Positions 1-64,000 of a stretch of DNA of 64,000 bases are shown here, one piece after another. The stretch is from Phreatobacter aquaticus (GTDB lineage Bacteria; Pseudomonadota; Alphaproteobacteria; Rhizobiales; Phreatobacteraceae). Each line of letters starts with the position of its first letter. Positions within the stretch are counted from its first letter, which is position 1. The notes below the pieces were generated by a model. The model was given only the letters and a program-made list of their open reading frames with translations, was not told the origin of the DNA and ran no database searches. The stretch lies in NCBI RefSeq assembly GCF_005160265.1, contig NZ_CP039865.1:2008828-2072827 (forward strand), given 5' to 3'. A program made the translations under genes and the position numbers.

Positions 1-1200
1 CCCGCGGGGGGCTGGTCGCGCCTGGCCTTCGGCGAGGCCGACCGGAAGGTGCACGCCTGGTTCATGGATATCGCCAAAGCCGCCGGGCTTGCGGTGCGCA
101 TGGACAGTTTCGGCAACGTCATCGCGCGCCTCGAAGGCCCGCCTCAAGCACGGGCTATCGTCATCGGCTCCCATCTCGATACGGTCCAGAATGGCGGTCT
201 GCTCGATGGCGCTCTCGGCGTGCTCTCCGGGTTGGAGGCGGTCCGGCGCGTGATCGAGACGGGCGCCGAGCGGCGCCATGCGATCGAGGTCATCGCCTTC
301 CGCGACGAAGAGGGACGCTTCGGTGCGTTCAGCGGCAGTCGTGCCATGATGGGCACACTCTCGCCTGCCGATATCGCCCGGATGCGCGCCAGCGACGGAA
401 CCGGCTTGTCGGAGGCCATGCGCGAGGCCGGCTTCGACCCGGACCGGGCAGGCGAGGCGCGCCGCGAGCCGGGCGAGATCGGCGCCTATCTCGAACTGCA
501 TATCGAGCAGGGTCCGGTCCTGGAATCTCAGGCACGCTGCATCGGTGTCGTCAGCGCCATTGCCGGCCAGGAGCGCTTGTCAGTGCGGTTCACTGGCGCC
601 CCCGATCATGCGGGGACGACGCCCATGGGCCTCCGGCGCGATGCCTTCGCCGCAGCGGCGCGATTTGCCGACCGGTTCAGGTCCTTCATTCTCGCGGAGG
701 GAGGGCCGGAGACACGCGGGACGATCGGCATCGTCAAGGTTCTGCCGAATGCCGGCAATGTCGTGCCCTCCGAGGTGCGCATCGGGCTGGAGATCCGCGA
801 CATCGACGCAGTCCGGCTGGCGGCGCTCGCCGGAGCGATGGACGGTCTGGCGGCCGATGCGGCGCAGGCTATGAACGTCGATCACCAGGTCCGGCGGGTG
901 TATGGCGCAGCGCCCGTGCCGATGAATGGCGAACTGACGGCTCTGCTGGACGCGGCGGCGCGCGATCTTGGTCATGAGCCCCTGTCGCTGCCGTCGGGCG
1001 CCGGACATGACGCGGCGATCATCGCGGAGTTTGCCCCGGCGGCACTCATGTTCGTGCCCTCTGTCGGCGGTCGCAGCCATTGCCCCGAGGAGCATACGGC
1101 CTGGCCTGACATCGTGGCTGGCGTCGCGGTTCTCGAGGCGGCGCTGCGCCGTCTGAGCGCGAGCCCGCTGCCAAACGGCGTGCCGCCCGGCGCGCCATGA
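1..1200 (+). CDS. M20-family Zn-dependent amidohydrolase (hydantoinase/carbamoylase type), 5' partial
   Basis: The frame is open from base 1, so the start lies upstream; 399 residues are visible. Family members (allantoate amidohydrolase, N-carbamoyl-L-amino acid hydrolase, beta-ureidopropionase) remove ureido groups in the cytoplasm using two metal ions. The expected ligand motifs are visible: HLDTV, the Asp of GGLLDGALGV, DEEG, HIEQGPVLE and, near the C terminus, GAGHDA and SHCPEEHTA. A lid or dimerisation domain should occupy the middle third. The exact ureido substrate cannot be read from the sequence. The following gene begins 116 bases later and belongs to an unrelated pathway. Confidence 0.85.
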   Translation, partial: PAGGWSRLAFGEADRKVHAWFMDIAKAAGLAVRMDSFGNVIARLEGPPQARAIVIGSHLDTVQNGGLLDGALGVLSGLEAVRRVIETGAERRHAIEVIAFRDEEGRFGAFSGSRAMMGTLSPADIARMRASDGTGLSEAMREAGFDPDRAGEARREPGEIGAYLELHIEQGPVLESQARCIGVVSAIAGQERLSVRFTGAPDHAGTTPMGLRRDAFAAAARFADRFRSFILAEGGPETRGTIGIVKVLPNAGNVVPSEVRIGLEIRDIDAVRLAALAGAMDGLAADAAQAMNVDHQVRRVYGAAPVPMNGELTALLDAAARDLGHEPLSLPSGAGHDAAIIAEFAPAALMFVPSVGGRSHCPEEHTAWPDIVAGVAVLEAALRRLSASPLPNGVPPGAP

Positions 1201-1316
1201 TGCCGGCCAAATGATCCGGCAGGCTTGGCAGCTTCAATCGGGCAGCCGATTCAGGTAAGGGCATGGCTCTGCAGCTGCGGTCCCCCCGGACCTTTGGCTG
1301 ACAGCGGAGTCCTGGA

Positions 1317-2828
1317 TTGACCGGCAGCCTGCCTACCGATGCCCTATCGATGCCGGCCTCCGGGGTAGAGGAGACGCTTGCGCGCGCGGCGGACATCGCA
1401 GCCGGCCCAGCATCCATGCTGCCGATCGTCGTGGATCTCGACGAGACGCTGGTTCTGACAGACACGCTGCATGAGCAGGCCCTTTTCGCCCTGTTCCATC
1501 AGCCGCTGACCCTTCTGCGCGTGCTGCCGCGGCTCAAGGATGGCCGCGCCGCGTTCAAGGCCGGGCTCGCTGCCGATCTGCCCTTCGCCGCGGTCGGCCT
1601 GCCATTGCGCACCGATCTGGTTGCCTGGCTGAAGCAACAGGCGGCGCTGGGTCGCGAGATCCATCTCTGTTCGGCCGCCAACACGGCGATCGTCCAGGCG
1701 GTCGCGGCCCGCCTCGGAATTTTTAAATCCGCCATTGGTTCCTCCGACACCAATCTGAAGGGTCAGGCCAAGGCCGATCTCCTGACCAGACTTTTCCCCG
1801 TTGGCTTCGTCTATGTCGGCGACAGCCGGGCTGATCTCGCCGTCTGGCAGGTGGCCAGCGGCGTCGTGCTGGCCGGGGCATCTCAAGCGGTTGCGGCAGG
1901 GGCGCGGGCGCTTGGCAAGCCGGTCGAGGCCGAGTTCGTCAACACGCCTCTCAGCGCGCGCGAAATCCTGAAGGCGATCCGCGTCCATCATTGGCTGAAG
2001 AACCTCCTGGTCTTCGTGCCGATCCTGCTCGGTCACGGCTGGGACGATCATCCGGCGCTGCTGCGCACGGCGCTCGGGCTGATCTGCGTGCTGGCCGTGA
2101 CGTCTGCGACCTATATTCTCAACGACATCGCCGACATCGACGCCGACCGGCAGCATTGGTCGAAGCGGGGGCGCGCCATCGCGTCGGGGCGTCTGGCGGC
2201 AGCGCCGGCCTTTGTGGCATCTATCGCCGCCATTCTAGTTGCGCTCGGCTTTGCCCTTGCGCTGGAGCCCCGTTTCGCGGGCGTGCTGGCAGCCTATCTT
2301 GCCGTGACGCTGGCCTATTCCTTCGGACTGAAGCGCGTTCCCCTGCTCGACACGATGATCATCGGCATTCTCTTCACCTCGCGGCTGGTGATGGGCATCA
2401 CGCTGGCGGGGCAGGCCTATTCGGAATGGTTGCTCACCTTCTCGATGTTCTTCTTCTTCTCGCTGGCAACCGCCAAGCGCCATACCGAGGTCGTCCGCGC
2501 GGGAACGTCGGGCAGCGGCAGCATTGCCGCCCGCGGCTATGAGGTTGGCGATGCGGCGCTCACCCTGGTCTTCGGCGTTGCGACCGCCGTTGCCTCGCTG
2601 CTCATCATGGTGCTCTACATCGTCGAAGAGGTTCTTCGGCGCGGTGTCTACACCAACCCGAAAATGCTCTGGGGCGTGCCGATCGCGCTGGCCATCTGGG
2701 TCGGCCGCATCTGGCTGCTGGCCCATCGCGGACGGATGAACGACGATCCCGTCAGCTTCGCTTTGCGCGACAAGGCCAGCATCGTGCTCGGCACGGCCGT
2801 CGGCATCCTCTTCGTGCTGGCGCTATGA
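1317..2828 (+). CDS. HAD-UbiA fusion: probable polyprenyl-phosphate phosphoribosyltransferase with N-terminal phosphatase domain
   Basis: A 503-residue two-domain protein. Residues 35-200 form a HAD-superfamily phosphatase domain with the nucleophile motif VVDLDETLV (D40, D42) and a late acidic motif YVGDSRADLAV. Residues 215-503 are a multi-spanning UbiA prenyltransferase with the Mg/diphosphate motif NDIADIDAD (N269-D277), followed by the KRGRAIASG stretch. This resembles mycobacterial decaprenyl-phosphate phosphoribosyltransferase (Rv3806c), which moves phosphoribose from PRPP to a polyprenyl phosphate. The fused HAD domain could remove the 5-phosphate of the product; that is inference. 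The TTG start has a GGAG seven bases upstream; ATG at 1350 or 1416 is possible. Its stop overlaps the next start (ATGA), so it heads a five-gene operon. Confidence 0.82.
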   Translation: MTGSLPTDALSMPASGVEETLARAADIAAGPASMLPIVVDLDETLVLTDTLHEQALFALFHQPLTLLRVLPRLKDGRAAFKAGLAADLPFAAVGLPLRTDLVAWLKQQAALGREIHLCSAANTAIVQAVAARLGIFKSAIGSSDTNLKGQAKADLLTRLFPVGFVYVGDSRADLAVWQVASGVVLAGASQAVAAGARALGKPVEAEFVNTPLSAREILKAIRVHHWLKNLLVFVPILLGHGWDDHPALLRTALGLICVLAVTSATYILNDIADIDADRQHWSKRGRAIASGRLAAAPAFVASIAAILVALGFALALEPRFAGVLAAYLAVTLAYSFGLKRVPLLDTMIIGILFTSRLVMGITLAGQAYSEWLLTFSMFFFFSLATAKRHTEVVRAGTSGSGSIAARGYEVGDAALTLVFGVATAVASLLIMVLYIVEEVLRRGVYTNPKMLWGVPIALAIWVGRIWLLAHRGRMNDDPVSFALRDKASIVLGTAVGILFVLAL

Positions 2829-4159
2829 GCAGGTTCCAAGAGACCGACAGCATCCTGTCCTGGGGTCGCGTCGTCCGCGCGAGCCATATGGCGGCGCGTC
2901 CGGCCTGGCGTGACGAACTGCCGGGCCTGCTGACCGAGGCGACGTCGGATGGCCGCTCGGTTCTGGCACTGGGGCTTGGCCGGTCCTATGGCGAGACAGG
3001 CCTCAATCCGGGTGGCGCCGTGATCGACATGACCGGGCTCGACCGGATCATCGCCTTCGATCCAGAGAGCCGCATCCTGCGCGCCGAGGCCGGGTTGTCG
3101 CTTGGCGCCATCCTCGAAGTCATCGTGCCGCATGGGCTGTTCCTGCCGGTGACACCCGGCACCCGCTTCGTCACGCTTGGCGGGGCCGTCGCGAACGACG
3201 TCCACGGCAAGAACCACCATGCCCATGGCACGCTGGGGCGATGGGTGCGCGGCCTCGGCCTGCTGCGTTCGGACGGCACGCGGCACCTCCTCGGCCCGGA
3301 CGATACGACCGGCCTGTTCGCCGCCACCATCGGCGGCCTCGGCCTGACCGGCCTGATCGAGTGGGTCGAGATCGAGCTGATACAGATCGCAAGCGCCATG
3401 ATCGATGCCGAGACCGTGCCCTTCGAAGGGTTGGATGGCTTCTTCGAACTGGCTTCCGAGAGCTCGGAAGCCTTTGACTACACCGTGTCCTGGATCGACT
3501 GCCTGGCGTCCGGCCCGTCGCTTGGCCGCGGATTGTTCAGCCGGGGTCGCCACAGTCCGGCAGGACCGCTGAGGGCCGCCATGGGCGCACCCGGCCCTTC
3601 CATGCCGATCGATCTGCCCGGGTTCGTCCTGAACGCCGCCTCCATTCGCGCCTTCAACGCGCTCTATCTCTGGAACGGCCGCCGTCGCAGCGGCACCTCG
3701 CGGATGCCCTACACGCCGTTCTTCTATCCGCTCGATGCGATCGGCAACTGGAACCGGATGTATGGCCGGCGGGGCATGTATCAGTACCAGTCGGTGGTGC
3801 CGCTGGCCGTCGCCGCGGATGCAACCCGTGCCATGCTCCAGGCCATTGCCGAGGCGGGGCAGGGCTCGTTTCTCGCGGTGCTCAAGACCTTCGGCGACAA
3901 GGCATCGCCAGGCCTCATGTCATTCCCACAACCGGGCACGACACTCGCGCTCGACTTTCCCAATCGGGGAGACGAGACCTTGCGCCTGCTCGCACGCCTC
4001 GATTCGATCGTGGCCGAAGCGGGCGGCCGGCTCTACCCGGCCAAGGACGGCCGCATTCCACCCGCGCTGTTCCGGTCGGGCTACCCGGACTGGGAGCGCT
4101 TCGCCGCCCATGTCGATCCGCACGTCTCGTCGCTGTTCTGGCGGCGGATGGGCGCCTGA
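2825..4159 (+). CDS. dprE1: DprE1-like FAD-dependent polyprenylphosphoryl-ribose 2'-oxidase
   Basis: A 444-residue oxidase of the VAO/PCMH flavoprotein fold. The N-terminal FAD domain carries LGLGRSYGETGLNPGG and the hallmark GGAVANDVHGKNHH, near-identical in pattern to mycobacterial DprE1. The C-terminal substrate domain ends RLYPAKDGRIPP, in which K407 aligns with the catalytic K418 of M. tuberculosis DprE1. DprE1 oxidises the 2'-hydroxyl of decaprenylphosphoryl-ribose to a keto intermediate that DprE2 reduces to the arabinose epimer. Next to UbiA upstream (4-base overlap) and the DprE2-like SDR 16 bases downstream, this role is strongly suggested. The residue aligning with benzothiazinone-target C387 is Ala375 here. 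Other sugar-lipid oxidases of the family remain possible. Confidence 0.85.
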   Translation: MSRFQETDSILSWGRVVRASHMAARPAWRDELPGLLTEATSDGRSVLALGLGRSYGETGLNPGGAVIDMTGLDRIIAFDPESRILRAEAGLSLGAILEVIVPHGLFLPVTPGTRFVTLGGAVANDVHGKNHHAHGTLGRWVRGLGLLRSDGTRHLLGPDDTTGLFAATIGGLGLTGLIEWVEIELIQIASAMIDAETVPFEGLDGFFELASESSEAFDYTVSWIDCLASGPSLGRGLFSRGRHSPAGPLRAAMGAPGPSMPIDLPGFVLNAASIRAFNALYLWNGRRRSGTSRMPYTPFFYPLDAIGNWNRMYGRRGMYQYQSVVPLAVAADATRAMLQAIAEAGQGSFLAVLKTFGDKASPGLMSFPQPGTTLALDFPNRGDETLRLLARLDSIVAEAGGRLYPAKDGRIPPALFRSGYPDWERFAAHVDPHVSSLFWRRMGA

Positions 4160-4175
4160 ACCGGAGATATCAGAC

Positions 4176-4913
4176 GTGCGCGTGATCATTCTTGGGGCCA
4201 CATCCGGCATCGCCGAAGCGACCGCCCGCCTCTATGCCAAGGAGGGTGCCGACCTGCTGCTGGTCGGGCGTCAGGCCGAGCGGCTGGCTGCCATCGCCAC
4301 CGACCTGAAGGCGCGGGGCGCCATCAGTACCCAGGTGGCGGTCACCGATCTTGCCGCAACGACCGATGCGCGCCAGGAGTTGGCCGGTTTCATCGAGCGC
4401 CTCGGTGGTGTCGATCACGTGCTGATCGCCTACGGCATCCTGGGCGATCAGGATCAGGCATGGGCCGATCCGGCAGAGGCGGCCCGCATACTGACCGTCA
4501 ATTTCAACTCGGCTGCTGCCTGGATACTCGCAATCGCTGACCGCCTCGAGCGGAAGGGCCGGGGATCCCTGGTGGTCCTCGGTTCGGTCGCGGGCGACCG
4601 CGGCAGACGGGCCAATTTCGTCTATGGCGCGGCCAAGGCGGGTCTCGCCACGCTGGTGGAAGGTGTCGCCCATCGTTTTGCCGGCAAGGGACCCCGCATC
4701 GTGGTCGTCAAGCCGGGACCGACGGTCACCGCGATGACGGCAGGCATGGTCCGCAAGGGCCCGCTCTGGGCGAGCGCCGAGCAGGTGGCGCTGGTGGTGC
4801 GCCGTGCGGCCGACCGCGGCGGACCCGTCGCCTACGCGCCCTGGTTCTGGCGCTACATCATGCTGATCATCCGGTTCCTGCCGGCACCGATCTTCAACCG
4901 GCTGGAGATCTGA
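4176..4913 (+). CDS. dprE2: DprE2-like short-chain dehydrogenase (2'-keto polyprenylphosphoryl pentose reductase)
   Basis: A 245-residue SDR. The GTG start at 4176 has GGAG nine bases upstream and gives the N terminus MRVIILGATSGIAEATA, a Rossmann dinucleotide-binding loop. The segment GDRGRRANFVYGAAKAG holds the catalytic Tyr and Lys in the YxxxK arrangement and closely matches mycobacterial DprE2 in pattern. The C terminus, with APWFWRYIMLIIRFLPAPIF, is also DprE2-like and may sit on the membrane. The expected reaction is NAD(P)H reduction of the 2'-keto intermediate to the arabino epimer. It is translationally coupled to the next gene (stop TGA shares its A with the next ATG). Confidence 0.83.
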   Translation: MRVIILGATSGIAEATARLYAKEGADLLLVGRQAERLAAIATDLKARGAISTQVAVTDLAATTDARQELAGFIERLGGVDHVLIAYGILGDQDQAWADPAEAARILTVNFNSAAAWILAIADRLERKGRGSLVVLGSVAGDRGRRANFVYGAAKAGLATLVEGVAHRFAGKGPRIVVVKPGPTVTAMTAGMVRKGPLWASAEQVALVVRRAADRGGPVAYAPWFWRYIMLIIRFLPAPIFNRLEI

Positions 4914-5842
4914 TGGCGACCATCATCGTCACCGGTGCCGCGGGGCTGGTCGGCCAGAATCTGATCGCCCGCCTGAAGACGCGGCCTGGTACCCGGATCA
5001 TCGGCATCGATAAGCATCCGGCCAATACGGCCCTGCTGCGCCGGGTCCATCCGGAGATCGAGGTGATCGAGGCCGATCTGGCGGTTCCAGGCGCCTGGGC
5101 CGATGCCTTCGCGGGCGCCGATGCGGTGGTGATCAACCAGGCGCAGATCGGCGGCCTGGACGAAGCGGAGTTCGTTGCCAATAACGTCACCGCCACCGAG
5201 CATATCGTGGCAGCTGCCCGCACCCACGCGATCCCCTATTTCGTCCAGATCAGCTCATCGGTCGTCAATTCGGTGGCCGATGATTTCTACACCCGCTCCA
5301 AGACCGCCCAGGAGCGCTTCATCGACACCTGCGACATCCCGCATGCCGTGCTCAGGCCGACGCTGATGTTTGGCTGGTTCGACCGCAAGCATCTCGGCTG
5401 GCTGCGGCGGTTCATGGACCGCACGCCGGTCTTCCCGATTCCGGGCGATGGCCGCTACATCCGCCAGCCGCTCTATGTCGGCGATTTCGTCGCCGTCATC
5501 ATGTCCTGCCTCGAGCGCCGGACGACCGGCACGTTTGACATATCCGGCCGCGAGCAGATCGATTACGGCGACCTGATCAAGCTGATCCACACGATCGTCC
5601 GGCCCAAGGCCCGCATCGTTCACATCCCCTACGGGCTGTTCTGGTTGCTGCTCACGATCTACGGGCTGGTCGATCGCAATCCGCCCTTCACCACCAGCCA
5701 GCTTGCCGCCCTGGTGATTCCCGAGACCTTTCCGGTCATCGACTGGCCCGGTATCTTTCAGGTCCAGGCAACGCCGCTCAGGCAGGCGCTCGAGGAGACC
5801 TACCTCGATCCCCGCTATGCCGGCATCACGCTCGAATTCTAG
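4913..5842 (+). CDS. NAD-dependent epimerase/dehydratase (extended SDR)
   Basis: A 309-residue extended SDR with N-terminal VTGAAGLVGQNLI for NAD binding and a YTRSK catalytic YxxxK motif after the SSS-type serine stretch QISSSVV. The family performs epimerisation, dehydration or reduction of nucleotide-bound or lipid-bound sugars. The C-terminal third is hydrophobic (PYGLFWLLLTIYGLVD), suggesting membrane contact as in lipid-linked sugar enzymes. Start ATG overlaps the stop of the DprE2-like gene by one base, and the next gene starts 11 bases after its stop, placing it firmly in the same operon. The substrate is unknown; a further modification of the lipid-linked pentose is the natural guess. 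Confidence 0.8.
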   Translation: MATIIVTGAAGLVGQNLIARLKTRPGTRIIGIDKHPANTALLRRVHPEIEVIEADLAVPGAWADAFAGADAVVINQAQIGGLDEAEFVANNVTATEHIVAAARTHAIPYFVQISSSVVNSVADDFYTRSKTAQERFIDTCDIPHAVLRPTLMFGWFDRKHLGWLRRFMDRTPVFPIPGDGRYIRQPLYVGDFVAVIMSCLERRTTGTFDISGREQIDYGDLIKLIHTIVRPKARIVHIPYGLFWLLLTIYGLVDRNPPFTTSQLAALVIPETFPVIDWPGIFQVQATPLRQALEETYLDPRYAGITLEF

Positions 5843-5853
5843 GGAGCCGCAGC

Positions 5854-7140
5854 TTGGCACGTCTGGTCATCATCGGAGCAGGCCCCATGGGGCTCGCCGC
5901 GGCCCACCGTGCTGTTTCGCTCGGCCATGAGGTCGATCTGGTCGAGGCTGACACGAAGCCCGGGGGCATGGCCGCTCACTTCGATTTCGGCGGCCTGTCG
6001 ATCGAGCGCTTCTACCATTTCGTCTGCAAGGCGGACGATCCGACCTTCGCGCTGATGCGCGAACTCGGCATTGGTGACCGCATGCGCTGGGTGCCGACCT
6101 CGATGGGCTATTTCATCGGCGGCAAGATCCATCCCTGGGGCGATCCGGTGTCGCTTCTGACCTTCCCTCATCTTAGCCTCTGGTCGAAGTTCCGCACCGG
6201 CTTGCAGATGTTCCTGACCACGCGGCGGCGGGACTTCGCATCGATCGAGGGGCTCACTGCGCGCCAGTGGATCGAGGGCGGCTCGGGCAAGGCCGTCTTC
6301 GATACGCTCTGGAAGCGCCTGCTGAAGCTCAAGTTCTTCGAGATGGCCGATGAGGTTTCGGCCTCGTGGATCGCCACCCGTGTGCGGCGCGTCGGCACCT
6401 CGCGACGTTCCATCTTCCAGGAAGAGCTCGGCTATGTTGAGGGCGGCTCCGAGACGCTGGTCGAGGCCCTGGTCGCGGCGATCGTGGCAAAGGGCGGCCG
6501 GCTTCACCTTGGCGCGCCAGCTGAGACAGTTGAGACAGCCGATGGCCGCGTCAGCGGCGTGCGTGCCGGCGGGCGGCTGATCGAGGCCGACCATGTCATC
6601 TCCACCGTGCCGACGCCGCTGATCTCGCGTCTGGTGCCGGACCTGCCGGCCGACTGGCAGGCGCGCTATGACGCCATCCGCAACATCGGCGTGGTCTGCC
6701 TGCTCCTCAAGCTGAAGCGGTCGGTCTCGAAGAACTTCTGGGTCAACATCATCGATCCCGACATCGAAATTCCCGGACTGATCGAGTTTTCCAACCTCCG
6801 GCCGGTCGGGGAGACGGTCGTCTATGTGCCCTATTACATGCCCACCTCGCACCCGAAATGGACCTGGACCGATGCCCAGTTCATCGACGAGGCCATGGGC
6901 TATATCGGCAAGGTCAACCCCGCCATCACCCGCGACGACCTGATCGACAGTGCGGTCGGACGTCTCCGCTACGCGCAGCCGGTCTGCGAGCCGAACTTTC
7001 GCGACAAGCTGCCGCCGATCCAGACGCCGATCACCGGCCTTCAGATTGCCGACACGGCGTTCTACTATCCAGAGGATCGCGGTATCGCGGAGAGCATCCG
7101 CTATGGCCGCATGATGGCCGAGGCTATCCCGCGCGCTTGA
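5854..7140 (+). CDS. FAD-dependent NAD(P)-binding oxidoreductase, UDP-galactopyranose-mutase/HemY-like
   Basis: A 428-residue flavoprotein. The N terminus [13 protein letters not shown] followed by VEADTKPGG is the FAD-binding beta-alpha-beta fold and its second glycine motif. The C-terminal [18 protein letters not shown] is the usual FAD-contacting end. It resembles COG1232-type amine oxidase and mutase-like proteins that sit in glycan clusters. The TTG start at 5854 has GGGAG about nine bases upstream. It is the last gene of the 1317-7140 operon. Possible jobs include a ring contraction/expansion, like UDP-galactopyranose mutase, or a dehydrogenation of the lipid-linked sugar or its lipid; neither can be decided from sequence. 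Confidence 0.75.
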
Positions 7141-7184
7141 GCGCGGTCAGCCCTGGCCGTCACCCCCGCCGCCATGAGGCAGAC

Positions 7185-8576
7185 ATGACCAGCACCCGTA
7201 TCGAGACCGACACGTTCGGCCCCATTGACGTCGCCTCGGACCGCTACTGGGGCGCACAAACCCAGCGAAGCTTGCAGAACTTCCGCATCGGCGAGGATCG
7301 CCAGCCGACACCGGTCATCCGCGCTCTCGGCATCGTCAAGCGTGCGGCGGCTGAGGCGAACCGGGACCTCGGGCGCCTGGATCCGCAGATCGCTTCGGCG
7401 ATCGTCGCGGCGGCTCAGGAGGTCATCGAAGGCAAGCTTGCCGGCCACTTCCCGCTTGTCGTCTGGCAAACCGGCTCGGGCACCCAGACCAACATGAACG
7501 CCAATGAGGTCATTTCGAACCGGGCGATCGAGGCGCTCGGCGGCGTGCTCGGCTCGAAGAAGCCGGTGCATCCCAATGACCATGTGAACATGTCGCAATC
7601 GTCGAACGATACCTACCCGACCGCCATGCACATCGCCTGCGCCGAGGAGATGATCCACCGCCTGATCCCGGCTCTCACCCATCTCCGCGCGACGCTGGCC
7701 GTCAAGCAGCATGCCTTTGCCGACATCATCAAGATCGGCCGCACCCACACCCAGGACGCGACGCCACTGACGCTCGGCCAGGAATTCTCAGGCTATGTCA
7801 CCCAGGTCGACCACGGCATCGAACGGTTGCGCATGACGCTGCCGCATCTGATGCAGCTGGCGCAGGGTGGCACCGCGGTTGGCACCGGTCTTAATGCGCC
7901 CATCGGCTTCGCCGAGGCAGTCGCCGCCCGCATCGCCGCCATCACCGAACTGCCCTTCACCTCGGCGCCCAACAAGTTCGAGGCGCTGGCCGCTCACGAC
8001 GCCATGGTCTTCGCCCACGGTGCCGTCAACACGGTCGCCGCCTCGCTGTTCAAGATCGCCAACGATATCCGGTTCCTGGGCTCCGGCCCGCGCTCCGGCC
8101 TTGGTGAACTGGCGCTGCCTGAGAACGAGCCGGGCTCGTCGATCATGCCGGGCAAGGTCAATCCGACCCAGAGCGAGGCGCTGACCCAGGTCTGCGTCCA
8201 GGTCTTCGGCAATCATGCCGCGCTGACCTTCGCAGGCTCCCAGGGTCACTTCGAGCTGAACGTGTTCAACCCGGTCATGGCCTTCAACTTCCTGCACTCG
8301 GTCCGTCTGCTGGCCGATGCCGCTATGTCGTTTGCCGACAATTGCGTCGTCGGCATCGAGGCCCGCATCGACAACATCAAGGCGGGTGTCGAGCGCTCGC
8401 TGATGCTGGTCACCGCGCTCGCCCCCGAGATCGGCTACGACGCCTCGGCCAAGATCGCCAAGACAGCGCACAAGAACGGCACGACCTTGCGCGAGGAAGC
8501 GCTGAAGTCAGGCCTGGTCACGCCCGAGACCTATGACCGCCTGGTCGATCCCGCCAAGATGATCGGACCTGGCTGA
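7185..8576 (+). CDS. fumC: Class II fumarate hydratase FumC
   Basis: A 463-residue fumarase, the normal length for the iron-free class II enzyme that interconverts fumarate and malate in the TCA cycle. The family signature [11 protein letters not shown] begins at residue 317, with the catalytic serine pair at S318/S319. [14 protein letters not shown] and [14 protein letters not shown] are the other conserved substrate-site blocks. The ATG at 7185 has GAGG five bases upstream and gives the standard N terminus; the frame is open much further upstream through the preceding gene, but that part is not real. It begins 44 bases after the glycolipid operon and probably has its own promoter. Confidence 0.97.
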
Positions 8577-8713
8577 CGCTGCCTGCCTCGGCCGGACGAG
8601 GGATGGACGCAGCCGGCATACTCTCTGGTATCTTCTCTGGCCTGCTGCACAATGGCAGGCAAGGCTGGGGGACCGGACGTCGCCGCCCTCTCGCCCGTTG
8701 ATGAAGGACCACC

Positions 8714-9661
8714 ATGTCGGAAGCCGTCATTCCGCCGCCGCTTGCAGGGCTTGGCGGGACAAAACCGCCCGCTCCGGCCTGGTTTGATGCGGCATTGGGC
8801 CTAGCGCCTGAGCGCGGCACGGTCGAGGTCGAAGGTGCCCAGATCGAGACGCTGGCCTGGGGTGACATTGGCAAGCCTGGCCTGCTTCTCCTTCATGGCG
8901 GAATGGCCCATGCCGACTGGTGGAGCTTCATCGCGCCCTTCTTCGCCGAGACCCATCGGGTCGTCGCCTTCTCCTGGTCCGGCATGGGCGGCTCGGGCTG
9001 GCGCGAGGCCTACAATGTCGATCTCTATGTCCAGGAGGTCATGGCGGTTGCCGAGGCGCGCGGGCTGTTCGCTTCAGACGTGAAGCCGGTGATCATGGCC
9101 CATTCCTTCGGCGGCTTCCCGACGATCGCGACGGCAGCCAAGCATGGCGGCCGGTTCCGCGGTGTGATCGTCATCGATTCCCCGATCGTCCGGCCCGAGG
9201 AGCGCGCCAAGCGGGAAGCGCAGCGCGCGGCCCAACGGCCACCGCGCGACACTGTGATCTATGACAGCCTGCCGGCGGCCCTTGCCCGCTTCCGGCTGAT
9301 GCCAGTGCAGGAAAGCGACAACCTCTTCATCATCGACCATATCGCCCGCCATTCGCTGCGACAGGTGCAAAAGCCCGACGGGGCAGAGGGTTGGACCTGG
9401 AAGTTCGACCCCTTCATGTGGAGCCGAAACCGGCGCGGCAATCCGGGCGAAGAACTGCCCAATGCCCAATGTTCGGTCTGCTACATGTGGGGCGCACGTT
9501 CCTCGCTGTTTCCGAAGGCGACGATCGACTATGTCGCGAGCCTCGTTCCCAAGGGCTCGCTGCTGGTCGAGATTCCGGACTGCGACCACCACGTCATGGT
9601 CGACCAGCCGCTCGCCCTCGTGACCGCGGCCCGCACCGTGCTCTCGGCCTGGCAGGCCTGA
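8714..9661 (+). CDS. Alpha/beta-fold hydrolase
   Basis: A 315-residue alpha/beta hydrolase with the oxyanion-hole motif [14 protein letters not shown], the nucleophile elbow AHSFGG and the late catalytic His in DCDHHVMVD. The ATG at 8714 has AAGGA five bases upstream. Substrate is unknown; the family covers esterases, lipases, haloalkane dehalogenases and C-C hydrolases. It lies 59 bases ahead of an SDR gene and upstream of a beta-oxidation enzyme, so action on an acyl ester or thioester in a catabolic route is plausible but not shown. Confidence 0.85.
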
Positions 9662-9720
9662 CAACGCATCAAACGGCCGGCGGAAGACCGGCTGAACGCC
9701 AATCGAAGGGGAGAACGATC

Positions 9721-10509
9721 ATGGGCAGGCTCCAAGGCAAGCGGGCGATCATCACGGGTGCGGGCAGCGGCATCGGCCGCGCGACGGCCCGGCTGTTCGC
9801 GGCTGAAGGCGCGTCCGTCCTTGTCGTCGATCGCAATGCCGAGGGCGTCGAGGCGACCGCAGCCGAGATCAATGCCAAGGGTGGCAAGGCCATTGCGGTC
9901 GCGGCGGATGCCGGCAGCGAAGCCGATGTCACCGCCTTCATCGACAAGGCGGTCAAAGCCTTCGGTGGCCTCGACGTGCTCTACGCCAATGCCGGCATAT
10001 CCGGCGGCTGGACGCCGCTGCTCGAACAGACTGCCGAGATGTGGCAGGAGATCCTGCGCATCAACCTGATCGGGCCGTTCCTGGCGATCAAACATGCCGC
10101 CCCCATCATGACGAAACAGGGCTCCGGCTCGATCATCTGCACGGCTTCGGTTGCGGGTCTGCGCGCCAATGCCGGCGGCTCGCCCTACAGCGCCTCCAAG
10201 GCCGGCGTCATCAGCCTGGTCCAGACCTCGGCGAATGCCTTCTACGGCACCGGCGTGCGGGTCAATGCGGTCTGCCCCGGTCTGATCGAGACCGGCATGA
10301 CTGCCCCGATCTTCGAGGGCGCGCGTGCCCGCGGCAATGAGGGCAAGATCGGCCAGCTCAATCCGCTGAAGCGCGGCGGTCAGCCCGAGGAGATCGCGGC
10401 CGTCGTCGCTTTCCTCGCTAGCGACGAGGCAAGCTATGTCAACGGCCAGGCCGTGCCGGTCGATGGTGGCCTCTCCTCCACCTTGCCCTTTGCCCAGCAG
10501 CGCTTCTGA
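9721..10509 (+). CDS. SDR family oxidoreductase
   Basis: A 262-residue classical SDR with TGxxxGIG loop [13 protein letters not shown], the NAG-type motif YANAGISGG and the YSASK catalytic site. The ending [15 protein letters not shown] is the usual C-terminal substrate-loop region. The start at 9721 is backed by GGGGAG seven bases before. It sits between an alpha/beta hydrolase and a FadB-like enzyme in the same direction, which suggests oxidation of a hydroxyl in the same catabolic route. The substrate cannot be named. Confidence 0.88.
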
Positions 10510-10563
10510 GCGCCGTTTCAAGCTCTGCATGGGCCTCGCGCCCGCCATCCAAGGAACCGTCCC

Positions 10564-12630
10564 GTGACCGCCATCAACGAAGTCGTCGATCTCGCACTTG
10601 AGGGTGCCGTCGCTGTCATCACCGTCAATTCGCCGCCAGTGAACGCCCTCTCGGCCAATGTCCGCACCGGCATCGACGAGGCCGTGAAGGCCGCAGGCGC
10701 CGATCCGGCGGTCAAGGCGATCGTGCTGCACTGCGCGGGCCGCACCTTCATCGCGGGCGCTGACATCACTGAGTTCGGCAAGCCCTGGAAGGGCGTGCCG
10801 CTGAACGACGTGAACGCGACGATCGAGGGCTCGGCCAAGCCCGTCGTCGCCGCCATCCACGGCACGGCGCTGGGCGGCGGGCTCGAGGTGGCGCTGTCCT
10901 GCCATTACCGGGTCGCCGTCCCGTCAGCCAAGCTCGGCTTGCCCGAGGTGAAGCTCGGCCTGGTGCCGGGAGCGGGCGGCACGCAGCGCCTGCCGCGCAT
11001 TGTCGGCGTCGAGAAGGCGCTGGAGACCATTGCCTTCGGCGATCCCATGTCGGCCAAGGTCGCGCTCGATAGCGGCCTGGTCGACCAGATGATCGAGGGT
11101 GATCTCAGGGCCGGGGCCATCGCCTTCGCCAATGGCCTGATCACTGCCAAGGCGCCGTTGAACAAGGTCCGCGACCGTACCGACAAGCTGGCCGTCGATG
11201 CGAGTGTCTTCGCCGCCTTCCGCAAGGCCAATGCCCGCAAGTTCCGCGGCTTCGAGGCGCCGGAAGCCTGTATCCAATGCGTCGAGGCCGCCGTGAACAA
11301 GCCCTTCGACGAGGGCATGAAGTTCGAGCGCGAGACCATTCTGCGGCTGATGCCGGGCGTCCAGTCGCGCGCGCAGCGCCACGTGTTCTTCGCCGAGCGG
11401 CAGGCGGCCAAGATCCCCGACGTGCCGGAGACCACGCCGACGCGGACGATCGGACGGGTCGGCATCATCGGCGCCGGCACGATGGGCGGCGGCATCTCGA
11501 TGAACTTCGCCAGCGCCGGAATTCCCGTGACCATCGTCGAGATGAAGCAGGACGCGCTCGACCGCGGCCTCGGCGTCATCCGCAAGAACTACGAGAACAC
11601 CGCCAAGCGCGGCCGCCTGACCATGGCCGATGTCGAGGCGCGCATGGCGCGCTACACGCCCTCGCTCGATCTCTCCGCGCTGGCCGATTGCGACCTGATC
11701 ATCGAGGCCGTGTTCGAGAACATGGAGATCAAGAAGGAGGTCTTCGGCAAGCTCGACGCCATTGCCAAGCCGGGCGCGATCCTCGCCTCCAACACGTCCT
11801 ATCTCGACGTCAACGAGATCGCCGCATCGACCAAGCGGCCTCAGGACGTCATTGGCATGCACTTCTTCTCGCCCGCCAATGTCATGCGGCTGCTGGAGGT
11901 GGTGCGCGGCGCGAAGACCGCTCCCGATGTGATCGCGACCGCCATGAAGCTCGGCAAGCAGATCGGCAAGGTCGCGGTCCTCGTCGGTGTCTGCCATGGC
12001 TTCGTCGGCAATCGCATGCTGGCCCAGCGCCAGCGCGAGGCGAACAAGCTGATCCTCGAGGGCGCCATGCCCTGGGATGTCGACCGTGTGCTCTACGACT
12101 TCGGTCTGCCCATGGGCCCCTTCGCCATGAGCGATCTCGCCGGCCTCGACATCGGCTGGTCGCGCGAGACTTCCAAGAGCTCAACGCCGCGCGAGCTGCT
12201 CTGCGAACTGGACCGCCGCGGCCAGAAGACCGGCGCGGGGTTCTACGACTATGACGAGAAGCGCAATGCCAGCCCGTCCCCGGTGACCGAGAAGATCATC
12301 CTCGATCTCGCCGCCGCCAAGGGCGTCAACCGCCGCCAGATCTCCGACGAGGAGATCCTGCAGCGCTGCATCTATCCGATGATCAACGAGGGCGCAAAGA
12401 TCCTGGAGGAGGGCATCGCCATCCGCGCCTCCGACATCGATACGGTCTGGGTCAACGGCTATGGCTGGCCCGTCTATACCGGCGGACCGATGTTCTACGC
12501 CGACACGATCGGGCTCGGCACGGTGCTCGACGTCATGAAGCGCTTCGAGGGCCAGCATGGCGCGGACTTCAAGCCGTCGGCGCTGCTAGAGAAGCTGGTC
12601 GCCGAGGGAAAGGGCTTCAAGGACCTCTGA
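10564..12630 (+). CDS. Bifunctional enoyl-CoA hydratase / 3-hydroxyacyl-CoA dehydrogenase (FadB/FadJ-like)
   Basis: A 688-residue fusion. Residues 1-190 are a crotonase fold with oxyanion-hole motif [11 protein letters not shown] and the active-site segment [20 protein letters not shown]. From about residue 297 comes a 3-hydroxyacyl-CoA dehydrogenase Rossmann domain ([19 protein letters not shown]) with the catalytic His in [12 protein letters not shown], then two C-terminal HCDH domains. It performs the hydration and oxidation steps of beta-oxidation. The GTG start has AAGGA eight bases upstream. No thiolase gene is adjacent, unlike classical fadBA. Confidence 0.93.
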
Positions 12631-12649
12631 GGTCTGCTCTCCTGTCCGG

Positions 12650-12682
12650 CCGTCGTGCTCGCTGACATGGCGGGCACGACGG
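12650..12682. other. Stem-loop between convergent genes
   Basis: Arms CCGTCGTGC (12650-12658) and GCACGACGG (12674-12682) are perfectly complementary across a 15-base loop. It lies between the convergent FadB-like gene and an SDR gene and could stop transcription from either side, although no T-run follows. Confidence 0.45.
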
Positions 12683-12718
12683 GGACAAGTCTGTCCAGGC
12701 CGGCCGAACTTATCCCCG

Positions 12719-13483
12719 TCAGATCGTCACGCCGCCATCGATGACGATGCTCTGCCCCGTGGTGAACGAGCCGGCCTTCGAGGCCAGGAACACTGCGGCG
12801 CCGGCGATCTCGTCCGGCTCGCCGATGCGGCGGAGCGGCGTCGTCCTCGTCCGCTCGGCCAGCGCTGCCGGGTTCTCCCAGAGGGCCTTGGCGAAATCGG
12901 TTTTTATCAGGCCCGGCGCGATGCAGTTCACCCGGATATTGTGCGGGCCATATTCATGCGCAAGGTTGCGCGCGAGCTGCATGTCGGCGGCCTTCGAGAT
13001 GCAATAGGCGCCGATCACCTCCGACCCGCGCAAGCCGCCGATCGACGAGACGATGATGATCGAGCCGTCCTTGCGGGCGGTCATCTCGGGCGCCACCATC
13101 GAGATCAGCCAATGGTTCGACACGATATTGTTGTCGAGGATCTTGCGGAACTGGTCATCGGCAATGCCGGCCATCGGCCCGTAATAGGGGTTGGACGCCG
13201 CGTTGCAGACGAGAATGTCGATCGGGCCGAGTTCGGCCCGCGTCGTGTCGACCAGCCGCTGCAGGTCGTCCTTCGACGAGATATTGGCCGGCACCACGAT
13301 GGCGCGACCGGCGCCGTATCTCGCGTTGATCGCGTCCGCCACCTCCTGGCAGGGCGCGGCCTTGCGCGAGGAGATCACAACCTTGGCGCCGTGCTCGGCC
13401 ATGCGCTCGGCGATCGCCCGGCCGATGCCGCGCGACGAGCCGGTGATGACGGCGACCTTGCCGGTGAGATCGAACAGGGACAT
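12719..13483 (-). CDS. SDR family oxidoreductase (3-oxoacyl-ACP reductase-like)
   Basis: A 254-residue classical SDR with ITGSSRGIGRAIAERMA at the N terminus, CNAASNPYYG in place of the NNAG motif, and Tyr/Lys in AYCISKAAD. The C-terminal TGQSIVIDGG is standard. The start at 13483 has an excellent GGAGGA seven bases upstream; a longer reading frame adds 13 unconvincing residues. It lies 88 bases downstream of the acyl-CoA dehydrogenase gene on the same strand and is likely cotranscribed, consistent with a role in fatty-acid or branched-acyl breakdown. Confidence 0.9.
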   Translation of the reverse strand: MSLFDLTGKVAVITGSSRGIGRAIAERMAEHGAKVVISSRKAAPCQEVADAINARYGAGRAIVVPANISSKDDLQRLVDTTRAELGPIDILVCNAASNPYYGPMAGIADDQFRKILDNNIVSNHWLISMVAPEMTARKDGSIIIVSSIGGLRGSEVIGAYCISKAADMQLARNLAHEYGPHNIRVNCIAPGLIKTDFAKALWENPAALAERTRTTPLRRIGEPDEIAGAAVFLASKAGSFTTGQSIVIDGGVTI

Positions 13484-13532
13484 CGGGCTTTCCTCCGGAA
13501 TGGTTTTGGCGGTCTCTGCCACCTTTAAGCCC

Positions 13533-13553
13533 GGCCTGCCGGTGAGGCAGGCC
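13533..13553 (-). other. Stem-loop between acyl-CoA dehydrogenase and SDR genes
   Basis: GGCCTGCC (13533-13540) and GGCAGGCC (13546-13553) form a perfect eight-base stem with a five-base loop in the 88-base gap of the probable operon. It could attenuate or protect the transcript; there is no T-run. Confidence 0.35.
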
Positions 13554-13571
13554 AGGCTTGGCCGTCACGCC

Positions 13572-14816
13572 TCAATGGGCGTCGCGGTTGGTGTACTTGC
13601 CCATTTCCATGCGGGCGATGGAGCGGTTGTGCACCTCGTCCGGGCCGTCGGCGAGCCGCAGCGTGCGGATATGGGCATAGGCCTTGGCGAGACCGAAATC
13701 GGTGGTCACGCCGGCGCCGCCATGGGCCTGGATGGCATCGTCGATCACCTTGAGGGCGATGCGCGGTGCCGCCACCTTGATCATCGCGATCTCGAGCTTG
13801 GCGACCTTGTTGCCGACCTTGTCCATCATGTCGGCTGCCTTGAGGCACAGGAGGCGCGTCATCTCGATGTCGATGCGCGCTTCCGCGATCCGCTGTTCCC
13901 ACACCGACTGTTCCGACACGCGCTTGCCGAAGGCGACGCGCGACTGCAGGCGCTTCACCATCTTCTCCAGCGCCATTTCGGCGACGCCGATCGTGCGCAT
14001 GCAGTGATGGATGCGGCCCGGTCCGAGGCGGCCCTGCGCGATCTCGAAGCCGCGGCCTTCGCCCAAGAGCAGGTTGCTGGCGGGCACCCGGACATTGTCG
14101 AGGATCACCTCGGCGTGGCCGTGGGGGGCGTCATCGAAGCCGAAGACGGGTAGCATCCGCACCACCTTCACGCCCGGCGCGTCCAGCGGCATCAGGATCT
14201 GCGACTGCTGCATGTGCTTGGCAGCGCCCGTGTCGGTCTTGCCCATCACGATGGCGAGCTTGCAGCGGGGATCGCCGACGCCCGACGACCACCACTTGCG
14301 GCCGCTGATGACATAATCGTCGCCGTCGCGGCGGATCAGCGTCTCGATATTGGTGGCGTCCGAGGAGGCCACCGCCGGCTCGGTCATCAGGAAGGCCGAG
14401 CGGATCTCGCCGGCGAGCAGCGGCTTCAGCCAGCGCTCCTTGTGCTCCCGCGTGCCGTAGCGGTGCAGCACTTCCATATTGCCGGTGTCGGGGGCCGAGC
14501 AGTTGAAGACTTCCGAGCCGAAGCCGACCTTGCCCATCTCTTCCGAGCACATGGCATATTCGAGATTCGTCAGGCCGGCGCCATGAAACTCGTCCGTGTC
14601 ATGGTCCTCGGACGGCGGCATGAACAGGTTCCACAGGCCCTCTTTGCGCGCCTTCGCCTTCAGGTCCTCGAGAACCGGGGCGATCTGCCAGCGATCCGCA
14701 CCGAAGGCTTCGGTCTGCGCGTCGAAGGTCGGCACGGCCGGATAGACGTGCTGGTTCATGAAGGCGACCACACGGTCGCGCCAGTAACGCTGGCGCTCGG
14801 ACATTGAGAAATCCAC
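13572..14816 (-). CDS. Acyl-CoA dehydrogenase
   Basis: A 414-residue flavoprotein of the acyl-CoA dehydrogenase family, which makes the alpha-beta double bond at the start of beta-oxidation. Conserved blocks include [14 protein letters not shown] (FAD/substrate segment), [10 protein letters not shown], and near the C terminus [20 protein letters not shown], followed by the [10 protein letters not shown]-type ending seen here as [17 protein letters not shown]. The GTG start at 14816 gives MDFSMSERQ and has GGGAG about ten bases upstream; the internal ATG at 14804 has no properly spaced site. It is divergent from the LldD-like gene, with a 200-base shared control region. Confidence 0.92.
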
Positions 14817-14891
14817 GGACTTTCTCTCCCTGCTCTGCTGTTTCTGCTGCCAAGCAGAGGGCGATTTTGGCGAGTGGTCAAGCAGCCGTTC

Positions 14892-14915
14892 GGCACATAC
14901 CCGCGAGTATGTGCC
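14892..14915. promoter_or_regulatory. Inverted repeat in divergent promoter region, probable operator
   Basis: GGCACATAC (14892-14900) and GTATGTGCC (14907-14915) are perfect nine-base arms around a six-base spacer. It sits midway between the divergent acyl-CoA dehydrogenase and hydroxy-acid oxidase genes, where a dimeric repressor or activator would bind. No regulator gene is adjacent, so the protein is unknown. Confidence 0.55.
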
Positions 14916-15016
14916 TTCTCCGCCGGGCCATTGCGGAGCGGACCATTTCCGTGGAATGTACGCGGCCCGCCGGGGGTTATGGGCCGCCGACGGTGACACG
15001 TCCCGTGAGGTTTGCC

Positions 15017-16156
15017 GTGCCCGTGATCGCCGATATTGAGGACCTGCGCCTGCTCGCGAAGCGTCGGGTGCCGAGGATGTTCTACGACTATGCCGATTCC
15101 GGCTCCTGGACCGAAGGCACCTACCGGGCCAATTCCTCCGACTTCCAGGCGATCAAGCTGCGCCAGCGCGTGGCGGTCAATATCGAGACCCGCACGCTGA
15201 AGACCAAGATGATCGGCCAGGACGTTGCCATGCCGGTGGCGCTCGCGCCGACCGGCATGACCGGCATGCAGCATGCCGATGGCGAGATCCTGGCGGCCCG
15301 TGCCGCGGGCAAGTTCGGCGTGCCGTTCTGCCTCTCGACCATGAGCATCTGCTCGATCGAAGACATCGCCGAGAACACCTCGAACCCCTTCTGGTTCCAG
15401 CTCTACGTGATGCGCGACCGCGAGTTCGGCGGCCGCCTGATCGACCGCGCCAAGAAGGCGGGCTGCTCTGCCCTGGTCCTGACCCTCGACCTGCAGGTGC
15501 TGGGACAGCGCCACAAGGACCTGAAGAACGGCCTGTCGGCGCCGCCCAAGCCCACCATTGCCAACATCATCAACCTGCTCACCAAGCCGCGCTGGTGCCT
15601 GGGCATGGCCGGCACCAAGCGCCGGCAGTTCGGCAACATTGTCGGCCATGTCGATGGCGTCGCCGACATGAAGTCGCTCTCCGCCTGGACCGCCGACCAG
15701 TTCGACCCGCGCCTCTCGTGGGACGACATTGCCTGGATCAAGGACCGCTGGGGCGGCAAGCTGATCCTGAAGGGCATCCAGGACGCCGAGGACGCCCATA
15801 TGGCGGTGAAGAGCGGCGCCGACGCGCTGATCGTCTCCAACCATGGCGGCCGCCAGCTTGACGGTGCCCCCTCGTCGATCACCGCCTTGCCGGGCATCGT
15901 CTCGGCGGTCGGCTCCGACATCGAGGTCTGGATGGACGGCGGCATCCGCTCCGGCCAGGACGTGCTGAAGGCCGTGGCGCTCGGTGCCAAGGGCACCATG
16001 ATCGGCCGCGCCTTCCTCTATGGCCTCGGCGCCATGGGCGAGGCCGGCGTCACCAAGGCGCTCGAGATCATCCACAAGGAGCTCGATCTCACCATGGCCT
16101 TCTGTGGCAAGACGGACATCAACCAGGTCGATTCCAGCATCATCCTGAAAAGCTGA
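15017..16156 (+). CDS. lldD: FMN-dependent alpha-hydroxy-acid oxidizing protein (L-lactate dehydrogenase-like)
   Basis: A 379-residue FMN TIM-barrel enzyme of the lactate/glycolate oxidase family. The active-site motif [10 protein letters not shown] (base His at residue 276) and the phosphate-binding end [18 protein letters not shown] are present, as is [15 protein letters not shown] at the N terminus. It oxidises an L-2-hydroxy acid to the 2-oxo acid and passes electrons to the respiratory chain or oxygen. The GTG at 15017 gives the family-typical [11 protein letters not shown] and has GAGG about seven bases before; GTG at 15005 or 15023 is possible. The exact hydroxy acid is not determined. 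Confidence 0.9.
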
Positions 16157-16461
16157 GCGGCATCAGAGGGTTGGCTGCAAGGCCAGCCGGAGGTGTCGTG
16201 GATGGACATTGCAGGAGCGTGCGCCGGGCGACCGGCGCGCGTGCTTGGCGCCTGGCATCAGCAAGCCTTTGAAAATCAATGGTTTTCGGCCTGCTTCCGC
16301 CTCGGCGTCAGAGCGATCGCAACTGGAGCCGTCGTGGAACAGGAGCGAGGTCTCGCTCCGCCGAAAGATGCGAATAGTGGGCCTTGCAGCTTCCGTTACG
16401 GTGCGCGCCTGTTTACCGCTTCAAACCCCTTGGTGCGCACTGGTCCCCCCCCACCTGCATG

Positions 16462-16490
16462 CCCCTCCCCGCCGCAAGCGGGGGGAGGGG
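16462..16490. repeat. GC-rich palindromic repeat, family A
   Basis: CCCCTCCCC and GGGGAGGGG-type arms flank a GCAAGC centre. This is one of at least nine related copies in the window (see 16592, 33614, 33679, 35013, 35132, 49720, 49892, 53404), all between genes. Confidence 0.7.
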
Positions 16491-16591
16491 AGTTTGAGCG
16501 CGCCCAGCTCCATCCGCGTTCGTGGTCGACGAGCATAACTCGCCGCATCTGGCAGCCGTTTGTGCCCGTCGCATCGGCATGCGCGCTCTTA

Positions 16592-16633
16592 TCCCCTCCC
16601 CCCGCTTGCGGTGGGGAGGGTGAGGGTGGGGGG
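16592..16633. repeat. GC-rich palindromic repeat, family A
   Basis: Arms of the CCCCTCCCC / GGGGAGGG type around a CGCTTGCGG centre, followed by a GGGTGAGGGTGGGG tail typical of the family. It lies near the 3' end of the flavin reductase gene. Confidence 0.7.
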
Positions 16634-16681
16634 CTTAACCCCCGATCATCGCAGTTTGCCGGTCGCGCTGGAGGCCGCCGC

Positions 16682-17317
16682 CTATTCCGCAGCCCGCTTC
16701 TTCAGCCATTCCGCATAGCTGACCCGGTCGATCGCCACGACATCGCGCTGGCGGGTGTAGAGATTGCCGAACATGCGACCGAGCGGCTTGTAGGCCTCGA
16801 TGTCGACATCGAAGCGCTCGTTCATCACGTCCTCGCGGACATGGACATGGGTCACCCGGCCGACCAGCAGCTCGCGCTGCGGCCCGAAGGCCAGCGACAC
16901 CTCGCGCCGGCATTCGAGCGCCGCCGGGGCCTCGGCAATGCGCGGCGGCTTGACCGTGGTCGACGCGGCCTCGGTCAGCCCCATGGCGGCAAATTCCGAC
17001 TGGCCGAAGGGGAAGTCGGCAGCCGTCATGTTCATCTTGTCGCCCAGCGCCTCATCCACCAGGTTGACCACGAACTCGCCGGTGTCGTGGATGTTGCGCG
17101 TGGTGTCCTTCGGGCTGAAATCGGCCTTGTGCTGCAGGCCGAGCGCCACCAGCGGCGGGGCCTCCGAGAACACGTTGAAGAACGAATAGGGAGCGGCATT
17201 GGTCACGCCATCCGCGCTCATCGTCGAGACCCAGGCGATCGGCCGCGGCACCACCAGCGAGCAGAGGATCTTGTAGACCCGGTCGGGCGGCAGGGTGTCG
17301 AGGGCAATGGAGCGCAT
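16682..17317 (-). CDS. Flavin reductase family protein (FMN-binding split barrel)
   Basis: A 211-residue protein with the N terminus of the DIM6/NTAB flavin reductase-like family: PRPIAWVSTMSADGVTNAAP, followed by SFFNVFSEAPPLVALG, residues that normally cradle FMN. Such proteins reduce FMN or serve as partners of monooxygenases, or handle aromatic and heteroaromatic oxidation. The 17317 ATG fits the family N terminus. No monooxygenase partner is adjacent, so the physiological substrate is open. Confidence 0.85.
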   Translation of the reverse strand: MRSIALDTLPPDRVYKILCSLVVPRPIAWVSTMSADGVTNAAPYSFFNVFSEAPPLVALGLQHKADFSPKDTTRNIHDTGEFVVNLVDEALGDKMNMTAADFPFGQSEFAAMGLTEAASTTVKPPRIAEAPAALECRREVSLAFGPQRELLVGRVTHVHVREDVMNERFDVDIEAYKPLGRMFGNLYTRQRDVVAIDRVSYAEWLKKRAAE

Positions 17318-17499
17318 GGGTCAAATCCGGGCGGGAGGGCGTTGATCCTCTCTAGCGACAATGTCCCGGCGGTTCGACCCTCAATCCGGCGAGGCTGATC
17401 GGCGCTGACGCATGGTAAGGCGTGAGCCTCGTCCCAAGGGGATCACATGCCCGAGTGGGCGGTGCCGCATCACCTGCCGGCCGCAGGTGGACGCCCACG

Positions 17500-17524
17500 C
17501 AGAAAGCCCCGCCACCGGCGAGGC
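17500..17524 (-). terminator. Rho-independent-like terminator downstream of the Flp pilin
   Basis: On the minus strand GCCTCGCC pairs with GGCGGGGC (one G-T pair) around a three-base loop and is followed by TTTCT. It lies about 50 bases beyond the pilin stop codon. Confidence 0.5.
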
Positions 17525-17574
17525 CCGACGCATCTGATCAAGCCCCATGGCCGCACAGGGCGGCCAAGGCGGGC

Positions 17575-17757
17575 TTATTTCATGTTGTTGTTGGTGAGAT
17601 TGAACGTGTTCAGCGAGTTTGAGCCGACCGTGTTTACCGCAACAATGATAACGGCGGCGATGCCGGCTGCAATGATGCTGTATTCGATCGCGGTCGCGCC
17701 CGATGAGTCCTTGATGAAGCGACGCGCTGTCGCGGCAAGTGCTTTGCCGAAGGTCAT
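17575..17757 (-). CDS. Flp family type IVb pilin
   Basis: A short pilin of about 60 residues (70 if translation begins at 17787; ATG at 17766 is also possible). It has the Flp hallmark: a basic leader (ARRFIKDSSG) then ATAIEYSIIAAGIAAVIIVA, in which the Glu-Tyr pair after the prepilin peptidase site and the hydrophobic helix are diagnostic, and an Asn-rich tail. Flp pilins polymerise into Tad pili for surface adhesion. The tad/cpa assembly genes are not in the window; only a TadG-like gene lies upstream, on the same strand. Confidence 0.88.
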   Translation of the reverse strand: MTFGKALAATARRFIKDSSGATAIEYSIIAAGIAAVIIVAVNTVGSNSLNTFNLTNNNMK

Positions 17758-17991
17758 GAGTACCATCCTGGTATCGTCAGAGGACATCGCATGTCGCCGT
17801 TTACGGACAAGGATGAACTCAATGTAGCCAAAATTAGAGGAAAAAAATTAACAGCGTGCTTATGGGGTACGCGAATTCTGCCGGCATTCTCTTCTGACAT
17901 GAAACGCCAAAACCACCGTCACGGGGCCCGGAGGACCTGTGAACGGTGGCGCGATGCCTGCCGGGCCGAAGCCCGGCTCGGTCATTGCGGT

Positions 17992-19224
17992 CTATTGCGT
18001 CAGCCGGATCGAAGCCGTGCTGCTGGTCGTTCCCGACAGGGCCGTGTTCGGGGTGAGGCGCCAGTTGAGGGAATTGAAGATGATCGTGTTGGAGACGATC
18101 TGGATCTTCGAGCCGTTGACCGTCGAGGTTGAATTATAGGTGAGATCGCGGCGCGGCAGGTAGATCAGGCCGGAGATTTCCTCGCTCACCGATGAGTTGA
18201 ACACATATTGCACGGTCGAGGAGCTGGTGCTCGGCTCGAACATCAGGATGTTGGCATAGGTGCCGGTGGTCGGGGCGGAGAGCTTGGACGTGATGCCGCC
18301 GTTGAAGCGGATCTCGGAATTGGTGTCGGGGAAGTAGAAGGTGACGCCGGTGCCCTCGATGACCGAGTTGGAATTGATGATCATCCGGCCTTTGATGATG
18401 TGCAGGCCGGCACCGAACACGATCTTCGACGTGCCGTTGAAGGTGAGATCGCACCACACCGAACCGCCGGGCATCGAGTGCGCGGCGCCGCCTGACGGCG
18501 GATCGTAGACCGACTTGGTGTTGGTGCAGGCACCCACCGTCGGGGTCGGCAGCTTGCCGGCATAGGGGTCGGTCGCCGCCGCGCAGCCCGTCTCGATCGG
18601 CATCGGGTCCGATGTGTTCTTGATGATATTGGTGCCGAGAATGCAGAACCGCTTGATGTTCATCGTTGTGCCGGCATTGAAGATGGCGGCGGGCGAGGCG
18701 GTCGAGCGGACGTGAACCTCGCAGCTCGTTGCGTTGATCTTGGCGCCGGAATTGATCAGCAGCGACTGGGAGGTCGAGGGCGCCAGCGCCAGGATGCAGG
18801 GCAGGGCGCCTGTCGTGCTGTTGGACGTGGTGCGCACCGCGCTGCCGGTCACCTTCAGTGCCATGGTCTTCACACCCATGACGCCCATGAAATAGGTCGA
18901 CAGGGTCGCATTGGCCGTTCCCGCCAGCGTGTTGCCGGTCAGCGTGAAGGTACTGGTCACGCCCACCTGCGCCTGGGCGTCGAGATAGGTCTTGGCGGTT
19001 GTGGTTTCCGTCCCGGTCGCCCGCAAGCCAGCCAGCAGCGAGGCGTCGAGGGCCGCCTGCAGCTGGGCCTGCGTCATGGCCCCGCGCGAGTAGTCGACAG
19101 CGGCGCCCGTCCCGGCGACCAGCGGCAGTGCCGCGATGGCGAAGGTGACGCCGACATTGCCGCTCCTGGCAGCGAAGAAGCGCGCGGCGCGGCGAAGCAC
19201 GTCAGATACCGAAAGCATGATCAA
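17992..19224 (-). CDS. TadG-like pilus-assembly family protein with Asn/Ser/Thr-rich C-terminal region
   Basis: A 410-residue protein. Residues 20-50 (GNVGVTFAIAALPLVAGTGA then AVDYSR) are the TadE/TadG-type N-terminal membrane anchor, and the following helix matches the Flp pilus-assembly domain. The remainder lacks a clear von Willebrand A domain; from about residue 145 it is rich in Asn, Ser, Thr and short hydrophobic alternations (INSNSVIEGTGVTFYFPD, NGSKIQIVSNTIIF), suggesting a parallel beta-helix or adhesin-like fold outside the inner membrane. It ends in RLTQ, as does the second TadG protein at 38.7 kb. The start could also be two codons later. It lies upstream of the Flp pilin. Confidence 0.78.
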   Translation of the reverse strand: MIMLSVSDVLRRAARFFAARSGNVGVTFAIAALPLVAGTGAAVDYSRGAMTQAQLQAALDASLLAGLRATGTETTTAKTYLDAQAQVGVTSTFTLTGNTLAGTANATLSTYFMGVMGVKTMALKVTGSAVRTTSNSTTGALPCILALAPSTSQSLLINSGAKINATSCEVHVRSTASPAAIFNAGTTMNIKRFCILGTNIIKNTSDPMPIETGCAAATDPYAGKLPTPTVGACTNTKSVYDPPSGGAAHSMPGGSVWCDLTFNGTSKIVFGAGLHIIKGRMIINSNSVIEGTGVTFYFPDTNSEIRFNGGITSKLSAPTTGTYANILMFEPSTSSSTVQYVFNSSVSEEISGLIYLPRRDLTYNSTSTVNGSKIQIVSNTIIFNSLNWRLTPNTALSGTTSSTASIRLTQ

Positions 19225-19346
19225 TCCTTGCTCACAGCCAAGAACATCGATTGATCACTCACTGCCATACCAGGCGATGCACGGAGGTTAATGCCACAAC
19301 TTGATGCAATTTTTCGGATAACAGTCTCTGAACTGCCGCAGCGTCA

Positions 19347-19844
19347 CTACCCCCGCGCCTTCCTGGCCAGAACCGCCTGATAGGCCGCCTGCAGCTCCGC
19401 GAAGACCGACCTGGCCGGTGCCGGTGCTCCCAGGTGCAGGCTGCGCAACTCGGCCATGAAAGCTTCCCAGAGAGCGGGCCCGCCGGCCTCCAGAAGTTCA
19501 GCCCTGATCGACAATTCCTCTGATACCGGTGTGTGCCGGCGGCCCCAGGCCCCCATCTGGACGAGCAGGGGCACGAGCTCGATCGCCGGCTCGGTCAGGC
19601 TGTAGATGCCCTTCTGCTTGTGGTCGGGGTCGGGGCTGCGGGTGATCAGCCCGTTTTCCGTCAGCCGCTTCAGGCGATCGGCCAGAATGTTGGAGGCGAT
19701 GCCCTCCTCGGACTGGGTCTGCAGCTCGCGGAAATGCCGCCGATTGCCGAACATCATGTCGCGGATGACGATCAGGCTCCAGCGGTCGCCGAGCATTTCG
19801 AGCGTGAGGTTGATCGGGCAGCCCGATCGTCCGGTGGGTGTCAT
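19347..19844 (-). CDS. HxlR family winged-helix transcriptional regulator
   Basis: A 165-residue HxlR-type regulator. The N-terminal CPINLTLEMLGDRWSLIVIR is the family signature, including the Cys used in some members for redox or electrophile sensing, and the recognition helix region follows (ASNILADRLKRLTENGLI). The start at 19844 has AAGGA eight bases upstream, better than the longer frame. It is divergent from a VOC protein and GST gene, with two CTTGCAAG-type palindromes in between, so it likely controls that pair and itself. Confidence 0.9.
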   Translation of the reverse strand: MTPTGRSGCPINLTLEMLGDRWSLIVIRDMMFGNRRHFRELQTQSEEGIASNILADRLKRLTENGLITRSPDPDHKQKGIYSLTEPAIELVPLLVQMGAWGRRHTPVSEELSIRAELLEAGGPALWEAFMAELRSLHLGAPAPARSVFAELQAAYQAVLARKARG

Positions 19845-19873
19845 GCGGTCGATCCTTACGGATGGCTCACCTG

Positions 19874-19925
19874 CTTGCAAGTCACAAGCGGTGCTGATAT
19901 CAAGATAGTGCTTGCATTATGCAAG
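19874..19925. promoter_or_regulatory. Probable HxlR operators in divergent promoter region
   Basis: CTTGCAAG at 19874-19881 is a perfect palindrome. The palindrome CTTGCATTATGCAAG at 19911-19925 has perfect seven-base arms. Both share CTTGCA/TGCAAG half-sites and lie between the HxlR start (19844) and the VOC start (19948). Confidence 0.6.
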
Positions 19926-19947
19926 TGGTTATCAGAGAGGCTCCCCC

Positions 19948-20364
19948 GTGCCGCGATCCATCTTCGTCAACCTGCCGGTGTCCGACCTTGCCCGTTCGAC
20001 AACGTTCTACGAGGCGCTGGGCGGCACGCGAAATCCACAATTCTCCAATGAAGGCGGCGCCTGCATCGTGTTTTCCGACACGGTCTACGCGATGCTGCTG
20101 ACGCACGCACGCTACGGCGAGTTCACGACGCGGCCGATCGCCGATGCCCGCGCCACCAGCGCCGGTCTTTACGCGCTGTCGTGTGACAGTATCGCGGAGG
20201 TGGACGCGGTTGTCGCAAGCGGCGCGTCCGGCGGCGGACGAGCCGATCCCAATACGAAGCAGGACCACGGCTTCATGTATGGCCGCAGCGTCGAGGATCC
20301 GGACGGCCATGTCTGGGAAATCTTCTGGATGGATCCGAAGGTCGCCGCCGGCGGCCAGGGCTGA
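19948..20364 (+). CDS. VOC family protein (glyoxalase/bleomycin-resistance fold)
   Basis: A 138-residue vicinal-oxygen-chelate protein with the paired beta-alpha-beta modules: VNLPVSDLARSTTFYEALG at the start and EDPDGHVWEIFWMDP at the end, where the Glu of VWEI is a usual metal ligand. The GTG start at 19948 has GAGAGG seven bases before. Possible roles are glutathione- or thiol-dependent detoxification, dioxygenation or simple ligand binding. The GST gene ten bases downstream and the HxlR regulator upstream argue for an electrophile-detoxification unit. Confidence 0.87.
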   Translation: MPRSIFVNLPVSDLARSTTFYEALGGTRNPQFSNEGGACIVFSDTVYAMLLTHARYGEFTTRPIADARATSAGLYALSCDSIAEVDAVVASGASGGGRADPNTKQDHGFMYGRSVEDPDGHVWEIFWMDPKVAAGGQG

Positions 20365-20373
20365 GGGACGACC

Positions 20374-21030
20374 ATGACCGAACTCTTCGCTCATCCCTTT
20401 TCGGCCTATTGCCAGAAGGTGCTCGTCGCCCTCTACGAGAACGACACGCCCTTCACCTACCGCATGCTCGGACCTGACGACCCGGGCGCGACCGAGACCC
20501 TGCATCGGCTCTGGCCGTTCAAGCGCTTTCCGCTGCTGGTCGATGACGGGAAGGCGATCCCGGAGGCGAGCATCATCATCGAGCACCTCGATGTCACCCG
20601 GCCGGGGGGAACGCGTTTCCTGCCGGACGATCCTGGCGAGGCGCAGGAGGTGCGGCTGCTCGATCGTGTCTTCGACAATGATGTGATGACGCAGATGCAG
20701 AAACCGGTGTTCGATGCGCTGCGTCCCGAGGCCGACCGCGATCCCTTCGGCGTGGTCCAGGCCCTGGCACATCTCGACATCGCCTATCGATGGCTGGATA
20801 CCCGGCTGGAGGGGCGGACTTGGGCTGCCGGCGAGCGGTTCAGCCTGGCCGATTGCGCGGCGGCGCCCTCGCTGTTCTATGCCGACTGGGTCCACCCGAT
20901 CGACCCGGGCTTCAGCAACCTGCGCGCCTACCGCGCGCGTCTGCTGGCAAGACCGTCCTTTGCCCGAGCGGTCGACGAGGCGCGGCCATTCCGCAGCTAC
21001 TTCCCGCTGGGGGCGCCGGACCGGGATTAG
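20374..21030 (+). CDS. Glutathione S-transferase family protein
   Basis: A 218-residue GST with an N-terminal thioredoxin fold (ELFAHPFSAYCQKVLVALYE, then FPLLVDDGKAIPEASIIIEH, the cis-Pro and Glu/Ser that bind glutathione) and a helical C-terminal domain (FSLADCAAAPSLFYADW). It conjugates glutathione to electrophiles or acts as a peroxidase or isomerase. It starts ten bases after the VOC gene and is surely cotranscribed with it. Confidence 0.92.
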   Translation: MTELFAHPFSAYCQKVLVALYENDTPFTYRMLGPDDPGATETLHRLWPFKRFPLLVDDGKAIPEASIIIEHLDVTRPGGTRFLPDDPGEAQEVRLLDRVFDNDVMTQMQKPVFDALRPEADRDPFGVVQALAHLDIAYRWLDTRLEGRTWAAGERFSLADCAAAPSLFYADWVHPIDPGFSNLRAYRARLLARPSFARAVDEARPFRSYFPLGAPDRD

Positions 21031-21080
21031 TAGCGGGGCAGAGCGGTCAGGTGACGCGCTTCACGACTGTCACTCTCCGC

Positions 21081-21193
21081 ACCTCATCCTGAGGTGCGAG
21101 GCAAAGCCGAGCCTCGAAGGATCGTTTGCTGGTTAGCGGCAAGACGCCCTTCGAGGCTCGCTCGCTGCGCTCCCTCGCACCTCAGGGTGAGGT
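21081..21193. repeat. Inverted pair of family-B repeats
   Basis: A unit reading ACCTCATCCTGAGGTGCGAG and then GAGCCTCGAAGG occurs at 21081-21120 and again inverted at 21147-21193. A further copy lies at 49803-49840. The unit itself contains a small CCTCATCCTGAGG palindrome. The copies occupy the gap between the GST gene and the DUF2155 gene. Confidence 0.7.
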
Positions 21194-21251
21194 GTGGAGG
21201 GACTACGTCTCAATGGCGGCCACAAACGCCCCGAGGCCAGACCCAGCCAAC

Positions 21252-22031
21252 CTATCGCCGCGGCTGGCCCTGCTGCTGCGGAACCGTGGGCCGGCTCTGC
21301 TGCTGGCCCGGGATCAGCGGCGCCGATTGCTTGCAGTCGGTGAGCCAGACGTCATAGACGGCGTGCTCGATGCCCGACAGGCCAGGACTCGCGGCAAACA
21401 TCCAGCCCGAATAGATGCGGCGCACCTCGCCGTTGAGCGTCACTTCGTCGACCTCGACGAAGGTGGTGGTCTGCGGCGTCTCGGTCGGCGGCCGCGTGTA
21501 GCAGACGCGCGGCGTCACCTGCAGCGCGCCGAACTGCACGGTCTCATCGATCGCGACATCGAAGGAGATGATGCGGCCGGTGATCTTGTCGAGGCCCGAG
21601 AACACGGCGGTCGGATTGGTGATGCGCTGGCGCGGCGGGGCAATGACCGTCTCGTCCGGCGCGGGCGCCACCGATTCGCCAGGCAGTGCCCGGCGGCGGT
21701 CGCGGGGCGCATCGCCCTGGGCAGGCCCCTGGGCATCGTCGATCGGAGCAGCCGGTCGGGCCGGCCGCGGGCGCGGCGGCGCGGGCTGGGCATTGGGCGG
21801 GGGCGGCAGGCCGGGCGTCGCCTGACCGGGCCGCTGGCCAGCCGGCGGCGGTCCAAGCTGCAACTGGGCAAGCGCCGGCGATGCGCCGAACGAACCGACA
21901 CCAATGCCAAGCGAGCCGCCGACGCCTGCGATCACCAGCGTCAGGCTTGAGAGGCGGAGGAGGGCTGCACGGAGGTTCGCCAAGGCGCGGTCCACAGGGT
22001 GTCGGGGAGAAGCGATTCGGGCCGGCCTCAT
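21252..22031 (-). CDS. DUF2155 domain-containing secreted protein
   Basis: A 259-residue protein with an N-terminal hydrophobic segment (about residues 22-50) suggesting export, then a Pro/Ala/Gln-rich linker to about residue 125 and the DUF2155 domain (LDKITGRIISFDVAIDE, VCYTRPPTETPQTTTFVEVD, SGWMFAASPGLSGIEHAVYD, VWLTDC). The function of DUF2155 is unknown. In alphaproteobacteria it commonly follows the NDUFA12 gene, as here, which hints at a link to cell-envelope or respiratory-complex biogenesis without proving it. The last residues are Gln/Pro-rich. Confidence 0.85.
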   Translation of the reverse strand: MRPARIASPRHPVDRALANLRAALLRLSSLTLVIAGVGGSLGIGVGSFGASPALAQLQLGPPPAGQRPGQATPGLPPPPNAQPAPPRPRPARPAAPIDDAQGPAQGDAPRDRRRALPGESVAPAPDETVIAPPRQRITNPTAVFSGLDKITGRIISFDVAIDETVQFGALQVTPRVCYTRPPTETPQTTTFVEVDEVTLNGEVRRIYSGWMFAASPGLSGIEHAVYDVWLTDCKQSAPLIPGQQQSRPTVPQQQGQPRR

Positions 22032-22102
22032 GCCGTCAGGCCCGCCCTTTGGCGAGCACTAACATGCCGATCGTGGCGGAACCATGCCGATGCCAGTCAG
22101 CC

Positions 22103-22510
22103 TCAGCTACCAGGCGTCCAGGCCTGGTAGTCGCCGGTTGCCTTGGGGCGCTTGCCGGAGGCCAGCGTCGAGCCCGGCGGGCGATAGGCCTCGGAGGTGC
22201 CGGTCATGTTCGGACGATGCGCCTTCTGCCATTCGCGGGGCTGATAGGCCTCTTCCGTCGGCGGCTTGTCGCTCTTGTGGTGCATCCAGCCCCACCAGCC
22301 CGGGGGAATGCGCGAGGCCTCGGCAACGCCATTATAGACGATCCAGCGCCGCTCATGGCCGAGAGCCGGGTCCTTGGCATAGCTCGAGCGGTAATATTTG
22401 TTGCCGCTCTCGTCCTCGCCGACGAACACGCCGTAGCGCCAGATGTTCAGCTGGGTGCCGAAGGTCTGGCTGTTCCACCACGTGAAGAACTTGAGGAAGA
22501 AGGTCTTCAT
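22103..22510 (-). CDS. NADH:ubiquinone oxidoreductase subunit NDUFA12 (B17.2-like)
   Basis: A 135-residue homologue of the complex I accessory subunit NDUFA12. The block GVFVGEDESGNKYYRS, followed by HERRWIVYNGVAEASRIPPG and WWGWMHH, is diagnostic. In alphaproteobacteria, ancestors of mitochondria, it is one of the few supernumerary subunits already present. It peripherally binds the matrix/cytoplasmic arm. The rest of complex I is not in the window. It lies upstream of the DUF2155 gene on the same strand, the common arrangement. Confidence 0.95.
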   Translation of the reverse strand: MKTFFLKFFTWWNSQTFGTQLNIWRYGVFVGEDESGNKYYRSSYAKDPALGHERRWIVYNGVAEASRIPPGWWGWMHHKSDKPPTEEAYQPREWQKAHRPNMTGTSEAYRPPGSTLASGKRPKATGDYQAWTPGS

Positions 22511-22652
22511 CGCCCGCCCGCATCGTTGGATTCAAGCCGGTTCATGCCACCCGCGGCAGGCCTTGTCCAGAGCTGCCTTGTCCAGAGCGGGCTTGCCCGC
22601 AACAGACCTGCCGGCCGCCGGGGTTGGCCGGCGCGGCGGCTTAAACGACAAC

Positions 22653-22673
22653 GGCCACCCGCAAGGGGTGGCC
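22653..22673 (-). terminator. Probable terminator of the DUF2076 gene
   Basis: GGCCACCC (22653-22660) pairs with GGGTGGCC (22666-22673) around a five-base loop. On the minus strand the stem is followed by GTTGTCGTTT, a weak T-tract, about 30 bases past the stop codon at 22704. Confidence 0.55.
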
Positions 22674-22703
22674 GCCGGTCGTCACGATGTCAGGCGCTGA
22701 GGA

Positions 22704-23692
22704 TCAGACGTCTTCACCGCCGTCATAGCCCGGTTCGGAATAGTCGTTGCTGCTGTCGTAGCCGGCCTGATTGTAGCCGGGTTCCGAATAATCGCCGCCG
22801 CCGCTGTTGTTGGCGTAACCGGCCTGATTGTAGCCCGGCTCGGAATAGTCGCTGCCGCTGGTGCTGCCGGAATTGTTCCAGCTCGCCTGATCGGCACCGC
22901 CCTTGTCCCAGGCGCCCTTCGAATCGCCGCCGACATCCTGGCCGGCGCCAGCCGAGGCGCCGGTCGCACCGATGCCGGGCGTCGCGGAAGCTGCGGTCTG
23001 CTGGCCGCCGACGCCGGGAACGCCGGAACCGGAGCCGCGCATCATCGACGAGATGGCATTGGCGGCGAGCATGCCACCGGCCACGCCCACGGCGGCGGTT
23101 GCCGCTGTCGCGAGGAAGCCCGAACCGCCGCTAGCGGCAGGAGCCGGGGGAGGAGCCGCGCCGTAACCGGGGGCGGGGCGCCATAGCCCGGAGGCGGAGC
23201 ACCGTAGCCCGGAGGCGGCGCGCCATAGCCCTGCTGGGGCTGCGGCTGACCCCAAGGACCCGGACGGGGTCCGCCCTGGGGCTGGAAACCACCCTGGGGC
23301 TGGCCGAAACCACCCTGCGGCTGGCCGAAGGCACCCGGCGGCGGAGCCGGCGGGGGAGCTGCCGGCTTGGAGCCGAAAATGCCCGACAGGAAACCGCCAC
23401 TCTGCTGGGCAGGCGGGGGCGCCTGCTGCATGCGGGCAAGCTGGCTCTGCATCTGGGCGAGCTGGTTCTGCAGGTCGTTGACCTGCGCCTGCAGCTGGTC
23501 GTTCTGCTGGTTGAGCCCGCCGAGTGCCTGGTCAGACACATACATCGACTGGAGCAGCGCGTAGACCGCGCCTGGCTGGACGGCCAGCCGCTCCCGGATG
23601 AAGGCATCGACCTGTGGGTCGCGCTGCTGGGTTTCGGCCGATTTCAAACGGTCGAACAGGCCGGCGAGGATGTCGCGTTCCTGCTGATTCAT
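22704..23692 (-). pseudogene. DUF2076 domain protein interrupted by an apparent one-base frameshift
   Basis: Residues 1-60 (MNQQERDILAGLFDRLKSAE and on) are a DUF2076 N terminus, followed by a Gln-rich coiled coil and a Gly/Pro/Gln-rich linker ending in GYGAPPP repeats. In the run at about 23165-23180 (CCCCC then GG on the minus strand) one base appears missing: the N-terminal frame runs on into unrelated residues to 23042, while the frame ending at 22704 resumes GYGAAPPPAPAASGGSGF, then a glycine-rich membrane-like segment (ATAATAAVGVAGGMLAANAI) and DYSEPGYNQAGY repeats. Inserting one base restores a 329-residue protein. It could be a true inactivation, a sequencing error in a homopolymer, or phase variation. 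Confidence 0.75.
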
Positions 23693-23901
23693 GGGGAAGG
23701 ATCCTCCGGAAGATCTCGCGTCGCTGACTACCCAGCGTCATGCCCTGATCGCATGGGCACATTGCTGGGATATGTCGCGCCGCGGCCCGGCAAGGCGCCG
23801 GACGGACGAAACATGGCCCTTCTCCCGGCATTGCGCCAGTGGGGTGCAACGCGCCGGCAAGTGGCGTGACGGTACGTCGCAGGCAGGCCGCCAAAAAGCG
23901 A

Positions 23902-23927
23902 AAAGGCCGGGCGAGCCCGGCCTTTCC
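23902..23927 (-). terminator. Rho-independent terminator of the porin gene
   Basis: AAAGGCCGGGC and GCCCGGCCTTT form an eleven-base stem with a two-base GA between arms. On the minus strand the stem runs into TTTTCGCTTTTT, a classical terminator just past the stop codon at 23953. Confidence 0.85.
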
Positions 23928-23952
23928 AGCAGTCGATGAAAGGAGCGTGGTG

Positions 23953-24831
23953 TCAGCGCAGCGGCAGCTTGGAGTACTGCAGATCGACCGACAGGGTGGC
24001 GACCACCGAATGACCGCACCAGTTGGACCGGCCCGCACCGGTGAGCACGCCGCGATAGTCGCCGGTGGTGGCGAAGCACTGCTGCGTGGTCAGGTTGGTG
24101 CCATGGTAGCGCAGGTCGAGCGTCACGACGTCCTTGTAGGTCCACGACACGCCGGCGTTCCAGTACAGGTAGTCCTGGATGTTGAAGTCGTTGCCGGCGC
24201 CGAACACCGAGGTGGTGCCCAGCCAGTAATGGCCGACGGCGCCCGAGATCGCGAAATCGTTCGGCAGCTTGTACTTGGCATTGGCTTCGGCATAGAGGCC
24301 CGAAGCGCCGGTGCCGAGCCAGTTCGGCGCATAGTAGAGCGCGCCGCCGACGTTCAGCTGGGGCGTGATGTCGTAGCCGGCCTTGCCGTAGACTTCGAGG
24401 AAGTCGGTGTTGCGCGGGGTCCAGACGCCGGCGAGCGCGCCGGGCGGGGTCACGATGTCGGTGCGGAACTGACGCTCCGGGGTGTAGAGATAGTACATCA
24501 GACCGAAGTCGAGGGTGAGGTCGCCGATGACCGGGCGGATACCGGCATAGAGGTCGATCTCGCCGATCGGACGGGTCGGCAGCTTGGTGGTCCAGTACGC
24601 CGCACCGGCATAGAGCCAGTTGTAGCGGACTTCGGCATAGGCCGAGAAGGCCGGGCCGCGGGCCGACTGCGAGATACCGCGGAAATTGTAGTCCGACATC
24701 AGCTTGGCGCCGAAGGCGAGATCCCAGGGCGAGGCAGCGGGAGCCGCCAGCGGGGCGGCGACGTCGGCGGCCATGGCCGGGGCCGAGAGGACCGCGGCGA
24801 CAACACCGGCGAGCAAGGACTTGCGAAGCAT
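23953..24831 (-). CDS. TorF family putative porin
   Basis: A 292-residue outer-membrane protein. The first 22 residues (MLRKSLLAGVVAAVLSAPAM, cleavage after AMA) are a signal peptide. The mature part has alternating beta strands, the family motif MSDYNFRGISQSARGPAFSA, and ends in an aromatic-poor strand (VDLQYSKLPLR). The family (Gcw_chp) forms a beta-barrel thought to move small solutes. GGGAG lies six bases before the start, and a strong terminator follows. Substrate is unknown. Confidence 0.88.
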   Translation of the reverse strand: MLRKSLLAGVVAAVLSAPAMAADVAAPLAAPAASPWDLAFGAKLMSDYNFRGISQSARGPAFSAYAEVRYNWLYAGAAYWTTKLPTRPIGEIDLYAGIRPVIGDLTLDFGLMYYLYTPERQFRTDIVTPPGALAGVWTPRNTDFLEVYGKAGYDITPQLNVGGALYYAPNWLGTGASGLYAEANAKYKLPNDFAISGAVGHYWLGTTSVFGAGNDFNIQDYLYWNAGVSWTYKDVVTLDLRYHGTNLTTQQCFATTGDYRGVLTGAGRSNWCGHSVVATLSVDLQYSKLPLR

Positions 24832-24951
24832 GCGATTCTCCCGAGTAACCTCAAGGGACCGATTCAGGCCGGGCCCGTCATGAATATGTCAGGATTGGGT
24901 CATGCTTCGGGTCATTGTGACAAGCCGAGAAACCGTGCAAGTGCTGGTTTC

Positions 24952-24970
24952 TTGCCTAATCTCTAGGCAA
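24952..24970. promoter_or_regulatory. Inverted repeat upstream of the porin gene, possible operator
   Basis: TTGCCTA (24952-24958) and TAGGCAA (24964-24970) are perfect arms around a five-base spacer. The site lies about 120 bases upstream of the porin start and just past the malate synthase terminator, a likely place for a regulator of the porin promoter. Confidence 0.45.
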
Positions 24971-24980
24971 ACTGGAACAA

Positions 24981-25015
24981 GTAAAAACGGCTGTGGCGAA
25001 TGTGCCACAGCCGTT
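24981..25015 (-). terminator. Rho-independent terminator of malate synthase
   Basis: AACGGCTGTGGC (24986-24997) pairs perfectly with GCCACAGCCGTT (25004-25015) around a six-base loop. On the minus strand the stem is followed by TTTAC, giving a TTTTT tract that includes the stem end, about 40 bases after the aceB stop. Confidence 0.88.
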
Positions 25016-25052
25016 CGAGCGAGGAACACCAATTGGTTAACCTTAGGTTAAC

Positions 25053-26657
25053 TCAAACGATCATTCGGTAGGCAGGCAAAGTCAGGAACTCTTCGAAGTC
25101 CGGCGCGAGCGACAAGGTCTTGAACAGGGCTATCGCCTCAGGGAAGCGACCCCCGGAGAAGGCCTTCTCCCCGACCTCGCCCTTCACCTTGTCCATCTCT
25201 TCCGCCAGTGCCGTTTCGAAGAAGGCCGGCGTGCAGGCGATGCCGCCCTCCAGCTTCACGCCGTACTTGGTCCACTGCCAGATCTGCGCGCGGGAGATCT
25301 CGGCGGTCGCCGCATCCTCCATCAGGTTGTAGATCGGCACGGCGCCGCGGCCGCGCAGCCAGGCCTCGATATACTGGACGCCGACGCGGATGTTCTCGCG
25401 ATAGCCGGCCTCGTTCTTCGTGCCCTCGTGGATCTCCAATAGGGCAGTCTGGCTGGCGGTCACGTCGTCGCGCTGCTTGGCGACCTGGTTCGGCTGCGGC
25501 ATCAGCCGGTCGAAGGCCTCCATCGCCACCGGCACGAGGTCCGGATGCGCCACCCAGGTGCCGTCATGGCCGATGGTCGCCTCGCGCTCCTTGTCGGCCT
25601 TCACCTTGGCGAAGGCGGCCGCATTGGCCTCGGGATTGTTCTTGATCGGGATCTGCGCCGCCATGCCGCCCATCGCGAAGGCGTTGCGCTTGTGGCAGGT
25701 CTTCACCAGCAACTCGGCATAGGCCTTCAGGAAGGCCTTGCTCATCACCACCTGGCCGCGATCCGGCAGGATGAAGTTCGGATTGCGGGCAAGCTTCTTG
25801 ATGAACGAGAAGATGTAGTCCCAGCGGCCGGCATTGAGCCCGGCCATGTGGTCCTTCAGCTCGAACAGGATCTCGTCCATCTCGAAGGCGGCCGGCAGCG
25901 TCTCGATCAGCACGGTCGCCTTGATCGTGCCCTTCGGGATGCCGAGCTTTTCCTGGGCGTGGACGAACACGTCGTTCCACAGCCGCGCTTCCAGATGGCT
26001 CTCCATCTTCGGCAGGTAGAAATAGGGGCCCGAGCCCTTGGCGAGCGCGTTCTTGGAATTGTGGAACGTGTAGAGGCCGAAATCGAACAGCGCGCCCGAC
26101 ATCTCCTCGCCGTCCACCTGCACATGCACTTCCGGCAGGTGCCAGCCGCGCGGGCGGGGGATGATCACCGCCACCTTGTCCTTCATCGCATAGGACTTGC
26201 CCGAGACCGGGTCGGTGAAGGCGAGCGTGCCCGCCCAGCGGTCCTTCAGATTGATCTGGCCTTCGATCTGGTTGGTCCAGGTCGGGGCATTGGCGTCCTC
26301 GAAATCCGCCATGAAGCACTTGGCGCCGCAGTTCAGCGCATTGATCACCATCTTGCGGTCGACGGGGCCGGTGATCTCGACGCGGCGGTCCTGCAGGTCG
26401 GCCGGGATCGGCGCAACGGTCCAGGCGCCGTCGCGGATGTGCTTGGTCTCGGGCAGGAAGTCCGGCAGCGTGCCGGCATCGAACTGCTTCTGCCGCTCAG
26501 CGCGCAGCTTGAGGAGCCGCTTGCGGGTCTCGTTAAACTTGCGCTGCAGGTCGACCACGAAGGCGATCGCCTCGGGGGTCAGGATCTCGTCGAAGCGCGG
26601 GCCCATCGGCCCCTTGATCTCGACGCCCGGCATTGGGGTCATGCTGGTGGCGGTCAT
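25053..26657 (-). CDS. aceB: Malate synthase A
   Basis: A 534-residue malate synthase A, which condenses acetyl-CoA and glyoxylate in the glyoxylate shunt. The signature LKDHMAGLNAGRWDYIFSFI is present, as are IPRPRGWHLPEVHVQVDGEE and the C-terminal catalytic region around LMEDAATAEISRAQIWQW. The start at 26657 has GAGGAG seven bases upstream; the frame extends 16 codons further upstream without a good site. Isocitrate lyase is not in the window. A strong terminator follows. Confidence 0.97.
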   Translation of the reverse strand: MTATSMTPMPGVEIKGPMGPRFDEILTPEAIAFVVDLQRKFNETRKRLLKLRAERQKQFDAGTLPDFLPETKHIRDGAWTVAPIPADLQDRRVEITGPVDRKMVINALNCGAKCFMADFEDANAPTWTNQIEGQINLKDRWAGTLAFTDPVSGKSYAMKDKVAVIIPRPRGWHLPEVHVQVDGEEMSGALFDFGLYTFHNSKNALAKGSGPYFYLPKMESHLEARLWNDVFVHAQEKLGIPKGTIKATVLIETLPAAFEMDEILFELKDHMAGLNAGRWDYIFSFIKKLARNPNFILPDRGQVVMSKAFLKAYAELLVKTCHKRNAFAMGGMAAQIPIKNNPEANAAAFAKVKADKEREATIGHDGTWVAHPDLVPVAMEAFDRLMPQPNQVAKQRDDVTASQTALLEIHEGTKNEAGYRENIRVGVQYIEAWLRGRGAVPIYNLMEDAATAEISRAQIWQWTKYGVKLEGGIACTPAFFETALAEEMDKVKGEVGEKAFSGGRFPEAIALFKTLSLAPDFEEFLTLPAYRMIV

Positions 26658-26802
26658 GGCGTTCTCCTCGAATGTCAGGGCTTCCCGCCCGTTTCCATGA
26701 TCCACGCTAGCCGAAAGCCGCTTATGCCGGAATGGACGAAGGTGACGAGGACTTTTGCCGTTTTGGAAAAGATGGAGGCAATAAACCCGCCTCGGTCCGC
26801 CA

Positions 26803-27750
26803 TCACTCCGGCCGGTAGAGCGCCGTGCTGAGATATTTCAGCCCCGTATCGCACATCACCGTGACGATGGTCGCCCCTGGCCCCAACCGCAGGCCGACCT
26901 GCAAGGCGGCCACCAGGTTGGCACCGGTCGATGTCCCCCCGAACAGCGCCTCTGTGCGCGCCAGCCGGCGGGCCATGGCCATGGCCTCTTCCGTCGAGAC
27001 CGGCACGATCTCGTCGATCAGGTCCGGCTTCCACAGCGGCACGACAAAGCCCGCGCCGACGCCCTCGATCCTGTGGCTGCCGCTTGGGCCGCCCGACAGC
27101 ACGGCCGATTCCGCCGGTTCCACCGCCACGATATGCACGTCCAGCCCCTGATGCCTGAAGCCCTCGGCCGTGCCGCGCACCGAGGCCGCCGTGCCGGTCG
27201 CCTGCACGAAGGCGTCGACCTTGCCGCCGGTCTGCTCGACGATCTCGGCGGCCATGGCGTGATAGGCGGCGAGCTGGTCGCTGTTGCGCAGCTGGTCGGT
27301 CCAGAAGGCTCCGGTCTCCGCCTGGATGCGCCGCGCCTCCGCCACCATGGCATGGGTCAGTGCGGCATCCATGCCGCCGCTCTGGCTCGGGACGATGGTC
27401 AGTTCGGCGCCGAGCGCCGCCATCTGCGCGCGCTTCTCCGCCGAGAAGGCGTCGGAGGTGACGATGCTCAAGGGATAGCCGCGCGCGGCGCAGACAAGCG
27501 CCAGCGAGACGCCTGTGCTGCCGCCGGTATATTCCACCACCCGCCCGCCGGGGTTCAGCCGGCCATCGCGCTCACCCGCCTCGATCATGGCAAGCGCCAT
27601 GCGGTCCTTCATGCTGCCGGTCGGGTTTTCGCTTTCCACCTTGATCAGGATGCGCGCCGACCCGGCCGGCGCGACGGCCTTGAGCTCCAGGAGCGGTGTC
27701 GCGCCGATCCGCTGGAGAATGGAGGGGACGACCTGAAGGGGGCGGGACAT
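26803..27750 (-). CDS. PLP-dependent cysteine synthase-family enzyme
   Basis: A 315-residue fold-type II PLP enzyme. The Schiff-base Lys is in ENPTGSMKDRMA and the phosphate loop is GTAASVRGTAEG-like (QATGTAASVRGTAEGF). The substrate loop reads YTGGSTGVSLA where O-acetylserine sulfhydrylases have TSGNTG, so the PLP-contacting Asn is Ser here, suggesting a substrate other than plain O-acetylserine/sulfide. It is divergent from a MarR regulator with only about 50 bases between starts. The ATG at 27750 is chosen for family fit; ATG at 27762 is possible. Confidence 0.85.
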   Translation of the reverse strand: MSRPLQVVPSILQRIGATPLLELKAVAPAGSARILIKVESENPTGSMKDRMALAMIEAGERDGRLNPGGRVVEYTGGSTGVSLALVCAARGYPLSIVTSDAFSAEKRAQMAALGAELTIVPSQSGGMDAALTHAMVAEARRIQAETGAFWTDQLRNSDQLAAYHAMAAEIVEQTGGKVDAFVQATGTAASVRGTAEGFRHQGLDVHIVAVEPAESAVLSGGPSGSHRIEGVGAGFVVPLWKPDLIDEIVPVSTEEAMAMARRLARTEALFGGTSTGANLVAALQVGLRLGPGATIVTVMCDTGLKYLSTALYRPE

Positions 27751-27762
27751 CGGTATTTCCAT

Positions 27763-27798
27763 TGCATGTAGATACAATCGATGCATATACATTGAACC
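27763..27798. promoter_or_regulatory. Divergent promoter/operator between PLP enzyme and MarR gene
   Basis: The short AT-rich gap carries a degenerate direct repeat, TGCATGTAGATACAATCGA and TGCATATACATTGA. Both promoters and any MarR site must lie here, so the MarR protein likely controls the PLP enzyme gene and itself. Confidence 0.45.
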
Positions 27799-28275
27799 AT
27801 GCTAAAGCAAATCAGCACCTCATTCCCGGCCGCGTCCCCGTCCCTGACCAGCGATGCCCGCGCGGCCGTCGCCACCTGTGCCGGCATCCATGCCCGCCTC
27901 GTTGCGCGGCGCCTCTCACGGCTCTTTGACCGTCATCTCGCCCCCTTCGGTCTCGGCATCGCGCAGTTCGGCCTGATGGCCGAGATCGCCAGCGCCGCCG
28001 ACGACACGATCGGCAGGTTGGCTGCCCGAACCGGCCTCGATGCCTCGACCCTGTCGCGCAACCTGCACGCCCTGGAGCGCCGGGGACTTGTCGAGATCGT
28101 CATCGCGGAGGCGGATCTGCGCCGCCGCGCCGTCTGGCTCACCGAGCAGGGCGCCCGCACGCTCGCCGCCGCCATGCCGGCGTGGAGAGAGGCGCAGGCC
28201 GAGGTTGCCGTTCTTGTCGATCCCTCCGATATCGGGCGCATCGCCGAAGCGACAGCCGTGCTGGACGCGGCCTGA
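27799..28275 (+). CDS. MarR family transcriptional regulator
   Basis: A 158-residue winged-helix regulator. The core spans LAPFGLGIAQFGLMAEIA, the recognition-helix region TGLDASTLSRNLHALERRGL and the wing VIAEADLRRRAVWLTEQG. MarR proteins are dimeric repressors released by phenolic or oxidising ligands. Transcribed divergently from a cysteine synthase-like gene, the most likely target. It has an extra 25-residue N terminus with a Cys (ATCAGIHARL), which might act in ligand or redox sensing. Confidence 0.88.
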   Translation: MLKQISTSFPAASPSLTSDARAAVATCAGIHARLVARRLSRLFDRHLAPFGLGIAQFGLMAEIASAADDTIGRLAARTGLDASTLSRNLHALERRGLVEIVIAEADLRRRAVWLTEQGARTLAAAMPAWREAQAEVAVLVDPSDIGRIAEATAVLDAA

Positions 28276-28339
28276 AGCCCCGCTGGATTTTCCGGCCATC
28301 CCCGTCTAAGGCCTGTCCTCCCGCCCGACCGACGAGCCC

Positions 28340-29299
28340 ATGGCCGACATCACCGCAATCGAGACCTATTCGTTCAGCCCGCCCGACCTTCGGGTCGCGG
28401 AGCGGCGGCCGGGCATTTCCGCCTTCGTGCGCACGCGCAACGGCGCGGATTTCATTGCGCCGACCATTCTCAGCCACGCGCCCTTCGTCGACGAGATCGT
28501 GGCGGTCTACAACCAGTGCACCGATGCGACGGAAGAGATCCTGGCGGGCCTGCAGGATCAGTTGGGTCCCGACAAGCTGAAGCTCTTCCACTACCAGCCG
28601 CGCGTTCACCCGCCAGGCTCGGCCGAGCATGCCGCCGAGCCGGGCAACTCGCCCCACAGCGTGGTCAATTATTCGAACTTCGCGCTGTCGCGCACCAGCC
28701 GCCAGATCGTGGTGAAGCTCGATGACGACCACATCGCCTACGAGCGGGGCCTCACCCCCATGGTCGAGGGCCTGCGCCGCGACGGTCTCGCGCCCGGCCG
28801 GATGAACTGTTTCTCGGGCCTCAATCTTGCGCGCGACGAGGATGGCGCGGTCGGCATCCATGCCGGCACGCCGTTTTCCGGCAATGGCGATATCGGCTTC
28901 TTCTCGATGACGCCCGACGCCTATTTCGTCCACGATCGCCGCTTCGAGGACTTCCGCAAATATCACTTCAAGAGGGTCTTTGCGGGCTTTGCCTACTGGC
29001 ACATGAAATATCTGAAGACCGGCCTCGGCTTCGCCAATTACGAGATCGAGACCGGCCGCAATCGCCGCTTCGCCCGCAAGGAGAAGGATTTCCACCGCCG
29101 CCGTGACGTGGTGACGGTAGCGGAAGTGGCGGCGAGCCAGAGCCGGCTGGCCGCGCGCGCCCGCAGCCTCACGCCGATCGACAAATGGGCTCTGTTCGGC
29201 AACCGCTCGCGGGCGATCATGGCCGGTGCGGTGACCGATGGCGATCTGGCCGAGATGGTCGCGGCCTATGGTCTGGGCGACGTGATCGCGGCCGCCTGA
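28340..29299 (+). CDS. Glycosyltransferase family 2-like protein
   Basis: A 319-residue protein with a GT-A fold. ISAFVRTRNGADFIAPTILS starts the nucleotide-sugar domain and KLDDDHIAYERG carries the DxD-type metal motif (D128-D130). There are no transmembrane segments, so it should act in the cytoplasm or at the membrane face. Acceptor and donor are unknown. The TPR gene 120 bases downstream runs the same way, but nothing ties the two functionally. Confidence 0.75.
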   Translation: MADITAIETYSFSPPDLRVAERRPGISAFVRTRNGADFIAPTILSHAPFVDEIVAVYNQCTDATEEILAGLQDQLGPDKLKLFHYQPRVHPPGSAEHAAEPGNSPHSVVNYSNFALSRTSRQIVVKLDDDHIAYERGLTPMVEGLRRDGLAPGRMNCFSGLNLARDEDGAVGIHAGTPFSGNGDIGFFSMTPDAYFVHDRRFEDFRKYHFKRVFAGFAYWHMKYLKTGLGFANYEIETGRNRRFARKEKDFHRRRDVVTVAEVAASQSRLAARARSLTPIDKWALFGNRSRAIMAGAVTDGDLAEMVAAYGLGDVIAAA

Positions 29300-29419
29300 G
29301 CCGGACCCGGGCCAGCAACAATCTTCTGTCTCACGCAGCCGTGACCGAACGGGCGTAACGCCAGGCCGCCGATCCGCGAAACCTGCTCATCTCCAGCGGA
29401 CGAGACGAGCACGCGGCCC

Positions 29420-30838
29420 ATGAACCAATCCCTGCCCACGACCTCTCTGCAGTTCGATGCCCTCGGCAATGCGATGACGCTGTCCAACAGCGCAGCCTTG
29501 TCCCCCTGGAACGAGACGATCGAGGCGATGCTCGGCCACAGCGCGGCGACGCCGGCCGAACTCGCCCGGACATTGGCCGCCGCGCCCGATTTCGCGCTCG
29601 GCCATGCCACCAAGGGCCTGATGCTCCTGATGATGGCGCGCGGCGAACTGATGGCGGATGCCCGCCAGTGCCTTGGCACCGCCAGGACCTGCCTCTGGAC
29701 GGCGCGCGTCACGGCCCGCGAGAGGGCCTATGTCGATGCCCTCGATGCCTGGCTGGACGGCCGGCCGCTTCACGCCGCCGACCATCTCGAACAGGCGCTG
29801 GCTCTTGCCCCGCGCGATGTGCTGGCGCTGAAATTCGTCCACCAGATCCGCTTCATGCTGGGCGACAATGCCGGCATGCTGGCGAGCCTGAGGCGTCACG
29901 CGCCGGGCTTTGCCCGCACTTTCGCCGAATCCTATGTGCTGGGCTGCCAGGCTTTTGCCGAGGAGGAGACCGGCGACTTCAAGGCCGCCGAAATGTCGGG
30001 CCGTCGGGCCCTGGCACTCAATCCGGCCGATGCCTGGGGGCGGCACGCGGTGGCCCATGTGCTGGAAATGACCGGCCGCGCCAGGGAAGGCGCTGACTGG
30101 CTCTCCGCCAATCGCCAGCACTGGGGCCATTGCAACAATTTCAGCTTCCACCTCTACTGGCATCTCGCGCTGTTTCTCATCGAGCAGGGCCGCATCGACG
30201 GCGTGCTCGACCTCTATGACCGCGAGATCCGCGCCAACCGCTCGGACGATTATCGCGATCTCGCCAATGGCGCCTCGCTGCTGGCGCGCCTCGAGATCGA
30301 GGGCGTCGATATCGGCCATCGCTGGGAGGAACTGGGCGAGATCGCCGCGCGCCGCGTCGACGACCGCCGGCTGGTCTTCGCCGATCTGCACTATGTCACC
30401 GCCCTTGCCGGTGCCGGTCTAGGCCGCGAGGCTGGTCTTCTGGTGCGCAACCTCAAGGTTGACGGGCTGAGGGGCACGGCCGCCGATGCCGGACTTGCCG
30501 GATCGGTCGGCGCAATCGCCGCCGAGGGCGTCGTCGCCTTCCGAGCCGGCGAATTCGAGGCGGCCGCCCGCGCGCTCTGGGCGGTCCGGCCGCGGCTGAT
30601 CGGGATTGGCGGCAGCCATGCCCAGCGCGACCTGTTCGAGCAGATGCTGATCGAGAGCCTGATGCGGTCCGGCGATCACGACCGGGCCGAGCGGCTGCTG
30701 ACCCAGCGGCTTGCCGCGCGCGGCGGCAACAATGCCTTTGCCGCCCGCCGGCTGAAGCGGATCGCCCAGGGACGGCGCGGGGCGATCAGGGTTGCTGCAT
30801 TGGCGCTTGGCGCCATGCCGATCGCCGCGGCGCATTGA
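29420..30838 (+). CDS. Tetratricopeptide repeat protein (TTC38-like)
   Basis: A 472-residue all-helical protein resembling TTC38. TPR-like helices are visible throughout, for example ADHLEQALALAPRDVLALKF and SGRRALALNPADAWGRHAVA, and the conserved HCNNFSFHLYWHLALF block is typical. The biochemical role of the family is unknown. It has no signal peptide. The start ATG at 29420 has only a weak ribosome site. Confidence 0.8.
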   Translation: MNQSLPTTSLQFDALGNAMTLSNSAALSPWNETIEAMLGHSAATPAELARTLAAAPDFALGHATKGLMLLMMARGELMADARQCLGTARTCLWTARVTARERAYVDALDAWLDGRPLHAADHLEQALALAPRDVLALKFVHQIRFMLGDNAGMLASLRRHAPGFARTFAESYVLGCQAFAEEETGDFKAAEMSGRRALALNPADAWGRHAVAHVLEMTGRAREGADWLSANRQHWGHCNNFSFHLYWHLALFLIEQGRIDGVLDLYDREIRANRSDDYRDLANGASLLARLEIEGVDIGHRWEELGEIAARRVDDRRLVFADLHYVTALAGAGLGREAGLLVRNLKVDGLRGTAADAGLAGSVGAIAAEGVVAFRAGEFEAAARALWAVRPRLIGIGGSHAQRDLFEQMLIESLMRSGDHDRAERLLTQRLAARGGNNAFAARRLKRIAQGRRGAIRVAALALGAMPIAAAH

Positions 30839-30858
30839 TCATTCGGAGACGTGCAGAC

Positions 30859-32454
30859 ATGACCACCGGCGCAGATCTCATGGCCCGGCGTTTCGCCGCT
30901 GCCGGCATCCGCTACGCCTTCGGCATTCCCGGCGGCGAGGTTCTGGCGCTGGTCGATGCGCTGGAGCGCGCCGGCATCCGCTTCATCCTGACCAAGCATG
31001 AGAATGCCGCGGGCTTCATGGCGGAAGCCGTCTGGCACGCCACCGGCGCGCCGGGCCTGTTTCTCGCAACGCTCGGCCCCGGCGTCGCCAATGCCGCCAA
31101 TGTGGTGGCCAATGCGCTGCAGGATCGCGTGCCGCTGATCTTCGTCACCGGCTGTGTCGACCAGGCGCTGGCCGAGACCTTCACCCATCAGGTCTTCGAT
31201 CATCAGGCGCTGCTCAGGCCCATCGTCAAAGCGACGTTCCGCGCCGCCTCCGGCACCGAGGACCTCGTCGCCGACAAGGCCCTGACCATTGCCCTGTCGC
31301 GCCGTCCGGGGCCGGTCCATATCGACCTGCCGATTGGGGTTGCCGAGGCTGAGGTAGCCGAGCGGCCGGTCATCGTCTCGTCCTTACCGGTGCCATCGGT
31401 GCCGGCTTCGCTCGACCAGGCGAGCGCCATGATCGCGAAGGCCGCGCGGCCGTTGGTCATTGCCGGGCTCGACCTGGTGGCGGAAGGGTCCGGCGCGGCG
31501 CTCGACGCCTTCCTCACCGCCACCGGCGCGCCGCTGATCACCACCTACAAGGCCAAGGGTCTGGTCAGCGAGACCGATCCCCGCGTCATCGGCGCGGCGG
31601 GCCTGTCGCCCAAGGCCGACCGCATCGTCATGCCGCTGATCGCGGACGCCGATCTGATCATCCTCGCCGGCTATGACCCGATCGAGATGCGCGTCGGCTG
31701 GCGCCATCCTTGGGGGCCCGACAAGCCGGTGATCGATCTGGTTGCGGAGGCCATGCCGCATGGCATGCATTCGGGCACTGTCACCCATGAGGGCGATGTC
31801 GGCCTGATGCTGGAGCGGCTTGCCGCCACGGTGACGCCGAAACCGGTCTGGTCCGGCGGCGAGCCGGCGCGTGCGCGTGATGCGCTCGCCCGTGCCTTCG
31901 CGGCGCCGGGGCCGTGGGGGCCGCACAATGTCTTCGAGACGGTGCGCGCCATCGCACCCGCCGAAACTGTCGCCTCGGTCGATTCCGGTGCCCACCGCAT
32001 TCTGCTCAGCCAGATGTGGACTGCGTCCCTGCCGCACACGCTGATCCAGTCGACCGGGCTCTGCACCATGGGCTGCGCGCTGCCGCTCGCCGCAGGCCAC
32101 GCGCTGGTAACGGGGCGTCCGACGCTCTGCTTCGTCGGCGATGCGGGCCTCGAAATGGTGCTCGGCGAATTGGCGACCGTGCGCGATCTCAAACTGCCGG
32201 TCGTGGTCGTCGTGCTGGTCGATGCCCAACTCGGCCTGATCGAGTTGAAGCAGCGCCAGCAGCAATTGGCGACAGCCGGCGTCGATTTCGGCCAGACCGA
32301 TTTCGCCACCGTGGCGAAGGCGCTCGGTGGCCATGGCGTTTCGGTGGCCGACAAGGCGGCACTGGAGCAAGCGACGCGCGACGCTTTCGCGCGGCCGGGG
32401 TTCACTGTCATTGCCGCTGAGATCGGCCAGCGTGCCTATGACGGCGCATTCTGA
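30859..32454 (+). CDS. Thiamine-diphosphate-binding protein, acetolactate synthase-like
   Basis: A 531-residue ThDP enzyme with the three-domain order of the acetolactate synthase/benzoylformate decarboxylase family. The cofactor-activating Glu is in LTKHENAAGFMAEA. The C-terminal ThDP motif is divergent: GDAGLEMVLGELATV is followed by LVDAQLG, where GDG...NN is usual. Pyruvate may therefore not be the substrate. ATG at 30859 has GGAG ten bases before; the TPR gene ends 20 bases upstream, so cotranscription is likely. There is no adjacent regulatory ilvN subunit. Confidence 0.85.
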   Translation: MTTGADLMARRFAAAGIRYAFGIPGGEVLALVDALERAGIRFILTKHENAAGFMAEAVWHATGAPGLFLATLGPGVANAANVVANALQDRVPLIFVTGCVDQALAETFTHQVFDHQALLRPIVKATFRAASGTEDLVADKALTIALSRRPGPVHIDLPIGVAEAEVAERPVIVSSLPVPSVPASLDQASAMIAKAARPLVIAGLDLVAEGSGAALDAFLTATGAPLITTYKAKGLVSETDPRVIGAAGLSPKADRIVMPLIADADLIILAGYDPIEMRVGWRHPWGPDKPVIDLVAEAMPHGMHSGTVTHEGDVGLMLERLAATVTPKPVWSGGEPARARDALARAFAAPGPWGPHNVFETVRAIAPAETVASVDSGAHRILLSQMWTASLPHTLIQSTGLCTMGCALPLAAGHALVTGRPTLCFVGDAGLEMVLGELATVRDLKLPVVVVVLVDAQLGLIELKQRQQQLATAGVDFGQTDFATVAKALGGHGVSVADKAALEQATRDAFARPGFTVIAAEIGQRAYDGAF

Positions 32455-32515
32455 GGTGAGGGCGCTGACCCTCTGCGCCATGCCGACCACCGCCGCGCAG
32501 TGAGCGGGACCGATC

Positions 32516-32965
32516 TCACTCGCCTGCGGCCTTGTCGAGGGCCTCGCGCAGCCTGACCAGTTCCTGCCGCAGCCTCACCGCTTCCTCCCAGGGCCGGTCG
32601 ACCGCGCAGCCGATGGCGATCGGAACCGCCTTGGCGGCATCGCGCAGGCTGCGCCCCGCGTCAGTGAGCCCGATGCGCACCGAGCGCTCGTCGGCGACGT
32701 CGCGCCGGCGGGTCACCAGGCCGCGCGCTTCCAGCCGCTTCAGAAGCGGCGTCAGCGTGCCGGAATCGAGCGTCAGCTTCTCGCCGATCGCCTTCACCGA
32801 CTGGTCGTCGCGGTCCCACAGGACCAGCATGACCAGATATTGCGGATAGGTGAGCCCCAGCCTGTCGAGCAGCGGCTTGTAGACGCGGTTGAACGCATGC
32901 GCCGCCGAATAGACGGCGAAACACAGCTGATCATCGAGGCCGAGATGGTCGGGCGGGTTGGGCAT
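32516..32965 (-). CDS. ohrR: Organic hydroperoxide-sensing regulator OhrR (MarR family)
   Basis: A 149-residue MarR-family repressor. The N-terminal DDQLCFAVYSAAHAFNRVYK places a Cys at residue 15, the position of the peroxide-sensing Cys15 in Bacillus OhrR. The recognition helix is in DSGTLTPLLKRLEARGLV and the wing in RRRDVADERSVRI. Oxidation of the Cys by organic hydroperoxide releases the ohr promoter. It is transcribed divergently from ohr with two TTGCGCxCAA palindromes between. The start at 32965 gives the family-length protein; the longer frame to 33001 is unlikely. Confidence 0.93.
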   Translation of the reverse strand: MPNPPDHLGLDDQLCFAVYSAAHAFNRVYKPLLDRLGLTYPQYLVMLVLWDRDDQSVKAIGEKLTLDSGTLTPLLKRLEARGLVTRRRDVADERSVRIGLTDAGRSLRDAAKAVPIAIGCAVDRPWEEAVRLRQELVRLREALDKAAGE

Positions 32966-33010
32966 GCGGCGGCTCCGGATTCCAGCGGAAAGCCAAGGCA
33001 CGGATATCCA

Positions 33011-33080
33011 TTGCGCGCAATCAGATTGCGCGTTGATCCAATCACATGTTTATGATTTTGCAAAATTAGATTGCGCACAA
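33011..33080. promoter_or_regulatory. Probable OhrR operators in the ohrR-ohr divergent region
   Basis: TTGCGCGCAA at 33011-33020 is a perfect palindrome and TTGCGCACAA at 33071-33080 a near-perfect one; a further half-site ATTGCGCG lies at 33025-33032. The sites flank the AT-rich stretch that should hold both promoters. Confidence 0.6.
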
Positions 33081-33130
33081 TACAAAAGGGCATTCCAACA
33101 CGGCATCGAGCCGCACACAGGAGACGCGTG

Positions 33131-33556
33131 ATGACCAAGGTTCTCTACACCACAGAAGCGACAGCCACCGGTGGCCGCGATGGCATCGCCTCCACCGCCG
33201 AGGGCAATCTGACGGTCAAGCTGAACACGCCGAAGGAACTGGGCGGCCCCGGCGGCGACGGCACCAATCCCGAGCAGCTGTTCGCGGCCGGCTATTCCGC
33301 CTGCTTCCTCGGCGCGCTGAAATTCGTCGCCGGCAAGGCCAAGGTGGCGCTCTCGCCCGAGACCACGGTCACCGCGACCGTCGGCATCGGCCCGCGCGAT
33401 GACGGCCAGGGCTTCGGCCTCGACGTGGCGCTGTCGGTGGCCATTCCCGGCGTCGACAAGGCAGTTGCCGAGGATCTCGTCGCCAAGGCCCACGTGGTCT
33501 GCCCCTATTCGGAAGCGACCCGCAAGAACCTCGACGTCCGCCTGTCGGTGGCGTGA
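33131..33556 (+). CDS. ohr: Organic hydroperoxide resistance protein Ohr
   Basis: A 141-residue OsmC/Ohr-fold peroxidase that reduces organic hydroperoxides. Both catalytic cysteines are present: C58 in [10 protein letters not shown] and C124 in [14 protein letters not shown]16 and E48, which position the peroxidatic Cys, are also in place. The start at 33131 gives the family N terminus [15 protein letters not shown]. It is divergent from ohrR, whose protein likely represses it until hydroperoxide is sensed. Confidence 0.96.
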
Positions 33557-33613
33557 GGCAGGGGGCAGGTAACGCCCAGTCTTGTTCGCCAAAGCTCCGG
33601 AAGCGGAATGGTA

Positions 33614-33656
33614 TCCCCTCCCCCCACGCAGTGGCGGGGAGGGTTAGGGTGGGGGG
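33614..33656. repeat. GC-rich palindromic repeat, family A
   Basis: CCCCTCCCCCCAC and GTGGCGGGGAGGG-type arms with the GGTTAGGGTGGGGGG tail. It lies just past the ohr stop codon and could act as a terminator. It is inverted relative to the next copy at 33679. Confidence 0.7.
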
Positions 33657-33678
33657 CAGGTCCGGCTAAAGCGCGCTG

Positions 33679-33726
33679 GTCCCCCCACCCCCAAGCCCCT
33701 CCCCGCCGCAAGCGGGGGGAGGGGAG
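33679..33726. repeat. GC-rich palindromic repeat, family A
   Basis: GTCCCCCCACCCCCAAGCCC, then CCTCCCC, a GCCGCAAGCG centre and a GGGGGAGGGG arm. Together with the copy at 33614 it forms a large inverted pair between ohr and the convergent acetyltransferase gene. Confidence 0.7.
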
Positions 33727-33788
33727 TTCCACCCCGCATTCCGCGTAGGTGGTCCCCTGGGTTCGGCCAAAAGGCAGCTTCGCGCCCC

Positions 33789-34259
33789 TTACCCCAGCCG
33801 CTTCCGGTAGAAGAACTCCCAGGTCGCGCTGACATCGGCGAGATAGCGCACCACCGGTTGCCGCTCGAAGCCGAGCTTTTCGTAGAAGGCATGGCCGCGG
33901 GCAAAGCGGGTGTCGGTCCAGAGCACCATCTCGCGGGCGCCGCGGTCGCGCATCAAGCTCTCGCCCAAGGCGTAGAGCTGGTGAGACAGGCCGGTGCCGC
34001 GCGTCTCGCCGGACGCATAGACCTTGAACAATTCGCCCGACCCCGGCTGAACGAGGGCCGCCGCCAGCGAGCCGACCACCCGGCCATCCCTTTCGGCAAC
34101 GAACAGGCGCCCACCCTTGGCGGCGTAATGGCTGGCCGGAGCCGCCAGTTCGGGAAACTCGTCATCGACGAACAGGCAGTTGTCGTACTCGGCGAAAATG
34201 GGCGCGATGAGCGCGCGCAGGGCTGCCCCGTCGCTATCTGTAGCCTCTCGGATCTTCAT
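33789..34259 (-). CDS. GNAT family N-acetyltransferase
   Basis: A 156-residue GNAT acetyltransferase. The acetyl-CoA-binding motif A is seen as [20 protein letters not shown], where the R/Q-x-x-G-x-G/A pattern is RGTGLS. The C-terminal beta-bulge region is [16 protein letters not shown]. The acetyl acceptor is unknown. Its ATG overlaps the aat stop (ATGA), so it is translated from the aat message. Confidence 0.88.
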
Positions 34260-34933
34260 GCTGGGAGGCTGCTTCTGCTGGCGATGAGGGCGAGCGCCTC
34301 GCGCGGATCGAGCGGCTCCGGCACCCAGCGCGCGCCGCCCGAGACCGCTCGCTCGAGCATGGTCTGGTAGCTCTTGCGCGGCACTTCCACGGCACCCAGC
34401 GTCTTCAGGTGCTCGGTGACGAACTGGGTGTCGAGCAGCGTGAAGCCGCCGGCGAGCATCCGGGCCACCAGATGGACCAGCGCCACCTTGGAGGCGTCAC
34501 TCTCGCGGTGGAACATGCTCTCGCCGAAAAAGGCCGCGCCGAGCCTGACGCCATAGAGCCCGCCGACCAGCCGGTCCTCGCGATAGACCTCGACGCTGTG
34601 GCAATGGCCGATGGCGAACAGCTGGCCATAGAGGTCGCGAATGCGGCCGTTGATCCAGGTCGAATCCCGCCCTTCAGCTGGAGCGGCGCAGGCGTCGATG
34701 ACGGCCGGAAAATCATGGTCCATGCGGATGGTGAAGCGGCCGGACTTCACGGTGCGCGCCAGCCTGGAGGATACGATCAGCCCGTCTAGCGGAATGATGC
34801 CGCGCCGCTGCGGCTCCACCCAGTAGAGGCCGGGATCATCGGCGCTCTCCGACATCGGAAAGATGCCGCAGGCATAGGCGCGCAGCAGCACCTCCGGCGT
34901 GATCGCATTCTCGCTGTCGCTGTGGCGTGTCAT
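34256..34933 (-). CDS. aat: Leucyl/phenylalanyl-tRNA--protein transferase
   Basis: A 225-residue Aat, which adds Leu or Phe to proteins with N-terminal Arg or Lys and marks them for ClpAP (the N-degron pathway). [14 protein letters not shown] at the N terminus, [40 protein letters not shown] and [20 protein letters not shown] are the conserved family blocks. It heads a two-gene unit with the GNAT gene. The start gives the normal family length. Confidence 0.96.
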
Positions 34934-35012
34934 GGGGAGAGAATAGGGTGTGTGCTGCGGGCGGGCCAGAGGGGCTTCGCGACCAAGACAGGTTTGTGCG
35001 CTGGCGGCGCCG

Positions 35013-35054
35013 GCCCCTCACCCTCGCCCTCTCCCCGCAGGCGGGGAGAGGGGA
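35013..35054. repeat. GC-rich palindromic repeat, family A
   Basis: CCCCTCACCCTCGCCCTC leads to CTCCCCGCAGGCGGGGAG, whose arms pair. It sits upstream of aat, facing the copy at 35132. Confidence 0.7.
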
Positions 35055-35131
35055 TTGGAGTGCGCCGGCTCACCTTGCTGGTCCATGCTCACATCTCGTG
35101 AACGAACGATCTTGAAGCCGGGCGGAGGCGT

Positions 35132-35173
35132 TCCCTCTCCCCGCCTGCGGGGAGAGGGGTAGGGTGAGGGGCC
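35132..35173. repeat. GC-rich palindromic repeat, family A
   Basis: CCCTCTCCCCGCCTGCGG and GGAGAGGGG arms with the TAGGGTGAGGGGCC tail. It is inverted relative to the 35013 copy and lies just beyond the acetyltransferase stop codon at 35200. Confidence 0.7.
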
Positions 35174-35199
35174 AATGGCGGCAAACCCGCATTCCCGCG

Positions 35200-35610
35200 T
35201 CAGAACACCCGGTTGAACGTGATCTCGTTCGTGTCGGTGCGATCGATCTCGGTCCAGCCGTTCTCGCGGTAGAACCGCTCGGCCCGCGTTCCGATCCCGG
35301 TATTCAGCCAGGCCCGCCGGTGCCCCGCATCCCGCAATGCCTTGCAGGCCCGGGCCAGCAGCGCCTGCCCGGCGCCCCGGCCCTCGAAGGCCTTGTCGAC
35401 GAACAGCGCGAAGATCGATCCGTCGCGCGGATCGGCCGACGAGAAGCCAGCGATCACGCCATCGATCTCGAACACCCAGAAGCCGTCGCGGTCGATCAGA
35501 TATTCGACCGCGTCGACGATCTTGGCCGGGTTCGACAGCACGTTCTCCGTCACCGCCATGCGGATCTCGGTGATCCGCGGCAGATCCGAGCGGGTCGCCG
35601 TGCGGATCAT
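35200..35610 (-). CDS. GNAT family N-acetyltransferase
   Basis: A 136-residue GNAT enzyme. The acetyl-CoA motif is LFVDKAFEGRGAGQALLARA (Q/R-x-x-G-x-G/A as GRGAGQ), with the downstream RAERFYRENGWTEIDRT block typical of small-molecule acetyltransferases. Its ATG overlaps the stop of the upstream Bug-type gene (ATGA), indicating translational coupling. The acceptor is not known. Confidence 0.87.
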   Translation of the reverse strand: MIRTATRSDLPRITEIRMAVTENVLSNPAKIVDAVEYLIDRDGFWVFEIDGVIAGFSSADPRDGSIFALFVDKAFEGRGAGQALLARACKALRDAGHRRAWLNTGIGTRAERFYRENGWTEIDRTDTNEITFNRVF

Positions 35611-36593
35611 TGCTTCTCGATGCCGGCGACGGTGGCCGCTTCCTGCCACTTCACCGCCTCGGTGCGCACGCGGGCGGCCAGTTCCTCGGGGCTGGAGGGC
35701 GCGATCTGCATGCCAAGCGCTGCCTGCAGCGAGTTCTGCACCTCGGGCGTGGCGGCGGCGGCGCGCACGGCGGCGTTGAGCTTGGTGACGACATCGGCCG
35801 GCACATTGGCCGGGGTGAACATGCCGAACCAGGCGATCAGCTCGTAGCCCTTCACATTGGCGGCCTCATCCACCGTCGGCAGGTCGGGCACCTGCGGCGA
35901 GCGGGTGGAGGAGGTCACCGCCAGCGGGCGGATCGTGTTGCCGCGCACCTGCGGCAGCATCACGCCGAGATCGGCGGTGAACAGCGTCACGCGGCCGGCG
36001 ATCAGGTCCTGCATGGCGGTCGGGCCCTGGCGATAGGCGACATGGGTCATCTTCATGCCGGTCATCGACAGGAGCATCTCAGTCGAAACGCGCTGCGACG
36101 CCGAGGCCGACGCGAAGGTGAGGTCGGTGCGGCCGCGCGCATAGGCGATCAGCTCGGCAAGCGTCTTCACCGGCAGGTCGTTCGGCACGGCGACGATCAG
36201 CGGCACCGAGCACAGGAACGAGATCGGCTGGAAGTCCTTGTGCATGTCGAACGGCACGTTGTTGAACAGCGCCGGTGCCGCGGCATTGGTCGAATTGGTG
36301 CCGATCAGGATCGTGTAGCCGTCGGCATCGGCCTTGGCGACGGCATTGGCGCCGATCATGCCGTTGGCGCCGGGGCGGTTCTCGATGACGATCGACTGGC
36401 CGAGGGTCGCGGTCATCCGGTCGGCGAAGGCGCGCGCGACGATGTCGGTGGCGCTGCCGGCGGCAAAGGGCACGATCGCGCGGATCGCGCGGTTCGGATA
36501 GGGCTGGGCTGCGGCCTCGCGGCCAGCTGCGACAAGGCCGATGGCGGCAAACGCGATGGCGCAAACCAGAGCCTTGATTGTGAAACGGCGCAT
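35607..36593 (-). CDS. Tripartite tricarboxylate transporter substrate-binding protein (Bug/TctC family)
   Basis: A 328-residue periplasmic binding protein. The start at 36593 has AAGGAG seven bases upstream and gives a 28-residue signal peptide (MRRFTIKALVCAIAFAAIGL and on, cleavage after AAA). The mature N terminus YPNRAIRAIVPFAAGSATD and ENRPGANGMIGANAVAKADA are family hallmarks for ligand carboxylate binding. The membrane components TctA/TctB are absent nearby, common for the many orphan Bug genes. The ligand is unknown. Confidence 0.93.
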   Translation of the reverse strand: MRRFTIKALVCAIAFAAIGLVAAGREAAAQPYPNRAIRAIVPFAAGSATDIVARAFADRMTATLGQSIVIENRPGANGMIGANAVAKADADGYTILIGTNSTNAAAPALFNNVPFDMHKDFQPISFLCSVPLIVAVPNDLPVKTLAELIAYARGRTDLTFASASASQRVSTEMLLSMTGMKMTHVAYRQGPTAMQDLIAGRVTLFTADLGVMLPQVRGNTIRPLAVTSSTRSPQVPDLPTVDEAANVKGYELIAWFGMFTPANVPADVVTKLNAAVRAAAATPEVQNSLQAALGMQIAPSSPEELAARVRTEAVKWQEAATVAGIEKQ

Positions 36594-36819
36594 CGAACTC
36601 TCCTTGGGACTCTGTCTGTCCGGGCGTCGTTCGCGCCCGTTGCTTGAAGCCTGAATGTCTAGTGGGTTTGGCCTTGAAGGCAAGCGTGGCCGTAAACGTG
36701 ATCGCAGCGCAACACGGCCGCTCCATCGTGGGGCCTGCGGGACCATGCGCTCTTGCTTCTGCCGGCGGCTCGCCTAAACCTCCCGCCCGCGATCACTTTT
36801 GCCCAAAGCCGGAGCCCCC

Positions 36820-37248
36820 ATGAGCCGCCTCGCCCTTGCCATTCTCGGTCTTCTGGCAACGACCCCCGCCTTCGCCCAGACGGCTGAGCAGTTCATCGGC
36901 CGCTGGGGTTTCGTGTCCTACTGGAACGAGGAGGACCGGGCGAAGTCGATCACCGGCGCGCGGGCGGAGTGCGGCCATCCCTACATCATTGCCCGCGGCC
37001 CGAAGGGCGGCCCGATGATGCATGGCGCCGATGCCGCCGCGCCGAGCGAGCTTGAAATCCTCCAGGCCAATGGCAAGGCCTATCTGGTGACGCCCGATGA
37101 CAACAATGCCATCACCAGCCTGACCACGCGGGAAATCGTGTTCTTCGACGCCAACACCTTCATCACCCGCTACGTGGTCGAGCAGGCCCATAGCCGGTAC
37201 GGCATGATGGTCTATGCCCGCTGCGGCGCAGCGCCCGCGCGGCGCTGA
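36820..37248 (+). CDS. Small exported protein of unknown function
   Basis: A 142-residue protein. The start at 36820 has GGAG five bases before and yields a signal peptide (MSRLALAILGLLATTPAFA) followed by the mature start QTAEQFIGRWGFVSYW. The FIGRWGF opening resembles small lipocalin-like or DUF-type periplasmic proteins. Two Cys residues (AECGHPY and YARCGA) could form a disulfide. I do not recognise the family. It is divergent from the Bug-type gene. Confidence 0.7.
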   Translation: MSRLALAILGLLATTPAFAQTAEQFIGRWGFVSYWNEEDRAKSITGARAECGHPYIIARGPKGGPMMHGADAAAPSELEILQANGKAYLVTPDDNNAITSLTTREIVFFDANTFITRYVVEQAHSRYGMMVYARCGAAPARR

Positions 37249-37380
37249 CAGGCAGGCTCGGCCGATACGTCGAGAAACAAAATACTGCAAGTATTTACAT
37301 AATATACGAGGCTAATCCGCCGCATCGTTAAGTCTTGGAGGGCAATGGTTCCGGCGTTCCTGTTTGCCGGAGCTGTTCCG

Positions 37381-38706
37381 ATGCGTCTCCCCTTCTCGCC
37401 CAGGTCAGGCGATCGAAAGACAGCGCGCCCCTCCTGCCTGCTCCCGTTCAAAGGGCTTGTCGGCCGATTCATGTCGGACCGGCGCGGCGGCGCCGCCATT
37501 CTTTTCGGCATCGCCGCCTTGCCCCTGCTGCTGATGGCGGGCGCCGCTGTCGACTACACCTATGCCAGCCGGGTCAAGGTGAGGCTGGACAATGCCGCGG
37601 ACATGGCCGCGCTGTCTGCGGTCAACCGGACATCCATGGCGCTCTCTGCCGAAGCGGCAAAGACTGTCGCGGCCAACACGTTCGTGGCTGATGCCGGCAC
37701 CCTGAACAGGACGGTCCTCACCTCCACATCGGTCACAATCGGGGTCTCCGGGACATTGCGGACCGCCGAGGTCGCCTATTCCGCGACCGTCAGCAACGTC
37801 TTCATGGGGCTCGGGGGAATTTCCACGACGACGGTCTCGGGCACCGTCAAGGCAACATCGGCCGTGCCCCTCTACATCGATTTCTACTTGTTGCTCGACA
37901 ATTCACCATCGATGGGCGTAGGTGCGACGACGGCCGACATCAACAAGTTGATCGCCAATACGTCCGACAAATGTGCCTTCGCCTGCCACATTACCGGATC
38001 GACGTCCGATTATTACGCGCTCGCAAAGAAGCTGGGCGTCGCCATGCGCATCGACGTCGTGCGCACGGCCACCCAGTCCCTGATGGACACGGCAACCTCG
38101 ATGCTGACGGTCGCGGGCCAGTATCGCGCGGCGATCTACACGTTCGGGTCGAGCTGCACCAAGACCGGCCTGACCACGATCTCGACACTGACTGCCAGCC
38201 TGTCCACGGCGAAGACCGCGGCCAGCGCCATCGACCTGATGGCGATCCCCTATCAGGGCTACAACAACGACCAGTGCACCGATTTCGACAACATTCTGGC
38301 AGCGGCCAACACCGCCATTCCGACGCCCGGCGACGGAACCTCGGCCGCCAGCCCGCAGAAGATCCTGTTCTTCGTCACGGACGGCGTGGCCGACTATTAT
38401 TATCCGTCGACCTGCACTGAACCCACCACCGGCGGCCGGTGCCAGGAGCCGCTGACCACGGCCATCTGCACCAAGATCAAGGCGCGCGGCATCCGTATCG
38501 CGGTGCTCTACACGACCTATATCCCGCTCACCACGAACTCCTGGTACAACACCTGGATCAAGCCGTTCCAGTCGAAGATCCCGACCAATATGGAGGCTTG
38601 CGCGTCTTCCGGGCTCTATTTCGAGGTCAGCCCATCCAGCGGCATCTCCGAGGCGATGACGGCCCTGTTCCAGAAGGCGGTGGCCTCGGCCAGGCTGACG
38701 CAATGA
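37381..38706 (+). CDS. TadG-like pilus-assembly protein with von Willebrand A-like domain
   Basis: A 441-residue protein. Residues 30-75 contain the TadE/TadG anchor (MSDRRGGAAILFGIAALP then LLLMAGAAVDYTYASRVKVR). The Flp-assembly helix follows, then a vWA-like domain: DFYLLLDNSPSMGVGATTAD has the MIDAS DxSxS pattern as DNSPS, and ILFFVTDGVADYYYP is the central strand. TadG is exported and anchors Tad pili. It ends in RLTQ, like the protein at 17992. The ATG at 37381 has GGAG eight bases upstream; earlier ATG at 37345 is closer than usual to a GGAGGG. No other tad genes are nearby. Confidence 0.85.
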   Translation: MRLPFSPRSGDRKTARPSCLLPFKGLVGRFMSDRRGGAAILFGIAALPLLLMAGAAVDYTYASRVKVRLDNAADMAALSAVNRTSMALSAEAAKTVAANTFVADAGTLNRTVLTSTSVTIGVSGTLRTAEVAYSATVSNVFMGLGGISTTTVSGTVKATSAVPLYIDFYLLLDNSPSMGVGATTADINKLIANTSDKCAFACHITGSTSDYYALAKKLGVAMRIDVVRTATQSLMDTATSMLTVAGQYRAAIYTFGSSCTKTGLTTISTLTASLSTAKTAASAIDLMAIPYQGYNNDQCTDFDNILAAANTAIPTPGDGTSAASPQKILFFVTDGVADYYYPSTCTEPTTGGRCQEPLTTAICTKIKARGIRIAVLYTTYIPLTTNSWYNTWIKPFQSKIPTNMEACASSGLYFEVSPSSGISEAMTALFQKAVASARLTQ

Positions 38707-38739
38707 CGGGTGAATCCATATAATTCGATAATTCTAGAA
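38695..38739 (+). promoter_or_regulatory. arsR promoter with overlapping probable ArsR operator
   Basis: CTGACG (38695-38700) and TATAAT (38719-38724) make a sigma-70-like promoter with an 18-base spacer. AATTCGATAATTCTAGAA (38722-38739) overlaps the -10 element and recurs with three changes upstream of the next gene (39130-39147). TTCTAGAA is a small palindrome. Confidence 0.65.
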
Positions 38740-38762
38740 AGACGGTTGACCAGCGCGGCGCA

Positions 38763-39107
38763 ATGCTGCATCGTAGCGTCATGGACATGATTGTCATCGC
38801 CACCCGTCTTGAAGCTCTCGGCAACCCGACCCGCCTTGCGATCTATCGCGCGCTTGTGCGGGCGGGGGCTGCTGGCCTGCCGGTCGGCAAGCTCCAGGAG
38901 CGCCTGGCGATCCCGGCTTCGACGCTGTCGCATCACCTGGCCAAGCTTTGTGGCTGCGATCTGGTTTCGCAGACCCGGGAGAGCACCGTTTTGCGCTGCC
39001 GGGCGAATTATCAGGTCATGCGCGATCTGGTGGGCGCACTTGAAGATGAATGCTGCGCCGATGCCGCCTGCGGCGCCGACGTTGGAACAGACGCTGCGGT
39101 GGCCTGA
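38763..39107 (+). CDS. arsR: ArsR/SmtB family metalloregulator
   Basis: A 114-residue winged-helix repressor (108 if ATG 38781 is used). The HTH is in IPASTLSHHLAKLCGCDLVS. C-terminal DECCADAACGAD gives a CC-x4-C triad, resembling the C-terminal three-cysteine As(III) site of Acidithiobacillus ferrooxidans ArsR but with slightly different spacing; CGC at about residue 63 is a further possible thiol site. It likely binds the repeated operator upstream of itself and of the next gene, and is released by arsenite or an organic trivalent arsenical. Confidence 0.87.
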   Translation: MLHRSVMDMIVIATRLEALGNPTRLAIYRALVRAGAAGLPVGKLQERLAIPASTLSHHLAKLCGCDLVSQTRESTVLRCRANYQVMRDLVGALEDECCADAACGADVGTDAAVA

Positions 39108-39129
39108 CGGGCTATCTCTTGGGTCTGTA

Positions 39130-39147
39130 AATTCGATGGTTCTGGAA
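39130..39147 (+). promoter_or_regulatory. Second probable ArsR operator
   Basis: AATTCGATGGTTCTGGAA matches the arsR operator at 15 of 18 positions. It lies 20 bases before the ArsO-like gene start, so repression could act on both the arsR promoter and this internal site. Confidence 0.6.
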
Positions 39148-39167
39148 TGATAAAAGGAGTGGATCAC

Positions 39168-40484
39168 ATGAGCATCCTGCCCGTTATTGTCATCGGATCC
39201 GGCCCTGTGGGCCTGGCCGCCGCCGCCGAACTTGCCGAGCGCGGCCTGCCCTTCATCGTGCTGGAGAAGGGACCTCGTCCCGCCTTCGCCGTCGAATCCT
39301 GGGGCCATGTCCGCCTGTTCTCGCCCTGGTCGTTCAACGTCGCCCCCGCCGCCGAACGTCTGCTCGCCACCACCGGCTGGCGCCGTCCGCCGGGCGCCGT
39401 CCATCCGACCGGCCGCGATCTGCTTGACCTCTATCTGAAGCCGCTTGCGGCTCATGCAGCACTTGCTCCGGCGCTGGTCTTCGACGCCGAGGTGACCGCG
39501 GTCGCGCGGGCCGGCACCGACCGGGTCCGCAATGAGGGCCGGCAGGCCAAGCCCTTCCTCGTCCGCTATCGCAAGGATGGATCGGAACAGGAGGTGCGGG
39601 CTTCCGCGGTGATTGACACGTCCGGCACTTGGTCGTCCCCGAACCGCAGCGTCTCCGGCAGTCTTGGCGCCGTCGGCGAGACCGCTCCGGACGTGGCGCG
39701 CCACATATCCTATGCCATGCCCGATGTGCTGGGCGCGGGCCGGCGGCGTTTCGCCGGCCGCAAGGTTGGCGTCCTCGGCTCAGGCCATTCCGCCATCGGG
39801 ACACTTCTCGATCTGGCGAAGCTTGCCGACGCCGAGCCCGGCACGAGCGTTGTCTGGCTCTTGCGCTCCGAGGCCATCGATCCGGCGTTCCGCGAAGGCG
39901 CGCGCGACCAGCTTGCCGCGCGTGGCGCTCTCTCGGTCGATGCGGCGCGGGTGGTCGATTCCGGCAAGGTCGAGGTTCAGACCGGCATCCGGCTGGCGGC
40001 CATCGAGCCGCGCACCGGTGGCCTGCGGCTGGTGACCGAGGCGGGCAGCACGATCGATCTCGACGAATTGGTGGTGGCGACCGGCTTCCGTCCCGATCAT
40101 GCGCTCGCCGGCGAATTGCGCCTCGACCTCGATCCGGCGCTTGAATGCCCGACAGGCCTTGCCCCGCTGATCGATCCGAACCTGCATTCCTGCGGCACGG
40201 TGCGGCCCCATGGCGAGGCACTGCTCGCCCATCCCGATCGTGGCTATTACATCGCCGGCATGAAGAGCTATGGCCGCGCGCCGACCTTCCTCATGGCGAC
40301 CGGCCACGAGCAGGTGCGCTCCATCGTCGCCCATCTCGCCGGCGACACGGTGGCGGCCGCCAGGGTGGAACTGGTCCTCCCCGAGACGGGGGTCTGTTCC
40401 AGCAGTCTGCCGGCAGCTGCAGCGCAGCCAAGCGCATCGTCCTGTTGCGGGGCGAAGCCGAAGCTGCTCGAAACGCTAGGATAA
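39168..40484 (+). CDS. ArsO-like FAD/NAD(P)-binding oxidoreductase
   Basis: A 438-residue flavoprotein monooxygenase-like protein. VIVIGSGPVGLAAAAELAER is the FAD site, GVLGSGHSAIGTLLDLAKLA the NADP site, and LVVATGFRPDHAL the linking ATG motif. The C-terminal tail CSSSLPAAAAQP then SSCCGAKP is Cys-rich, as in ArsO-type proteins encoded beside arsenic regulators. ATG at 39168 has AGGAG eight bases upstream. It lies between arsR and an MFS exporter in one operon. Oxidation of a trivalent arsenical is a plausible but unproven role. Confidence 0.82.
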   Translation: MSILPVIVIGSGPVGLAAAAELAERGLPFIVLEKGPRPAFAVESWGHVRLFSPWSFNVAPAAERLLATTGWRRPPGAVHPTGRDLLDLYLKPLAAHAALAPALVFDAEVTAVARAGTDRVRNEGRQAKPFLVRYRKDGSEQEVRASAVIDTSGTWSSPNRSVSGSLGAVGETAPDVARHISYAMPDVLGAGRRRFAGRKVGVLGSGHSAIGTLLDLAKLADAEPGTSVVWLLRSEAIDPAFREGARDQLAARGALSVDAARVVDSGKVEVQTGIRLAAIEPRTGGLRLVTEAGSTIDLDELVVATGFRPDHALAGELRLDLDPALECPTGLAPLIDPNLHSCGTVRPHGEALLAHPDRGYYIAGMKSYGRAPTFLMATGHEQVRSIVAHLAGDTVAAARVELVLPETGVCSSSLPAAAAQPSASSCCGAKPKLLETLG

Positions 40485-40500
40485 GGCGCGAGACATTGCG

Positions 40501-41739
40501 TTGACCGGCAGGTTGCCTGCCGCCCCAGGATGCCTGCCGGACATGTTTGCCTCGCTGCCCTTCATTCTGACCGCCCTCGGCATCACCCAGATCGTCTCCT
40601 ATGGCACCATGCTCTACGGCATATCGGTGCTGGCCATGCCCATGGCGGTCGACCTCGGCTGGTCATCGACCTTCATCTATCTCGGCTTTTCGGTGTCGCT
40701 GCTGGTCGGCGGCATCGTGGCCAAGCCCGCCGCGCGCTTTCTCGAGCGGCGCGGCGGCCGCCTGACGCTGACGATCGGCTCGCTGGTCGGGTCGTTCGGC
40801 CTGTTCATGCTGTCGCAGACCCGCGACCAGGTCGTCTATGTCGCGGCCTGGATCGTGCTGGGGCTCGCGTCCCGGTTGACGCTGTATGATGCCGCCTTCG
40901 CAACGCTGGTCGAATTCTACGGCCTGCGTGCCCGCCGGCCGATCTCGATCCTGACGCTGTTCGGCGGCCTTGCCTCGACCATCTTCTGGCCGATCTGCCA
41001 CTATGCCAATGAAGCCATCGGATGGCGTGGCGCCTGGCTCGTCTGCGCGGCCTCCGTTCTGGTGCTCTGCACGCCGTTGCACATGCTGATGCCGCGCCAT
41101 GGTGTGGTGATGGAGAACGGCCCCGGCGAGAATGGTGCAAGCCCGGATCCCGAGCCGCTTGTGCCGGCCGAGGCCAAGTCCCAGGCCATCCTGCTGCTCG
41201 GCATCGCCTTTGCCGCCAATGCCTTCATCTCCACCGCCTTGTCGGCCCATTTCATTCCGGCCGTTGTCACCATGGGCGTCTCGGCCGCCACCGCCATGTG
41301 GATCGCCTCGCTGCGCGGCGTGTTCCAGACGCTCGGCCGCTTCCTCGAAATGCTGTTCGGCAAGAATCTCGACCCGTTCATGTTCGCCAACATCTCCACC
41401 GGCATCATGGTGGTCGCCTTCGCGCCGCTGGCCGCCGGAGGCGCCTCCACGCCGGCCCTGCTCGCCTTTTCCGTGCTGTTCGGCATCTCGCTCGGACTCA
41501 TCACCATCGTGCGCGGCGCGGTGCCGCTCGTCCTGTTCGGGCGCCACGGCTATGCCGGCGTGCTGGCAAGCCTCGCAACCCCCGGCCTGATCGCCACTGC
41601 CGCCGCCCCCACCGCCTATGCCTATGTGCTGGACATGTGGGGGCCGGTCGTCGGCTTCTGGCTGATGTTCCTCGTCGCCGTCATGTCATTCGGCGCCACG
41701 CTGGCTCTTGCATGGCGCTTCCGCAAGGGCACAAGCTAG
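40501..41739 (+). CDS. MFS transporter, probable arsenical or related exporter
   Basis: A 412-residue protein with about twelve transmembrane segments and the MFS loop (ARFLERRGGRLTLTIG, the loop 2-3 motif in altered form). The TTG at 40501 is 17 bases after the ArsO-like gene; an ATG at 40543 would give a more standard N terminus. MFS exporters of the ArsJ/ArsK type are known from arsenic operons and pump trivalent arsenicals or arsenate esters. The operon position supports export of an arsenic species; assignment to ArsK or ArsJ needs alignment. Confidence 0.8.
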   Translation: MTGRLPAAPGCLPDMFASLPFILTALGITQIVSYGTMLYGISVLAMPMAVDLGWSSTFIYLGFSVSLLVGGIVAKPAARFLERRGGRLTLTIGSLVGSFGLFMLSQTRDQVVYVAAWIVLGLASRLTLYDAAFATLVEFYGLRARRPISILTLFGGLASTIFWPICHYANEAIGWRGAWLVCAASVLVLCTPLHMLMPRHGVVMENGPGENGASPDPEPLVPAEAKSQAILLLGIAFAANAFISTALSAHFIPAVVTMGVSAATAMWIASLRGVFQTLGRFLEMLFGKNLDPFMFANISTGIMVVAFAPLAAGGASTPALLAFSVLFGISLGLITIVRGAVPLVLFGRHGYAGVLASLATPGLIATAAAPTAYAYVLDMWGPVVGFWLMFLVAVMSFGATLALAWRFRKGTS

Positions 41740-41760
41740 GTCCGCAGGCGGAGGGGGCCG

Positions 41761-42672
41761 ATGATTCTGGAATTCTGGCAGGGCGTGGGCGACCCGTTCA
41801 GGGCCGCTGCGGTCATCGTGCGGGCCTTTGTCGACATCGGATCGCTGGCCACTGCCGGTCTGGCGCTGTTCCTGGTCTTCATGAGCGGCGAACTCACGAC
41901 CGAGGAAACACGCAGTGCGCGCCGCTGGCTGCTGCTCATGGCGCTGATTGGGCTGATCGCAAACTTCGGCTCGTTCCCGCTCCAGGCGATCGAGGTGGCG
42001 CGCGGGCCCCAGGGCGCGCAACGCGCCGAAATCTATGCTCTCGTCATGCGCTCGCCATTTGGCGATGCCCTGCTCCTGCGCTCGGGCGGCATCCTTCTGG
42101 CACTGGCGGCGCTGGCGCGCAGTGCCGGAGCGGCGGGGATCGCGACCGTTGGCGCGGTGCTCGTCGCGGCGAGCTATGTCGCGGCAGGTCACACCACGCA
42201 ATTCCGCCCTCGGCAGGAACTGGTCGTAATCCTGACCTTGCACATGACGGCCCTGGCCTTCTGGTTCGGGGGATTGCTCGGCGTGCGCGCGGTGGCGCTG
42301 CGGCGCGATCCGGAATCGGCTGCCGAGACCCTCTATGTCTGGGCACGCCAGGCCGGCTTCTTCTTCCTTCTGGCGCTGGGTGCCGGGCTGTTGGCGGCCT
42401 GGTATCTCGGCGGCACCTGGCGGAGCCTCACCGAATCCTGGTTCGGCTGGATCGTGTTCGCCAAAAGCGCCATCGTGCTGTTCGTGCTCGCCTCGGTCTA
42501 TGCCGCCCGCTTCCGCCACCTGCCGCTGATGGCGCGGGGGGACGTGCTGGCCGCCGCCGCCCTCAGACGATCGGCCGGCCGGCAATTCCTGCTGGGGGTG
42601 CTGCTGATCTATCTCAGCGCCGAACTGGCCTTCGTCGCGCCGCTCGACATCGGCCATCGGTTGCCCTTGTGA
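41761..42672 (+). CDS. CopD-domain copper resistance-like membrane protein
   Basis: A 303-residue inner-membrane protein with about eight transmembrane helices. The C-terminal half (GHTTQFRPRQELVVILTLHM, then FWFGGLLGVRAVAL) has the conserved His of the CopD domain; LTLHMTALAFWFGGL is the core. CopD proteins are linked to copper uptake or resistance. It starts 22 bases after the MFS gene, and its stop overlaps rppH (GTGA), so it may be cotranscribed with both neighbours. No copC is adjacent. Confidence 0.85.
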   Translation: MILEFWQGVGDPFRAAAVIVRAFVDIGSLATAGLALFLVFMSGELTTEETRSARRWLLLMALIGLIANFGSFPLQAIEVARGPQGAQRAEIYALVMRSPFGDALLLRSGGILLALAALARSAGAAGIATVGAVLVAASYVAAGHTTQFRPRQELVVILTLHMTALAFWFGGLLGVRAVALRRDPESAAETLYVWARQAGFFFLLALGAGLLAAWYLGGTWRSLTESWFGWIVFAKSAIVLFVLASVYAARFRHLPLMARGDVLAAAALRRSAGRQFLLGVLLIYLSAELAFVAPLDIGHRLPL

Positions 42673-43178
42673 GCGAACGTCCCTACCGGCCCAATGTCGG
42701 CATCGCCCTGTTCAGCCGGCAGGGCCGGGTGTTGATCGCAAGGCGCATCGGCGACGATGGCCCCGAGATGATCGAGCCGGGTTTCGAATGGCAGATGCCA
42801 CAGGGCGGCGTCGATCCGGGCGAGGACCTGGAGCGCGCGGCGAGACGCGAACTGGAAGAGGAGACCGGCGTTACCTCCGTGTCGCTCATCGGGCGCATGG
42901 GGGAACCGCTCCTCTATGACTGGCCACCCTATGATGGTCCCCCGCACCGTCTCACCCGCTGGCAGGGCCAGAGCCAGACCTGGTTCGCCTACCGGTTCGA
43001 CGGCGAGGATACCGAGATTGATGTGGCGCGCTTCCTGCCCGGCGAGCCGCCGGAATTCGACGCCTGGCGCTGGGAGAGGCTGGACAGGCTCCCCGGTCTG
43101 GTCGTCTCGTTCAAGCGGCCGGTCTATCTGCGCGTCGCGGAGGAATTTGCCGTTCATGCCAAAGGCGCCGGATCATGA
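42669..43178 (+). CDS. rppH: RNA pyrophosphohydrolase RppH
   Basis: A 169-residue Nudix hydrolase that removes pyrophosphate from 5'-triphosphate mRNA and starts RNase E decay. The Nudix box is GVDPGEDLERAARRELEEET, followed by GV. The N terminus YRPNVGIALFSRQGRVLIAR and the WQMPQGG motif are typical of RppH. The GTG start at 42669 overlaps the copD stop by four bases (GTGA). Ends GAGS* within a GATCAT-rich palindrome. Confidence 0.94.
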   Translation: MSERPYRPNVGIALFSRQGRVLIARRIGDDGPEMIEPGFEWQMPQGGVDPGEDLERAARRELEEETGVTSVSLIGRMGEPLLYDWPPYDGPPHRLTRWQGQSQTWFAYRFDGEDTEIDVARFLPGEPPEFDAWRWERLDRLPGLVVSFKRPVYLRVAEEFAVHAKGAGS

Positions 43179-43186
43179 TCATGATC
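43171..43186. repeat. GATCAT tandem palindrome at the rppH stop codon
   Basis: GATCATGATCATGATC is a perfect 16-base palindrome spanning the rppH stop, with another TCATGATC eight bases on. It could be a regulator site for the downstream gene or a chance repeat. Confidence 0.45.
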
Positions 43187-43243
43187 AGGTCATGATCGCT
43201 CGTGATGGTCCGCCCGCTGATCCCACAAGAGACCACAAGTTCC

Positions 43244-44908
43244 ATGACATCCGCCGACACCGCCGCCGCCCAGACCGCCGTCGACAAGGCCTTCGAGGCG
43301 CTCGAACAGCACCGCCGGACGCTCGACAAGAGCACGATCGCCGACCTGCTCGCCGGTGATCCCAGGCGCTTCCAGCGGTTCTCGCTGCGGCTCGGCTCTG
43401 TGCTGATGGATCATTCCAAGACGCTGGCGACCTCGCGCACCGTGAAGCTGCTGGTCGATCTCGCCCGCGCCAGCGGCCTCGAGGCCCGCCGCGACGCCAT
43501 GTTTGCGGGCGAGAAGATCAACGCGACCGAAAAGCGCGCCGTGCTGCATGTGGCCCTGCGCACTCTGTCGGGCCGGCCGATCCATGTCGATGGCCGCGAC
43601 GTCATGCCGGAGGTCGCCGCCGAGCGCGAGCGCTGCTTCGCCTTTGCCGAGGCGATCCGCTCCGGCGCGCTGAGGGGCGCCACAGGCAAGCGCATCTCGA
43701 CGGTGGTCAATATCGGCATCGGCGGCTCCGATCTCGGCCCCGCCATGGCCGCCCTGGCGCTCCAGCCCTATGCCAAGCGCGGGCTGACCGCGCGCTTCGT
43801 CTCCAATGTCGACGGCGCCCACATGGCCGATACGCTGCGCGATCTCGATCCCGCGCGCACGCTGTTCGTCGTGGCCTCCAAGACCTTCACCACGATCGAG
43901 ACCATGACCAATGCAGCCACCGCGCGCGGCTGGGTGGCGCAGGCACTGGGCGAAGCGGCGGTTGGCCACCATTTCGCGGCGGTCTCCACCAATCTGGCCG
44001 CGGTCAACACATTCGGCATCGCGGCCGAGCGGATGTTCCGCTTCTGGGACTGGGTCGGCGGGCGCTATTCGGTCTGGTCGGCCATCGGGCTCACCTTGAT
44101 GATCGCCGTCGGCCCGCGCCATTTCACCGCCTTCCTGGCCGGCGCCGAGAAGGTCGACGAGCATTTCCGCAACGCGCCCCTTGCCCGCAACATGCCGGTG
44201 ATCATGGGGCTCATGGGCATCTGGCACCGCAATGTGCTGGGCTATGCGAGCCACGCCGTCCTGCCCTATGACCAGCGCCTCGCGCGTTTTCCGGCCCATC
44301 TCCAGCAGCTCGACATGGAGAGCCTCGGGAAAAGCGTGACTCTGGCCGGTGCGCCGGTCGAACGACCGACCGGTCCGGTGATCTGGGGCGAGCCCGGCAC
44401 CAACGGCCAGCACGCCTTCTTCCAGCTGTTGCACCAGGGCACAGACGTGGTGCCCTGCGATTTCCTGATCGCCGCGAGCCCTCACGAGCGCGGCCGCAAG
44501 CACCATGACCTGCTGATCGCCAATTGCCTGGCGCAGAGCAAGGCGCTGATGCGCGGCCGTACCCTCGAGGAGGCGACCCAGCAGCTGATCGACGGCGGCA
44601 TGGCGCCGAAGGAGGCCGCAAAGCTCGCGCCGCATCGGGTCTTCGCCGGCAATCGCCCCTCGACCACCTTCCTCTACCGCAAGCTCGATCCCGCAACGCT
44701 CGGCATGCTGGTGGCGCTCTACGAGCACAAGGTCTTCGTCATGGCGACGGTGCTCGGCATCAACGCCTTCGACCAGTGGGGCGTCGAACTCGGCAAGGAG
44801 CTGGCGACAGCGCTTGAGCCGGTGGTCGCCGGCCGCCAGGCTGCGCTCGATGGTCTCGACGGGTCGACCGCCGGCCTCGTCGCCACCCTGCGCAAGATGC
44901 GGGTGTAG
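43244..44908 (+). CDS. pgi: Glucose-6-phosphate isomerase
   Basis: A 554-residue phosphoglucose isomerase (glycolysis/gluconeogenesis). [36 protein letters not shown] (phosphate loop), and [20 protein letters not shown] with the catalytic Glu are the family signatures; the C-terminal basic Lys lies in [13 protein letters not shown]. The ATG at 43244 gives [10 protein letters not shown]; upstream GTG 43202 and ATG 43205 add 13-14 residues without a better ribosome site. It is not in an obvious operon with rppH. Confidence 0.96.
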
Positions 44909-45028
44909 GTACCCGGACGCCGTTCGGGAAACAGGCAGATCAGGGTCGCTTGCCGGTCTCTTGTGCAGGCCTTTTTCTGCGGCATAGATGGCCGCGTCTT
45001 TTTCCAGCCGCGCCTTCCGGAGCCGCCC

Positions 45029-45964
45029 ATGTCCCGCATCGTCACCGTCGCCGCCGCCCAGCTTGGCCCGATCCAGAAGGCCGATTCGCGCGAGAGCGTG
45101 GTTGCCCGCATGATCGCGCTGATGGAGCAGGCCAAGGCGAAGGGCGCGACCTTCATCGTCTATCCGGAACTGGCGCTGACCACCTTCTTCCCGCGCTGGT
45201 ATCACGAGAACCGTGCCGAGGCGGACCATTGGTTCGAGGCCACGATGCCGAGCCCGGCAACCCAGCCGCTGTTCGACAAGGCCAAGGCGCTCGGCATGGC
45301 GATGAGCTTCGGCTATGCCGAACTCACCCCCGACGGCCACCATTTCAACACCTCGATCCTGGTCGACAAGACCGGCAAGATCGTCGGCAAGTACCGCAAG
45401 ATTCATCTGCCGGGCCATGTCGACTACGACACGTCCCGTAGCCACCAGCATCTCGAGAAGCGATATTTCGAGCCGGGCGATCTCGGCTGGCCGGTCTGGG
45501 AATTCGAGGGCGGCCTGATGGGCATGGCGATCTGCAACGATCGCCGCTGGCCGGAGACCTATCGCGTCATGGGCCTGCAGGGCGTCGAGATGGTCGTGCT
45601 CGGCTTCAACACGCCCTCGGTCAATGCCCAGCGCGGCGACGAGAAGATCGAAGACCGGATGTTCCATCACCGGCTGTCCTGCCAGTCCGGCGCCTATCAG
45701 AATGCCACCTGGGTCGTGGCGGTCGCCAAGGCTGGCGACGAGGATGGCCACCATTGCATGGGCGGCACGCTGATCGTCGATCCCAACGGCAAGATCGTCG
45801 GCGAGATCGACCACGAGGATGACGGCATTCTCGTTCACGCCTGCGATCTCGACGCGACGATCTTCGGCAAGGAGACGATCTTCGACTTCAAGCGTCATCG
45901 CCGGGTCGAGCATTATGGCCTGATCACCGAGCGTGTCGGTGTCGGCGCGCCGCTGGGCAAGTAG
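45029..45964 (+). CDS. N-carbamoyl-D-amino acid hydrolase-like carbon-nitrogen hydrolase
   Basis: A 311-residue nitrilase-superfamily enzyme whose triad is visible: E47 in IVYPELALT, K124 in KYRKIHLPG, and C169 in GMAICNDRRWPE. Arg residues after the Cys and the HVDYDTSRSHQHLEKRYFEP loop match Agrobacterium N-carbamoyl-D-amino acid amidohydrolase, which frees D-amino acids from N-carbamoyl forms. The start ATG has CGGAG seven bases before. The M20 enzyme at the window start handles the L-type ureido compounds, but the two are 44 kb apart. Confidence 0.88.
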   Translation: MSRIVTVAAAQLGPIQKADSRESVVARMIALMEQAKAKGATFIVYPELALTTFFPRWYHENRAEADHWFEATMPSPATQPLFDKAKALGMAMSFGYAELTPDGHHFNTSILVDKTGKIVGKYRKIHLPGHVDYDTSRSHQHLEKRYFEPGDLGWPVWEFEGGLMGMAICNDRRWPETYRVMGLQGVEMVVLGFNTPSVNAQRGDEKIEDRMFHHRLSCQSGAYQNATWVVAVAKAGDEDGHHCMGGTLIVDPNGKIVGEIDHEDDGILVHACDLDATIFGKETIFDFKRHRRVEHYGLITERVGVGAPLGK

Positions 45965-46004
45965 AGCCGGCAAAGGGCCCGTCGGGCGCTGGCCTTCATA
46001 CAGG

Positions 46005-46028
46005 ATTTCACCTAGGCTTAGGTGAAAT
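46005..46028. promoter_or_regulatory. Perfect inverted repeat between the carbamoylase and an unknown gene
   Basis: ATTTCACCTA (46005-46014) and TAGGTGAAAT (46019-46028) pair perfectly across a four-base loop. It ends 16 bases before the next ATG and 41 after the previous stop. It could be an operator or terminator; there is no T-run after it. Confidence 0.5.
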
Positions 46029-46044
46029 TGCGTATGAGGCATTC

Positions 46045-46824
46045 ATGTTCAGGCCCATCAGCCGGGACTGGCACGCTTCGAAAGAAGCATTCCGCGAGCT
46101 GCGCGGCAGGCGCGTTGCCTATGCCGCGCTCGCGGCATCGCTCGCCTATGCGGTCTATGCCTTCGTCCTGTTCCCGACGACTGTCGCCCGGGTCCGCCTT
46201 GGCCTGGACCTCACCGTCGGTGGGGTCACACGCTCGGCATCGAATATTGTGGAACTGCGCTCGCGCGCAGGCTTCGGCCTTGCGGGTCTTGCTGGTCCGA
46301 CCCGGCCGGTCCTTCGCGGCGAGGCCGTGCCCCTGGCGCTCGGTCGCCATGCGATTCTCGTGCTGCTGCTCAGTCCGGTTGATCCCACCACACCCGCCGA
46401 CTGGCCGCTTCGGCAGATCGTCGCGGCGGCGGGCGGTGATCCCCATGCCCCGCTGGACAACGCCATTGCCTGGCTTGGCCGGCAATCGGGCCGCTTCGAT
46501 CTGATGAGATCGACGGCCGAGTATGGCGGCGAGAGCCGTCCCCTCCATCCGGACATGATCTTCCTGCCCGACCGTCGCGTCCCGCTGGTCGGGGCTGTCG
46601 GCGCGAGAGACTGGCGGCCCGTCGATGCCGAAGCCCCGGATTCAGTCCTTGGAACGGACTGCGCGCGCATCACGGTCTGGATCGAACCGGTCTCGCGGTT
46701 CCGGCCGATCTCGCGGGGCGACCTTGCGATCAGCCTGCCGTGGTTCAACCGCTACTGGCTGAAACATTGGGGGCCAGAACCGCCCGCCGATGGCCTGAAC
46801 CCGGCAAGCCTCAAGGTCGACTGA
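46045..46824 (+). CDS. Membrane-anchored protein of unknown function
   Basis: A 259-residue protein with a single N-terminal membrane segment (about residues 24-48: VAYAALAASLAYAVYAFVLF) and a periplasmic or outer-face domain. No family was recognised. GAGG lies six bases upstream of the start. Conserved-looking blocks are PVDPTTPADWPLRQIV and ISLPWFNRYWLKHWGP. It sits alone between a carbamoylase and a solute-binding protein, and a perfect inverted repeat just upstream may control it. Confidence 0.6.
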   Translation: MFRPISRDWHASKEAFRELRGRRVAYAALAASLAYAVYAFVLFPTTVARVRLGLDLTVGGVTRSASNIVELRSRAGFGLAGLAGPTRPVLRGEAVPLALGRHAILVLLLSPVDPTTPADWPLRQIVAAAGGDPHAPLDNAIAWLGRQSGRFDLMRSTAEYGGESRPLHPDMIFLPDRRVPLVGAVGARDWRPVDAEAPDSVLGTDCARITVWIEPVSRFRPISRGDLAISLPWFNRYWLKHWGPEPPADGLNPASLKVD

Positions 46825-46870
46825 CCGGCGCACACCCCTCTGCATGCTCAGGGCGCAGGCAATTTGCTCG

Positions 46871-46882
46871 ATTGCATACAAT
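46871..46882 (+). promoter_or_regulatory. Candidate GntR-type operator upstream of the solute-binding protein
   Basis: ATTGCATACAAT has ATTG/CAAT arms around CATA, close to GntR-family (FadR subfamily) sites. It lies about 117 bases before the binding-protein start. Confidence 0.35.
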
Positions 46883-46998
46883 TCCAGCAGAGCCTTTCTG
46901 GCAGGATTGGTCCGCAATATCAGAGAGATAAGGCGGCAATCCACCTTGGCATGGAACTTGAGAGTCGTCTCCACGGATACCTGCCCGGAGACCTGGCC

Positions 46999-48621
46999 AT
47001 GTCACGCACCGCATATTCCCGCCGCACCATGCTGAAGGCGGCAGCCGCCGCCGCCGCAAGCGCCGGCTTGCCCGACATCACCTTCGCCCAGGCCGCTTCG
47101 CAGCCGCTGCGGATCGGCATCTCGCTGTCCGATGTGCCGCGCATGTGGGGCGGGCCGGAAGGCGGCTTCGAGGGCGTGCGCTTCGGCGGCTATCTGGTGT
47201 TCGACGCGCTGATCAACTGGGACATGACCAAGGCCGACCAGCCCTCACGGCTCACCGGCGGCCTTGCCGAGAGCTGGGCGATCGATCCGGCCGACAAGAA
47301 GCGCTGGATCCTGAAGCTCCGCCAGGGCGTGAAGTTCCACGACGGCACCGCCTTCGACGCCGATGCGGCGATCTGGAACTTCGATTCCATCTTCAAGCAG
47401 GATGCGCCGCAATACCATGCGCCGCGCTCCGGGCTCGTGCGCTCGCGCCTGTCGTCGTTGGCCTCCTACGAGAAGATCGACGACAAGACCATCGCGGTCA
47501 CGACCCAGTTCGTCGATTCCGCCTTCGCCTATCAGCTGGCCTATCTGTGGTTCTGCAGCCCGTCGAAGCTGCGCGAGCATGGCGGCGACTGGCAGAAATT
47601 CGCCCTCCAGCCCGCCGGCACCGGCCCCTACAAGGTGGTCTCCGTCACGCCGCGCGAGCGCACCGAGCTTGAGGCCAACACGGCCTACTGGGATCCGAAG
47701 CGCGTGCCGAAGGCACCCCGCACGGTCCTGCTGCCGATCCCCGACAGCAATGCCCGTATCGCCGCGCTGCGCGCCGGCACGATCGACCTCGCCGAGACCC
47801 TGCCGCCCGACGCGATCCCCTCGCTGAAGGCCGCCGGCATGCAGATCGTCCAGAACACCTATCCGCACATCTGGGCCTGGCGGCTGAACGTCAATCCCGG
47901 CACGCCATTCGGCGACGTGCGGGTGCGCAAGGCCGCCAACCTCGCCATCGACCGCGCCAGCATGGTGGAGCTGCTCTCCGGCACGGCACTCGCCGCCAAG
48001 GGCAATGTGCCGCCGGGCGATCCCTGGTACGGCAAGCCGAATTTCGACATCAAATTTGACGTCGAGGCCGCCAAGAAGCTGATGACCGAAGCCGGCTACA
48101 GCGCCACCAAGCGGCTGCCGGTGACCATCGTCATCGCGTCTGGCGGCGGCGGGCAGATGGTGCCCATGCCGATGAACGAGATGATGCAGGAGAACCTGAA
48201 GGACATCTTCATCGACGTGAAGTTCGAGGTGGTCGACTTCACCACGATCATCAACATGCTGCGCGGCGGCGCACGCTCCGACCAGCAGAAGAACTTCCAC
48301 GGCATCAATATCGCGATCCCCACGATCGAGCCGACCGCCGGCTGGACCATCTATGACAGCCAGCTCACATCGCCGCGCGGCAACAACTGGGGCTGGTACA
48401 ACAACCCAGCTGTCGACGCGCAGATCAAGGTCATGCGCGATGCCTTCGAGCCGGCAGCCTATGACGCCGCCATGGGCAAGCTGCATGAGCTGATCGTCGA
48501 CGATGCCGCAGCGCTCTTCGTCGTCCACGATCTCAATCCGCGGGGCTTGAGCCCCCGCGTGAAGGGCTTTGTCCAGTCGCGCAACTGGTTCCAGGACTAC
48601 ACGCCGATCTCGGTCAGCTGA
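46999..48621 (+). CDS. ABC transporter substrate-binding protein, family 5 (DppA/OppA-like)
   Basis: A 540-residue periplasmic binding protein. The N terminus MSRTAYSRRTMLKAAAAAAA is a twin-arginine signal (S-R-R-T-M-L-K), with cleavage near FAQA. The mature part has the family-5 pattern LKLRQGVKFHDGTAFDADAA. The domain order matches dipeptide/nickel/opine binding proteins. Permease and ATPase genes are absent here, so it is an orphan or serves a transporter encoded elsewhere. A DHDPS-like aldolase follows, suggesting a sugar acid or opine-like ligand. ATG at 46999 fits the Tat signal. Confidence 0.9.
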   Translation: MSRTAYSRRTMLKAAAAAAASAGLPDITFAQAASQPLRIGISLSDVPRMWGGPEGGFEGVRFGGYLVFDALINWDMTKADQPSRLTGGLAESWAIDPADKKRWILKLRQGVKFHDGTAFDADAAIWNFDSIFKQDAPQYHAPRSGLVRSRLSSLASYEKIDDKTIAVTTQFVDSAFAYQLAYLWFCSPSKLREHGGDWQKFALQPAGTGPYKVVSVTPRERTELEANTAYWDPKRVPKAPRTVLLPIPDSNARIAALRAGTIDLAETLPPDAIPSLKAAGMQIVQNTYPHIWAWRLNVNPGTPFGDVRVRKAANLAIDRASMVELLSGTALAAKGNVPPGDPWYGKPNFDIKFDVEAAKKLMTEAGYSATKRLPVTIVIASGGGGQMVPMPMNEMMQENLKDIFIDVKFEVVDFTTIINMLRGGARSDQQKNFHGINIAIPTIEPTAGWTIYDSQLTSPRGNNWGWYNNPAVDAQIKVMRDAFEPAAYDAAMGKLHELIVDDAAALFVVHDLNPRGLSPRVKGFVQSRNWFQDYTPISVS

Positions 48622-48743
48622 GGCGCCTGGCCGGCGCGAAGATGGAAGCCTTGCGGCGGGGGCCTTTGACGGCCTCCGCCTTTCATGGCATCGCCAATCC
48701 GAACTGAAGCCTCACGGGCGAGGCAGCGAGCGAGGAAAAAGCC

Positions 48744-49691
48744 ATGAAGGTGAACGGCACCGATCTGTCCAAGGCCGAAGGCGTCTATGTGATCGCCGCG
48801 ACGCCGTTCCATGACGATGGCCGGATCGACGAGAAGTCGACCGACAGCATGGTCGATTTCTACCGCTCCTGCGGCTGCACCGGCATGACCATTCTGGGCG
48901 TCATGGGCGAGGCCCCGAAGCTCTCGGCCGAGGAATCGGTGGCGATCTCCAAGCAGATCATCAAGCGCGCCGGCCCGTCCATGCCGGTCATCGTCGGCGT
49001 GTCCTCACCGGGCTTTGCCAACATGCAGACGCTCGCCAAGACCGTGATGGACGCTGGCGCCGCCGGCGTCATGATCGCGCCGCCCAACACGCTGCGCACC
49101 GACGACCAGATCGTCGGCTATTACAAGCAGGCGGTGGACGCGATCGGCGCCGACATCCCCTTCGTCATCCAGGACTTCCCGCTCACCTTCTCGGTGATCA
49201 TGAGCCCGAAGGTCATCCGCTCCATCATCCAGGAGCTGCCGTCCTGCGTGATGCTGAAGCACGAGGACTGGCCGGGTCTTGAGAAGATCTCGGCGCTGCG
49301 CGGCTTCGAGGCCGATGGCTCGATGCGCCACGTCTCGATCCTCTGCGGCAATGGCGGCCTGTTCCTCGATTTCGAGTGCGAGCGCGGCGCCGATGGCGCG
49401 ATGACCGGCTATGCCTTCCCCGACATGCTGGTCGAGACGGTCAAGCTGATGAAAGCCGGCAAGCGCGACGCCGCCCACGACCTGTTCGACGCCCATCTGC
49501 CGATGATCCGCTACGAGCAGCAGCCGGGCGCAGGCCTCGCGGTGCGCAAGTACCTGATGAAGAAGCGCGGCGTGATTGCCTCGGATGCCCAGCGCAAACC
49601 GAGCGCGCCGCTCTCCGCCAAGGCCCGCGCCGAGGTCGACTATCTGTTCGATCGCCTCGCCAAGCTCGACGCCCGCGCCAAGGCGGCGTGA
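48744..49691 (+). CDS. Dihydrodipicolinate synthase/N-acetylneuraminate lyase family protein
   Basis: A 315-residue TIM-barrel aldolase. The Schiff-base Lys is K172 in SCVMLKHEDWPG; the Tyr/Thr region is TGMTILGVMGEAPKLSAEE. The family includes DHDPS, 5-keto-4-deoxyglucarate dehydratase and other keto-acid aldolases. GAGGA lies about eight bases before the ATG. Since lysine DHDPS (dapA) has a different GTTGE motif than the GVMGEAPKL seen here, a catabolic aldolase acting on the compound imported by the preceding binding protein is likely. Confidence 0.88.
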   Translation: MKVNGTDLSKAEGVYVIAATPFHDDGRIDEKSTDSMVDFYRSCGCTGMTILGVMGEAPKLSAEESVAISKQIIKRAGPSMPVIVGVSSPGFANMQTLAKTVMDAGAAGVMIAPPNTLRTDDQIVGYYKQAVDAIGADIPFVIQDFPLTFSVIMSPKVIRSIIQELPSCVMLKHEDWPGLEKISALRGFEADGSMRHVSILCGNGGLFLDFECERGADGAMTGYAFPDMLVETVKLMKAGKRDAAHDLFDAHLPMIRYEQQPGAGLAVRKYLMKKRGVIASDAQRKPSAPLSAKARAEVDYLFDRLAKLDARAKAA

Positions 49692-49719
49692 GGTTGAGGA
49701 CTGGGTGTTGGGGATAGTG

Positions 49720-49760
49720 GCCCCTCACCCTGGCCCTCTCCCCGCAGGCGGGGAGAGGGA
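49720..49760. repeat. GC-rich palindromic repeat, family A
   Basis: CCCCTCACCCTGGCCCTC then CTCCCCGCAGGCGGGGAG. It is nearly identical to the copy at 35013. Confidence 0.7.
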
Positions 49761-49802
49761 ATTGCACCGCGCCAGCTCGGCTCGTGGGCGCAATTTTCCT
49801 GT

Positions 49803-49840
49803 CCTCATCCTGAGGTGCGAGCGATAGCGAGCCTCGAAGG
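49803..49840. repeat. Family-B repeat unit
   Basis: CCTCATCCTGAGGTGCGAG then GAGCCTCGAAGG, matching the pair at 21081-21193. It is flanked on both sides by inverted family-A palindromes. Confidence 0.7.
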
Positions 49841-49891
49841 ACCGCTTGCCGCGAGCGGATGAGGTCATGCGAGACCGGGAAGGCGGAGACA

Positions 49892-49932
49892 TTCCCTCTC
49901 CCCGCCTGCGGGGAGAGGGTTAGGGTGAGGGG
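49892..49932. repeat. GC-rich palindromic repeat, family A
   Basis: CCCTCTCCCCGCCTGCGG and GGAGAGGG, then TTAGGGTGAGGGG. It is inverted relative to 49720 and nearly identical to 35132. Confidence 0.7.
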
Positions 49933-50007
49933 TCTCTGACCGTCGTCACGGACCAGATCCAGCTGTCCGGCAGATGACCGCGGCATTGAAAGAAAGGGGA
50001 CAGTGCC

Positions 50008-50436
50008 ATGGTCGACATGATCCCCGTCACGCCGTCGATCCGGCTGCACCCCGACGACATCACCGTCACCTTCGTGCGCGCCTCCGGGCCCGGCGGTCAG
50101 AACGTCAACAAGGTGTCGACCGCCTGCGAGCTGCGCTTCAATCTCGCAGGCTCCAATCTCCCCGAGGAGGTGAAGGCGCGCCTCGTGCCGCTGGTCGGCT
50201 CAAGGCTCACCAAGGACGGCGTGGTGGTGATCCAGGCCGATCGCTTCCGCTCGCAGGACATGAACCGTCAGGACGCACTGGAGCGCCTCGTCGAGTTCGT
50301 CCGCCGCGCCGCTGTCAGGCCGAAGCGCCGCATCGCCACCAAGCCGACCTTCGGCTCGAAGCAGCGCCGGCTGGAGGGCAAGTCGCTGCGCTCGGGGGTC
50401 AAGAAGATGCGGCAGGGCAAGCCCGGGCTGGATTGA
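50008..50436 (+). CDS. arfB: Alternative ribosome-rescue factor ArfB (YaeJ-type peptidyl-tRNA hydrolase)
   Basis: A 142-residue release-factor-like protein that frees nascent chains from stalled ribosomes. The catalytic GGQ is in RASGPGGQNVNKVSTACELR, and the basic C-terminal tail KPTFGSKQRRLEGKSLRSG, then KKMRQGKPG, is the part that enters the empty mRNA channel. The ATG at 50008 is preceded by AAGGGG about nine bases away. It is a stand-alone gene, flanked by repeats on both sides. Confidence 0.93.
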   Translation: MVDMIPVTPSIRLHPDDITVTFVRASGPGGQNVNKVSTACELRFNLAGSNLPEEVKARLVPLVGSRLTKDGVVVIQADRFRSQDMNRQDALERLVEFVRRAAVRPKRRIATKPTFGSKQRRLEGKSLRSGVKKMRQGKPGLD

Positions 50437-50523
50437 GGGGCTGTCGCTCGCGGTGATTTCGCGAGCAAAGCTCGCTGCGCCGCCTGTGCTCTCTCACCCT
50501 CTTCGGCCCACTCTCTCCACCAT

Positions 50524-50602
50524 CATGCCCGCCCTTGTGGCGGGCATCCACGACTTTGGAGCGGACAAGGCGTGGATGGCCGGCACAAGGCCGGCCATGA
50601 CG
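50524..50602. repeat. Family-C repeat
   Basis: ATGCCCGCCC and GGGCAT arms flank the first part, followed by a second GGCCGGC-type arm pair. A similar unit (CCACGAGGGCGGGCAT type) is at 61875-61950. Confidence 0.6.
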
Positions 50603-50639
50603 ACCTGAGAGTGTGAACCGCGGAGTGGATTTCCACCCC

Positions 50640-51590
50640 TCACACCAGCCCCGCCGCCTGGGCAATCCGGAACTGCCCGGCGAACGCTGCGTCCGCCGGC
50701 GCGGTCTCGGCCTCCATCCCCAGCACGTTGAACGCCGTCGCATAGCGCGCCGCCAGCGCCTCGCCGCCGACGATCAGCACCGGCCCCTCGACATCCGGCG
50801 CAAACGAGCGCGCCTCGGCGATCTCCGCTCCGATCAGCAGCCCCGACAGCCGTTCCGCCGTGGTCGCGGGGTCGAAATCGCCGAGCAGTCCGCCGGCGCG
50901 CAGCCGGAACAGCTTGCCGAGCAGGCCCGCGCCATGGTCGGCCATCCCCGCCACCACACCCGCCGAGAAGGCCTCGGCCGAAGGGCGGCGATCAGCCGTC
51001 GTCAGCCGCAGCACTGTATGGTCTTTCACCGCCGCGAAGATGTCGCCGGTCATGGCCGTGCGGAACCCCTCGATCCGGCCGGCGGTCACGCGCACCCATT
51101 TTGAATGGGTGCCGGGCATCACGGCGAGCCGCGTGCCCTCCAGCGCGAGGCCGGCGATCTGAGTCTCCTCGCCGCGCATCACGTCGGGCTCGCCGTCGCC
51201 GTGGCGGAACGACAGGCCGGTGACGAAGCCGATGGTGCGGCCGGCAGGCGTCACATGGCGCGTGAGCGCCCCCGCGAGTTCAGCCGCCCCGGCCGGGCAG
51301 GGCAGATAGGGCGTCTCCACCCAGCCTGTGCGGCTGGTCACCATGCCCGACGCGATGATCGGCAGGCGGCCAGGGCGGCCTTCCCAACTCGCGACCGTCT
51401 GGTCGAGAACGGACTCGAACCCGCGGTCCTGAACCGACAGCAAGCCATGCGGCCCATCGACGCGCCCGACGATGGCGCCGCTTTCGTCCATCAGGGCCGC
51501 ACGAAACGAGGTTGTGCCCCAGTCCACGCCAATCAGAACACCCTTGTCGCTCACCAGACTTATCCCCTGTCCTCTGGTCGATTCCGCCAC
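50640..51590 (-). CDS. dgoK: 2-dehydro-3-deoxygalactonokinase
   Basis: A 316-residue sugar-acid kinase (ASKHA fold) that phosphorylates 2-keto-3-deoxygalactonate. The N-terminal phosphate loop [20 protein letters not shown] and the later [34 protein letters not shown] regions are typical. No aldolase (dgoA) or dehydratase neighbour is present, which is unusual for this catabolic gene. Which galactonate-type sugar acid is used is not known. Confidence 0.9.
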
Positions 51591-51703
51591 GGTATGGGCC
51601 TCCTGCGTCGGGGCCTCTTGCGTGGGGACCCGACGCTATCCTAACGCTCGGGGAGCTGCACTCCGCCGATCCGCCCCTTGAGCCCGCCGAAGCGTCCGCA
51701 CCC

Positions 51704-53377
51704 ATGTCCCATGATCTTGCCGTAGCCCGCGCCGCGACCCTCCAGCCGATCGCCGCGATCGCCGACAAGATCGGCATACCCTCATCCGCGCTCGATCCCT
51801 ATGGCAAGCATATCGCCAAGCTCGACGAAGAGTTCCTCGCGGGACTGAAAGATCGGCCCGATGGCCGCCTCGTGCTGGTCACCGCCATCAATCCGACGCC
51901 CGCCGGCGAGGGCAAGACCACCACCACGATCGGCCTGGGTGACGGTCTCAACCGCATCGGCAAGAGGGCGGTGATCGCGCTGCGCGAACCCTCCCTCGGG
52001 CCGGTCTTCGGCACCAAGGGCGGCGCGACCGGCGGCGGCAAGGCGCAGGTCCTGCCCATGGAGGCGATCAACCTCCATTTCACCGGCGATTTCCACGCCA
52101 TCACCTCGGCGCACAATCTCCTGTCGGCGCTGATCGACAATCACATCCACTGGGGCAATTCGCTCGGCTTCGACACCCGCCGCATCGTCTGGCGGCGCGT
52201 GCTCGACATGAACGACCGCGCGCTGCGTCAGCTGGTGGTCGGTCTCGGCGGCGCGCCCAATGGCTTCTCCCGCGAGGACGGCTTCGACATCACGGTGGCC
52301 TCCGAGGTCATGGCCTGCTTCTGCCTGGCCGACGGCCTCGCCGATCTCGAGGCCAGGCTCGCCCGCATCGTCGTCGGCTATACCCGCGCCAAGAAGCCAA
52401 TCACGGCTGGCGAACTCAATGCGGCCGGCGCCATGACCGTCCTGCTCAAGGATGCGATCCGGCCGAACCTCGTGCAGACCATCGAGGGTTCGCCGGCTCT
52501 GATCCATGGCGGCCCCTTCGCCAATATCGCCCATGGCTGCAATTCGGTGATCGCGACGCGCGCAGCGCTCAAGCTCGGCGATTACGTGGTGACAGAGGCC
52601 GGCTTCGGCGCCGATCTCGGCGCGGAGAAATTCTTCGACATCAAGTGCCGCAAGGCGGGCCTCAAGCCCGAGGCCGTGGTGCTGGTGGCAACCGTTCGCG
52701 CCCTCAAGATGAATGGCGGCGTCGCCAAGGCCGATCTCGCCCGCGAGAACCTCGATGCGCTGTCGAAGGGCATCGTCAATCTCGGCCGTCACGTGAAGAA
52801 CCTGCGCTCCTTCGGCGTGCCGGTGATCGTGGCGATCAACCATTTCACCACCGACAGCGAGGCCGAGCACGCGCTGATCGCCCGCATCTGCGCCGACGAT
52901 TACGGCGTGGAGGCCGTGCAGTGCCGCCACTGGGCCGATGGCGCGGCGGGCGCCGAGGAACTGGCCCGCAAGGTCGTGGCGCTCTGCGAGGGTGGCACGG
53001 CGGCCTTCAAGCCGATCTATCCGGATGTGATGCCGCTCGCCGACAAAATCCGCACCATCGCGACGTCGATCTATGGCGCGGCGGATGTGGCCATTTCCTC
53101 GAAGGCCGCAGCCGATCTCCAGGCTTTCGAGGCTGCGGGCTACGGCAATCTGCCCATCTGCATGGCCAAGACCCAATATTCCTTCTCGGCCGATCCGACC
53201 TTGCTCGGCGCGCCCTCGGGCCATGTCGTGCCGGTGCGCGAGGTGCGCCTCTCAGCCGGCGCCGGCTTCGTGGTGGCGATCTGCGGGGACATCATGACCA
53301 TGCCGGGCCTGCCAAGGCTTCCGGCGGCAGAGGCGATCCACATCAACGCCGAGGGCCAGATCGAGGGCCTGTTCTGA
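51704..53377 (+). CDS. fhs: Formate--tetrahydrofolate ligase
   Basis: A 557-residue enzyme joining formate to tetrahydrofolate with ATP in one-carbon metabolism. [19 protein letters not shown] is the P-loop-like ATP site; [20 protein letters not shown] and [20 protein letters not shown] are further family signatures. The ATG at 51704 starts [20 protein letters not shown] at normal family length. The frame is open 190 bases further, through the divergent leader, but nothing supports a longer start. A perfect palindrome follows the stop. Confidence 0.97.
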
Positions 53378-53403
53378 GGTGGCGGCGACGCCCGAACTCT
53401 GAC

Positions 53404-53449
53404 GCCCCACCCTATCCCTCCCCGCAAGCGGGGAGGGATAGGGTGGGGC
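53404..53449. terminator. Perfect 46-base palindrome between convergent genes (family A)
   Basis: Twenty-two-base arms (53404-53425 and 53428-53449) pair without a mismatch around AA; the ends read GCCCCACCC and GGGTGGGGC. The stop of fhs lies 27 bases left and the stop of the minus-strand gene two bases right, so it may serve as a bidirectional terminator. Confidence 0.7.
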
Positions 53450-53451
53450 CT

Positions 53452-54066
53452 TTACCCCGCGCTCGGGTGCCATCCCGGCTCAAATCCATCGCGCAGAACA
53501 GCAACCATCGTCGGCGGCGTCAGCACGCTGACCTCGCCAGCCGGAAGCGCAACCGCGTCGCCATAGCCAGCAAACGACCAGGGCAGCGCCCGTCTGTTTC
53601 TCATCGCGAAGGCCCGGCCACCCACTGCGAACATCGCCCCATCCGGCAGATCAGCCGCCGTCCCCCGGTGCGCGCGCTGCGTCAGCCCGTCCACCCGCTC
53701 TGTCTGCAGCAGCGCGTCCATCTCGGGTGCTTTCGGCGGCTGTGATAGCCCCTTCGCCCGCGCCCAGTTCGCGGCGAACCTGACAGCATCGGCCCGCCGG
53801 CATTCGAAACAGGGGCGGTGCCCCGCGGCCAGCGCCGTCACTTCGTCGAGAAAGAACAGTTCGGTATAGCCGCGCCCCATCAGTGGGCGGCGTTTACGGC
53901 CCTTGAAGGCCAGCACGCAGCAGAGCCATTGATCGGAGGCCCAGGCGCGGGCCTTGAGCGTGCCATCGTCGCGATGGAACCGGCCGCCGCGATTGCCATA
54001 CATCGTGCCGCGATCGGCAACCGCGTGGATGGCCCCGAAGGGATCGACGCGGTTGCGGAGCGGCAT
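53452..54066 (-). CDS. Conserved protein of unknown function with a CxxC motif
   Basis: A 204-residue soluble protein. GHRPCFECRRADAVRFAANW holds a CxxC that resembles the zinc knuckle of Ada-type proteins. MYGNRGGRFHRDDGTLKAR and FKGRKRRPLMGRGYTELFFL are strongly basic, compatible with nucleic acid contact. I do not recognise the family. It shares the 3' palindrome with fhs and its start lies six bases from the stop of the L,D-transpeptidase on the same strand. Confidence 0.65.
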   Translation of the reverse strand: MPLRNRVDPFGAIHAVADRGTMYGNRGGRFHRDDGTLKARAWASDQWLCCVLAFKGRKRRPLMGRGYTELFFLDEVTALAAGHRPCFECRRADAVRFAANWARAKGLSQPPKAPEMDALLQTERVDGLTQRAHRGTAADLPDGAMFAVGGRAFAMRNRRALPWSFAGYGDAVALPAGEVSVLTPPTMVAVLRDGFEPGWHPSAG

Positions 54067-54071
54067 GGCCG

Positions 54072-55574
54072 TCAGAAGCGATTGCCGCCGGGCGGATCGC
54101 CGGCTTCACGCCGGCCACCGCCGAACAGGCTCTCGAAGAAGTTCGGCTGCGGTGGCGGGGGCGGCGGCGCCAGAACCACCGGCTCGGCCGGCGGCCGGTC
54201 GGCGGCGCGCACGACGCGAACGGGAGCTGCACCCGGCACATCATAGCTGTAGATGTCGTCGCGGAACTGCACCGTGCCGTCGGGCGCGGCCCAACCGGTC
54301 ATGTAGACCCAGGCCACCGGCACCGGCTGGGTCAGCCTGACATCCTTGCGCTGGGTCTGGGTCATCTCGGCATCGACGCGCGACCGTTCCCAGCCCTGCG
54401 GCGCCAGCAGCCACGTCACGAAGTCGTTGACGTCGCCAACGCGCACGCAGCCGGACGAGAAATAACGGGCTTCCGAATTGAACAGCCGGCGCGACGGCGT
54501 GTCATGCATGTAGACGGCTTCGCGGTTCGGCATGTCGATGCGCACGCGCCCCAGCGAATTGCCGACGCCGGGATCCTGGCGCAGCGTGTAGTTCACCGCC
54601 TGCTCGGTCTGCCAGTTGATCGAGGCGGGGTTCACCTCATTGCCGTTGCGGTCGAGCATGCGCACGCGCATGGAGGCCAGCGTCGCCGGATTGCGCCGCA
54701 TCTTCGGAATGATGTCGCGGCGGATGATCGAGGTCGGGATCGTCCAGGTCGGGTTGAAATTGACGACCGTCAGCCGGGTCTCGACCATCGGCGAGGCATG
54801 TTCGGGCTTGCCGACGATGACGACATGGCGGCGGCGCACGATCGAGCCTTCGACCGCCTCGGCGGCGGCGGCGGGAATGTTGACCACCACATAGCGCGGG
54901 CCAAAGGCGAAGCGGCTGTCGGCCAGCCGCTCGAGCGACTTTTCCAGCGCCGTGATGCGGCTCTGCACGGGAATGTTGAGCTGGCGGATGGTCGGGGCGG
55001 TGACCGCGCCGGAGGCGAGATGGCCGACGCGCCGCTGGAAGCGCTTCACCGCCTCGACGGTCACGTCGTCGAACAGGGGACCGGGCGACTGGTTGAGATC
55101 CAGATCACCCTCGATAGCGAGCCGCTGCTTGAGGGCAACCACCAGCGGGCCGGTCGACCCCTTGGCGATGCGCGGCGTCGAGGTCGGCAGCGCGCCCCAT
55201 CCGCCGCGCTGGGCGATCTGGCGATAGCGGGCAAGTGCGCCCTGGGTCATCGCGATGGTCTGCGGGCCGTAGGTCGGCTGCGGATCGGTCGACAGCGCGG
55301 TGACGCGCGGAGCCGGCGGCGGCGTCGGACGGCGCGGGCGGGCGACCTGGGCGGCGGGGGGCGTGGGCTGGCCTGAGGCGGCAGGTGCAGTCGGGGCAGC
55401 GGCCGGATCGGCGGGTGCTGCGGGAACGGCCGGGGCCGCCGGAGTACTGACTGCCGGAGCTGGCGCCTGCACTGTCGGTTCGGCTGGCGTCTGGGCCATC
55501 GACCCCGTCGCGACCAGTGCCAGAGCTGCGCCGATGAGCGCTGCCGGGATGCGCGGTGAGGATCGATGGGTCAT
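54072..55574 (-). CDS. L,D-transpeptidase (YkuD/YcbB type)
   Basis: A 500-residue exported transpeptidase. A signal peptide (ends SMAQ, about residue 28) is followed by a Pro/Ala-rich linker to about residue 95, a peptidoglycan-binding-like domain (GPLVVALKQRLAIEGDLDLN, then TVEAVKRFQRRVGHLASG), and the YkuD domain. The catalytic Cys is C376 in EARYFSSGCVRVGDVNDFV; the usual HG before it is SG here. It makes 3-3 cross-links or attaches proteins to peptidoglycan. The C-terminal 40 residues are Pro-rich with PPPPPPQPNFFESLFGGG. It is coupled with the unknown gene downstream. Confidence 0.9.
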   Translation of the reverse strand: MTHRSSPRIPAALIGAALALVATGSMAQTPAEPTVQAPAPAVSTPAAPAVPAAPADPAAAPTAPAASGQPTPPAAQVARPRRPTPPPAPRVTALSTDPQPTYGPQTIAMTQGALARYRQIAQRGGWGALPTSTPRIAKGSTGPLVVALKQRLAIEGDLDLNQSPGPLFDDVTVEAVKRFQRRVGHLASGAVTAPTIRQLNIPVQSRITALEKSLERLADSRFAFGPRYVVVNIPAAAAEAVEGSIVRRRHVVIVGKPEHASPMVETRLTVVNFNPTWTIPTSIIRRDIIPKMRRNPATLASMRVRMLDRNGNEVNPASINWQTEQAVNYTLRQDPGVGNSLGRVRIDMPNREAVYMHDTPSRRLFNSEARYFSSGCVRVGDVNDFVTWLLAPQGWERSRVDAEMTQTQRKDVRLTQPVPVAWVYMTGWAAPDGTVQFRDDIYSYDVPGAAPVRVVRAADRPPAEPVVLAPPPPPPQPNFFESLFGGGRREAGDPPGGNRF

Positions 55575-55713
55575 AGCGCTCAGTCATGCCTCCGCAGAAT
55601 GTCGATTTGTTTGCGCAAATCCGGCGCTATGTTTCAACCGCGAACCGTGTCTCGCACGCGGATTTGACCGTTCCGTGGCGGAAAGGCCGCAATAGTGCTG
55701 GCCTTCTTGCGGC

Positions 55714-56157
55714 TCACCGCGTGTTCGCCGCCCGCGCCATCGCCGCGACCAGGCTCTCCGGGATCGGCACGGGCCGGCGCGTCGCGGCATCGACATAGAC
55801 GTGGACGAAATGGCCGTGGGCCAGCGTCTCGGCGCCGCCCTTCTGGAACACACCGATCTCGTAGCGCTGACTGGAGCGCCCGGCATCGGCGAAGCGGAGG
55901 CCAACCTCCAGCGGCTCGGGATAGCTTGCGGGCGCGAAATAGGAGCAGCGCGTGTCGACCACGAGGCCCATCCATGAGCCGCCAACCGGCTCCAGCCCTG
56001 CCTCGCCGATCAGGAACGCGTTCACCGCCGTGTCGAAATAGGAATAATAGACGACATTGTTGATGTGGCCGTACTGGTCGTTGTCCGACCAGCGGGTCTG
56101 GATATCGGAGAACCAGACGAAGTCGCTGCGGGGGCGGGGAACGGGACGCTGGGTCAT
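55714..56157 (-). CDS. Acyl-CoA thioesterase (4-hydroxybenzoyl-CoA thioesterase/YbgC family)
   Basis: A 147-residue hotdog-fold thioesterase. TRWSDNDQYGHINNVVYYSY is the catalytic signature with the Asp and the GHINN stretch. The ATG at 56157 starts MTQRPVPRPRSDFVWF; a longer TTG start (56193) adds twelve residues without a clear site. It hydrolyses an acyl-CoA thioester; the chain length is unknown. It lies 140 bases from the L,D-transpeptidase on the same strand and 69 bases from an unknown gene upstream. Confidence 0.88.
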   Translation of the reverse strand: MTQRPVPRPRSDFVWFSDIQTRWSDNDQYGHINNVVYYSYFDTAVNAFLIGEAGLEPVGGSWMGLVVDTRCSYFAPASYPEPLEVGLRFADAGRSSQRYEIGVFQKGGAETLAHGHFVHVYVDAATRRPVPIPESLVAAMARAANTR

Positions 56158-56225
56158 GGCGGGCTCGATGACGACAAGGTTCTGTCGAGCCAAGCCGATC
56201 CCGGCCGATTTGGGAAGCGCCCTCG

Positions 56226-56714
56226 TCAGGCCGCGACGGGCGCGATCGGCACGGATGCCGGATCAAGCGGGCGCAGGTTCGGCTCGCGCCAGCCGAGACG
56301 CGCTTCCGGCGTCATCAGATGGTCGCGGCTCCAGAACGCGAAAATGCTGTCCTTGTGGCCGAGATCGCTGTCGACAAAGCCGTTGACCAGCGCCAGCAGC
56401 GGCTCGCCCCCATGGGTCTCGACATGGCGGGCCGCAGCCCAGATAAAATACATCGTCACGGTCTCGTGGTAGCCGCGCATGTCCGTATTCACATTGCCGA
56501 GCGAGACGTTGTAGGCGCGGATGCCGTCGCGCAGCAGCGGCTTGGCCGCTTCCTCCCCAAAGGTCCAGACGAACCACAGGCCGGTCGCCAGATGGCCCTG
56601 ATGGGTCCATTCGGCGAAGGGCAGGGTCAGCGTGCGAAAGCGCTCGACCACCGAGAGAACGTCTGTCTCGCTGCCATAGGGCTGGAAGCGCTTGCCCGGT
56701 GTGTCCATGCCCAT
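56226..56714 (-). CDS. Conserved protein of unknown function
   Basis: A 162-residue soluble protein with no recognised family. Aromatic and His-rich segments include LPFAEWTHQGHLATGLWFVW and RGYHETVTMYFIWAAARHVE, spaced as in helical bundle metal sites, for example hemerythrin-like or DUF-type proteins; this is only a visual impression. The start may be 56714 or the ATG two codons later. It is on the same strand as the thioesterase. Confidence 0.65.
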   Translation of the reverse strand: MGMDTPGKRFQPYGSETDVLSVVERFRTLTLPFAEWTHQGHLATGLWFVWTFGEEAAKPLLRDGIRAYNVSLGNVNTDMRGYHETVTMYFIWAAARHVETHGGEPLLALVNGFVDSDLGHKDSIFAFWSRDHLMTPEARLGWREPNLRPLDPASVPIAPVAA

Positions 56715-56807
56715 GGGATGAATGCCTGTTTCAGCAGTGACGATCCGGAGATCGTATCGGATAATTTTCGGCGCTGAAATCCAAAATCCGCAATTCGAGC
56801 GGTCAAA

Positions 56808-57296
56808 TCAGGCCCTGTCTTCCGGCACCGCCGGCTTGCTGGGAAACACGATCAGGCGGGTCATGCCGAAATTCACGACGAACGACATGCCGATCGGCAC
56901 GATGGCCGCAAGCCCGAGCGGCAGATAGCGCACGGCCAGAAGGAAACTCGCCACTTCCACGGCCAGTCCGAGAACCCCTGAGGCGACGAAACGGCCATAG
57001 GTGGCAAGCGACAGGCGGCGGCCGCTCTCGGCTGCGAATGTGGTCAGCGAGTTCAGGACGTAGGAATTCGACACGGCCACGACCCAGCCGAGGAATTTGG
57101 CGAAGCCCAGCGCGGTGTCGCTGGTGGCGAGCCCCAGCGGGACCAGCACCAGAAAGGTCATGCCGACGGTGATGGCATAGTTGACCACGCCGTTGAGCGC
57201 GCCGACCACTGCGAAGGACGCCATCTTCGGGCCTTCGCGCAAAAGGGCACGCAAGAAGCCGCCGCCGGTGCTGGTTGTTCTGCTGTCGTTCATCAT
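56808..57296 (-). CDS. GtrA family membrane protein
   Basis: A 162-residue four-helix membrane protein of the GtrA family, implicated in moving undecaprenyl-phosphate-linked sugars across the inner membrane. FAVVGALNGVVNYAITVGMT, NSYVLNSLTTFAAE and FVASGVLGLAVEVASFLLAV are family blocks. The frame is open much further upstream over the divergent glycosyltransferase, but that part is antisense. MMNDSRTT or MNDSRTT (57293) is the N terminus. It is divergent from a GT2 and a deacetylase gene that should act on the same lipid-linked sugar. Confidence 0.88.
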   Translation of the reverse strand: MMNDSRTTSTGGGFLRALLREGPKMASFAVVGALNGVVNYAITVGMTFLVLVPLGLATSDTALGFAKFLGWVVAVSNSYVLNSLTTFAAESGRRLSLATYGRFVASGVLGLAVEVASFLLAVRYLPLGLAAIVPIGMSFVVNFGMTRLIVFPSKPAVPEDRA

Positions 57297-57422
57297 CGGG
57301 CTGTCATTACATGGTTTCAGTAGCTCTGGCAGCCACATCCGTGTTTCGCATTTTTCACGGGCTGTGGCCCCGCCAGGCAGTGTGTCGATCTCTTGAGTTG
57401 CGGCCTGGAGGCCGTCAGTACC

Positions 57423-58469
57423 ATGACCATCAATAACGGGCGTGTGATTGCCTTCCCCGGTGCCGAGGCCCAGCCCTTTGGCCTGACCATCGTGGTACCG
57501 GCCTATAACGAGGCCGAGGCCCTGCCGCACACCCACCAGAAGCTGCTCGCCTTCGCCCGTTCGCTGAAGGAGAAGCGCGGGCTGGCCGTCGAGATCCTCT
57601 ATGTCGACGATGGCTCCCGCGACGGCACGCTGGCGGTCGCCAACGCGCTCGCCGCCGATGGCGCGGATGTCCAGGTCCTGTCCTTCTCGCGCAATTTCGG
57701 CAAGGAGGCGGCGCTTCTCGCCGGCCTCGACAATGCCCGCTATGGCGCCGTGATCTTCATGGATGCCGACGGCCAGCATCCGACTTCGATCGCCGAGACC
57801 CTGGTCTCGCGCTGGCTCGACGACGGCTATGACGTCGCCTTCACCTACAAGGCGCATCGCCGCGACGAGCCGAAGCTGCGCACCCTGTTCGTCAATGCCT
57901 TCTACGGGCTGGTCAATTCCGGCGTGCGGCACAAGATCCCGGCCGATGCCGGCGACTTCCGCCTCTTGTCGCCCCGCGCTGCCGCGGCGCTGCGCCAGTT
58001 GCCGGAGCGTGGCCGCTTCTTCAAGGGCCTGTCGAGCTGGGTCGGCTTCCGCCAGATCGGTGTTCCATACGAGCCCGATCCGCGCCTGCAGGGCGAGGCG
58101 AAATGGAGCTTCCTCGGCCTGCTCGCCTTCTCCATCGAGGGGCTGACCTCGTTTTCCATCGTGCCGCTGCGCATGGCGAGCCTGTTTGGCGCCGTGCTGG
58201 CGACCTTCGCCTTTCTCTATGGCCTGGTGATCGTCATCGAGACGCTGGTCTTCGGCCACAACGTGCCGGGCTATCCCTCGCTGTTCGTCGGCATGATGTT
58301 CATCGGCGGCGTCCAGCTCCTGATGATCGGCGTGCTCGGCGAATATATCGGCAAGATCCTCTCCGAGATGAAGGGCCGCCCGGTCTATCTGGTCGGTGAG
58401 CAATCCCTGAAGCGCGCCAGCGAGCAGCCGGCATCCGAGCGCGGCCAGTCGACCAAATCCGGCGAATGA
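57423..58469 (+). CDS. GT2 glycosyltransferase (polyprenyl-phosphate sugar synthase, GtrB/DPM1-like)
   Basis: A 348-residue glycosyltransferase. LTIVVPAYNEAEALPHTHQK and FMDADGQHP (D114, D116) form the GT-A domain, and two C-terminal transmembrane helices (about residues 230-320) anchor it as in GtrB and ArnC. It transfers a sugar from an NDP-sugar to polyprenyl phosphate on the cytoplasmic face. GGAGG lies 11 bases before ATG 57423. The stop overlaps the deacetylase start (ATGA). With GtrA next door, it would feed a periplasmic glycosyltransferase not found here. Confidence 0.9.
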   Translation: MTINNGRVIAFPGAEAQPFGLTIVVPAYNEAEALPHTHQKLLAFARSLKEKRGLAVEILYVDDGSRDGTLAVANALAADGADVQVLSFSRNFGKEAALLAGLDNARYGAVIFMDADGQHPTSIAETLVSRWLDDGYDVAFTYKAHRRDEPKLRTLFVNAFYGLVNSGVRHKIPADAGDFRLLSPRAAAALRQLPERGRFFKGLSSWVGFRQIGVPYEPDPRLQGEAKWSFLGLLAFSIEGLTSFSIVPLRMASLFGAVLATFAFLYGLVIVIETLVFGHNVPGYPSLFVGMMFIGGVQLLMIGVLGEYIGKILSEMKGRPVYLVGEQSLKRASEQPASERGQSTKSGE

Positions 58470-59263
58470 AGCGCCTGATCCTCTGCGCGGATGATTATGC
58501 GCTGGCGCCGGGGGTCTCGCGGGCGATCCGCGAGCTCGCCGGGACGGGACGGTTGAACGCAACCTCCGTGATGACGCCGGGCCCTGATCTCGGCCCCGAG
58601 GCCGAAGCACTGACGGCCATCGCGCCGCCCGGCTTCGAGATCGGCCTGCATGTCACGCTGACCGGCGGGCTCAGCCCCCTGACGCGCCCGGCGCTGCCGC
58701 ACTATTTCGGCCTCGGCGGCCTGATGGCCCGCTGCTTCGCGCGCCGCATCAAGGCCTCGGTTATCGAGGACGAGGTCGAGGCGCAGTTCCAGGCCTTCCT
58801 CGAGGCGTTCGGCCGCGCGCCGGATTTCGTCGATGGACACCAGCACGTCCACCTCCTGCCGGTCGTGCGGCCGATCGTGGTCGCGGCCTGCCGCCGCCAT
58901 GCACCGAAGGCCTGGTTGCGCCAGTGCGCCGGCGTCGGCGGCACCGGCCGCGGACCGAAGGGGCAGATCCTCGCAACCCTCTCGTCGGGCCTGAAGCATG
59001 ATGCCCGCACCGGTGGCTTCGCCACCAATCCGGCCTTTTCGGGCGCCTATGATTTCCGCAAGGCGGCGGCCTTTCCCGATCTCTTCCCGCGCTTCCTGGA
59101 CCGGCTGCCCGACGGCAGCCTGGTCATGGTCCATCCGGGCCATGTCGACGAGGACCTGACCCATGTCGATCCCGTTCATGGCCCGCGCGCGATCGAATAT
59201 GCCTATCTCGCCGGGGACCGGTTTCCCCGCGATCTCGCGGCTGCCGGCTTCACATTGCGCTGA
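58466..59263 (+). CDS. ChbG/HpnK (YdjC) family deacetylase
   Basis: A 265-residue metal-dependent deacetylase. LILCADDYALAPGVSRAIRE carries the Asp-Asp metal-binding pair, FEIGLHVTLTGG the His, and VDGHQHVHLLPVVRPIV the HxHxH stretch; near the C terminus MVHPGHVDED provides another His. The family removes acetyl from N-acetylated sugars, such as chitobiose or the hopanoid sugar. It is coupled to the GT2 gene, so deacetylation of a polyprenyl-linked amino sugar before export by GtrA is a logical, unproven role. Confidence 0.87.
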   Translation: MKRLILCADDYALAPGVSRAIRELAGTGRLNATSVMTPGPDLGPEAEALTAIAPPGFEIGLHVTLTGGLSPLTRPALPHYFGLGGLMARCFARRIKASVIEDEVEAQFQAFLEAFGRAPDFVDGHQHVHLLPVVRPIVVAACRRHAPKAWLRQCAGVGGTGRGPKGQILATLSSGLKHDARTGGFATNPAFSGAYDFRKAAAFPDLFPRFLDRLPDGSLVMVHPGHVDEDLTHVDPVHGPRAIEYAYLAGDRFPRDLAAAGFTLR

Positions 59264-59327
59264 TCGGCCGGCGCCTGCTTGGAACCACGCCACGGATCGG
59301 CCATAACTCGCCGCAACAAGGCAGGCC

Positions 59328-59606
59328 ATGGCACGCTTCTTCTTCAACCGCAGAGGTCAGGACCCGGACACCGCCGACGCCTCGCGCCGGCTGACCCGCG
59401 ACGTCCGTGAGATCCTGGCGTTGACCGAGGATGACGGCGTGACGGTCAGCGAGATCGCCTGCTCCCATCCCGAATGCGGCGATGCCGAAACGGTCATCCT
59501 GATCATGCGGCTGGGCAAGCGCACCGAGGCGGTGAAAGTTCTGAAGCCGATGGCGCAAGTCGGCCTCGACGATCTCCGTCACGCGCTCGTCAGCGCCGTG
59601 CCGTGA
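59328..59606 (+). CDS. Small conserved protein of unknown function
   Basis: A 92-residue acidic/basic mixed protein. HPECGDAETVILIMRLGKRT contains the only Cys. No family recognised; its compact alpha/beta look and the HPECG loop suggest a metal or nucleotide cofactor at most. It sits between the deacetylase and the ABC transporter, 91 bases from the latter. Confidence 0.6.
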   Translation: MARFFFNRRGQDPDTADASRRLTRDVREILALTEDDGVTVSEIACSHPECGDAETVILIMRLGKRTEAVKVLKPMAQVGLDDLRHALVSAVP

Positions 59607-59697
59607 ATGCCCTCTTCCCTTACCGGGCGGCACGTGGTCCTTAATTCCCACGAATCGTGCCGTTGATCCGCCTTCCAGCCAGTTTCCGGGGTCCTTC

Positions 59698-61797
59698 ATG
59701 CTGCCCATCGCCATCACTGCCGGCGTTGCCGATGTCGCCATCATCGGCGCGAGGCTCGCCGGCCTGATCGACCTGCCGCCCTATATCTTCGTGCTGATGA
59801 TCGCGGCCGCCGCCGCGGCCTATCTCAGCCGGCAGTCCTCGACACTGATCCGCGGCATTATCGGCTTCCTGCTGGTCTGGCATCTCGCGTCCGTCGGCAT
59901 CCTGATCCTCAAGGAAGCCGGTGCCTTGCCGGCTGGTCTTGCGCCCTATCTGCCGACGCGCGCCAGCGTCCTGCTCTCGGCGATCTTCGCCATCGTGGTC
60001 TATGGCCTGAGCTTCGTCGGCACGATCAGGCAGATCGCCAAGCTCGCGGACCCGTTCTTCGAGACGCGCGACATCGGCGAACTGCGGTTGCCGTTCGGCG
60101 TCACGTTCCGCGTGCAGGAGCGCTACATCGCCCATGCCCTGCTGTTCGTGCTGCTGGCGATCAACATCGCGCAGGTTCTGGCAACCGTCCTGCTCAACCA
60201 GTGGAACAACCGCTTCTACACCGCGCTGCAGGAGAAGGCGGAAGCGACCTTCTGGATCGAGCTGCGCTATTTCACCGTGGTCGCCTTCCTGTGGGTGATC
60301 CTGGCGGTCTACGAGCTCTATCTCACCCAGTACACGCAGATGCGCTGGCGCCGCTGGATGACCGGCCGGCTCACCGGCCACTGGCTCGACCAGGGCGCCC
60401 ATTACCGCATGCGCCTTGCCGGCGGACAGGCCGACAACCCCGACCAGCGCATTGCCGAAGACGTCCGCATGTTCACCTCCAACACGCTGGACCTGGTGAT
60501 CCGCTTCTTCTCGGCGATCCTGTCGCTCTATGCCTTCGTGCTGATCCTCTGGGGCCTGTCGGCCAGTTTCAAATACCAGGTCTGGGGCATCAACCTGGAG
60601 ACGATCCCGGGCTATCTCGTCTGGGCCGCGCTGTTCGTTGCTGTCTTCGGCACGATTTGCGCCCATTTCATCGGCCGCTCGCTCATCGGCATCAACTTCC
60701 TGCGCCAGCGTTACGAGGCCGATTTCCGCTATAGCCTGGTCCGCGTCCGCGAGAATGACGAGCAGATCGCACTGCTGAAGGGCGAAGAGGCCGAGCGTCA
60801 GGGGCTGGCCGCGCGCTTCACCAAGGTCGTCGCCAACTGGTTCGACTACATGAAATATACCAAGCGGCTCACCTGGTTCACGACCTTCGTCAACCAGGCC
60901 TCCGTGATCTTCCCCTTCGTGCTGCTGGCGCCGGCCTATTTCTCGGGCGCCGTGCCGCTGGGATCGCTCACCCAGACCGCCGGCGCCTTCGGCCGGGTCG
61001 AGGGCGCGCTGCTCATCTTCACCAACCTCTATTCGACGCTCGCCGACTACAAGTCGGTCATCGACCGCCTCACCGGCTTCGAGCGCTCGGCCGATGACGT
61101 GAAGGTGCCGCCGGCATCCGCCATCGCCTTCGAGAAAAACGGCGAAACGCTCGACCTCGCCGATCTGACCGTCACGCTGCCGGACGGCACGCCGCTGGTC
61201 GGTGCCGCCGCGCTGAGCGTCGGCAAGGGTGAGCGCGTCCTGGTGACGGGTCCTTCGGGCTCGGGCAAGTCGACCTTGTTCCGGGCCATTGCCGGCATCT
61301 GGCCGCATGGCGCGGGCAAGGTCAGCGCGCCGACCGGTGGCGACGTCATGTTGCTGCCGCAGCGGCCCTATTTCCCGGTCGCGACCTTGCGTGATGCCGT
61401 GACCTATCCGGCGGAGCGTGGCGCCTATTCCGACGCCGAGATCGTCAAGGCGCTGGCGGCGGTCAACCTGCCCGCCCTCACCACCCGCCTCGACGAGGAC
61501 GCGGCCTGGCACCAGATGCTGTCGGGCGGCGAACAGCAGCGCCTCGCCATGGCGCGGGCCCTGCTCTCGAAGCCCGACTGGCTGTTCCTCGACGAGGCGA
61601 CGGCGGCGATCGACGAGGTCGGCGAGGCCAATCTCTACACGACCATCCGCGAATGGTTGCCGGGCGCGACCATCGTCTCGATCGGCCACCGCTCCACGCT
61701 GGCCAATTTCCACGACCGGCGCATTCACCTGACCAAGGGCGAGGACGGCCTGCACGCGGCGGCCGATGCGCCGCTCATGGCGCTGGCCAAGGGCTGA
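59698..61797 (+). CDS. SbmA/BacA-like or ABCD-type ABC transporter (fused permease-ATPase)
   Basis: A 699-residue half-transporter. Residues 1-480 hold the ABC_membrane_2 domain (about six transmembrane helices; RWRRWMTGRLTGHWLDQGAH is the conserved EAA-like cytoplasmic segment). The ATPase follows: Walker A VTGPSGSGKSTLFRAIAG from residue 518, signature LSGGEQQRLAMARALLSKPD from 608, and Walker B DWLFLDEATAAID. Family members import peptides, vitamin B12 or fatty acids in rhizobia, YddA-type proteins among them. The substrate is unknown. Confidence 0.92.
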   Translation: MLPIAITAGVADVAIIGARLAGLIDLPPYIFVLMIAAAAAAYLSRQSSTLIRGIIGFLLVWHLASVGILILKEAGALPAGLAPYLPTRASVLLSAIFAIVVYGLSFVGTIRQIAKLADPFFETRDIGELRLPFGVTFRVQERYIAHALLFVLLAINIAQVLATVLLNQWNNRFYTALQEKAEATFWIELRYFTVVAFLWVILAVYELYLTQYTQMRWRRWMTGRLTGHWLDQGAHYRMRLAGGQADNPDQRIAEDVRMFTSNTLDLVIRFFSAILSLYAFVLILWGLSASFKYQVWGINLETIPGYLVWAALFVAVFGTICAHFIGRSLIGINFLRQRYEADFRYSLVRVRENDEQIALLKGEEAERQGLAARFTKVVANWFDYMKYTKRLTWFTTFVNQASVIFPFVLLAPAYFSGAVPLGSLTQTAGAFGRVEGALLIFTNLYSTLADYKSVIDRLTGFERSADDVKVPPASAIAFEKNGETLDLADLTVTLPDGTPLVGAAALSVGKGERVLVTGPSGSGKSTLFRAIAGIWPHGAGKVSAPTGGDVMLLPQRPYFPVATLRDAVTYPAERGAYSDAEIVKALAAVNLPALTTRLDEDAAWHQMLSGGEQQRLAMARALLSKPDWLFLDEATAAIDEVGEANLYTTIREWLPGATIVSIGHRSTLANFHDRRIHLTKGEDGLHAAADAPLMALAKG

Positions 61798-61874
61798 GGA
61801 GAAGAGGGCCTGGCCTGCGCGCGCCTTCAGCCGCTTCTGCTAGCTCGCGCGGTCTCTCCATTTCGTCGTGGCCT

Positions 61875-61950
61875 GGCTCTTGTCCCGGCCATTCACGACT
61901 TGTGGCATTGAAAGACGTGGATGCCCGCCACGAGGGCGGGCATGACGATG
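61875..61950. repeat. Family-C repeat
   Basis: The unit TCTTGTCCCGGCCATTCACG, then GGATGCCCGCC and GGCGGGCAT, resembles the copy at 50524-50602. It is found between the ABC transporter and the META-domain gene. Confidence 0.6.
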
Positions 61951-62028
61951 GATGGATGCTGCCGGGTTGGGGGAGACGCTCCCCGCTATCGGTCCCAGAC
62001 GTCCTATTGCCGTAACAGGCCCGCCGCC

Positions 62029-62505
62029 TCAGAACGCCGGTTCGAGCGTCACCGTGCCGCGCACGCCGGTCATCACCATGCCGCGCGTGCCATGGGGGCG
62101 CCACTTGTTGGCGCCCTGGATCGCCCAGAAGATCGCGCGCTCCTGGGCGTCGACCGGCTGGCCACAGCGCTTCTCGACGAAGTTCAGCGGCCCGAACCGC
62201 AGGTCGTTGATCCCGGGCCGGCGAAAATCGGCATGAACCGGATTGCAGCCACCGAAGCCACTCATCCTGAGATTGCCTGAGAAGGTGAAGATCGGGCGAT
62301 CGCTCGCCGCCGGCCGCTGGCCATTGACGCTCACCACCGCCAGCCGGATGTCGGCTGGAAAACGCTGGTACATCATGATGTCGGCGCGGCTCGGCGGGCG
62401 TGGCCGTGCCGGTTCCCGGCGGCGCGTCTGTGCCTCCGCAATCGAACTTGCGGCAAACACGAGGAGGGTCGCGAGGGCAAGACAGGCGGGCGCGCGTCTG
62501 GTCAT
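62029..62505 (-). CDS. META-domain (HslJ-like) exported protein
   Basis: A 158-residue protein with a signal peptide (MTRRAPACLALATLLVFAAS and on, cleavage near AEA) and a META-like domain: LRMSGFGGCNPVHADFRRPG, LRFGPLNFVEKRCG, ERAIFWAIQGANKW. The paired Cys (GGCN and KRCG) match the usual META disulfide pattern. HslJ-type proteins are tied to envelope stress or drug tolerance, without a known biochemical activity. ATG at 62505 is chosen; a TTG two codons upstream would extend it little. Confidence 0.8.
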   Translation of the reverse strand: MTRRAPACLALATLLVFAASSIAEAQTRRREPARPRPPSRADIMMYQRFPADIRLAVVSVNGQRPAASDRPIFTFSGNLRMSGFGGCNPVHADFRRPGINDLRFGPLNFVEKRCGQPVDAQERAIFWAIQGANKWRPHGTRGMVMTGVRGTVTLEPAF

Positions 62506-62552
62506 GACCAAACCGTTTATTCAGCCCGGCGCCGTCCCGCAAGCAGCTCGCG

Positions 62553-63980
<1,428 letters not shown>

Positions 63981-64000
63981 GGCCGGGCGACCCCTCACGC

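Follow-up and report, generated by a model that had tools for sequence, protein, structure and literature searches.

A conserved pair of predicted ArsR operators in a probable trivalent-metalloid defence operon of Phreatobacter aquaticus

The window analyzed here, a 64,000-nt stretch of the P. aquaticus genome, contains a cassette of an arsR gene, a flavoprotein gene, an MFS transporter gene and perhaps a CopD-like gene, all on the + strand. We consider it probable that this cassette is a trivalent-metalloid defence operon, autoregulated through two operators and acting by oxidation and export. Its most likely role is to detect toxic compounds of arsenic or antimony, oxidise them and export them; the best reading is a known and widespread kind of arsenical-defence unit whose operator pair is kept across relatives. 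The features are as follows.

38722..38739, + strand: predicted operator O1, AATTCGATAATTCTAGAA, an inverted repeat TTCGA-N6-TAGAA directly upstream of the probable arsR -35 box
38746..38751, + strand: probable arsR -35 box TTGACC, its TTGAC kept after the operator in relatives
38769-38774, + strand: weak candidate arsR -10 box CATCGT
38781..39107, + strand: arsR, encoding an ArsR/SmtB repressor with a C-terminal CC-x4-C (first in-frame ATG at 38763)
39130..39147, + strand: predicted operator O2, AATTCGATGGTTCTGGAA, 408 bp from O1 in the gap separating arsR from the flavoprotein gene
39153..39159, + strand: Shine-Dalgarno-like AAAGGAG of the flavoprotein gene, read from the sequence
39168..40484, + strand: gene for an FAD/NAD(P)H flavoprotein (alternative ATG at 39147)
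40543..41739, + strand: MFS transporter gene, nearest to ArsK (the listed ORF starts with TTG at 40501)
41761..42672, + strand: gene for a CopD-like membrane protein, 21 nt downstream of the MFS stop codon

An earlier, sequence-only reading of this DNA had reported a duplicated site, an ArsR, a cysteine-containing tail and an MFS protein, all of which were confirmed; it erred in the placement of the -10 box and in the name ArsO. The duplicated 18-base site matches with 0 mismatches at O1 and with three (15/18) at O2, against a mean of 0.00 matches in 100 dinucleotide shuffles. Exact matches of a 17-base pattern that fits both operators occur in the genome at these two places only, and the next best matches have two mismatches. 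A wider ArsR regulon is thus unsupported, though near matches (up to three mismatches) are more numerous than with a reversed control pattern (66 vs 28). The candidate operator before the CopD-like gene is a weak match with a score near background.

Comparison across loci lends good support to the proposal that ArsR exerts double control: in many genera a second site occupies the equivalent position, and it is tied to one type of regulator. Among the 45 loci with an [EQ]CC-type ArsR (below, ECC-type; the window included), the upstream site is present in 43, the intergenic site in 39, and both in 37. The six loci with an NCC-type ArsR have the upstream site in five cases and the intergenic site, and hence the pair, in none, while seven loci whose ArsR lacks CC have neither site; the intergenic site is therefore found in 39/45 ECC-type loci vs 0/13 others. 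These locus counts are not independent because related loci share ancestry; after thinning at 80% ArsR identity both sites remain in 19 of 23 clusters, and at 70% in 10 of 14. Exceptions exist: the upstream site is missing in 2/45 ECC-type loci and the intergenic site, at threshold, in six, only two of which have very short gaps (17 and 23 nt).

For scoring, a weight matrix was refined with 21 loci, of which 20 have the upstream site at 15 bits or more and 19 the intergenic site; in 38 other loci, one of them a duplicate, the two sites were found in 29 and 21, respectively. As a null, 1180 windows of each length were taken from within flavoprotein genes; their 99th percentile was 8.3 and 7.8 bits, with top scores of 15.3 and 15.6, so that the threshold of 15 admits a rare chance match. 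When each locus was scored with its own sites left out, the operator pair gave the top two scores of the locus in 16/21 cases. Within a locus, the two operators differ by a mean of 4.7 mismatches, barely fewer than the 5.0 between operators taken from different loci. Their spacing is 365-434 bp in the 37 ECC-type loci having both and tracks the length of arsR, with no common helical phase apparent by eye. Three loci considered to duplicate others were left out (L032 for L005, L033 for L003, L113 for L042), and L038 was omitted from alignment A1 owing to a stop codon; L113 is still within the 38 matrix-test loci and the 49 upstream sites considered below, and was removed from the ArsR-type, cluster, promoter and leaderless counts. 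Six plasmid regions (L139-L144) are outside the operator counts.

The sequence-only reading had placed the first site over the arsR -10 box. Indeed, a TATAAT at 38719-38724 overlaps the first three bases of O1, but relatives do not keep it and conserve instead a TTGAC downstream of the site, and it was rejected as the main -10 box for this reason; it may form an additional promoter. TTGAC lies within 16 nt downstream of the O1-type operator in 36/43 ECC-type loci, and 4-8 nt after the site in 38 of the 49 upstream sites of at least 15 bits (49 including one duplicate locus). The -10 box is poorly conserved, with at least 4/6 matches in 10/36 loci, the window not being among these. In all 36 loci with TTGAC, an in-frame ATG is found 34-37 nt from its start, and arsR is probably leaderless, with translation predicted to start at ATG 38781.

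We propose that, without inducer, ArsR bound to O1 would keep RNA polymerase off the arsR promoter, and ArsR bound to O2 would block or slow leaky transcripts ahead of the effector genes. The combination of a block at O1 and a roadblock at O2 would allow some repressor to be produced while the effectors stay off. The chances seem to us evenly balanced that the cassette represents a natural two-operator arsenical switch conserved in α-proteobacteria, with a leaderless arsR, one operator before the promoter and the second acting as an effector roadblock. If so, the switch would separate a standing repressor supply from tight silencing of an oxidase that consumes NADPH and oxygen; a roadblock at O2 would explain how a costly flavin enzyme is kept silent while its sensor is still made, and could provide tight natural parts for arsenic biosensors.

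O2 might instead serve an internal promoter, arsR and the effectors being two ArsR-controlled transcription units. This arrangement appears rather unlikely to us, even with O2 conserved directly upstream of the flavoprotein gene and a loose TTGAC-like match in the 45 nt before it in 17/39 ECC-type loci: TTGAC follows O2 in 0/39 of them, as opposed to 36/43 for O1, in the 19 training loci having O2, its end is 9-33 nt upstream of the start chosen for the flavoprotein gene, and a promoter scan of the window gave no promoter-like match at O2. A Shine-Dalgarno-like motif follows O2 in 35/39 loci.

The regulator itself belongs to the ArsR/SmtB winged-helix proteins, scoring 63.3 bits with NF033788 (curated cut-off 55) and exceeding the Pfam cut-offs of HTH_20 (PF12840) and HTH_5 (PF01022); in a sequence comparison with known structures, its best match is the ArsR 6j05, with residues 7-101 aligned. 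The CC-x4-C triad noticed earlier corresponds to C97, C98 and C103 (numbered from ATG 38763), so the residues for a putative inducer site are present. In the proposed mechanism, a trivalent arsenical or antimonite would bridge these three cysteines, releasing ArsR from both operators.

An arsenical link of the cassette is supported by these cysteines and by nearby ars genes in relatives. The latter were found in 14 of 19 annotated regions, which were chosen by hand; in the other five, either the only ars gene is an ArsR-type regulator or there is no ars gene. The neighbours in other genomes include arsC and acr3, and some cassettes are adjoined by ArsJ or ArsN1. The observation that arsC, arsB and arsM are absent holds at this locus but not throughout the genome, which has one arsC above cut-off, at about 542 kb. 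Searches of the whole genome gave no match for acr3 or ArsB, and 12 matches for ArsM, all under cut-off (the best with 59 of 263 bits). A separate operon elsewhere in the genome comprises arsR, arsC and an aquaporin gene, and the notion that the cassette is the only arsenic system of the genome was therefore rejected. In the titles and abstract openings seen, no link between Phreatobacter and arsenic was apparent.

The main inducers of the operon could be inorganic, As(III)/Sb(III), the organoarsenical link being incidental. The window ArsR has three cysteines, the number that AfArsR of Acidithiobacillus ferrooxidans uses for As(III) according to PMC4287715, and arsC and acr3 occur among the neighbours noted above. 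Yet the genome already has the arsC-aquaporin operon, ArsJ or ArsN1 stands beside some cassettes, and 6/45 ECC-type ArsRs lack the third cysteine. This state resembles the C102S mutant of AfArsR, described as keeping organoarsenical binding and losing high-affinity As(III) binding (PMC4287715). On balance, we view a mainly inorganic response as somewhat unlikely.

The second gene had been called ArsO-like, a family name that had to be dropped: its product scores 38 bits with the ArsO model NF040505 (cut-off 425) and is 29% identical over 207 aa (E 0.002) to ArsO of Streptomyces sp. FR-008. No curated NCBIfam equivalog was matched above cut-off. The protein belongs instead to a flavoprotein family in which two cysteines are invariant, C342 and C410 (numbered from the 39168 start). 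The cysteines of the tail are C417, C433 and C434 counted from ATG 39147; the tail, with CC at 426-427 in the 39168 numbering, has low confidence in the structure model and is probably disordered. Both Rossmann motifs, GxGPxG (86/87 homologues) and a second GxGxS (87/87), together with the modelled fold (mean pLDDT 82), place the protein in the class with two dinucleotide-binding domains (FMO/YpdA/TrxR).

Class B flavin monooxygenases carry the fingerprint FxGxxxHxxx(Y/F/W). It was found in 0/87 homologues, which leaves the protein outside that class as so defined. The best match among solved structures is the bacillithiol disulfide reductase YpdA (7a76; Z 28.8, rmsd 3.1, 317 residues aligned; Foldseek E 1e-19), and bacterial FMOs rank close behind with Z 24.8-25.6 (for 4a9w, Z 25.6, rmsd 3.8, 311 aligned), so that the fold alone does not decide between an oxidase and a reductase. 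As a reductase, the flavoprotein would act with NADPH on disulfides, mixed As-S adducts or organoarsenicals in their pentavalent state, and export of the trivalent arsenical itself would fall to the MFS protein, in the manner reported for ArsK. The match to YpdA, the missing fingerprint and ArsK as the nearest MFS model fit such a role, as does the organoarsenic reductase activity named for an ArsH in the title of PMC9137774. Nevertheless, we judge it quite improbable: CxxC is absent from the first 400 residues in all 87 homologues, the FMOs are close in fold, and in a review ArsV and ArsH are named as methylarsenite oxidases partnering the exporters ArsW, ArsP or ArsK. A reductase, an internal promoter and an inorganic inducer are compatible with each other and with the two-operator model.

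In the preferred oxidase reading, the flavoprotein cysteines would capture the trivalent species for oxidation, with FAD and NADPH, to a pentavalent form of lower toxicity, and either the substrate or the product would be exported by the MFS protein. We infer that organic trivalent arsenicals may be oxidised and exported in this way, which fits the flavin/NAD(P)H fold, the invariant cysteines, the MFS partner, the separate arsC-aquaporin operon and the published ArsV/ArsW pair.

Profile searches bore out the assignment of the third gene product to the MFS. Its best model is ArsK (NF033733), with 279.3 bits, below the equivalog cut-off of 400; ArsK is also the best curated model for all ten MFS proteins scanned from the same position, and those of Ensifer and Rhizobium rhizogenes are above the cut-off. 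The MFS partner is not uniform, as in four loci of the same genus (L008, L009, L010 and L012) an ArsK-type MFS is distant or absent; the next gene in L008 encodes an MFS protein of another subfamily. The CopD-like protein scores 63 bits with NF033808 (cut-off 195), and its gene directly follows the MFS gene in L003-L007, five loci from the same genus that share this MFS type, whereas five other loci have no such match, their sequences ending too early to tell. It is possibly the fourth gene of the operon. Overall, among 90 homologous loci, arsR is upstream in 61 and an ArsK-type MFS gene downstream in 57. Strong flavoprotein homologues (E <= 1e-60) were found in 47/397 genomes drawn from the same order and 33/385 drawn from the same class, both draws including the genome of the window and overlapping slightly.

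Of the known systems, the flavoprotein/MFS pair resembles ArsV and ArsW, a methylarsenite and antimonite oxidase and a methylarsenate exporter, the two being reported in a review to act together; going by the published description, both pairs combine a flavoprotein with an exporter, here a putative one. ArsV is, by a cited title, an organoarsenical-oxidising flavin monooxygenase widely present in soil bacteria, and the flavoprotein gene may be its equivalent; among the 40 listed of 133 records, none was a Paracoccus homologue that could correspond to the published ArsV. ArsK, according to the title of its paper, exports As(III), Sb(III), Rox(III) and MAs(III), but the window protein stays under its cut-off and some relatives have MFS proteins of other subfamilies at the same position. 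ArsO of FR-008 is, like the window protein, a flavin-dependent oxidoreductase of ars clusters, but FR-008 has in addition to its annotated ArsO a separate 49% homologue of the window flavoprotein beside an MFS gene.

As to regulation, the literature searched, with most subscription papers outside its scope, gave no report of natural double ArsR sites. The plasmid R773 ars operon shares with the cassette ArsR autoregulation and an operator that precedes the promoter (PMC3918153); it differs in the cysteine site of its ArsR (Cys32/34/37; PMC4287715), in having an ArsA/ArsB pump rather than a flavoprotein and an MFS protein, and, in the accounts consulted, in acquiring a second ArsR site by engineering only. 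AfArsR is closer in its cysteines, Cys95, Cys96 and Cys102 forming an adjacent C-terminal pair plus a third (PMC4287715), though spaced as CC-x5-C rather than CC-x4-C. Finally, engineered arsenic bioreporters resemble the cassette in having a further operator downstream of arsR and ahead of the next gene; this second site is described as lowering the background ("slightly lower" in PMC4287715; also PMC3918153). These constructs are man-made in E. coli, whereas the cassette occurs naturally and is conserved, and both its ArsR type and its site are different; if the two-operator model holds, the natural circuit would be the same as the one later built by hand by biosensor engineers.

The cassette follows a TadE/G-like protein gene that ends at 38706, and is arranged as follows.

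38722-38739, putative operator O1, upstream of arsR
38763 or 38781 to 39107, plus strand, arsR, an ArsR/SmtB repressor gene
39130-39147, putative operator O2, in the gap between arsR and the flavoprotein gene
39147 or 39168 to 40484, plus strand, flavoprotein gene (FAD/NAD(P)H protein)
ending at 41739, plus strand, MFS gene, third in order
41761-42672, plus strand, CopD-like membrane protein gene, 21 nt past the MFS stop

The CopD-like gene, which directly follows the MFS gene also in five loci of the same genus (L003-L007), may be a fourth member of the operon. The duplicated 18-base site proposed in the sequence-only reading was confirmed: AATTCGATAATTCTAGAA is exact at O1 and has three mismatches at O2, and dinucleotide shuffles of the sequence contained no match to it. 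The O1-type site is an inverted repeat, TTCGA-N6-TAGAA. A 17-base pattern that fits both O1 and O2 occurs exactly at these two places only in the genome, the next-best matches having two mismatches. At up to three mismatches, the genome contains 66 matches to the operator pattern versus 28 to a reversed control.

Both sites are conserved among relatives. Among 90 collected loci, each with a flavoprotein homolog, 61 have a same-strand ArsR gene immediately 5' of the flavoprotein gene, and 59 of these were kept once two duplicates had been removed. A weight matrix was refined on 21 loci and tested on the remaining 38, one of them a duplicate, with a threshold of at least 15 bits. The upstream site reached it in 20 of the 21 training and 29 of the 38 test loci, and the intergenic site in 19 and 21, respectively. 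For windows taken within flavoprotein genes as a null (1180 per length), the 99th percentiles were 8.3 and 7.8 bits and the maxima 15.3 and 15.6. When each locus was scored with a matrix built without it, the site pair took the top two positions in 16 of 21 loci.

The loci were sorted by the C-terminal cysteine motif of ArsR, leaving out the duplicate L113. The 45 loci with an [EQ]CC-type ArsR, including the window, have the upstream site in 43 cases, the intergenic site in 39, and both in 37; when this class is reduced to clusters by ArsR identity, 19 of 23 clusters carry the pair at 80% and 10 of 14 at 70%. The six NCC-type loci have five upstream and no intergenic sites, hence no pairs, and the seven loci whose ArsR lacks CC have neither site. 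The two upstream misses in the [EQ]CC class score 14.4 and 14.0 bits. Three of its six intergenic misses score 10.9-13.8 bits and two have gaps of 17 and 23 nt; the sixth, locus L079, has neither a near-threshold score nor a short gap. Two loci with an ArsR lacking the C-terminal CC, L116 and L120, carry a TTCGNCGAA-like sequence before both arsR and the flavoprotein gene, possibly a double operator of different specificity.

The sequence-only reading placed O1 over the arsR -10. A TATAAT overlaps O1, but the relatives instead keep a TTGAC 3' of the site. Among ECC-type loci (here and below including the window), 36 of the 43 upstream sites have this motif no more than 16 nt 3' of them, and none of the 39 intergenic sites is followed by it. 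In all 36 loci with TTGAC an in-frame ATG lies 34-37 nt from its start, and an SD-like motif precedes the first arsR ATG in just three. This spacing and the rarity of SD-like motifs fit an arsR that is, judging from sequence, probably leaderless and starts at 38781. The -10 is weak, with at least four of six matches in 10 of the 36 loci, the window not among them. The position of O1 agrees with that of the R773 operator, placed upstream of the ars promoter in PMC3918153. O2 lies directly 5' of the flavoprotein SD, and an SD-like motif follows the intergenic site in 35 of 39 loci. In 18 of 39 ECC-type loci (L010, L012, L050, L054, L057, L059, and L062 among them), and not in the window, a stretch of at least five T lies past the arsR stop and ahead of the second operator; it could be a partial terminator.

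We propose that the cassette is autoregulated through two operators, which would control an oxidase of trivalent arsenicals or antimonials and an exporter. The closest evidence that a site of the O2 type matters comes from engineered constructs: in PMC4287715, inserting another ArsR site after arsR and ahead of the reporter slightly lowered the background and sped up the response, and such a site is said to cut background expression in PMC3918153. As for the inducer, PMC4287715 describes AfArsR C102S as losing high-affinity As(III) binding and retaining organoarsenical binding. The third cysteine is missing in six of the 45 [EQ]CC-type ArsRs; the window ArsR has all three and so could sense both As(III) and organoarsenicals.

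The second gene had been called ArsO-like, an identity we reject, as its product scores 38 bits with the ArsO model, whose cut-off is 425. Streptomyces FR-008 has an annotated ArsO, and a distinct gene there, adjoining an MFS gene, encodes a 49% homolog of the window flavoprotein. Among 87 homologs, C349 and C417 (counted from ATG 39147) are invariant, and the two positions of the tail CC pair are kept in 79 and 83. In 62 of the 87, though not in the window protein, TGVC is followed by at least two CC pairs; many homologs (for instance, at loci L049, L054, and L059) have an extended Cys-rich tail of the approximate form CCGGP...ACC...GCGC, whereas the tail of the window protein is shortened. 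The predicted structure (mean pLDDT 82, below 50 for residues 406-438) resembles YpdA (Z 28.8, rmsd 3.1 over 317 aligned residues) and flavin monooxygenases of bacteria (Z 24.8-25.6, rmsd 3.8-4.1 over 309-313 residues). None of the 87 homologs has the flavin monooxygenase fingerprint FxGxxxHxxx(Y/F/W) or a CxxC within the first 400 residues. Given these likenesses and absences, the fold is compatible with either an oxidase or a reductase.

The window MFS protein scores highest with the ArsK model, at 279 bits where the cut-off is 400; ArsK is also best for all ten same-position proteins from other records, two of them exceeding the cut-off. By tblastn, an ArsK-type MFS gene lies downstream in at least 57 of the 90 loci. 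Built with 52 of these proteins as seeds, an HMM matches at least 53 of the 87 longest downstream ORFs, nearly all of them its own seeds. Both of the non-matching ORFs that were scanned encode MFS_1 proteins of other subfamilies. Since many loci end 1500 bases past the match, these counts are lower bounds.

Among 20 plasmid regions picked from the matches, 19 are annotated, and 14 of these contain further ars genes, as in Bosea, Afipia, Streptomyces FR-008, Rhizobium rhizogenes, Nitrobacter, and Priestia. ArsJ is near the cassette in Neotabrizicola, ArsN1 in Cytobacillus and Paenibacillus, and arsA, arsD, and arsC in Lysinibacillus. The other five (two Rhodococcus, Roseomonas, a poultry-litter Staphylococcus plasmid, and Hydrogenophaga) have no ars gene besides ArsR-type or other regulators. 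In 15 of the 19 regions an MFS gene comes next, on the same strand, and in Paenibacillus it is upstream instead; three show none, including the Staphylococcus plasmid and Lysinibacillus. That plasmid, SAP008A of Staphylococcus sp. 693-2 (locus L055), is a 10-kb mobilizable element that carries a flavoprotein homolog. Organoarsenical feed additives were formerly used in poultry.

The genome has a separate arsenic operon in the region designated L145.

L145:3507-5549 (~542-544 kb), arsR-like, thioredoxin-type arsC-like, aquaporin-like, and glutaredoxin-type arsC genes

One arsC exceeds its cut-off; the second arsC-like gene and the aquaporin-like gene fall below those of their models. In the same genome the acr3 and ArsB models have no match, and the ArsH and ArsM models have sub-cut-off matches alone (36 of 292 and 59 of 263 bits, respectively). 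Such a division of labor favors, without proving, a role of the cassette that extends beyond inorganic arsenate.

In the open-licence literature searched, we found no report of a natural duplicated ArsR operator with a leaderless arsR. The closest known system is the ArsV/ArsW pair, in which, as summarized in a review, ArsV is a methylarsenite oxidase and ArsW a methylarsenate exporter; the likeness to our cassette is one of description. The cassette thus belongs to a known sort of operon, and what sets it apart, as a variant read from sequence, is an operator that is naturally doubled and conserved as a pair, together with a probably leaderless arsR.
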